This document shows positions 1 through 32,679 of a DNA stretch of 32,679 bases, one piece after another. Each line of letters opens with the position of its first letter. The stretch's first letter is position 1. The stretch lies in assembly GCA_913045445.1 (NCBI GenBank), contig CAJWQP010000014.1, positions 1 to 32,679 on the forward strand, read 5' to 3'. This DNA comes from an uncultured Nitrospina sp. (GTDB lineage Bacteria > Nitrospinota > Nitrospinia > Nitrospinales > VA-1). The notes under the pieces are model-generated. The model saw only the letters and a list, made by a program, of their open reading frames with translations, did not search any database and had not been told where the DNA came from. A program made the position numbers and the translations under genes.

Positions 1-1622
1 TGGTGGTGGAAAATTCCGATGGCAGTCTGCTGGGTGCCAAGTCGCGCGGGTGGACTAAAAGCAAAATCCCTGCCCTGCCCGTTGGTGGTGAAGATCTGCC
101 GGATGCGTTGAAATCCCTCAACGGTTACTGCGCACACACTGCCCAGACCAACCTAATCCAGAACGTAATGGATAGGTCTCTAACTAATGGATTTTACAGA
201 AATATTTCACCGTCTGTTCGGTCCGAAATGGCTGTGCCTATCATCTACGGGAACAGTGTGATTGGAATCATCAATCAAGACCATTTCCGCGAAAACTATT
301 TCACGGTGGAGCATAGGCGAATTGTTCAGATCATCGCCAGCCTCATCAGCCAGAAGGTTCACAATCTGATGCAGATTCAGGAACTGAAGCAAGAGATCTC
401 ACAACTTCGTCAGGATGTTGAATACCGTGACCCAAAAGTTTCTTCATACTATTTTGGTAACGTCATCGGACGCAGTAAGACCATTCATCATCTGGTCGAC
501 CGAATCAATACCGTTGTGGAGTCCGTTTGCAACCGCATGCTGAAATGGGACAGTTCGCAATCCAAAGAAGCCAATATGGGGCTCCCTTCACTGCTCGTCC
601 ACGGCGAAACCGGTACCGGAAAAGAATTTTTCTTCAACAATATTTACTCGCGCATAACGGAAATCTTCCAGCAGAAAAGAGGAAAGAACTTCAAGTTGAT
701 GCTGAGGAAAACCAATATCGCCGCCTACAGCGGGGAACTCACCTACAGTGAATTATTCGGGCATAAAAAAGGAGCCTATACGGGAGCCGAGTTCAATCGG
801 CAGGGTATCCTTGAAGAAGCCAATGGCGGAGTTGTTTTCCTGGATGAGATAGGTGACGCCGACCCCAAGACCCAGGTTCAGCTCCTGCGGTTTCTTGATA
901 CCGGAGTTTTCATGCGTCTGGGCGAAAACCAGCCCAGATATTCCCGCATCTTTCTAATCGCCGCGACCAATAAAAATCTGCGTGAAGAAATTGATGCAGG
1001 CCGGTTCCGTGAGGACCTGTACCACCGCTTGAACGCGTTGAGCTTCCGCATCCCTTCCCTCAATGAAAGACACGAAGATATCTCCGATCTGGCGACCCAT
1101 TTCCTTGGCATCCTGTTTCAGGCCTACAAAAAGGGGAATCCTGAAGAATCCCTGCCCCATCTGGAAAAAGTAGCTATCGATTACCTGGCCCAGCATAAAT
1201 ATCGCGGCAACGTACGCGAGCTGAAAAATATTTTAATGCGAGCCATGATGTTCCGCAAAGGATCAATCATCTCCCTGGGCGATGTGATGGAAGCCTGCCA
1301 ATCTGAGAATCCAGTACCAAAGGAAACCATTGAACTACCCGAATCGAATTATATCGATTCGATTCTAGATCAGCTGGAATCCGGCAAAGGGGATTTCTGG
1401 TCGCAGGTTCACCGGCCCTTTAAAAGGAACCGATTGACGCGGGATACCGTGAAAAAGGTCATTCAAACGGCCCGCAAAAGATATCAAGCCAACCTGCCAG
1501 GTCTGGCCATTAAATTAGGCGCTTGCGCCGGGCATTATCAAAATGACCCTGAAGAATTAAAGAAATTCACCAGTTTCAAGAACTTCCTGTATAAAACCGT
1601 AAAAATCAGTGCCCCGAACTGA
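1..1622 (+). CDS. Sigma-54-dependent transcriptional activator with N-terminal GAF domain (5' end cut by window)
   Basis: The reading frame is open at the window edge, so the true start lies upstream. The visible 539 residues begin inside a GAF-type sensor domain (about residues 40-120; MAVPIIYGNSVIGIINQ is typical), followed by a short coiled linker. An AAA+ sigma-54 activation domain follows: Walker A GETGTGKE at 201-208, the sigma-54 contact loop as GAYTGA at 257-262 (Phe to Tyr of the usual GAFTGA), Walker B VVFLDE at 277-282, and a GNVRELKN block near 402. Such proteins open sigma-54 RNA polymerase complexes by ATP hydrolysis. The C-terminus (about 474-535) is not an obvious Fis-type helix-turn-helix. 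It is a longer helical segment (LTRDTVKKVIQTARKRYQ ... FTSFKNFLYK) resembling an alternative tail I associate with some activators of this class. It is followed after 207 bases by ahcY on the same strand. Family assignment is firm; ligand and targets are unknown. Confidence 0.9.
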   Translation, partial: VVENSDGSLLGAKSRGWTKSKIPALPVGGEDLPDALKSLNGYCAHTAQTNLIQNVMDRSLTNGFYRNISPSVRSEMAVPIIYGNSVIGIINQDHFRENYFTVEHRRIVQIIASLISQKVHNLMQIQELKQEISQLRQDVEYRDPKVSSYYFGNVIGRSKTIHHLVDRINTVVESVCNRMLKWDSSQSKEANMGLPSLLVHGETGTGKEFFFNNIYSRITEIFQQKRGKNFKLMLRKTNIAAYSGELTYSELFGHKKGAYTGAEFNRQGILEEANGGVVFLDEIGDADPKTQVQLLRFLDTGVFMRLGENQPRYSRIFLIAATNKNLREEIDAGRFREDLYHRLNALSFRIPSLNERHEDISDLATHFLGILFQAYKKGNPEESLPHLEKVAIDYLAQHKYRGNVRELKNILMRAMMFRKGSIISLGDVMEACQSENPVPKETIELPESNYIDSILDQLESGKGDFWSQVHRPFKRNRLTRDTVKKVIQTARKRYQANLPGLAIKLGACAGHYQNDPEELKKFTSFKNFLYKTVKISAPN

Positions 1623-1642
1623 CTGTATAAATTTATTATGGT

Positions 1643-1718
1643 GGACGATACCTTCATTTATTGCTAAACTTCTACTCCTAAGCGTACGTTATAGGTGTCG
1701 TCCCTGCACACCGGGGAC
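1643..1718 (+). other. Candidate structured RNA leader upstream of ahcY
   Basis: Within the 207 bases between the regulator and ahcY, GGACGATACC (1643-1652) can pair with GGTGTCGTCC (1694-1703) as a 10-11 base-pair stem with one G-U pair, closing a loop of about 40 bases. The same 3' arm has two other possible partners: GGTGT (1694-1698) with ACACC (1708-1712), and GTCCC (1700-1704) with GGGAC (1714-1718). Mutually exclusive stems are what a switching leader would show. No run of T follows, so it is not a simple terminator. I could not match it to the SAH or SAM riboswitch consensus as I remember them. Function is inference only. Confidence 0.35.
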
Positions 1719-1814
1719 CTGCATTGTACCTCACGAAACCAACCAAACTTGAAGCGGAGTTGTTTTGTCCGTTCAGTAAAACAAAATTATAAATTCTACA
1801 ACTATTCATTCCTT

Positions 1815-1820
1815 AAGGAG
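1815..1820 (+). promoter_or_regulatory. Ribosome binding site that fixes the ahcY start
   Basis: AAGGAG lies nine bases before the ATG at 1830. The frame stays open back to a GTG at 1695, but that upstream stretch has no homology to the family. This strong Shine-Dalgarno sequence marks the true start. Confidence 0.85.
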
Positions 1821-1829
1821 ATCCCCTCT

Positions 1830-3131
1830 ATGAGTTCTGCCCTCGTTGCCGAAAAATTTAAAGTCAAAGACATATCCCTTGCCGATTGGGGCCGGCAGGA
1901 GATCATCATCGCCGAAAACGAAATGCCGGGACTGATGGCTCTTCGTAAAAAATATGGAGAATCAAAACCTCTCAAAGGGGCGCGAATCGCAGGCTCCCTT
2001 CATATGACAATCCAGACGGCGGTCCTCATCGAAACACTGATCGACCTGGGTGCGGAAGTTCGCTGGGCCTCCTGTAATATTTTTTCCACACAAGATCACG
2101 CGGCGGCGGCAATAGCTAAGGAAGGCATCCCTGTTTTTGCCTGGAAAGGTGAAACGGAAGAAGAATACTGGTGGTGTACCGCGCAAACCCTGTTGTTTGA
2201 GGACGGACCCAACATGATTCTCGATGACGGCGGTGACCTCACCGCTTATGTTCACGAAAAGCACCCGGAACTGCTCGCGAACATCAAAGGCGTCACAGAG
2301 GAAACCACCACAGGCGTTCATCACCTCTACAAAATGATTGAAGACAAAACGCTAAAACTACCGGCCATAAATGTTAATGACTCCGTGACCAAATCGAAAT
2401 TCGATAACCTCTACGGTTGTCGAGAATCACTCGCTGACGGAATCAAACGCGCGACCGATGTCATGATAGCGGGTAAAGTAGTCGTCGTGGCTGGTTATGG
2501 CGATGTCGGTAAAGGTTGCGCCAAATCAATGAAAGATCTCGGCGCTAGGGTAATCATCACGGAAATAGACCCCATCTGTGCCTTGCAGGCGGCTATGGAA
2601 GGCTACGAAATCACTACAATGGAAGAAGCGGTCAAAGAAGGAAACATTTTCGTGACCACAACAGGATGTAGCGACATCATCCGTATCGAACATATGGAAG
2701 CCATGCAAAATGACGCTATCGTCTGCAACATAGGCCATTTTGATGTCGAAATTCAGGTGGAAACTTTGAACAACTTTCCTGGCATCAAAAAACTGGAAGT
2801 CAAACCTCAGGTGGATAAATATACTTTCCCCGATGGACACAATATCATTCTGCTGGCAGAGGGGCGACTGGTTAATCTGGGTTGCGCCACCGGACACCCC
2901 TCTTTCGTAATGTCCAATTCATTCACCAATCAGGTATTGGCACAGATCGAATTATACGAAAATAAATACGAAATTGGCGTCTACACACTGCCGAAGAAAC
3001 TGGACGAAGAAGTGGCGCGACTGCACCTTGATAAGCTGGGCGTAAAAATGACCCGCCTGACTCCAGAACAGGCCGCCTACCTGAACCTTCCAGTGGAAGG
3101 TCCTTTCAAACCGGATCATTACCGCTACTAA
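1830..3131 (+). CDS. ahcY: Adenosylhomocysteinase (S-adenosyl-L-homocysteine hydrolase)
   Basis: This cytoplasmic NAD-dependent enzyme reversibly hydrolyses S-adenosylhomocysteine to adenosine and homocysteine, removing the product that inhibits methyltransferases. The 433-residue protein is full length and close to the eukaryotic size; it seems to lack the internal insert of about 40 residues found in many proteobacterial enzymes. Visible hallmarks are [11 protein letters not shown] (86-96), the active-site block [13 protein letters not shown] (181-193, with K188 and D192), the NAD-binding loop GYGDVGKG (222-229), [11 protein letters not shown] near 355, and the conserved C-terminal ending KPDHYRY. 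The start is the ATG preceded by AAGGAG. It has its own strong terminator, so it is probably transcribed alone or with the regulator upstream. Identity is very secure. Confidence 0.98.
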
Positions 3132-3151
3132 GTTTTTACCAGAACCAAAAT

Positions 3152-3183
3152 AAAAGGCGTTCCTCTTAAGAGGGACGCCTTTT
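3152..3183 (+). terminator. Rho-independent terminator of ahcY
   Basis: A near-perfect hairpin begins 20 bases after the ahcY stop. AAAAGGCGTTCCTCT pairs with AGGGACGCCTTTT around a TTAAG-centred turn, with one G-U pair, and ends in a T run. A-rich and T-rich flanks on both sides suggest it could also stop transcription arriving from the opposite strand. Confidence 0.9.
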
Positions 3184-3463
3184 AAAATGCCGAAAAACCA
3201 CAAAACTCATATTGAAGGACGTTCATACTGTGCCATCCTTAGAACTTGCCATAGTAAAAGTATTTCCACTTTTAGAAAAGACCTTGTCTTCAAAGTGAAT
3301 GAAGCCTCCATAACAAAACCCAATTCGATATAAACCACTTTCAATATAAATAATTTTTTGAACAGATAAACGGAGTTGTATAGCGAAACTTTCGTATGGT
3401 TTCTTCTTAGTACGGTGGGCCGTTTAGCTATACAATTCTGGTTTAAATATCCTTCGGCAAATC
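3184..3463. other. Intergenic region between convergent ahcY and oleB
   Basis: This 280-base AT-rich stretch has no credible gene and no remnant of oleC or oleD that I can recognise. It contains a small hairpin (TAAAAGT 3255-3261 with ACTTTTA 3268-3274) and the much longer hairpin at 3367-3445 described separately. Confidence 0.6.
3367..3445 (+). repeat. Long imperfect inverted repeat / candidate small RNA hairpin
   Basis: Bases 3367-3389 pair with 3422-3445 over about 23 base pairs. The core is TTGTATAGC (3376-3384) with GCTATACAA (3427-3435), flanked by AAAC/GTTT inside and CGGAG/TTCTG outside, then TAAA/TTTA after a one-base bulge at 3441. The 32-base apex holds a further TCGTA/TACGG stem. 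Two imperfect positions are G-U pairs if the + strand is the RNA but C-A mismatches on the - strand, which favours + strand transcription. It could be a small RNA, the end of the oleB transcript, or a tiny mobile-element relic. I see no T run after it on either strand. Confidence 0.45.
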
Positions 3464-4345
3464 CTAAGGATTATCCTTCAGGAAAAGGCGTATCCAGGGA
3501 ATGATTTCTTCGCAGGCATCTTCAACCACCAGATGCCCGGCGTGTTCCACTTCGTGAATTTGTGCAGAGGGAAATATCTCACGCCATCTTTTCAGGAAAT
3601 GGCGATTAAAACAGAAATCCTTCATCCCCCATACGATCATAATGGGCAGGTTGTTAAATTGCCGTAAATTATTTTCGATATTTTGCACCACCGGATAACT
3701 TTCAGCAGTAGACTCCATAGGAATATCCTGAACGAATCTCAGGTTCGCTATCCGATTTTCAAAGGTGTCATAGGGTGCCAGATAACCTGCCCTCACCTGC
3801 TCTGTCAAAAGCTCCTTGTGCTTTAACCCGAACGCTAATACTCCCTTAACAAAAGCGTTAAAATAACGGATTGCAATAGGGCCGATGAATCGCTTTCTGC
3901 ATATTTCTATACGAAAGGGCATGTGTTTAGAAAGGAAGGCGGCCGCATTGAACAATACCAGCCGTTTTATTAAATCCGGTCTGCGCACGGCGAGCCCCAT
4001 ACCGATGGCTCCACCCCAGTCATGCAAAACAAGTGTGATATTTTTTAGATTAAGAGAATCGACCAGCTTCTCCAAATTATCGATATGAACCGAGAGGGTA
4101 TAGTTATAGTCCTGAGGTTTATCGGATAAACCACAGCCTATGTGGTCTGGCGCAATACATCGGTAGCTGTTGTTTAATCCCTGGATCAGGGTCCGGTAAT
4201 AAAAAGACCAGGTAGGATTACCGTGCAGGAAGAGTAAAGTTTCCCCCTCTCCTTCATCCAGATAGTGATATTTATGCGGGTTGAGATCAAAGTAACGCGA
4301 GGTATAGGGGTAAATATCTCTGAACTGGTCCAGGTTGGTCACCAT
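3464..4345 (-). CDS. oleB: OleB-like alpha/beta hydrolase (haloalkane-dehalogenase family; putative beta-lactone decarboxylase)
   Basis: This 293-residue alpha/beta hydrolase resembles haloalkane dehalogenases and, more closely in my judgement, OleB, which decarboxylates cis-beta-lactones to long-chain olefins. The oxyanion loop HGNPTWSFYYRTL starts at residue 41. The nucleophile elbow HDWGG has Asp109 and Trp110. Asp243 (WGMKDFCF) and His271 (EHAGH) complete the triad. PDHIGCGLSDKP near 66 is typical of the family. I take the start as the ATG at 4343-4345, which overlaps the end of oleA by seven bases (ATGGTGA). The frame continues upstream inside oleA, so a longer start is less likely. The partner gene is what separates OleB from a true dehalogenase. 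No oleC or oleD follows. OleB is favoured but a dehalogenase activity is not excluded. Confidence 0.85.
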   Translation of the reverse strand: MVTNLDQFRDIYPYTSRYFDLNPHKYHYLDEGEGETLLFLHGNPTWSFYYRTLIQGLNNSYRCIAPDHIGCGLSDKPQDYNYTLSVHIDNLEKLVDSLNLKNITLVLHDWGGAIGMGLAVRRPDLIKRLVLFNAAAFLSKHMPFRIEICRKRFIGPIAIRYFNAFVKGVLAFGLKHKELLTEQVRAGYLAPYDTFENRIANLRFVQDIPMESTAESYPVVQNIENNLRQFNNLPIMIVWGMKDFCFNRHFLKRWREIFPSAQIHEVEHAGHLVVEDACEEIIPWIRLFLKDNP

Positions 4346-5388
4346 TCCACGCCCAGCATAAGACTGTTTAGACCACTCCCTATTCCCAGCAAAGCGGCCT
4401 TGTCCCCTGACTTGAGACAACCTTTTTCCACACCCAGCGCAAGGGTTGAAGGCAGGGAAGCTGACCCGGTGTTCCCCAACAACTCAAGCGTTGAAAAATC
4501 CTTTGTCAGGTCGAGTCCGAGCGTTTCATAAAGGAGCTTTCGATGCATCTGCCCTACCTGATGACAAAAGACACGACCGACATCATCGCCGTTCCATCCA
4601 AGAACTTTTTTCGTGACTTCCCAGGTTTCTCCTGCTAATTTGCAACCTTCATGCATCATCGTCTCTGCATCTGTATTCATAAGAGGCGACCATCTCTCGC
4701 TCCCCGCTCCGGTTTCGTCATTACCACGGCATAATTCATTGAATTGAGTTGCGGCTCGACCAAAACCACCCAGCAAGCGATGATTGAATTTAGATAAGTC
4801 CTTATGCACCAGAAGAACACCCGCAGCCGCAGACGCTATAGTGAGTGAAGCAAAGGAAGATTTAATATCATTTCGCGTGAGATCAGATCGGCTCAATAAA
4901 TTTTCTATAGTGGTATCCACCAAGGGGCCGCCGTTTTCACCAGCAACGATCAAACCGGCACGAATCTGGCCCAACTCAATCATATTGGCAATATGTACCA
5001 TGGCATTAAGTACCCCCAGGCAGGCGTTTGAAATATCGAAAGCAAGAGTGTCCGGTTGAAGATTCAGATTATGATGAACCAATGATGCGGTGGCAGGTTC
5101 AAGAAAATCGCGACAAACAGATGCGTTGATGAGACACCCAATTTCCTTCCTGTCAATCCCCGACGACTGAACAGCTTTCTCTCCGGCTTTTGAGGCAACC
5201 TGACTCGGGAAAACGCCTTTGTCCCAGAACCTCCGCTCTTTAATACCGCTCATCATTTCGAGTCTGCCGTATGGCAGTTTCAATCGATCATAAATCGGTG
5301 CCAGTCGTTGCTCCAGATCATCAGAAGTAACCACATTCTCAGGAAGATGACAGGCCAGGCCCTCAATATATACATTTTTATAATGCAC
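4339..5388 (-). CDS. oleA: OleA-like condensing enzyme (thiolase superfamily, KAS III-like)
   Basis: OleA joins two fatty acyl-CoAs head to head in a non-decarboxylative Claisen condensation to a 2-alkyl-3-ketoacyl product, the first step of long-chain olefin synthesis. The 349-residue protein follows my recollection of the Xanthomonas OleA sequence along its length. Catalytic Cys123 lies in DISNACLG, His276 in CHQVGQMH, Asn306 in LLGNTGSAS, and Glu97 in CRDFLEPATAS, the glutamate that distinguishes OleA from FabH. The C-terminus ALLGIGSGLNSLMLGVEW is also OleA-like. The start is a GTG with CTCCTT (AAGGAG on the gene strand, + 5400-5405) 11 bases upstream. It sits 31 bases after the ABC exporter gene and overlaps oleB, so the three are probably one transcript. 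An ordinary FabH is the alternative, made unlikely by Glu97 and the oleB partner. Confidence 0.88.
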   Translation of the reverse strand: MHYKNVYIEGLACHLPENVVTSDDLEQRLAPIYDRLKLPYGRLEMMSGIKERRFWDKGVFPSQVASKAGEKAVQSSGIDRKEIGCLINASVCRDFLEPATASLVHHNLNLQPDTLAFDISNACLGVLNAMVHIANMIELGQIRAGLIVAGENGGPLVDTTIENLLSRSDLTRNDIKSSFASLTIASAAAGVLLVHKDLSKFNHRLLGGFGRAATQFNELCRGNDETGAGSERWSPLMNTDAETMMHEGCKLAGETWEVTKKVLGWNGDDVGRVFCHQVGQMHRKLLYETLGLDLTKDFSTLELLGNTGSASLPSTLALGVEKGCLKSGDKAALLGIGSGLNSLMLGVEW

Positions 5389-5419
5389 CGATCTGAAATC
5401 TCCTTAATAAAAAAATAAT

Positions 5420-7159
5420 TCACTTTTCATTATCATCAATGACCTGCATTTTGTAGTATTTCTGGTAGAGCCCGCAATTCGCCAGAAGCTGTTCATGGGT
5501 TCCTGATTCAATGATCTCACCCTTATCCAATACAATAATAGAGTGTGCGTGCTTGATAGTTGACAAACGGTGAGCGATCACAAAAGTAGTACGATGCTCC
5601 ATTAAATTATGCAAGGCATTCTGCACCAGTTTTTCTGATTCAGAATCCAACGCCGAGGTCGCCTCATCAAGAACAAGGATGGGGGCGTTACGAAGGATAG
5701 CTCTGGCAATGGCAATACGCTGTCGTTGGCCTCCAGAGAGTTTAACGCCGCGCTCGCCAATGATTGTATCGTATCCTTCATCAAGATTTTCGACAAAATA
5801 ATCAACATGAGCCGCCTTCGCCGCCCGCATGATATCCTCCTCTGACGCATCAGGTTTTCCATAAGCGATATTTTGCCGGATCGTATCATTAAAAAGAAAT
5901 GTTTCCTGAGTTACCAGCGCAATGTTGTTTCTAACAGAACTCAATGTATACTCGGCAAGATCAATTCCATCGACAAGAATTTTTCCGAAAGACGGGTCGT
6001 GAAATCGAAACAAAAGGTCAACCAGAGTAGTTTTCCCCGCGCCACTCATGCCCACAATAGCAAGTATTCTGCCTTTCTCAACGGTAACATTAATATCATT
6101 AAGAACCTTGGCATTTCTGGAGGGATACTTAAACGAAATATTTTTGAATTCAACGGATTTTTTGAAATCGGAAAGCTCCAGAGTCCCTTCCTTGATCTTC
6201 TCCTCCTCCATGTCAAAAATAGAGAAAACCCTTTCTGCGCCCGCTAAAGATGACTGTATATTCGTATAAATTTTAAAGAGGAGACGAAGCGGCGTATACA
6301 TCATAAACAGACCAACAATGAATGCGATGAAAGTTCCCTGACTCACCTGATCGGTCAAAACCTGATACCCGCCATACCAGAGAATCACCGATGCGCTTAT
6401 CACACCAAATAATTCTAAAAAGGGTGAAGTGATTTCTACATATTTGACGTTCTTCTTCATCACCTTTAGAAATTCATCGCTAAAACTATTGAACTTCTTT
6501 TCTTCCACCGACTCCATCGCAAAGGCCCGCACCACTTTAACACCCGCAAAGGATTCAAGGATGGTTGAGTTGAGGTGGCCTAGAATTTCCTGTCCTTTAT
6601 GGCCCAGTTTTTTCAGTTTGCGGGCAATATTTCCGATAGGCAAAATCATAACTGGAAAAACGATAATCGATATAATCGCCCAATCCCATTTAAGATAAAA
6701 TATCCAACATAACAGTGCGATTAAAGTAATGGAGTTTTGAATCAACTCCTTTAGCAGTCGAGTGATCGTTGATTGCATGATGCTGACATCATTCATGATT
6801 CTCGACATCAAATGACCGGTTTCATTATCTTCAAAAAAGGTGAACGGAAGCCTGTGTATATGAGAAAATAACTGTTCTCTGACGCGGACCACCAATTCCC
6901 ATGAAATTCCAAATATGATTATATTTTGTGCATAGGTCAGCCCGGCTTTCAGGGCATACAGAAAAACAAGGGCCAGGGGAATGACCTTGAGCATGAAAAA
7001 ATCTTTTTCAACAAAGATATCATCAAAGGTTTTCTGAATCAGCGGAACAGGAGAACTCGCAATCACCCCGACAATCACAGAAAACAGAATCGCCAGGGCA
7101 AGTTGCTTTTTATAAGGTATTAAAAACCGGAAAAGTCTTTTATAAAGTTGGATAGTCAT
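5420..7159 (-). CDS. msbA: MsbA-type ABC exporter (fused membrane and ATPase domains)
   Basis: This 579-residue half-transporter has the MsbA layout. An N-terminal six-helix membrane domain covers about 1-310, with GHLMSRIMNDVSIMQ near 115 and GVKVVRAFAMES near 206 typical of lipid and peptide exporters. The ATPase domain follows, with Walker A GMSGAGKTT (370-378), signature LSGGQ (474-478), Walker B ILVLDEATSALD (494-505) and the switch His530 in AHRLS. It would work as an inner-membrane homodimer; in MsbA the cargo is lipid A core, but the sequence does not settle the substrate. The ATG at 7157-7159 has no good Shine-Dalgarno nearby. It is the first gene of the msbA-oleA-oleB group, so a lipid or hydrocarbon-related cargo is a reasonable idea but unproven. 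Confidence 0.9.
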   Translation of the reverse strand: MTIQLYKRLFRFLIPYKKQLALAILFSVIVGVIASSPVPLIQKTFDDIFVEKDFFMLKVIPLALVFLYALKAGLTYAQNIIIFGISWELVVRVREQLFSHIHRLPFTFFEDNETGHLMSRIMNDVSIMQSTITRLLKELIQNSITLIALLCWIFYLKWDWAIISIIVFPVMILPIGNIARKLKKLGHKGQEILGHLNSTILESFAGVKVVRAFAMESVEEKKFNSFSDEFLKVMKKNVKYVEITSPFLELFGVISASVILWYGGYQVLTDQVSQGTFIAFIVGLFMMYTPLRLLFKIYTNIQSSLAGAERVFSIFDMEEEKIKEGTLELSDFKKSVEFKNISFKYPSRNAKVLNDINVTVEKGRILAIVGMSGAGKTTLVDLLFRFHDPSFGKILVDGIDLAEYTLSSVRNNIALVTQETFLFNDTIRQNIAYGKPDASEEDIMRAAKAAHVDYFVENLDEGYDTIIGERGVKLSGGQRQRIAIARAILRNAPILVLDEATSALDSESEKLVQNALHNLMEHRTTFVIAHRLSTIKHAHSIIVLDKGEIIESGTHEQLLANCGLYQKYYKMQVIDDNEK

Positions 7160-7202
7160 TAATAGTGGGTGGAGTGCTCCGGGGAAACTCTGGGCTATGT
7201 AG

Positions 7203-7248
7203 AAAAAAAGCCCCCAGACATTGACTCTAGATCAACGCCACAGGGGCT
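7203..7248 (-). terminator. Rho-independent terminator of the stress-protein gene
   Basis: On the - strand, AGCCCC pairs with GGGGCT, enclosing a second TTGA/TCAA stem, and a run of seven T follows (AAAAAAAG at 7203-7210 on the + strand). It lies about 90 bases after the stress-protein stop and before the ABC exporter gene, separating the two transcription units. Confidence 0.85.
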
Positions 7249-7334
7249 CTTTAGATTCGTATTAGTATGCACCATCTTCGAGTGAACCGCTGGATAAAAT
7301 TCCTGCTGCTCAGTTCAGGTCGGGAGTATGCGCG

Positions 7335-9404
7335 TCAGGCATCCACCTTTTTCGGCAGGAAATCTTCCAAAGTGGCTCCGTTGGCAATAGCTTCTTCCAT
7401 CATCTTAACGGAATCACGAATACCATCTTCACAAACCTGTAAAGTAATTTCCTTGATGTTATGAGATTCGGCATATGATAAGACCCGGTTTTTAGTATTT
7501 TCCCGCATGAATCCGGCGGGAACCAGTTCCAAACGTTCAATTGCCTTGGCCGACCAAGTGTAATCTATTTGTTCCGGCGCATCATCCATGTAATCATTGA
7601 GAGCTTCATTTTTATCATTTTTCTGTACAATCTTATCGTTCAGCACCTGATTCAAAAATGAGGCTGAAATAGTTTCAATATTCTGAATACGTGCATTCTT
7701 CTCTACCCTGGCTTGCGCTCTTCTGCGAACATGTCCATCCGGATATTCCTCGAGCCTGTCCAGAGCATCCTGAGTCCACTGAACAGTGATATCGTCAAAG
7801 GTGGTGACTTTCTGGATACTATCCTTTTCCTTTTCTTCCGGCTTAAATCCTTCTTTCCAAACTGGAGCCAGACTCTCACCCTCGGCCCCACAAACAAAAC
7901 ATTTAATAACATCCTGTTCCATGAAGGTATGGCAGTGTTTGCACTGAAAAGTCACGTTGGCCACCTGAGCGCCATTAGAGTTACGTCCATCTTCGGTCGC
8001 GACAACATTCTCTTCACCCATTTCAACTTTACCCTCATCACCGTTATCGTAGGAGCTGGGGGCTTCACTCGCCTCCGTATCTTCACCCTCACCAGCGTGG
8101 GCCTGCATCATCTCGTCCTTATAGGTTTTGAGACCCTCTTCGGTGTTGAGGTCGACACCCTCATCTTTAATTTTTTCGCCAATTTGCCGCATGGCCTGCA
8201 TAGCTCCCGCTGGCAGAATTTTCTCCACCGCTTCGGTGATGACACTTGATGTGATCATGCTGTGGCCCCGCTCCAACGCATAACGAAGGATCGCTGACGT
8301 TGCCATGGGACGAACAAATCCTGGAATCTTCTGCAACCGCTCCCTTCCTTCAGCAGTCCACTCGATACTTTCTTCTGCCTGCATATCAATCGAGGGCTTG
8401 AAGGTGCGACTCGACAAAAGCACGTTGCACGGCACCAGTCGCATGAGGTTTTCAGCATTCCCCCCAATGTCCATCTCGGGACCACTGTGTACTCCGATAC
8501 GCCCCAGAATCAGGAGATATGGATTCTCTTCCCGAGCATATTGGAGCACTTTCTCAAAAACCTTGCCGTCCAGCAAACGAATGGTACATTCCATCCCTTC
8601 TTCTTCAACAATTTTGCGTGAAACTTCGAGATGTGCCTGATAAATCTTTGCCAGCCCTTTATCAATAATATCTTCATGCAGTTTTTCCTGCTGTTCAAAC
8701 TTGAACACTTTAGACGCTTCTCTGGAAAGCACCCCGGTAAGGCTGTTGAACATCGCATAATGAAAGTACGGGTCGAAAGTGGAAATGATCTCCAAAGGCT
8801 TGTTCAATTTTCTGGCCAACTCAATACCTGTTTTTAATCCGCCAAAAGACTGACCACTCCCATCGACAGACACAACAATTTTACCACTGGAAGAACGCTC
8901 GCCATGAAGTTCCGGGATGTATTTAACCAACAAGGTGTCTGTCTGAGTTCGCCTTACAACCCGCTCGGCGACAGTTCCTATCAAACTGTCCTTGATGGCA
9001 CCCAATCCCAATGCCCCCATGACTACCAAATCGTACTTCGATTCTTTAATATCGCAGACCAATTCTGTGTAGTTTCGTCCTTCAAGTGACTTACCTTCAA
9101 AGGGAATATTAAGTTGCTTACACTTATCTTTGGGAACATCCAGGTATGAATCGGTGATGACCTCCATCCCTTTGGTGATAAGTTGATCATGAATACTGCG
9201 CTGTTTTTCCAACTCGGTTTCATCCTGATACTCTTCGGGCAAACCGCTTTCCATCTGGCGGAAGCGAACATCGTGCATTTTGGCCGCATAAACATGGCTG
9301 GCGACAATGCGAGATCCAAATTTTTGAGCCAATTCCAAGCCCATATCTATACAAACGTTGGAATAGTCGGAGTTATCGACTGGCAAATAAATAGAGTCAA
9401 ACAT
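7335..9404 (-). CDS. Tandem universal stress protein fused to three PCP_red-like repeats and a zinc ribbon
   Basis: The 689-residue protein starts with two universal stress (Usp) domains. Usp1 (1-162) keeps the full ATP-binding pattern G-2X-G-9X-G-T at 130-144. Usp2 (about 173-335) has G301, G304 and G314 but Gly315 in place of Ser/Thr. Then come three copies of a module of about 50 residues with the pattern W-t-x-x-A-x-x-R-L-x-x-x-P-x-g-x-x-R: 348-397, 542-590 and 615-665. It matches my memory of the PCP_red domain at the C-terminus of protochlorophyllide reductase B subunits. Between repeats 1 and 2 are an acidic linker (about 430-480) and a zinc ribbon with CKHC and CFVC (488-505). Usp proteins bind ATP and respond to stress; the role of the other modules is unknown. 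The ATG is preceded by AAAGAGG seven bases away. It is monocistronic between its own terminator and a 610-base upstream gap. Confidence 0.88.
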   Translation of the reverse strand: MFDSIYLPVDNSDYSNVCIDMGLELAQKFGSRIVASHVYAAKMHDVRFRQMESGLPEEYQDETELEKQRSIHDQLITKGMEVITDSYLDVPKDKCKQLNIPFEGKSLEGRNYTELVCDIKESKYDLVVMGALGLGAIKDSLIGTVAERVVRRTQTDTLLVKYIPELHGERSSSGKIVVSVDGSGQSFGGLKTGIELARKLNKPLEIISTFDPYFHYAMFNSLTGVLSREASKVFKFEQQEKLHEDIIDKGLAKIYQAHLEVSRKIVEEEGMECTIRLLDGKVFEKVLQYAREENPYLLILGRIGVHSGPEMDIGGNAENLMRLVPCNVLLSSRTFKPSIDMQAEESIEWTAEGRERLQKIPGFVRPMATSAILRYALERGHSMITSSVITEAVEKILPAGAMQAMRQIGEKIKDEGVDLNTEEGLKTYKDEMMQAHAGEGEDTEASEAPSSYDNGDEGKVEMGEENVVATEDGRNSNGAQVANVTFQCKHCHTFMEQDVIKCFVCGAEGESLAPVWKEGFKPEEKEKDSIQKVTTFDDITVQWTQDALDRLEEYPDGHVRRRAQARVEKNARIQNIETISASFLNQVLNDKIVQKNDKNEALNDYMDDAPEQIDYTWSAKAIERLELVPAGFMRENTKNRVLSYAESHNIKEITLQVCEDGIRDSVKMMEEAIANGATLEDFLPKKVDA

Positions 9405-10014
9405 GATTTAACCTCTTTAATATTAAACTGCCAAAAGGCAAAAGATAATTATGGAATTAATTCAATTCAGAAAACTGGGAATTATACGTTATAAGGCCAC
9501 AAATAAATACCGACCCACAGATTACTCATAATCAACAAAAATTTTAACAAATTCTATAGCCCTGTCAATATAAAAGGGATACCCAATAAGCCAATAATCT
9601 CCATAACTTATGGTCTCAGAGTGATGTCTGAATTCCGAAAGGTCTCAACACCGGAGTGCCTGCCAGACATACAAACGATTAAAAAAAAACAACTCACCAA
9701 ATCTGCCTCAATCAGGGGGAAATAGCTCGAAATAACATCACAGAACATCAACCAACCTATTGATTATAGAGGTTTTATTGCCATTATCAAGATACTGCAA
9801 AGAATTTTCACCTGAAATCATTTTTTTAGCTAAAATGGCGATGATGAGTCTGCCTCATGCAAAACGGCAAAATGCCGCACATACAATTATTGCAATGAGT
9901 AAGAAAACACTGCCGTTACAAAATAATCAAAATTTGTAATCATCGGCCGTCTCTCACCTTCCCAAGAGAGAGGGGAAATGGTCGTCCATAGATCAAGCAA
10001 AAGGAGAACACAGC
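9405..10014. other. 610-base divergent intergenic region
   Basis: AT-rich spacer between the stress-protein gene (-) and the aldolase gene (+). It contains a -10-like TATAAT on the - strand at 9481-9486, a repeated GGTCTCA (9613 and 9643 areas), a short CGGCA-AAA-TGCCG hairpin at 9865-9877, and a TCTCTC/GAGAGA hairpin (9950-9955 with 9966-9971) in the presumed aldolase leader. I find no convincing gene. The only small frame with a start, about 14 codons at 9896, lacks a ribosome binding site. Confidence 0.55.
9481..9486 (-). promoter_or_regulatory. Possible -10 element of the stress-protein promoter
   Basis: ATTATA on the + strand reads as a perfect TATAAT on the gene strand, 77 bases upstream of the start codon. 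No good -35 lies 16-18 bases before it, so this is a weak candidate. Confidence 0.3.
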
Positions 10015-11412
10015 ATGCTATTTACCAGTCAGGAGGAGTTAATCCAGCATATAAAAGGGACCGCCCGCCTGGATAACAGAGGAATAAAGATTGAAAATCC
10101 TGATAAATTTAAATCCAGATTGACAGACGACCTTGTAAAAAATTCAGTGTTGAATGGGTCTGGCGAAATCCGCGGCCTATCCCGTTTTATCATCAAGTCA
10201 GCCGCACTTGAAATGGGAATTGTTTCATCTTCCATCCAAGAATTGTACGACGCCCGTGGACGGGGCGAGTGTAGCGGATTTACTGTTCCCGCTATAAATA
10301 TCCGTGGCATGTCTTATGAGCTCAGCCGTTCAATTTTCAGAACAGCCCAAAAGTTGAACTCCGGTCCATTCATATTCGAAATAGCCAAATCTGAAATAGG
10401 TTACACCTTTCAACAACCGCATGAACTGGTGCCTGTAATTCTGGGAGCGGCTATCCGTGAAAATCATACAGGCCCTGTCTTCATTCAAGGAGACCACTTT
10501 CAGGTGAATGCCAAAAATTTCGCCACTGACAGGGAGAAGGAAATAACCGGACTTAAAAACCTGATACGCAAGGGTATAGAAGCAGGATTTTACAACATCG
10601 ATATTGACACATCCACTCTGGTGGATTTAAGTAAACCCACTGTAACCGAGCAACAGCGCGCCAATTTTGAAGTAGGCGTCGAATTGACAAAATATATCCG
10701 CGAGTTGGAGCCGCAAGGAATAACAATATCAGTTGGCGGAGAAATTGGAGAGGTCGGAAAAGAGAATAGCAACGAAAACGAATTAAGAACCTATCTGGAT
10801 AATTTCAACGAGTGTCTCGATAAAGCACTAAAAGGTGCACGAAGCATCAGCAAAATTTCTATCCAAACAGGAACTTCCCACGGCGGAGTACCCGGCCCGG
10901 ATGGAAAAGTAGTTCAAGTCAGTATGGATTTTGAATGCCTTGAAAGCCTGTCACGAATATCGCGTGAAGATTACGGACTAGCCGGAGCAGTGCAACACGG
11001 GGCATCCACCCTGCCCCGCGAATTATTTAATAAATTCCCAGAACTTGAAACTGCTGAAATTCACCTGGCTACCGAATTCCAGAATATGATCTACGATCAC
11101 GACCGATTTCCCGCTGATTTTAAGGATAAAATATATACTCATCTGCGGGAGAAGTTTGCCTCAGAAAAAAAAGATGCCGACACCGATGAACAGTTTATTT
11201 ACAAAACAAGAAAAAAAGGGTTTGGTGAATTCAAATCAGAATTCTGGAATCTTCCTGACAACATCAAATCTGAAATTAGCAAAAAACTGGAAAACAAGCT
11301 TGAATTTTTATTCAAACAGTTAAAAGTAGAAAACACAATGGATATTATAGAGAAAACGATCAGGCCGATAAAAATCTCCCCCAATCTTGACAATGAGATT
11401 GCCGCCGCCTGA
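10015..11412 (+). CDS. Divergent class II (zinc-dependent) aldolase-like protein
   Basis: The 465-residue protein carries the ligand pattern of class II fructose- or tagatose-bisphosphate aldolases in order: Asp160-His161 (QGDHFQ), Glu243 in GGEIGEVG, His289-Gly290 in QTGTSHGGVPG, and His328-Gly329 in VQHGAST. NIDIDTSTLVDLS (194-206) occupies the usual IDxS position. Such enzymes cleave or form ketose bisphosphates using zinc. It is over 100 residues longer than a typical 280-360 residue member, with an extra N-terminal segment (about 1-85) and a C-terminal helical extension (about 360-465). The usual NINTD block after the last histidine reads IHLATEF. The ATG is preceded by AAAGGAG about seven bases away. 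It stands alone. Superfamily is likely; substrate is uncertain, so I give no gene symbol. Confidence 0.75.
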   Translation: MLFTSQEELIQHIKGTARLDNRGIKIENPDKFKSRLTDDLVKNSVLNGSGEIRGLSRFIIKSAALEMGIVSSSIQELYDARGRGECSGFTVPAINIRGMSYELSRSIFRTAQKLNSGPFIFEIAKSEIGYTFQQPHELVPVILGAAIRENHTGPVFIQGDHFQVNAKNFATDREKEITGLKNLIRKGIEAGFYNIDIDTSTLVDLSKPTVTEQQRANFEVGVELTKYIRELEPQGITISVGGEIGEVGKENSNENELRTYLDNFNECLDKALKGARSISKISIQTGTSHGGVPGPDGKVVQVSMDFECLESLSRISREDYGLAGAVQHGASTLPRELFNKFPELETAEIHLATEFQNMIYDHDRFPADFKDKIYTHLREKFASEKKDADTDEQFIYKTRKKGFGEFKSEFWNLPDNIKSEISKKLENKLEFLFKQLKVENTMDIIEKTIRPIKISPNLDNEIAAA

Positions 11413-11521
11413 TTTTTTCGACTACCCCCCCCCATGCGCTGAGTCATACAATACTAACAACAATCCTCGCGCCAACAGCAAGCCATAATAGTTTTTAGGA
11501 TAACAGGCTTATAAAATAAAC

Positions 11522-13069
11522 CTATCCCAACCAAACGCGAACATCCCGTTCTGAATCTTTCACAGTAAACATGGTCTGTGGAAGAAATCCGCTTTTACTA
11601 ACCTTACTCTGTATAGACTTTAAATCGATATTTTGTTTTTTTATAGTTTCCATAACCGGGAGATCAATAACTTCCTCAAGGCACTCCGCTACCCTGGCTG
11701 GCATGGTGAGGCTTATTTTATTGCCATTGGATTTGATGACATAAACTTTCAGATACTCTGCCATCCCGTCAAAGCCGAGCACAGCTCCCTGAGCGGGTGG
11801 CGTATCTGGAAGCTCAATGGCGCTGGCTGAGGCATAAATATCAGAACACTCTCTATCCATTATAAATTGCCATGGCAAGGTAACATCTAATCGTCCCAGC
11901 ATTGATACCAATCCATGAATGGTTCGCATCAAGAAAATCAACTCAGGGGGGGCGGCAGAACGAAACCACCATTTTAATTCACCCACAATTTGATCAAACC
12001 TTAAACTCAGGTTCCAGTCTTTAACATGATACGGCGCCTCAATTAAAAAAGGCTCAAATAAAACCGAGAGCAATGCTGGAAGTGTTGGTCGCAAGTCCTC
12101 AAGCTTTTCCTGATCAAATCCTATAGCGACAAGACAGGCAACAGGATCGACAGCTTCATTATTGCGCAAAGCTAAAATTATCCGGATCAATCCCAATCGT
12201 ATCTCATCACTGATTATCAAAATACTTCCAAAGTCATAAACTATCAGGGAAAATTTATCTCTGCCCTCCTGACGAAACGCAAAATTACCTGGATTAGGGT
12301 CAGAATGAACATAACCGTGCTTGAACAACATCACTAAATAATGCTTCAATAAGGCTCGACCCATCGCCTGCCTCTGTGGTGGGCCCATCGAAACAGCTTT
12401 ATCCAGAGAGTGGCCCTCCTCCCTGCTTTGAACCAAAACCGTTGAACGGCACAAATCTAAATAAATTTCAGGAATGGTGAGGTCGTGAACAGGTATTGCC
12501 AGATCGAAATAACGTTTTTGCTGGTCTGCCTCAATCAGGTAATTGAGTTCCCTAGCAAAACTATCCCAGAAAGCGTCTCTATATCCCCCGAGATCAAACC
12601 CCCATTTCGCGACAGGCCCAACCTTGGGCAACCACCCTATCAGTTCCAACTCTGTCTCAACCAAATTTCCAATATCCGGATATTGGACTTTTACAGCAAC
12701 AGAATTGCCATTCTTGAGTTTGCCAAAGTGAACCTGCCCCAGGGAAGCAGACTTCCCATTTTCATCCAGCGAATTGAAAACAGAGTCCCATGACTTCCCA
12801 TAGGCCCTTGATATTTGCTCCAGCACCTCTTCATAAGGCATGGAAGGAACTGAATCATTCAGCTTTTGACGCAGGTCAATATCTTCATCATTCATGGTCA
12901 TCATCTGACCAACCTTGGTGGGAAGCCCGCGCGATTGTCCCAACATCTCAACCAGATAGTGATGGGCCCAGAATTTTTTATCCTCATCACTCGCATTGCG
13001 CAACTTATGCACCGCTTTACCAACCTTAGCGAGGTTCCAGCCCCTTTTCAAAAGAGACATAAAATTCAC
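11522..13069 (-). CDS. ABC1/AarF (UbiB-family) atypical kinase-like protein
   Basis: The 515-residue protein shows the UbiB/ADCK signature: KVGQ (52-55) in the KxGQ motif, ASLGQVHFG (108-116) as the Ala-rich loop replacing a P-loop, invariant Lys127 in VAVKVQYP, catalytic HSDPNPGN (255-262), and YDFGS (278-282) as the DFG metal site. UbiB relatives are ATPases or kinases tied to ubiquinone and other isoprenoid lipid functions at the membrane; the present substrate is not evident. The C-terminal 100 residues beyond the kinase fold are unassigned. The start is GTG at 13067-13069, with GGAG seven bases upstream; an ATG three codons in is the alternative but is badly spaced. It begins 22 bases after the M16 protease stop, so both are probably cotranscribed. 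Confidence 0.9.
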   Translation of the reverse strand: MNFMSLLKRGWNLAKVGKAVHKLRNASDEDKKFWAHHYLVEMLGQSRGLPTKVGQMMTMNDEDIDLRQKLNDSVPSMPYEEVLEQISRAYGKSWDSVFNSLDENGKSASLGQVHFGKLKNGNSVAVKVQYPDIGNLVETELELIGWLPKVGPVAKWGFDLGGYRDAFWDSFARELNYLIEADQQKRYFDLAIPVHDLTIPEIYLDLCRSTVLVQSREEGHSLDKAVSMGPPQRQAMGRALLKHYLVMLFKHGYVHSDPNPGNFAFRQEGRDKFSLIVYDFGSILIISDEIRLGLIRIILALRNNEAVDPVACLVAIGFDQEKLEDLRPTLPALLSVLFEPFLIEAPYHVKDWNLSLRFDQIVGELKWWFRSAAPPELIFLMRTIHGLVSMLGRLDVTLPWQFIMDRECSDIYASASAIELPDTPPAQGAVLGFDGMAEYLKVYVIKSNGNKISLTMPARVAECLEEVIDLPVMETIKKQNIDLKSIQSKVSKSGFLPQTMFTVKDSERDVRVWLG

Positions 13070-13091
13070 AATATAGCTCCAGTTGCCTGTT

Positions 13092-15893
13092 TTATTTTAA
13101 TGAGGTGCGATTCTTAAACTGGTCCACCTCTGAAAATACTCCCGAAGGAACGGGATCTTTATTGGAAGCAGATTGCATCAATACAGAAAGACGCGGCGTT
13201 TGAGAATCAAGCAATATCCTGAAACCGGCAGCCAACACCTCTTCCTTCGTTACTTTTTTAACTGCATCGATAACTTTTTGTTTATAAGAAAAATCTTCAT
13301 TTTCCTCTGTGACCGAATAATAAAGGTCACTCAAAACTTCTGCGATACTGTCACCTTTCTTTTCCAGAGATACGATCAAAGCATCTCGATGATGCTCGAA
13401 CTCTTCTTCAGTCAAATTGGAAAACAGAGTACCAAGACCAGACAACCATGTATCAACACGTTTTTTCAACTCAAACGGTCCGTACTCCCCAGATTGAATA
13501 AGAAACTTCATGAACAATCTATCTTCGATACGTTGCTTAAAGCTAAAAACGATATATCCCAATTGCTGGTTGGTACGCATTTGAGTATAAAAATCACTCT
13601 CCACAATAGAAGCAATCAACGATGTTATTGCCTGACGCTCAATATTGTTTTCTCCAACCTGGAAAGCGTAGGTCAAAGAACTGTTATTATCCTTTACCTG
13701 CCGGGAGAAAAGTATTTTCTCTCCTTCCTCAAGAACCGTCACTTCCTGCTTAAATCTCTCACCTTGAGGCAAAGGCTTACTCTGAATATCATTCAATAGA
13801 ATACGAACACTTTCACGAACATTCTCATCAGTCCAGTTTCCATGTCCCATACCGGTGATATAAACTCGTGAGTAAAGAATTTTTGCAAAATCTTTCACCT
13901 GCTCAAGCGTTAAAGGCTTCAGCGCCTCCAATTGTTCGTCTTCATTGTATTGTTTTGCCAGCCAAAGTTGCCGCCCATAATATCCGCCACGGGCATAGGC
14001 TTGCGATAATTTTCCATTTTGTAGGCCACGAATCATCGCCTCCTTAAGATTTTCAAATTTCTCAGAGCTGATATTGACCTCCCGCAAATTACCACTTACC
14101 AGACTCAAAAGATCGGAAATGCGCTTGGAATAACCGCCAATACTGAATATCATTCCCTTCTTCTCAATCCCAAGTGAGTATGAAAGCCCGGCCAATTTAA
14201 TAGGATAAACAATTTCATTTAACCCCTCATTGAGGGCGGCGTCATACAATTTTGCCAACATGGTATGCCGTACGGTGTCATAAACAAGCGGTGTCTCTAT
14301 ACGAAGCTGAAAAAATACTTTAGGTTGCTTAAACTTATTGTCAAACTTGAACCAGACTTTCCCCATGTCATCATCCCAGACAAGATGCGGATCCTCCTCA
14401 ACCTGTTTGAGATCATACGGAATGAAATCGTTCTTTGCAGGATAAGATATACCTTTAACTGCGGGTGGATTTTTTAAACGCTGAAATGACTCACCAGAAA
14501 TTTCGGTCAGCGAGTATTCGGTGCCGTAATATTTTTCAGTCTTGTCTGTCTTGGCAGAGTTATGTTGCATGATGACAAGCGCATTTTCAGGTGTGAGCGT
14601 ATCAATCAGAGTTCGGCAGACAACAGGATCAAATTTTTTAAACAAAAAGGGAAGCGTTTCAACATCCTCAAGTTTATAGTCATGCATCAAACCAGACCGT
14701 GACGCAACGAACCCACCCCCTTCATCCGGATCCTTATACTTAAAGTCAATTTCGGCCATCGTGGCTTCTTCATCGAAAGTATATTTATGGACTCCTTCTT
14801 CTTTAAGCAATCGAATATAAGCAAAAAGCAATTCAAGGACGCGTTCATATTCAACAAGACCTTTTTGCGTTAAAGAAATTGTAACATTAAAGGAATTGAT
14901 ACTGGGATGGCTGTAGCCTCCTCCAGCGCTTAACCCCAGCGCCAAACCCTCTTCTTTTAACTTGGACAATAAAGATCCCTGCCCTTCATAACCAATAACA
15001 GATCCAACCAGTGTGGCAGGTTTACTTGCCAGATGGTCCTTGAGGTGTATGGTTGGGAACTCAATACTGAGGGAACGAACATCCTTGATAGTTTTTATTT
15101 TTAGCAATCGGTATTTATGGACAAGAGGATCACGATAATCGGGGTCGATGACAGGCAGTCTAACAGCACGGTCTGGTATAACACCGAAGTATTCACGCGC
15201 CAGCATCGACTGTTCAGATAAAGACTGGCTGGAAAGCATCACCAGTTTCATATTGGAGGCGGCATAGTACTTTTTATAAAATTCAAGCAAGGCAGGCCTG
15301 TTGTCACCTGCTAAAGTTTCTTTATTCCCCGTACCAAAGTTCCTGAGAGGATGGCCTTTCTTTGCTGTGAGGTCCTCTAAATAACTTCCACGCCAGCCAT
15401 CACTTCTGATATTTTTGTCATGCTCACTACTCACTGCATTGACTTCTCGTTCTGCATATTTCTTGTCAAACAAAGGTGCCTTAAAGAATTGGCTGAAACG
15501 ATCCAACGCTCCCACAAATCCTTCATGAGACACTTCAAAAAAATAATTCGTAATCGCCTTTGCTGTGTAGGCGTTACTGCTACCAGAATTTTCATTAAGG
15601 AATTTTTTAAATGCTTCAACATCGGGATATTTTTCTGTTCCCAGGAAAAGCATGTGTTCAAGATAATGAGCCAGTCCCATTTTATCTTTGGGATCATACA
15701 ATTGACCTGTCCCTACCGATAAAGATGCCGCACTCCTGTGAACGTCCGCATCGTGGATCAGTAAAACAGCCAGACCGTTATCCAAAACCATTGTTTTGGA
15801 CTGGCGTTCAGCCGCCTGAGTGATAGTTGAAAAAAGTAAAACAAATAGAATCAGAAAAAATCTTAACCATGGAGACAAAAATTCTTTAAACAC
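13092..15893 (-). CDS. Secreted M16-family (insulinase/pitrilysin-like) zinc metallopeptidase
   Basis: A 933-residue pitrilysin-type peptidase, close to the size of E. coli protease III. A signal peptide covers about 1-27 (hydrophobic LRFFLILFVLLFSTITQA, then AERQ), so it should act in the periplasm or envelope. The inverted zinc site HYLEH is at 76-80, and the third ligand Glu157 (VSSEHDKN) lies exactly 76 residues after His80, as in insulinases. The two-half architecture runs to the C-terminus, with YAFQVGENN near 735 and NQQLGYIVFS near 770, the expected second-half substrate-binding segment. The start is GTG with a GGGGG-rich stretch upstream. It precedes the AarF-like gene by 22 bases and follows the DMT transporter by 97 bases. 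Substrate is unknown. Confidence 0.93.
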   Translation of the reverse strand: MFKEFLSPWLRFFLILFVLLFSTITQAAERQSKTMVLDNGLAVLLIHDADVHRSAASLSVGTGQLYDPKDKMGLAHYLEHMLFLGTEKYPDVEAFKKFLNENSGSSNAYTAKAITNYFFEVSHEGFVGALDRFSQFFKAPLFDKKYAEREVNAVSSEHDKNIRSDGWRGSYLEDLTAKKGHPLRNFGTGNKETLAGDNRPALLEFYKKYYAASNMKLVMLSSQSLSEQSMLAREYFGVIPDRAVRLPVIDPDYRDPLVHKYRLLKIKTIKDVRSLSIEFPTIHLKDHLASKPATLVGSVIGYEGQGSLLSKLKEEGLALGLSAGGGYSHPSINSFNVTISLTQKGLVEYERVLELLFAYIRLLKEEGVHKYTFDEEATMAEIDFKYKDPDEGGGFVASRSGLMHDYKLEDVETLPFLFKKFDPVVCRTLIDTLTPENALVIMQHNSAKTDKTEKYYGTEYSLTEISGESFQRLKNPPAVKGISYPAKNDFIPYDLKQVEEDPHLVWDDDMGKVWFKFDNKFKQPKVFFQLRIETPLVYDTVRHTMLAKLYDAALNEGLNEIVYPIKLAGLSYSLGIEKKGMIFSIGGYSKRISDLLSLVSGNLREVNISSEKFENLKEAMIRGLQNGKLSQAYARGGYYGRQLWLAKQYNEDEQLEALKPLTLEQVKDFAKILYSRVYITGMGHGNWTDENVRESVRILLNDIQSKPLPQGERFKQEVTVLEEGEKILFSRQVKDNNSSLTYAFQVGENNIERQAITSLIASIVESDFYTQMRTNQQLGYIVFSFKQRIEDRLFMKFLIQSGEYGPFELKKRVDTWLSGLGTLFSNLTEEEFEHHRDALIVSLEKKGDSIAEVLSDLYYSVTEENEDFSYKQKVIDAVKKVTKEEVLAAGFRILLDSQTPRLSVLMQSASNKDPVPSGVFSEVDQFKNRTSLK

Positions 15894-15990
15894 TAAACAC
15901 CCCCAAATATCAGCAAAAAATATCCCGAATTATCGTTTGAACAGGCATAACATACTTATGATTTTATCACAATTTTAAGGTGCTTCCGGC

Positions 15991-16887
15991 TCACCAGGCC
16001 ATTATCCCAAGCCCTATGACCGTAAGACTTCCAGCGAACAAACGCTGTCGCCCAAAAGGTTCTCCCATCTTCCAGCATCCCCAGAAAACCACCATAAGCA
16101 CACTCGTCTGCCTGAAAGCCACAACTGAACTCACTTTTTCATATTGCAGGACTACGCAAATGATACCATAGGACATCAATGTCCCTACCCCTGCAATTAA
16201 AGCTTTCTTCCACTCTAAACTCCATACCGAAAGGATTTCTCGAACCGGGTGGACCCTAAAAATATACATATTACAAAGTGTGAACCCGATAGCCGCTTCA
16301 AGAAAGAAAAAAGTAGCGCCGTTTCTGAACTCCTGATCCGGAGCCAGTTGAAAAAACACATCCATTCCTCTCTTGTCCACTAAACTATAGGCCACAACTA
16401 ATGCCAGGGTACAAAATGCCCACCGCAGGTCACGGTGCAAAATCGCGTCAAAAAGATTTTTGAATCCTCTAACCAAATGTCCATCAAAATGAAGCGTGTA
16501 TATTGATAGCATAATCACAAAAATTGCCAGTATCACCAAAGCCGTGAGTTGCTCGCCAAGTAAAAAATAAGCGCATACGGGAACAAAGACGGGTGCCGAC
16601 CTGGCGATGGGATATACATAGGATATGTCCTGCGTGTTATATGCTCGTGACAGACTCAGAATATATAATCCATGAAGCAAGCCGGAAAGTATTGCCCAAA
16701 AATACAACTCCCCACTTATATGACCTGGATAACCCGTGATCATAAAATATAGAACCGCTAAAAAGGTGATCCAAATTCCTTTGAGGCCGGAAAAATACTG
16801 GGAGTTCTTGCTGGTCTGGGTGAGAATGTTCCAAAATGCGTGAAATATACTGGAAATAAGAATCAGACAAATACTGAATAGGGCCAA
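15991..16887 (-). CDS. DMT-superfamily (EamA-like) inner-membrane transporter
   Basis: The 298-residue protein is almost entirely hydrophobic, with about ten membrane helices in two halves. ISYVYPIARSAPVFVPVCAYFLLGE (in the first half) and VSSVVAFRQTSVLMVVFWGCWKMGEPF (in the second) are the paired P/G-rich segments ending in G-E that mark EamA repeats. Such proteins export metabolites or amino acids; substrate cannot be read from the sequence. The start is TTG at 16885-16887, with AGGAG seven bases upstream and no competing ATG. It could lead the transporter-protease-AarF run, though the 97-base gap to the protease leaves room for a separate promoter. Confidence 0.85.
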   Translation of the reverse strand: MALFSICLILISSIFHAFWNILTQTSKNSQYFSGLKGIWITFLAVLYFMITGYPGHISGELYFWAILSGLLHGLYILSLSRAYNTQDISYVYPIARSAPVFVPVCAYFLLGEQLTALVILAIFVIMLSIYTLHFDGHLVRGFKNLFDAILHRDLRWAFCTLALVVAYSLVDKRGMDVFFQLAPDQEFRNGATFFFLEAAIGFTLCNMYIFRVHPVREILSVWSLEWKKALIAGVGTLMSYGIICVVLQYEKVSSVVAFRQTSVLMVVFWGCWKMGEPFGRQRLFAGSLTVIGLGIMAW

Positions 16888-16930
16888 GCCAATACTCCTG
16901 AATAAATGAACTTGATGAAATCATCGATTC

Positions 16931-16936
16931 TATAAT
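16931..16936 (+). promoter_or_regulatory. Possible -10 element ahead of the VOC-moaCDE genes
   Basis: A perfect TATAAT lies 48 bases before the VOC start in the 96-base gap between divergent genes. The matching -35 is weak, with only a TGAACT/GAACTT-like match 17-18 bases upstream. Support comes mainly from position. Confidence 0.4.
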
Positions 16937-16983
16937 AAAGTATCTCAATTAGTGTAACAATCCAAATTCAGAATTCATTCGAT

Positions 16984-17340
16984 ATGACACATAAAATTGC
17001 CTTTATCTCCTACCCCATTATCAATCTGGAAAAGTCGATTGTCTTCTACCGTGATTTGCTCAGACTAAAACTGTTGTTCACTAAAGATAACTGGGCGGAA
17101 TTTGATATTGATGGTCAGAGGCTGGCAATTCACGAAGAAAAATACAGGGCGCGGTCGGATAACAAATCCGGAGCCACAGTCTATTTAGAGGCGAATCCTA
17201 TCGAAGAAATGGTTGAATCACTGCAATCCAGGGGAGTAATATTTCATGGGGAAATTGAGACTTATCCATACGGCAAATTAATCAGGTTTTCCGATCTGGA
17301 CAACAATCCTCTGGGCTTGTATGAACCGCCTGTGAAGTAA
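16984..17340 (+). CDS. VOC-superfamily (glyoxalase/dioxygenase-like) small protein
   Basis: The 118-residue protein has the vicinal-oxygen-chelate pattern. An opening beta strand leads into SIVFYRDLLRLKLLF (18-32), then AEFDIDGQRLAIHEE (38-52), a central ATVYLEA strand (64-70), and the closing RFSDLDNNPLGLYEPP (100-115). This matches the single-domain glyoxalase/bleomycin-resistance fold. Likely metal ligands are His51 and the C-terminal Glu113, but the set is not the complete one of glyoxalase I, so the reaction is open. There is no clear Shine-Dalgarno. It lies 89 bases before moaC on the same strand; a link to molybdopterin synthesis is not evident. Confidence 0.8.
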   Translation: MTHKIAFISYPIINLEKSIVFYRDLLRLKLLFTKDNWAEFDIDGQRLAIHEEKYRARSDNKSGATVYLEANPIEEMVESLQSRGVIFHGEIETYPYGKLIRFSDLDNNPLGLYEPPVK

Positions 17341-17429
17341 GAAATATAGAGACACCGTTGATATTAAATGAATATGATTTTAAGTGAATTCATGTTGTCT
17401 GCTAATAGTAGATATTGTAATATTGATTT

Positions 17430-17954
17430 ATGACTAATCCTTTGACACATTTTAATGAAGAGGGTCGCGCCCGCATGGTGGATGTCGGTGACAAAAATAT
17501 CACTGAGCGGGTAGCAGTCGCCATCGGCGAAGTACACTTAAGACCTGAAACGATGCGCCTCATTAAGGAAGGGGAAATAAAAAAAGGCGATGTTCTGGCT
17601 GTCGCCCAGATCGCCGGAATCATGGGGGCTAAAAAGACACCCGATGTGATTCCAATGTGTCACCCCCTGCTCCTGACAAATGTAGATATTGCTTTTAAGG
17701 AAGAACTGGAGCCGGCTAAGGAAACAGGTTTATGCTGTATAAAAATTACGGCTACCGTTAAAGTCACCGGGCAAACAGGGGTCGAGATGGAAGCTCTGAC
17801 AGCCGTATCAATAGCCGCATTGACTATTTACGATATGTGTAAAGCGATTGACCGGGAAATGTATTTCACAAATATAGGATTGCTTCAAAAATCAGGTGGA
17901 AAATCAGGTACCTTCAGCAAAGATAAAGTTGGCACCACTCCTTCTGTGAAATAA
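17430..17954 (+). CDS. moaC: Cyclic pyranopterin monophosphate synthase MoaC
   Basis: MoaC converts 3',8-cyclo-7,8-dihydro-GTP to cyclic pyranopterin monophosphate, the second step of molybdenum cofactor synthesis. The 174-residue protein is slightly longer than E. coli MoaC. It has all the signature blocks: [12 protein letters not shown] (16-27), [21 protein letters not shown] (50-70), the active-site IPMCHPL (74-80), [12 protein letters not shown] (115-126), [12 protein letters not shown] (131-142), and the C-terminal KSGGKSG. The start ATG lacks a strong ribosome binding site. It heads moaC-moaD-moaE; moaA and moaB are not in the window. Assignment is very secure. Confidence 0.97.
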
Positions 17955-17974
17955 TTGAAGTGATTTAAGCACTC

Positions 17975-18226
17975 ATGATTACAGTAAAATATTTTGCCAG
18001 CCTGAGAAACGTTGCCGGCAAAGAAGAAGAACAGTTTGACTTGGGAAATGAAACAACGCTTGAGAAATTGAGCGATGAAATTGAAAAAACGGCCCCCAAA
18101 ATCAGCGAAATGATCCGGGGAAACAATGTTATGGTTTCCGTTAATCTGAATGTGGTCCAGCCCGGCGCAATCATAAAAGATGGAGACGAAGTGGCTTTCC
18201 TCCCTCCGTTTTCCGGTGGATGTTGA
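17975..18226 (+). CDS. moaD: Molybdopterin synthase small subunit MoaD with C-terminal Gly-Gly-Cys
   Basis: MoaD is a ubiquitin-like sulfur carrier whose C-terminal Gly-Gly is thiocarboxylated and inserted into MoaE to donate sulfur to the pterin. The 83-residue protein opens with VKYFASLRNVAG, has a central TTLEKLSDEIEKTAP and ends in VAFLPPFSGGC, so the family is clear. The oddity is the last residue: codons GGT GGA TGT are followed by TGA, leaving a cysteine after the double glycine that normally ends the protein. It lies 20 bases after moaC and 12 before moaE. If the Cys is real, it would have to be removed or tolerated. Confidence 0.93.
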   Translation: MITVKYFASLRNVAGKEEEQFDLGNETTLEKLSDEIEKTAPKISEMIRGNNVMVSVNLNVVQPGAIIKDGDEVAFLPPFSGGC

Positions 18227-18238
18227 AAGGAAAATATT

Positions 18239-18676
18239 ATGAGCACTGCTTTAGAATCTAACATAAGAATTCAACGGGAAGACTTTGTCATAACGGATGA
18301 AATTGAAGCGATCAAAAAAGCTTCCCGCAATATCGGCGGTATTGTTACTTTTCTAGGAACTGGTCGTGAGCTATCAAAGGGAGAAAATATTTCCCAACTC
18401 AATTTCGAGCACTATCCTAAAATGGCCGAAAAAAAACTGGAAGAAATCCGCCAACAGGCCATCAAAGATTACGGGATAATCGAAATGAGTATTATCCACC
18501 GAATCGGAGAAATTGAAATTGGAGAAAATATTGTCCTTATCGTTGCGGCGGGTGAACATCGAAAAGAAGCATTCAAAGCCTGCGAATGGGCAATAACGGA
18601 ACTCAAACGCATCACCCCCATTTGGAAAAGAGAAACAACTTCGACAGGTGAAGTCTGGGTGCAAGACACCCCGTAA
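18239..18676 (+). CDS. moaE: Molybdopterin synthase catalytic subunit MoaE
   Basis: MoaE is the large subunit of molybdopterin synthase and binds cyclic pyranopterin and the MoaD tail. The 145-residue protein has GGIVTFLGTGRE (33-44), HRIGEIEIGENIVLI (86-100), the GEHRKEAFKACEWAI block (104-118) and the active-site ELKRITPIWKRE (120-131), with the lysines expected in family members. A ribosome binding site GAAAGGAAAA precedes the ATG by about seven to nine bases. It is 12 bases from moaD and is followed after 39 bases by the addB-like gene. Assignment is secure. Confidence 0.96.
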   Translation: MSTALESNIRIQREDFVITDEIEAIKKASRNIGGIVTFLGTGRELSKGENISQLNFEHYPKMAEKKLEEIRQQAIKDYGIIEMSIIHRIGEIEIGENIVLIVAAGEHRKEAFKACEWAITELKRITPIWKRETTSTGEVWVQDTP

Positions 18677-18715
18677 CTAGACATCACAAGCTGTTCACAC
18701 CCATACAAGTAGCTT

Positions 18716-21439
18716 ATGGCTGAGTCCACCTCAAGGGATACCCCTATCCTAACGGTCAGTTCACGTCTGGCCAGGCACCTTCTCTTTAAAAACAGCGAGG
18801 AACAAAGAAAAATTGGCAAACAGGTATGGGAAACTCCGCCGATTCAAGATTTAGACTCCTGGTTCAGAGATAAGTGGAAGGGGTCATGGCCCGACCGTTA
18901 CATCCTGTCCCATACACAATCTATAAAAATCTGGGAATCTATTATCGAGAACGATCCAGAATGCAAACATACAATCAGAAATGAAAGCATTCAAAAAGAA
19001 TGGAATCTTTTAAACCGCCGATCATCCGCACAAAAAGCGGCGGAAGCGTATCGTTTCATCAAAGAGTACAAGTTGAGCATAAATACAAATCAAACCCAAT
19101 ACGTCAAGGAAACAAATTTATTCGCAAAATGGGCAAAAAAATACAAAAGAGCAATTGATGATAAAAAGGCTATAGATATTGCTGATCTGATTGATGTCGT
19201 TCGCCAGGGCATGAAAGATCATCACATCCCGATCCCAAAACAGATTGAGCTTAAAGGATTCGAAGAAATCACCCCACAACTTGAAACTTGGCTCGATTTT
19301 CTAAGAAAGCAGAGTACCCAGGTATTTCTTAACCCAGACCCAAAAAGCGAAACAACATTTATCCTCAGCAACATTGCTCTGGGTAAAAATATCCAAATCC
19401 ATTCACTGGCCGATAGAAAAGAAGAATCTCTTTATTGCGCCCGCTGGATTCGCTCCACATATAAAAAAGGAGTAAATATTGGCATCATCGTTCCAGAATT
19501 GGATCAATACCGGCAATGTTTGCACAAAGATTTGAGTTCGAACCTGACCCCTTCATCCATCTATCCGTGGGAAGACACTGAACTCCCGTTCGACATCTCC
19601 CTCGGCACACCCCTTGCCGAAGAACCGATGATCCAGGTCGCTTTAAATATTTTATCCATACCAAAGCACGGAATCTCCCTGGAAAGATTTTTACATGTCA
19701 TAAAAAGTTCCTATTTATCTTGTGGTCGCAACAATGAAAAAGCAGGCAATGAACTGGAAATAAAACTGCATAAAGAACAACTGACCACAATATTTCTAGA
19801 CAAACTTGACGCTCATTATACGGCCAGTTCCTCTCCAGACCTGGCAAAGCTGATCTCAAATTTAATTCTACTTTCAGGTTCAAAGGAATCACAATTCCCC
19901 AGCACATGGGCAAAACAGTTTGCCGTTTTACTCGATAAGGTTGGGTGGATGTCAAAATATTCGGGCCAAAAATTTTCCAGCAAAGAAATGCAGTGTTTGC
20001 GGACTTGGAATGAATGCCTTGACGACCTTGCATCACTGGATTCGTTTATCGGGAAAGTGGATCGCCAGGAAGTAATACTGGAGCTGAAACAAATCACCAG
20101 CGAAAAACCTTTTCAGGTAAAAACCAAAGAACAACCCATCCAGATACTCGACTTAAAGGAATCCGCCGGAATTACTTTCGATCACCTTTGGGTGATGGGC
20201 TGTCATTCCGATTGTCTGCCTGCACAACCCAGCCCAAATCCTTTTCTTTCATTAGGCTTGCAAAAAAGAAAAGGGCTACCACATTGTGACCCAAAACGCG
20301 AGCTTCAGTTTGCTGAACAAACATTGCATCGACTTCTTTCATCATCCGATAATATTGTTTTCAGCTACCCACTCTGGGAAAAAGAAAACAAACTTCAGGT
20401 AAGCCCATTGTTAAGTTTTCCCGCAATCAAAGAAACGCAATTCACTATCAATGAAACACACCGGGTTAAAGACCTGATGCAAGCACCTGAGCAATACGAA
20501 ATTTGGCAGGATGCGCACAACATCCCCCCCCATCAACATGAAATTGAAGTATTTTCAATAAAGGGCATGAGCGCAGGCTACAGAGTGATTAAAAATCAGG
20601 CCGACTGTCCGTTCCAAGCATTCGCCGCCCACCGCTTGCGGGCTGAACCTTTCGAAATATCTGCCATTGATTTCGACTCACGAGAAAGAGGAATTCTCAT
20701 TCATAAAGCGCTGGAACTATTCTGGAAAAAACACAAAACTCGCGAAAATCTCAATAGCCTAAAATTAAATAATGCTCTGAAAACTGAACTGGCAATCTGC
20801 ATTCAAGAAGCAATGCAAGTCAACAGCGATCGGTTGCTGAAACAAACCCGGTTCGCCGAAATGGAAGAGGAGCGCACGGTTAAAATATTGCTTGAATGGA
20901 TGGACGAAGAGTTACTGCGTTCAGACTTCACGGTAACGCATGAAGAAAAGGGGAGCACTATTACTATTGACAAACTAAAGCTCCGCCTGCGAATCGACAG
21001 AATTGATACGACCTCTGCCAAAGATATCATTCTCATTGATTATAAAACAGGTGCAGTTAAAACAAGTGCATGGTTTACCGAGCGCATACAAGACCCTCAA
21101 TTACCACTCTACGCATGCAAGTTAGCACCACGGGCCATCGCCTTCGCCAGTATCGCTAAAGGTAAAATCACCTGGCACTCTGTGTTTGATGATTCCAGCT
21201 CCATAAAATCACTGGGGATAAAAGCACGTATTCCAAAGGATATTCAATGCACGGATTGGACCATGTTACTGGACTACTGGCAAAGAAACTTATCAAAAAT
21301 TGGAAAAGAATTTATGGATGGAGTGCTCATAATAAACCCCTTAAAACCAGGCGAGACATGCAGAAATTGCGGTTATCAGACTCTATGTCGAGTTGGAGAT
21401 ACCGAGCCAGATGACGACCATGGGGAACTCGTGGAATGA
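18716..21439 (+). CDS. addB: AddB-like PD-(D/E)XK nuclease with predicted Fe-S cluster
   Basis: The 907-residue protein has a divergent inactivated-helicase-like N-terminal region (about 1-600) and a C-terminal RecB-family nuclease. The nuclease shows His663 (GILIHKAL), Asp761 (LRIDRID) and the catalytic IDYKTG with Asp775 and Lys777. Four cysteines frame it: Cys631 in DCPFQAF, and Cys882, Cys885 and Cys891 in CRNCGYQTLC, the arrangement that holds a 4Fe-4S cluster in AddB. It should partner the next gene in processing double-strand DNA ends for RecA-dependent repair. No Walker A motif is visible, as for a non-ATPase subunit. It overlaps addA by four bases (ATGA). The start ATG has no strong Shine-Dalgarno, and its close position after moaE may reflect read-through transcription. 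Confidence 0.87.
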   Translation: MAESTSRDTPILTVSSRLARHLLFKNSEEQRKIGKQVWETPPIQDLDSWFRDKWKGSWPDRYILSHTQSIKIWESIIENDPECKHTIRNESIQKEWNLLNRRSSAQKAAEAYRFIKEYKLSINTNQTQYVKETNLFAKWAKKYKRAIDDKKAIDIADLIDVVRQGMKDHHIPIPKQIELKGFEEITPQLETWLDFLRKQSTQVFLNPDPKSETTFILSNIALGKNIQIHSLADRKEESLYCARWIRSTYKKGVNIGIIVPELDQYRQCLHKDLSSNLTPSSIYPWEDTELPFDISLGTPLAEEPMIQVALNILSIPKHGISLERFLHVIKSSYLSCGRNNEKAGNELEIKLHKEQLTTIFLDKLDAHYTASSSPDLAKLISNLILLSGSKESQFPSTWAKQFAVLLDKVGWMSKYSGQKFSSKEMQCLRTWNECLDDLASLDSFIGKVDRQEVILELKQITSEKPFQVKTKEQPIQILDLKESAGITFDHLWVMGCHSDCLPAQPSPNPFLSLGLQKRKGLPHCDPKRELQFAEQTLHRLLSSSDNIVFSYPLWEKENKLQVSPLLSFPAIKETQFTINETHRVKDLMQAPEQYEIWQDAHNIPPHQHEIEVFSIKGMSAGYRVIKNQADCPFQAFAAHRLRAEPFEISAIDFDSRERGILIHKALELFWKKHKTRENLNSLKLNNALKTELAICIQEAMQVNSDRLLKQTRFAEMEEERTVKILLEWMDEELLRSDFTVTHEEKGSTITIDKLKLRLRIDRIDTTSAKDIILIDYKTGAVKTSAWFTERIQDPQLPLYACKLAPRAIAFASIAKGKITWHSVFDDSSSIKSLGIKARIPKDIQCTDWTMLLDYWQRNLSKIGKEFMDGVLIINPLKPGETCRNCGYQTLCRVGDTEPDDDHGELVE

Positions 21440-24400
21440 ATGTATTCACTGATGCACAGCAAAGGCAACAGGCACTGGACCCAACCTGTTCATTTCTTGT
21501 GCAAGCTCCCGCTGGATCAGGAAAAACAGAGTTACTGATCCAAAGATACCTCAAACTATTGGGTGGAGTGGAGTATCCCGAGCAAATTCTGAGTATGACT
21601 TTCACCCGTAAAGCGGCAGGGGAAATGAAAACACGAATTCTCGACGCATTAAAGAGAGGGTTAGACGATACACCTCCAGATTCCGATCACGAACGCCAGA
21701 CCTGGAAGCTGGCCAAACTTGCCCTGCAAAGAGACAAGAAACTTGACTGGCGCCTTCTGGACAACCCAAATCAGTTAAGAATTCTGACGATGGATTCATT
21801 TTGCGCTGGCATTATCAAACAAATGCCCGTCCTTTCATGGATGGGAGGTCCGCTCGACATCAAAGATAATGCCGATGACCTTTACAGAGAAACTGCAAAA
21901 CGTTTACTGGCGAAGGTCGAGAGTAATGATGATACAGGTGAAAAAATACGCACAGTTTTAAAACACCTGGACAACTCTAAACAAGCTTTCCTCACACGAG
22001 TTATCCAGCTCCTGCAAAAACGAGATCAGTGGATCATTCCATTTTTCAACAAATTCATTATCAACGATGACAAACGAAAAGAACTTGAAGGAATATATTC
22101 AAGTTTAATTGAATCCGTTCTGATTGAACTTCACAGCATTCTGCCAGCAGTGCTAAAACAACTTCCCCCATTGGCCAATTTTTCTGTCAGCAATCTGATC
22201 ATTGACAACCCGGAACACTCTATCGCCGCTCTAACCGACATGAACTCCCTACCGTCGCCAACCATCAGTCATCTGCAACAATGGAAGGCAATGGCTGAAC
22301 TGCTTTTAACCGCAGAAGGAAATATTCGAAAGAACGTAAATACATCTATCGGCTTCCCTGCCGGAAAAAAAGAACCCACCGCAATTATGAAACAGCGTTT
22401 CGTCGAACTTTTAGAATCGCTCGCCCAACATGAGACGTTTATAGAGAAACTGCACGAAGCACGGAACCTGCCTGATCCATATTTCACAGATGAAGAATGG
22501 AATGTTTTGAAATCCACATTAATGCTTTTGCCCGACATGGCCGACACACTGAGGCATATTTTTGCAGAACAGGGTAAAACTGATTTCACCGAAATATCCC
22601 TGTCTGCACGCGAGGCCCTGGGAAGTGAGGATGACCCAACCGATCTCCTTCTCTATCTCGATTATAAATTCCAACATATTCTGGTAGATGAGTATCAAGA
22701 CACCTCATACAAACAATACGACCTCTTATTAAGACTCACTGCAGGTTGGATGCCTGATGATGGTCGGACCATGTTCATTGTTGGCGATCCCATGCAATCC
22801 ATTTACAGATTCCGTGATGCAGAAGTCGGACTATTCCTGAAAACTAAAAATGAAGGAATTGGATCCATCAAATTTTTATTTCTTGCGCTCAAAACAAACT
22901 TTCGGTCACAAAAGAATATTGTTGACTGGGTTAATCAGTGTTTCAGCACCGTGTTTCCAGAAATCGATAATCAGGATCTGGGAGCAATAGCATACTCCTC
23001 TTGCGAAGCCGCTTTACCTGAAGACAAACTACCCGGAGTAGTCATTCATTCAATCCATGATGATGCTAATGACGATGATGCAACTCAAATCGCAAACCTT
23101 GTAACATCTCTTCGCAAACAACATAAAGATAAAACAATTGCCATCCTCGTTCGTGCCCGTAGCCATCTGACTACAACCATACAAAAGTTTCATGAGAAAG
23201 GCATACGATTTCGCGCGGAAGATATTGATCCGCTCACTTCACGTCCAGAAATAATGGATTTACTATCGCTGATGCGAGCCCTGATTTCCCTCACTGACCG
23301 TGTCGCATGGCTATCTGTTCTGCGTGCTCCCTGGTGTGGATTATCTATGGATGATCTACATAAACTTTGCGCCGCTGATGAAAACAGCCCAGTATGGAAT
23401 TTATTAAATGATCAAAAAAGAATCGATACCCTAAGTACCACTGGGCGTCATCGGATCAACCACATCAAAACCACATTTAATCGTGCTTTGAAGGCGTTGC
23501 CTGTGTCAAATTTCCGCGACCTGCTAGAAGGTTGCTGGATTCATTTAGGCGGGCCGGCCTGTTCCGATCAAGATACTTTTCAGGACATTGAAGTTTTCTT
23601 CGATAAAGTCAGCGATTTTCTGCAAACCCGTGACATGTCCCAATTGCGTTTTTTTCAGAGAGATTTAAAAAACCTCTTCGCCAATCCAATGGTTGAAGAA
23701 AATAACGCTGTGCAAATAATGACCATGCACAAGGCAAAGGGACTTGAGTTTGACTTTGTAATCCTCCCACGACTGGAAAGAACATCCAGTGTCGAAGAAA
23801 AAAGACTGGTTTATTGGATGCCGCATGGCGATGACTTGCTGGTCGCGCCTATCGAAGAAAAAGGAGGACCGTCTTCTAAAATATATAAATTTCTATCCCA
23901 GCTTGATCGGGAGAAATCCGACTTTGAAACACTTCGCCTGCTTTATGTAGCAACCACACGCACAAAGACACAACTTCACCTGTTTGGTCAATTTAGCAAA
24001 GACGAAGACTCTTCACCACGTAAAGGGTCTCTCTTAAATAAATTGTGGCCCTATATCAAAGACCATTGGCCCGAGAATTCAGAATCCGATAAATCCGCAG
24101 GCAAAACCGCCGAATTGCCAACGGCCAGTCCTATCCCTAAAATCAGACGAATTCCAGAAGACCATGAGCTCCCCGCCCCTCCCCCTGCCATTGATACTGG
24201 AATCGTTCCAGAACTGCAACATGAACCAGAAACTCCTGATTTTATCTGGGCCGGAAGCGGTGCGAGACACCTAGGCACAGTAATGCACCGATGTTTTCAA
24301 ATCATGGTAGAAGATGGACTGGACAATCTGAACGAGAGCAAAATTAAATTTTTTGAAAATAATTTATCCACCGCCCTGATGGCTCAGGGCCTGCCCCCTG

Positions 24401-24777
24401 AAATGAGCGGCGAGGAAATCAAAAAAGGAAAGATCATGCTCCGTAATATTCTTAGTCATGATAAAGGCAGGTGGATTCTGGAATCACATGAGGATTCCCA
24501 TTGCGAGTATCCTTTAACGCAGATCAAAAACAATACCTATCAATCAAGAGTGATCGACCGCACTTTCATCGACAAAGATAATATTCGCTGGATCATTGAT
24601 TATAAAACAGGACAACACCTCGGATCGGACCTGGAAAGCTTTTTTGCAAACGAAAAGGTTAGATATCAGAATCAACTCAATCAATACGAAAAGCTTCTGA
24701 AAATGTCTGGTGAGAAACGAACCATCAAAAAGGCCCTTTATTACCCCATGCATAAAGAACTGTTGATTCTCGATTAA
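21436..24777 (+). CDS. addA: AddA-like UvrD/RecB-family helicase-nuclease
   Basis: The 1113-residue protein is a superfamily 1A helicase fused to a RecB-type nuclease. Helicase motifs: Walker A APAGSGKT (24-31), motif Ia MTFTRKAAGEM (about 55-65), Walker B VDEYQDT (417-423), motif III region VGDPMQSIYRFRDA (about 450), and motif V MTMHKAKGLEFD (about 763). The C-terminal nuclease has His951 (GTVMHR), Asp1041 (VIDRTF) and IDYKTG with Asp1055 and Lys1057. With the AddB-like partner it would unwind and resect DNA breaks, the role of RecBCD in E. coli. It starts within the stop of addB (ATGA), implying translational coupling and fixed stoichiometry. Family is secure; Chi recognition cannot be judged. 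Confidence 0.93.
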   Translation: MNVFTDAQQRQQALDPTCSFLVQAPAGSGKTELLIQRYLKLLGGVEYPEQILSMTFTRKAAGEMKTRILDALKRGLDDTPPDSDHERQTWKLAKLALQRDKKLDWRLLDNPNQLRILTMDSFCAGIIKQMPVLSWMGGPLDIKDNADDLYRETAKRLLAKVESNDDTGEKIRTVLKHLDNSKQAFLTRVIQLLQKRDQWIIPFFNKFIINDDKRKELEGIYSSLIESVLIELHSILPAVLKQLPPLANFSVSNLIIDNPEHSIAALTDMNSLPSPTISHLQQWKAMAELLLTAEGNIRKNVNTSIGFPAGKKEPTAIMKQRFVELLESLAQHETFIEKLHEARNLPDPYFTDEEWNVLKSTLMLLPDMADTLRHIFAEQGKTDFTEISLSAREALGSEDDPTDLLLYLDYKFQHILVDEYQDTSYKQYDLLLRLTAGWMPDDGRTMFIVGDPMQSIYRFRDAEVGLFLKTKNEGIGSIKFLFLALKTNFRSQKNIVDWVNQCFSTVFPEIDNQDLGAIAYSSCEAALPEDKLPGVVIHSIHDDANDDDATQIANLVTSLRKQHKDKTIAILVRARSHLTTTIQKFHEKGIRFRAEDIDPLTSRPEIMDLLSLMRALISLTDRVAWLSVLRAPWCGLSMDDLHKLCAADENSPVWNLLNDQKRIDTLSTTGRHRINHIKTTFNRALKALPVSNFRDLLEGCWIHLGGPACSDQDTFQDIEVFFDKVSDFLQTRDMSQLRFFQRDLKNLFANPMVEENNAVQIMTMHKAKGLEFDFVILPRLERTSSVEEKRLVYWMPHGDDLLVAPIEEKGGPSSKIYKFLSQLDREKSDFETLRLLYVATTRTKTQLHLFGQFSKDEDSSPRKGSLLNKLWPYIKDHWPENSESDKSAGKTAELPTASPIPKIRRIPEDHELPAPPPAIDTGIVPELQHEPETPDFIWAGSGARHLGTVMHRCFQIMVEDGLDNLNESKIKFFENNLSTALMAQGLPPEMSGEEIKKGKIMLRNILSHDKGRWILESHEDSHCEYPLTQIKNNTYQSRVIDRTFIDKDNIRWIIDYKTGQHLGSDLESFFANEKVRYQNQLNQYEKLLKMSGEKRTIKKALYYPMHKELLILD

Positions 24778-25132
24778 AACCCCGCCCCTAACAAACAAAT
24801 AAACCTGACAACCGCATATATCCACAGGGTTTTTCATAGCGATACCTTAAAATTATTCCCTCCATGAACATTCCTGAAATCTAATTGCATCAAGTCCTGC
24901 ACTAATATTCCGATAAGAAAAATAGTTACAAAGACGTATGTTCCTGTGAAGAGCGAGTGGGTCGGCTTTGAACCAACGAACATTAAAAAAGCCCATCGCC
25001 AGAACAGGGGGATGGGCTTTTTTTATTGAACAAAAGGAAGGAAGAAAAATCAATCGGCGAGAAAAAAATAAAAACGGGCACCTCTATCTATTTGGCTATA
25101 AGTCATAAATATTCATATCGACTCTTTTTCTA
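24778..25132. other. Convergent intergenic region after addA and trxB
   Basis: The 355 bases hold no credible gene. About 125 bases before the terminator there is a possible structured stretch: ATGTTC near 24940 with GAACAT near 24978-24983, enclosing GGTCGGCTTTGAACC. A small RNA ending at the terminator is possible, but I see no clear promoter. The 108 bases between the terminator and trxB show nothing recognisable. Confidence 0.5.
24985..25024. terminator. Bidirectional Rho-independent terminator between addA and trxB
   Basis: AAAAAAGCCCATC (24985-24997) pairs with GATGGGCTTTTTT (25011-25023) around a 13-base loop. A-run and T-run flanks let it end transcription from both converging units: addA on the + strand and the alaC-to-trxB operon on the - strand. 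It is about 110 bases past the trxB stop and 210 past the addA stop. Confidence 0.9.
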
Positions 25133-26083
25133 TTAAGCGTTCACCTGTTCGGCCAGCCAGCGTTCGGCTTCTAATGCGGCGGCACAACCTGAACCTGCGG
25201 CGGTTATAGCTTGTCTATATTTGTGATCATGAACATCCCCCGCCGCAAATACTCCTTCAACACTGCTTTCCTGGGTTCCCGCCTTGACCTTGATGTACCC
25301 TGTCTCATCAAGATCCAGCTGACCTTCAAATACCTTGGTGTTAGGAGTATGCCCGATGGCATAGAAAATCCCCGCGACAGGAATATCCTTTACTTCGCCC
25401 GACTTAACATTTTTGACACGCGCGCCAGTAACAAAATCTTCGCCTATCGCATCTTCAAGAACAGCGTCCCAGATAATTTCCATTTTGGCATTATCGAAAG
25501 CGCGTTTTTGCATGATTTTAGATGCTCGCAGTTCATCACGTCGGTGAACCAGATAAACAACGGAACCAAACTTTGTCAAGTAGTCAGCCTCTTCAACCGC
25601 AGTATCCCCACCTCCAACGACCAGAAGAGGTTGATTGCGAAAAAATGGGAGCGCGCCATCACAAACCGCACAGGCAGACATCCCGTTGTTCCACATTTTT
25701 TCTTCGTTGGGTACCCCCATGCGGCGGGCGGTAGCCCCCGTGGCAATGATCACCGCCTTTGTCTGCACTTCTCTCTGATCTGACTTAATGGTGAAGGGTC
25801 GCTTGGAAAAATCGACTTCAGCAACATCTTCGCCCACCATTTCAGTGCCAAATCGCTCAGCCTGCTTACGAAACAATTGCATTAACTCAGGCCCTTGAAT
25901 TCCTTCTGGAAACCCGGGATAATTTTCCACATCGGTGGTGGTAGTCAGTTGCCCGCCAGCGGAACCGCCTACGACATATCCTTCAAACATAAATGGCTTC
26001 AAGTTAGCGCGGCCAGCGTAAATCGCCGCTGTGTGTCCCGCCGGACCTGAACCTATAATCACTAGATCCTTAACATCTGCCAT
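25133..26083 (-). CDS. trxB: Thioredoxin reductase (NADPH)
   Basis: TrxB passes electrons from NADPH through FAD and a dithiol to thioredoxin in the cytoplasm. The 316-residue protein is full length. It has the FAD loop IGSGPAGHTAAIYAGRA (10-26), the redox pair Cys138-Ala-Val-Cys141-Asp, the NADPH site GGGDTAVEEADYLTKF (about 158-173) with HRRDELRASK after it, and the closing GVFAAGDVHDHKYRQAITAAGSG motif region. AAAAGG stands about nine bases before the ATG. It is the last gene of the alaC-hom-thrC-SUMF1-trxB run, 14 bases after the SUMF1-like gene. Assignment is very secure. Confidence 0.97.
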   Translation of the reverse strand: MADVKDLVIIGSGPAGHTAAIYAGRANLKPFMFEGYVVGGSAGGQLTTTTDVENYPGFPEGIQGPELMQLFRKQAERFGTEMVGEDVAEVDFSKRPFTIKSDQREVQTKAVIIATGATARRMGVPNEEKMWNNGMSACAVCDGALPFFRNQPLLVVGGGDTAVEEADYLTKFGSVVYLVHRRDELRASKIMQKRAFDNAKMEIIWDAVLEDAIGEDFVTGARVKNVKSGEVKDIPVAGIFYAIGHTPNTKVFEGQLDLDETGYIKVKAGTQESSVEGVFAAGDVHDHKYRQAITAAGSGCAAALEAERWLAEQVNA

Positions 26084-26097
26084 CGTATAAAACCTTT

Positions 26098-26850
26098 TTA
26101 TTGCAACGAGTAGACACAGCGAAATCCCACATCGCTGTATTTATATTCAGGAGTCCGGGCCACCCGGTCAGCAACTCGTAAGTAGTGACTGGGAGAATGC
26201 CATGCCCCGCCACGCACTACCTTATCCTTCCCTTCGGAGGGCCCTTTGGGATTTAACGCAATGTCTTTTGCTGGATACGGACCGTACCAGTCTCGTGTCC
26301 ATTCATAAACATTTCCCATCATATCGTAAATTCCATTGGAATTCGGGCGCTGTCCACCCACATCCACAGGGGATCCCGATTGATATTTTTGTTGAAAATG
26401 AGCGCCACCCGGATGACTCCCTTCAGCGGCATGCTCCCATTGAGCCTCTGTGGGTAGGTCTCCACCTCGCCATTTACAAAAACTTTGAGCATTCCTCCAC
26501 GAAACAAACACAACCGGCTGATTCATGCCACTAAAGTCTTTCGGGCGCGTCTCATGCAATTCTGCAGGATCACAAATCCCCTCGGCAAAACACTCCAGGT
26601 AATCGCCGTTAGTCACTTCATATTTATCGATGCTGAATGCTTCAATCCGTACCGTATGGGGAGCCTCGTCAGCGCACCAATCAGAGTTCCCTTGTTCCTC
26701 AGAGCAAAAAGAATCCCCCATGGAAAACTCGCCTTCCTGAAAAACTATCCTGCTGTCAGCATTACTTTTCGCCCACACTTGTGCAATGCTGAACAAAACA
26801 AAAAATACTCCCATCGCAAATAGCAAAAAAGCAACGCGCCCTCTTCTCAT
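26098..26850 (-). CDS. Secreted SUMF1/formylglycine-generating-enzyme-like protein lacking the catalytic cysteines
   Basis: The 250-residue protein has an N-terminal signal or anchor helix (VAFLLFAMGVFFVLFSIAQVWA) and a sulfatase-modifying-factor domain: FSIDKYEVTNGDYLECFAEG, PVVFVSWRNAQSFCKWRGG, LPTEAQWEHAAEG, NGIYDMMGNVYEWTRDW, KVVRGGAWHSP and the closing DVGFRCV. In true formylglycine-generating enzymes two cysteines follow the RGGS block and bind copper. Here that stretch (HSPSHYLRVADR) has none, so oxidase activity is doubtful and a binding or scaffold role is more likely. Other cysteines occur in pairs (SFC and DWC; ECF and GIC) and could form disulfides. Start is uncertain: ATG at 26850, or TTG at 26859 that overlaps the thrC stop as TTGA. 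Neither has a good Shine-Dalgarno. Confidence 0.85.
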   Translation of the reverse strand: MRRGRVAFLLFAMGVFFVLFSIAQVWAKSNADSRIVFQEGEFSMGDSFCSEEQGNSDWCADEAPHTVRIEAFSIDKYEVTNGDYLECFAEGICDPAELHETRPKDFSGMNQPVVFVSWRNAQSFCKWRGGDLPTEAQWEHAAEGSHPGGAHFQQKYQSGSPVDVGGQRPNSNGIYDMMGNVYEWTRDWYGPYPAKDIALNPKGPSEGKDKVVRGGAWHSPSHYLRVADRVARTPEYKYSDVGFRCVYSLQ

Positions 26851-26855
26851 TTTGG

Positions 26856-28187
26856 TCAATTATCGATAGTATTTAAAATAGTTTCGCGAATTTTTTCATA
26901 ATCCGCCGGAAGGTCGATCGGTGAATACGCAAATTCAGAATTGATTCCCTTAAGCTTGTCCGTGTGATAATTATAAAGAAAATCCGTAAACTTCAATCCA
27001 TTGGCAGTCGAAATAACAACTACCCTGTCATTTTTACGAATTTCTCCACGTTTGGCCAGCTTTTCCAGAACGGCAAGTGCAACGCCCGTATGAGGGCAAC
27101 ACAAAAGCCCGGTATGATTCGCCCGGCCAACAGCATTAGCCAATTCGTCCTCAGTGGCTTCTTCAACAACACCGTCGAAAACCTGCAAGGTCTTAATTGC
27201 TTTTTTGACACTGACAGGATCACCAATCTGAATCGCCGAAGCCAGAGTTTTCTGAGCCTGTATCGGTTTGAAATCTTTAAAACCAGACTTATAACTTCTG
27301 TAAAGGGGATCCGCCATCTCAGCCTGAGCACAAACGAGGCGCGGAAGTTTGTCAATGAGTCCCAGTTCCTGCAACATCTGGAAACCTCGTCCGATGGCAC
27401 TGACATTCCCTAGGTTCCCACCCGGAACAATTACCACATCGGGAACTTCCCAGTTGAATTGCTCGACCAATTCAAAACTAATCGTCTTCTGCCCTTCAAT
27501 GCGAAGCGAGTTCATTGAATTCGCCAGATAAATATCATTATTCGCGCAAACCTCTTTGACCAGTTTCATGCAACCATCAAAATCAGTGTCCAGCGAAAGC
27601 GTAAGAACGCCATGAGTTATGGGCTGAATCAATTGAGTCAGCGAAACCTTATTACGTGGAAGAAAGACAATGGCCGGGATCCCGGCAACAGCGCAATAAG
27701 AAGCAAGAGCGGCGGAAGTATCTCCCGTAGAAGCACAGGCGACAGCCTTGATATTTTTCCCCTCAGAAATCATTTGTTTGACCATGGAAACAAGCACCGT
27801 CATTCCCAGGTCTTTAAAAGAACCCGTGTGCGCCATTCCACATTGTTTTACCCAGAGGTCATCCAGTCCCAGTTGGTGTCCAAGACGTTCAGCCCAAAAA
27901 AGATTAGTTCCGCCTTCAAAAGTGGAAACGATATTTTTATTATCCAGGCTGGGGCAAACCCATTCCTTCTTGCCCCACACAGAACTTCCATAAGGCCATT
28001 CATGACCACCGATCCGCTGACTAAAAAGCTCTTTCCATTCTTCGGGACTTCGTTGCTTGAGCAGATCCATATCATGTTGAACCTCAAGGAGCTCATTGCA
28101 CTGCGGACACCGATAAATGATTTCATTAAGTGGGTGCCTTCCTGAACACCCATTGATACATTGAAACCATGCTTTAAATTCCGTCAT
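26856..28187 (-). CDS. thrC: Threonine synthase (zinc-ribbon type)
   Basis: ThrC converts O-phosphohomoserine to threonine with pyridoxal phosphate. The 443-residue protein begins with a zinc ribbon (Cys10, Cys14, Cys27, Cys30). It then has the PLP site HTGSFKD with Lys125, [15 protein letters not shown] (about 150-164), a PGGNLGN phosphate loop near 254, and [12 protein letters not shown] near 367. It directly follows hom, with TAATG sharing one base, so translation is coupled. The neighbouring SUMF1-like gene starts at its end. Placement after homoserine dehydrogenase fits the last steps of threonine synthesis; homoserine kinase (thrB) is not in the window. Assignment is very secure. Confidence 0.97.
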
Positions 28188-29491
28188 TAGTTTTCTACCC
28201 TGATTAAGTTTGATTTTTCACAAACAACGTCCAAAGCATCAATCTCCTTAAGCGCAAGCTGTACATTTTTTTCACTGGCGCGATGAGTCATCATAATTAA
28301 CGGAACACCCTTCCCCTGGTCACAGCGTCCCTTCTGGATAACTGAAAGAATTCCGATAGAATGATTACCCAGAATCCCCGATATACGAGATAACACGCCA
28401 GGGTTATCCAACACACTGAAACGCAGAAAGTACTCCGAATCGATTTCCTCAATATTCATCATTGGAATCGATCTCATTTCATTTTTCAGAAACGACTGTG
28501 ATGCGACCCGGTTCTTGTTATTCGATAGAATATCTCTCGCTTGTTCGACAATATCGGCCACTACGGCACTTCCAGTTGGCAAAGAACCCGCGCCATGTCC
28601 AATCAAAACATTTTCTTCCATCAAATTGTCGCACACCCGGACAGCGTTGAGAACACCATTCACATTAGCCATCGGATGGGACTGAGGAATCATCGCCGGA
28701 TGCACACGAATATCAACGGATTCCCCATCAAATTTAGATATGGCCAGCAATTTAATTCGGTACCCAAACTCACGGGCGCATTCAATATCATCTATAGAAA
28801 TTCCAGAAATACCCTGCACCGTTATGTCATCAAAGTTCACCGGCGTGCCATAGGCGAGTCTCGTAAGCAGGGAAATTTTATGTGCCGAATCGATACCTTC
28901 TATATCAAACGTGGGGTCCGCCTCAGCAAACCCCTTTTCCTGAGCCTCCTTCAACGCCACCGCAAAATCGCATTGTTCATCAGACATCTTACTGAGAATG
29001 TAATTGGCCGTACCGTTAACAATTCCTTCAATCGCCGTAATTTCATTGGCCACAAAAGCCTCCCGAATCGAACGAATAATGGGAATCGCACCCGCAACAG
29101 CCCCTTCAAACCCAATCGCCACCTGCTGATCCTCTACAGCTGAAAATATTTCATCTCCATGCTTTGCCAGTAGGGCCTTGTTGGCAGTCACCACATGTTT
29201 GCCCCCGGCTATAGCTTGAAGCATTAAAGACCTTGCCGGTTCATAGCCACCCATCAATTCGACAACGATCTCCACTTCCGGGTTATCGACAACCTCTTTA
29301 GTGTCTGTGGTCAACAAATTAGAATCAACCACAACCCCGCGATCACTGGAAACATCCAGGTCCGCTATTTTCGCGACCTCAATTTCGGCGCCCAGGCGCT
29401 GGCGAATAATATCCTTACTTGAAGCCAAAATCTTAACCACACCAGAACCAATGGTCCCAAATCCTATGATCCCAACTTTAATTTTACGCAT
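28187..29491 (-). CDS. hom: Homoserine dehydrogenase with C-terminal ACT domain
   Basis: Hom reduces aspartate semialdehyde to homoserine using NAD(P)H, at the branch to threonine and methionine. The 434-residue protein has the nucleotide loop [13 protein letters not shown] (10-22), [13 protein letters not shown] (about 99-111), [11 protein letters not shown] (about 156-166), the catalytic stretch [19 protein letters not shown] (about 193-211), and a C-terminal ACT domain (about 355-425, [18 protein letters not shown]) that usually gives threonine feedback control. It starts 33 bases after alaC and overlaps thrC by one base. The ATG at 29489-29491 has only a weak GGA upstream. Assignment is very secure. 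Confidence 0.97.
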
Positions 29492-29524
29492 TCTAAAAAT
29501 CCAAGCTTAAATAAATAATGATAA

Positions 29525-30691
29525 TTAAAAAAGTTCACGTACTCCACGGACCGCCTGTCTTATTCGGTGCTCATTCTCTACCAATGAGAAACGAACAAAA
29601 TGATCGCCCCCCTCACCAAATCCGATCCCAGGGGAGACCGCAACCTTTGATTTCTCCAGTAGTAGCTTTGAAAATTCCAGTGAACCCAGATTTTTGTACC
29701 TGTCCGGAATTTCTGCCCACACAAACATCGTCGCCTTGGGAATTTCCACCGGCCAACCGACACGAATCAGTCCATCGCAAAGAACGTTCCTTCGACTGCG
29801 ATACATCTCACGGGTTTCAGCCACGCATTCCTGAGGGCCATTGAGCGCAACCGTAGCCGCAATTTGAATAGGCTGAAACATTCCATAATCCTGATAACTT
29901 TTAATTCGGGACAAAGCGTAAATGATATCCTTATTACCCACTGCGAATCCAACACGCCACCCAGGCATATTATAACTCTTTGACAGAGTAAAAAACTCTA
30001 CCCCGATATCTTTCGCTCCCGGAACCTGAAGAAAACTGGGCGCCTTGTAGCCATCAAAAACCAGGTCCGCATAAGCAAAATCGTGGATCACGATCAGGTC
30101 ATGTTCCTTGGCAAAGGCTACAATTTTTTCAAAAAACTCAATTTCCACAACCTCCGTAGTCGGGTTGGCCGGAAAATTAATGATAAGTACTTTTGGTCTG
30201 GGCCAATTTCTTTTAAACGTGTCGAGCAAACCCTCAAAAAAATCTACATCCTTTCCCATAGGCACCTGAATCACATCCGCATTAGACAGAATAAACGCGT
30301 AGGTGTGTATGGGATAAGTGGGTGTGGGAACAAGAATCGAATCGCCTGGCGCGGTGATAGCCATGGCCAGATGAGATATACCTTCCTTGGATCCAATGGT
30401 GGCTAAAGCTTCAGTTTCCGGATCAAGGTCAACATCGAATCTGTTTTTGTACCAGTCAGTAATCGCCAGACGGAGTTTATAAATTCCTCTGGAAAGGGAA
30501 TACCGATGATTGCTATTTTTAACAGCCGCTTCGCACAGCTTGTCGACAATATGTTTTGGCGTGGGCTGGTCCGGATTCCCCAACCCAAAATCGATAATAT
30601 CTTCACCCCTTCGCCGAGCTTTATGTTTGAGGTCGTTCACAATCCCCAAGGTGTAGGGAGGTAAACGGTCTATACGAGGAAAATTTTTCAT
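29525..30691 (-). CDS. alaC: Alanine/pyruvate-type aminotransferase AlaC (class I PLP)
   Basis: This 388-residue fold-type I aminotransferase matches AlaC along its length from memory: [24 protein letters not shown] at the start, GNPDQPTP (38-45), [11 protein letters not shown] (98-108), TPTYPIH (123-129), [12 protein letters not shown] (172-183), the PLP lysine Lys238 in [12 protein letters not shown], and a C-terminal [17 protein letters not shown]. AlaC makes alanine from pyruvate with glutamate. Related LL-diaminopimelate aminotransferases are an alternative, but the alaC-hom-thrC order, which I recall from betaproteobacteria, favours AlaC. It is the first gene of the operon and sits behind a 405-base structured leader. 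CGAG four bases before the ATG is a weak ribosome binding site. Confidence 0.92.
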
Positions 30692-30886
30692 AAAACTCGA
30701 GCAGTAAGATGGAAATCATGCAGTGGATCACCCGGATAAAATGTCAAAGTGGGCGCCACAACTAAGCGATTTAAAAGATTTATTCAGGGAAAACCCTTTC
30801 CTCCACAGAAGAGGAAATCAGCCTGGGAGGCGGGGACCGCACCCGTCGAAATCTGCGTGCGAAAACAGGCGTAAGATATCATAAAA

Positions 30887-30937
30887 TCAAATACCCGGCA
30901 ATTTAATATCGGTTCTAATTTTAGTTGATTCATTCAT
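30887..30937 (-). CDS. Possible 16-residue leader peptide upstream of alaC-hom-thrC
   Basis: A short frame with ATG at 30935-30937 and TGA at 30887-30889 would encode MNESTKIRTDIKLPGI. It has two Thr and three Ile codons, followed by the three hairpins before alaC. Threonine-operon leader peptides are Thr/Ile-rich, but this one is only mildly so, and the ribosome binding site (TTAGAG directly at the ATG) is poor. Treat it as a hypothesis. Confidence 0.25.
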   Translation of the reverse strand: MNESTKIRTDIKLPGI

Positions 30938-30942
30938 CTCTA

Positions 30943-30956
30943 AGATAGTACTATCT
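30943..30956. promoter_or_regulatory. 14-base perfect palindrome, possible operator
   Basis: AGATAGT-ACTATCT is a perfect palindrome between divergent alaC and uppP. On the - strand it falls just downstream of TTGAGC and just upstream of TAGAGA, so it could overlap a weak promoter. The binding protein is unknown. Confidence 0.4.
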
Positions 30957-31096
30957 GCTCAAGAGAGGGTCTCCGCACAGGCGGACAACCTCGTATCCAA
31001 AGCCCCACCCAATCACGCCAAATTGTTCACCTGCCAACCCATTTAAGGAGCCCGGTAAGTAGCGCTCGCGCCCACCGTTACTAACTCAGAACTATT

Positions 31097-31903
31097 ATGG
31101 ACTATTACCAAATAATCCTTCTTGGCATCATACAAGGGCTTACAGAATTTCTTCCCATTTCAAGCTCGGGCCACCTTATTCTCATTCCAAACCTGTTTGA
31201 TTATGAAGACCAGGGTCTGGCAATGGACGCAATCCTCCATCTCGGAACACTCATGGCCATTGTCATATACTTCCGCGATGATCTGTCCAGACTGGTCCGC
31301 GGATTGTTCAACCGCGACAATGACCCCGGCTATCATAGTCTGGCCTGGCACATCGTGTGGGCATCATTTCCCGCAGGAATAATTGGATTATTATGGGGAG
31401 ACCTTATCGAACAAGAACTGCGTAGCCCCATTTTTGTCGCTTGGAACCTTTTATTCTGGTCATTTATATTCCTCGCGGCTGACCGCTACTCCAGCAAGCA
31501 GGAAACAAATGAATCAGATATAGGCCAGTTGACTCTGGGACAAGTCCTTTTTATAGGTTGTGCTCAGGCGATAGCTCTTTTACCAGGGACATCAAGGTCT
31601 GGAATCACGATAGCTGGAGGATTACTCACAAAACTTTCTCCTGTTACTGCGGCTCGGTTTTCATTTTTACTGGGAGCGCCAATCATCCTCGCGGCGGGAT
31701 GCCATAAGGCTGTCTATTACCTGTCTGATCCGGCAACCCCGGTTCAGCTATCCATTCCACAACTGGGAATCGGACTGTTAGTATCCTTCGCCGTCGGCTA
31801 TATTTCGATCAAGCTTTTATTGGGAATCGTATCCCGCCTGGGACTCATGCCTTTTATCGTTTATCGAGTCCTTCTCGCAATTTCCATCCTGATATTTTTC
31901 TAA
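31097..31903 (+). CDS. uppP: Undecaprenyl-diphosphatase UppP (BacA family)
   Basis: UppP removes a phosphate from undecaprenyl diphosphate to recycle the lipid carrier for peptidoglycan and other envelope polymers, and gives bacitracin resistance. The 268-residue membrane protein has the two family signatures: GIIQGLTEFLPISSSGH (11-27), with the catalytic glutamate, and ALLPGTSRSGITIAGG (about 159-174), plus FSFLLGAPIILAAG near 193. About eight helices are expected in the inner membrane. No good Shine-Dalgarno is near the ATG. It is transcribed away from the alaC operon and appears monocistronic. Assignment is secure. Confidence 0.97.
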   Translation: MDYYQIILLGIIQGLTEFLPISSSGHLILIPNLFDYEDQGLAMDAILHLGTLMAIVIYFRDDLSRLVRGLFNRDNDPGYHSLAWHIVWASFPAGIIGLLWGDLIEQELRSPIFVAWNLLFWSFIFLAADRYSSKQETNESDIGQLTLGQVLFIGCAQAIALLPGTSRSGITIAGGLLTKLSPVTAARFSFLLGAPIILAAGCHKAVYYLSDPATPVQLSIPQLGIGLLVSFAVGYISIKLLLGIVSRLGLMPFIVYRVLLAISILIFF

Positions 31904-31930
31904 ACTGGTTTGCGATATAAAAATGCAAAC

Positions 31931-31964
31931 AAAAAAGCCAGCCCGGAAAAATCCGGACTGGCTT
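31931..31964 (-). terminator. Rho-independent terminator of the small secreted-protein gene
   Basis: On the - strand AAGCCAG-T-CCGGA pairs with TCCGG-G-CTGGCTT around a short A/T loop and runs into TTTTTT, 25 bases after the stop at 31989. On the + strand the hairpin follows uppP by 30 bases but lacks a T run (CTTGAGTG), so it serves the - strand mainly. Confidence 0.88.
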
Positions 31965-31988
31965 GAGTGTTCTAACTATTAAATCAAA

Positions 31989-32474
31989 TTAACCGCAGGA
32001 AACGTTGATAGCAACCGTACCCGTGTTGGTGATTCTAACTTCGCCACTGATGTCTCCAATAGAGTCGCCACGGCTGAAGTTATTTTGACCTTTCAAGGTT
32101 ACACTCTTGCGACCCATGCTGGACATCTCACGTACGCCTACAGGAGAATTATCAACTGCTCCGGGCACACACTGTGTTGTGTCTTTACATTTAAATCGGC
32201 TCTCTTTCCTGTTACCAGAACTACCGCCTTTCATATTGTTCCAATCGTTAGGTCCCAACGTGATCGGAATCGTCGTAAAATTAGACGATTTCCAAATTGT
32301 AGCGTTTGCGTTTCCACGATCCTCTGCATTACCAGCTCCCGCGGCTTCCAATGTGATGGAAGAAGCATCGTTACAGCTAGTGCTCGCCCCTGGGGCAATA
32401 CTACCTGCGAACGCCAAAGCGGTCAGACAGAAAACAGAAACAGCGGTGATGAGTACAAGTGCAAGTTTTTTCAT
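31989..32474 (-). CDS. Small secreted protein of unknown function, four cysteines
   Basis: I do not recognise this 161-residue protein. It has a clear signal peptide, KKLALVLITAVSVFCLTALAFA, with probable cleavage before GSIAPG, giving a mature chain of about 137 residues. The mature part is rich in Gly, Ser, Asn and Thr. It has four cysteines (TSCNDA, FKCKDTTQCVPG, and the near-terminal VSCG), which could form two disulfides. The closing SGEVRITNTGTVAINVSCG looks like beta strands. The start is the ATG at 32472-32474, preceded by GGAGG eight bases away; the frame is open further upstream to 32603 but that part is not signal-like. It has its own candidate promoter and a strong terminator, as expected for a well-expressed single gene. 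Envelope or extracellular location is the only inference. Confidence 0.85.
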   Translation of the reverse strand: MKKLALVLITAVSVFCLTALAFAGSIAPGASTSCNDASSITLEAAGAGNAEDRGNANATIWKSSNFTTIPITLGPNDWNNMKGGSSGNRKESRFKCKDTTQCVPGAVDNSPVGVREMSSMGRKSVTLKGQNNFSRGDSIGDISGEVRITNTGTVAINVSCG

Positions 32475-32591
32475 AGTTCTTTCCTCCCTTACCCAAGTTA
32501 AACATTCAGTTAACCAACTTTTTTCGGGGCTGAAAACAGCCGCCTCCTCCCTACCATCAAGTAAAACGTTTGAGCTTAATATTACTCGCCC

Positions 32592-32612
32592 TTTCCTAGC
32601 CACTGTAGGAAA
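32592..32612. promoter_or_regulatory. Inverted repeat TTTCCTA/TAGGAAA in the upstream region
   Basis: TTTCCTA (32592-32598) and TAGGAAA (32606-32612) form a perfect seven-base inverted repeat with a seven-base spacer. It would overlap the start point of the neighbouring promoter candidate, so it could be an operator or a 5' hairpin of the transcript. Confidence 0.4.
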
Positions 32613-32615
32613 ACA

Positions 32616-32644
32616 ACTCTACAATATCTAAACCCGCAAATCAA
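32616..32644 (-). promoter_or_regulatory. Candidate promoter of the small secreted-protein gene
   Basis: On the - strand, TTGATT (32639-32644) and TAGAGT (32616-32621) are 17 bases apart, each matching four of six sigma-70 consensus bases. This predicts a leader of about 135 bases that includes a GGCTG/CAGCC hairpin. Quality is modest. Confidence 0.4.
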
Positions 32645-32679
32645 CTCATGATTTCATCATTTTAGTAAAAATTTTCACC

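Follow-up and report, generated by a model that had tools for sequence, protein, structure and literature searches.

A tandem universal stress protein with PCP_red repeats in Nitrospinota, a candidate partner of NirJ2/AhbD-type radical-SAM enzymes

The PCP_red domain is familiar as a tail on BchB/ChlB, the chlorophyll enzyme whose substrate is protochlorophyllide, and proteins of the universal stress protein (Usp) family are typically stress proteins. SPASM enzymes related to the radical-SAM enzymes discussed below modify peptides. Coproheme is converted to heme b by either of the two known alternative enzymes, HemQ and AhbD (PMC7242693). A search of the literature on PCP_red (PF08369), or on Nitrospira with Usp and radical SAM, found nothing on function. 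Here we describe a protein that carries Usp and PCP_red domains on one chain. It is encoded in a single contig (C14) of a 2.3-Mb Nitrospinota genome, the whole of which, 32,679 nt, was analyzed and is referred to here as the window.

The gene occupies positions 7335..9404 of the minus strand, stop codon included, and encodes 689 residues. The open reading frame starts with ATG and has a ribosome-binding-like AAGAGGT just 5′ of it. A first-pass annotation had read the product as two Usp domains, three PCP_red-like repeats, and a ribbon, and had proposed a profile search for both families. Both are matched above their Pfam cut-offs, PF00582 over two stretches (E=1.2e-28, 100.8 bits; cut-off 24) and PF08369 over three (E=5.2e-30, 103.7 bits; cut-off 32.5). 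The annotation would have fallen had PF08369 given no significant match to the repeats, and it survives that check. These scores, together with the conserved cysteines of the ribbon, bear out the architecture, which runs Usp-Usp-PCP_red-ribbon-PCP_red-PCP_red. The scores and the conservation of the protein across the phylum also rule out chance repeats or a misread frame.

The two Usp domains differ at the ATP motif, as the annotation had also noticed. Domain 1 (residues 1–161; 8922..9404, minus strand) has the complete G-2x-G-9x-G-T motif at 8973-9017 (G130-2x-G133-9x-G143-T144), whereas in domain 2 (about residues 175–330; 8415..8882, minus strand) the motif at 8460-8504 ends in GG instead of GS or GT (G301-2x-G304-9x-G314-G315), so that the Ser/Thr is missing. 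The position is GG in the order to which the window belongs and GS in the outgroup families; since orthologues outside the order have GS, the loss appears to be derived and to have arisen within the order. Each domain also contains a long helical insert, at residues 36–92 in domain 1 (9129..9299, minus strand) and residues 210–262 in domain 2 (8619..8777, minus strand). Conservation is highest in these inserts, averaging 0.93 and 0.94, respectively, across 25 orthologues, and His37, Tyr39, His44, Met51, Glu52, and His72 of the first and His215 and His243 of the second are unchanged down to ≈32% identity. An AlphaFold2 model built with 25 orthologues (mean pLDDT 71.5) has a well-formed tandem Usp with long inserted helices and disordered linkers. 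A fold search returned tandem Usp proteins, among them TTHA0350 with bound ATP (3ab8; TM about 0.83 on the target); 3cis (E=2e-15) has the same fold. We predict ATP binding from the fold match to 3ab8 and hypothesize that ATP might control the tandem Usp. Among the matches listed in a search of plasmids were ordinary haloarchaeal Usp proteins, 23–24% identical.

The three PCP_red repeats lie on the minus strand at 8229..8360 (residues 349–392), 7647..7778 (residues 543–586), and 7428..7556 (residues 617–659). When each repeat is scored against the genome by itself, the first (53.1 bits) and the second (35.6 bits) clear the Pfam cut-off, and the third comes just short of it (28.4 bits, E=5e-6); repeats 2 and 3 each have a one-residue insertion after the conserved Pro. 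The Trp that opens each repeat (Trp349, Trp543, and Trp617) is kept by 95% or more of the aligned orthologues with that repeat. In the AlphaFold2 model the repeats form three helical units, with pLDDT mostly ≈80–93 in repeats 2 and 3 and ≈65–81 in repeat 1, and they align with the solved domains 2kru and 2l09. By phmmer, repeat 1 matches the solved PCP_red domains 2kru, 2xdq, and 2l09 with E=1e-4 to 1e-2.

Between repeats 1 and 2 lies the ribbon (7890..7943, minus strand), a CxxC-x10-CxxC arrangement of Cys488, Cys491, Cys502, and Cys505, all four of which are conserved in every orthologue that has a ribbon. The rubredoxin-like family PF21349 has no match in the window protein in Pfam. At the same position it matches the L078 orthologue above cut-off and a Nitrospira orthologue just below it (8.7e-6). 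Compared with this rubrerythrin rubredoxin-like domain, the window ribbon keeps the four Cys and lacks the GY...G..P features; in its order, too, the four Cys are retained and the remainder of the domain is not. Membership of RecR was rejected (E=0.42 only), as was direct membership of the rubredoxin family, the matches being in orthologues only. The ribbon is best read as an altered remnant of a rubredoxin-like domain, which may once have served in electron transfer or had a structural function.

In the window the gene seems to be transcribed alone. Its 5′ neighbor, an aldolase-like gene at 10015-11412, is divergent, and 3′ of it lies a probable terminator (7205..7252, minus strand), a strong hairpin followed by a T run (−27.3 kcal/mol, z −3.9) that was spotted by eye and was not found by the consensus scan. 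Together these features suggest a single-gene transcript and lend no support to an operon in the window. Promoter-like sites were at chance level. Elsewhere in the window, a 204-residue minus-strand open reading frame at 31989-32603 has no Pfam match at all.

The relatives of the gene are placed differently. A scan of a genome collection yielded 73 assessable loci, mostly from Nitrospirota (Nitrospira and a few others). In 71 of them the gene immediately downstream, which has the same orientation and either overlaps the Usp gene or lies no more than 150 nt from it, encodes a radical-SAM/SPASM enzyme of the NirJ2/AhbD type. In 66 of these 71 loci the match extends through a C-terminal PCP_red domain of the radical-SAM enzyme itself. 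One family of Nitrospinota has a different enzyme of the NirJ2/AhbD group beside the Usp gene (L089; 35% identical), and this enzyme too carries PCP_red. In the window genome the radical-SAM gene is on another contig and is thus not adjacent. In four of the five distant Nitrospirota loci inspected, a tandem Usp without PCP_red adjoins a radical-SAM enzyme that has one. The best-scoring families of the linked enzymes are NirJ2 and AhbD throughout, with a wide margin over peptide maturases, and the scores stay below the NCBIfam cut-offs of 500 for both (312–345 bits for NirJ2; for AhbD, 292–334 bits for most and 457 bits in L089). We regard a partnership between the tandem Usp and the NirJ2/AhbD-type enzyme as well supported by synteny and as our firmest functional claim; the two proteins would presumably be physical partners.

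Several other genes recur around this pair. In L091 (8901-9551), L238 (7326-7982), L240 (7888-8646), and L241 (8560-9288), the Usp/radical-SAM operon ends in a gene of ≈220–250 codons whose product has the motif YFSAHLPVM.TW and no significant Pfam match. Upstream of the Usp gene of Nitrospira there is often a slr0320-type (photosystem II high-light) gene for a B12-binding radical-SAM protein, as at L097:4177-5829. A CopD-like gene beside the pair in Nitrospira was considered as HemJ, but the family scan gave only a weak CopD match, and we therefore dropped it as evidence for heme.

The survey of genomes sharing the architecture, which the first-pass annotation had called for, places orthologues in 29 of the 31 Nitrospinota genomes of good quality and in 61 of 77 when all are counted. 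Among Nitrospirota, 71 of 148 genomes, Nitrospira included, have a match, one each; eight of these 71 are distant (31–35% identity) and short. The N-terminal 440 residues are ≈80% identical through much of the order of the window, and the number of PCP_red copies ranges from one in a family known from groundwater genomes, through two in another family and three in the order of the window and in Nitrospira, to five in L078. One genome (G015) has a second, shorter Usp-PCP_red protein (570 residues; L085:2012-3721) beside its 690-residue orthologue. Because the distant Nitrospirota Usp without PCP_red is still paired with a PCP_red-bearing enzyme, the pairing of Usp and enzyme appears to be older and the PCP_red repeats of the Usp protein younger. 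The Usp pair with its His/Met-rich helical inserts would then be the older core, to which PCP_red repeats may have been added by fusion and duplication, a direction that we infer from distribution and not from a tree.

The window genome as a whole has nine PCP_red matches across five proteins: the tandem Usp protein; a 147-residue zinc-ribbon protein whose gene adjoins that of an Mrp/ApbC-type Fe-S carrier; a radical-SAM/SPASM enzyme with a C-terminal PCP_red (NirJ2 326 bits, AhbD 316 bits); HemQ with an N-terminal PCP_red (contig C20); and a 276-residue protein of three repeats in which nothing else is recognized. Judged by open-frame length, the same five classes are present in almost every good genome of the order. 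The PCP_red-bearing radical-SAM protein is the only NirJ2/AhbD-like enzyme of the genome, others scoring less than 60 bits, and the only HemQ domain (PF06778, 198.5 bits) is the one fused to PCP_red. The closest solved relatives of this HemQ protein are coproheme decarboxylases (E=4.5e-25), and we predict that it is one itself; its score of 138.6 bits lies below the NCBIfam HemQ cut-off of 235. A ferrochelatase-family gene is also present. Nitrospira has a corresponding PCP_red set without the HemQ fusion, its HemQ being ≈250 residues long and free of PCP_red. The pairing of Fe-S carrier and zinc-ribbon gene is common to the window genome, G009, and N. defluvii. As a second conserved PCP_red linkage, zinc-ribbon genes with PCP_red lie beside Mrp/ApbC-type carriers in both phyla (L013:8004-9507, L200:7423-8759, and L196:6157-7100), and proteins that consist of three or four PCP_red repeats and nothing more (L016:8945-9772 and L182:1462-2454) are likewise conserved in both.

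These data bear on how PCP_red came to be used here. The annotation had pointed to the lack of photosynthesis genes, which holds for the window, and no protein with the nitrogenase-like, BchB-type domain PF00148 is present anywhere in the genome or in any of the five genomes checked; in the 689-residue protein itself, no such domain precedes PCP_red as it does in BchB/ChlB. A remnant of photosynthesis is thereby ruled out. The idea that the module has been reused stands insofar as PCP_red works outside photosynthesis in this genome, but the suggestion that it was recruited to a different purpose, for instance to sense proteins or metals under stress, is not supported: the partners of PCP_red here are HemQ, the NirJ2/AhbD-type enzyme, and the zinc-ribbon protein by the Mrp/ApbC carrier, which is to say enzymes and proteins linked to tetrapyrroles or Fe-S, and in Nitrospirota and one Nitrospinota family the Usp gene shares an operon with the NirJ2/AhbD-type enzyme. 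A continued tetrapyrrole use, with heme replacing chlorophyll, is the likelier role, and the domain best known from chlorophyll synthesis is probably part of a broader set of tools for handling heme.

We therefore propose, at roughly even odds, that the tandem Usp is an ATP-binding partner of the NirJ2/AhbD-group enzyme in the maturation of a heme-type tetrapyrrole and that PCP_red is an accessory module shared by tetrapyrrole enzymes, namely BchB/ChlB, with protochlorophyllide as its substrate, and in these bacteria HemQ and the NirJ2/AhbD-type enzyme. The step served would most simply be the last, from coproheme to heme b. The PCP_red repeats, which may bind tetrapyrrole, could recruit the Usp part to these enzymes or their substrate, and the helical inserts presumably have a role as well. 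The heme reading follows from the fact that the only HemQ and the only NirJ2/AhbD-like enzyme of the genome both carry PCP_red, as does BchB/ChlB, which is an association and not proof. Heme is accordingly the likely substrate of the linked radical-SAM enzyme, whose product could differ from heme, since the scores lie below both the NirJ2 and the AhbD thresholds. Counting against the proposal, the Usp gene and the radical-SAM gene are apart in the window genome, the fusion of HemQ to PCP_red is not universal, and two of the five PCP_red proteins are without a known enzyme partner domain. More tentatively, PCP_red might be a general tetrapyrrole-handling module, and the phyla of nitrite oxidizers might run an unrecognized system for maturing heme, with a tandem Usp that is switched by ATP and carries or channels a coproheme-like substrate to the PCP_red-tagged radical-SAM enzyme and, in Nitrospinota, to the PCP_red-tagged HemQ.

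Other explanations have to be weighed against the proposed role in heme maturation. PCP_red could be a generic small docking domain with no tetrapyrrole role, the Usp and radical-SAM proteins being partners in making a product other than heme, such as a modified peptide or some different cofactor. Such a role would suit the enzymes' scores under the NirJ2 and AhbD thresholds, their additional matches to peptide-modifying SPASM families, and the fact that PCP_red also turns up next to a gene for an Fe-S carrier and in proteins that have several repeats but no enzyme domain. We nonetheless find it doubtful, as NirJ2 and AhbD outscore the peptide maturases so clearly and HemQ in the same genomes bears PCP_red. 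It is unlikely, too, that the protein is a regulator of the response to stress or low oxygen that senses metal, redox state, or heme level instead of taking part in biosynthesis. Several UspA proteins of Nitrospira marina rise under low oxygen and were suggested to be regulators (PMC8115632), in a text silent on whether this protein is among them; the stress role typical of the family fits as well, and the invariant Cys4 ribbon and His-rich inserts may bind metal or heme. A regulator is, however, hard to reconcile with the tight linkage to the enzyme gene, which persists even where the Usp lacks PCP_red, or with a presence in nearly every genome of the lineage, mostly as a single copy, like that of a housekeeping partner, and the Pfam scan of the 689-residue protein found no DNA-binding or signaling domain. 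Finally, it is highly improbable that the protein helps to assemble a molybdenum respiratory enzyme from the nitrate reductase/nitrite oxidoreductase superfamily, for which the radical-SAM enzyme would supply a special cofactor: two distant Nitrospirota (L237 and L239) cluster the Usp/radical-SAM-PCP_red pair with a DMSO-reductase-II-type molybdoenzyme, a TorD-like gene, a cytochrome bd-like protein, and a Crp/Fnr-type regulator, and in L091 the pair is near an iron-sulfur beta-subunit-like gene, but such neighbors are absent from the Nitrospira and Nitrospinota loci read, and the PCP_red fusions are to heme enzymes.

That non-photosynthetic bacteria fuse PCP_red to homologues of both alternative final heme enzymes offers a direct route to testing what this domain does. 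If the proposed Usp partnership is true, a universal stress protein would have a specific task in biosynthesis, in lineages to which the chief nitrite oxidizers of the nitrogen cycle belong.

The window protein can be set beside several known systems. It resembles the tandem Usp proteins UspE/YdaA, Rv2623, and TTHA0350 in having two Usp domains per chain, the ATP motif (complete in domain 1), and the fold, at an identity of only ≈15%. Unlike these proteins, it has two long conserved helical inserts with invariant His and Met residues and adds the PCP_red repeats and the ribbon, and the gene of its relatives is linked to a radical-SAM enzyme. Its repeats share with the PCP_red of BchB/ChlB and the stand-alone Asr4154 (2kru, 2xdq, and 2l09) a helical module of ≈45 residues with a W-[TS] start and conserved Pro and Arg. 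Unlike BchB/ChlB, however, it has no nitrogenase-like catalytic part, carries three copies of PCP_red, and occurs in a host without dark-operative protochlorophyllide reductase (DPOR). With AhbD/NirJ2 and HemQ/ChdC, whose homologues here carry PCP_red, it would have a pathway in common; unlike them, the tandem Usp protein is itself no such enzyme but their proposed partner.
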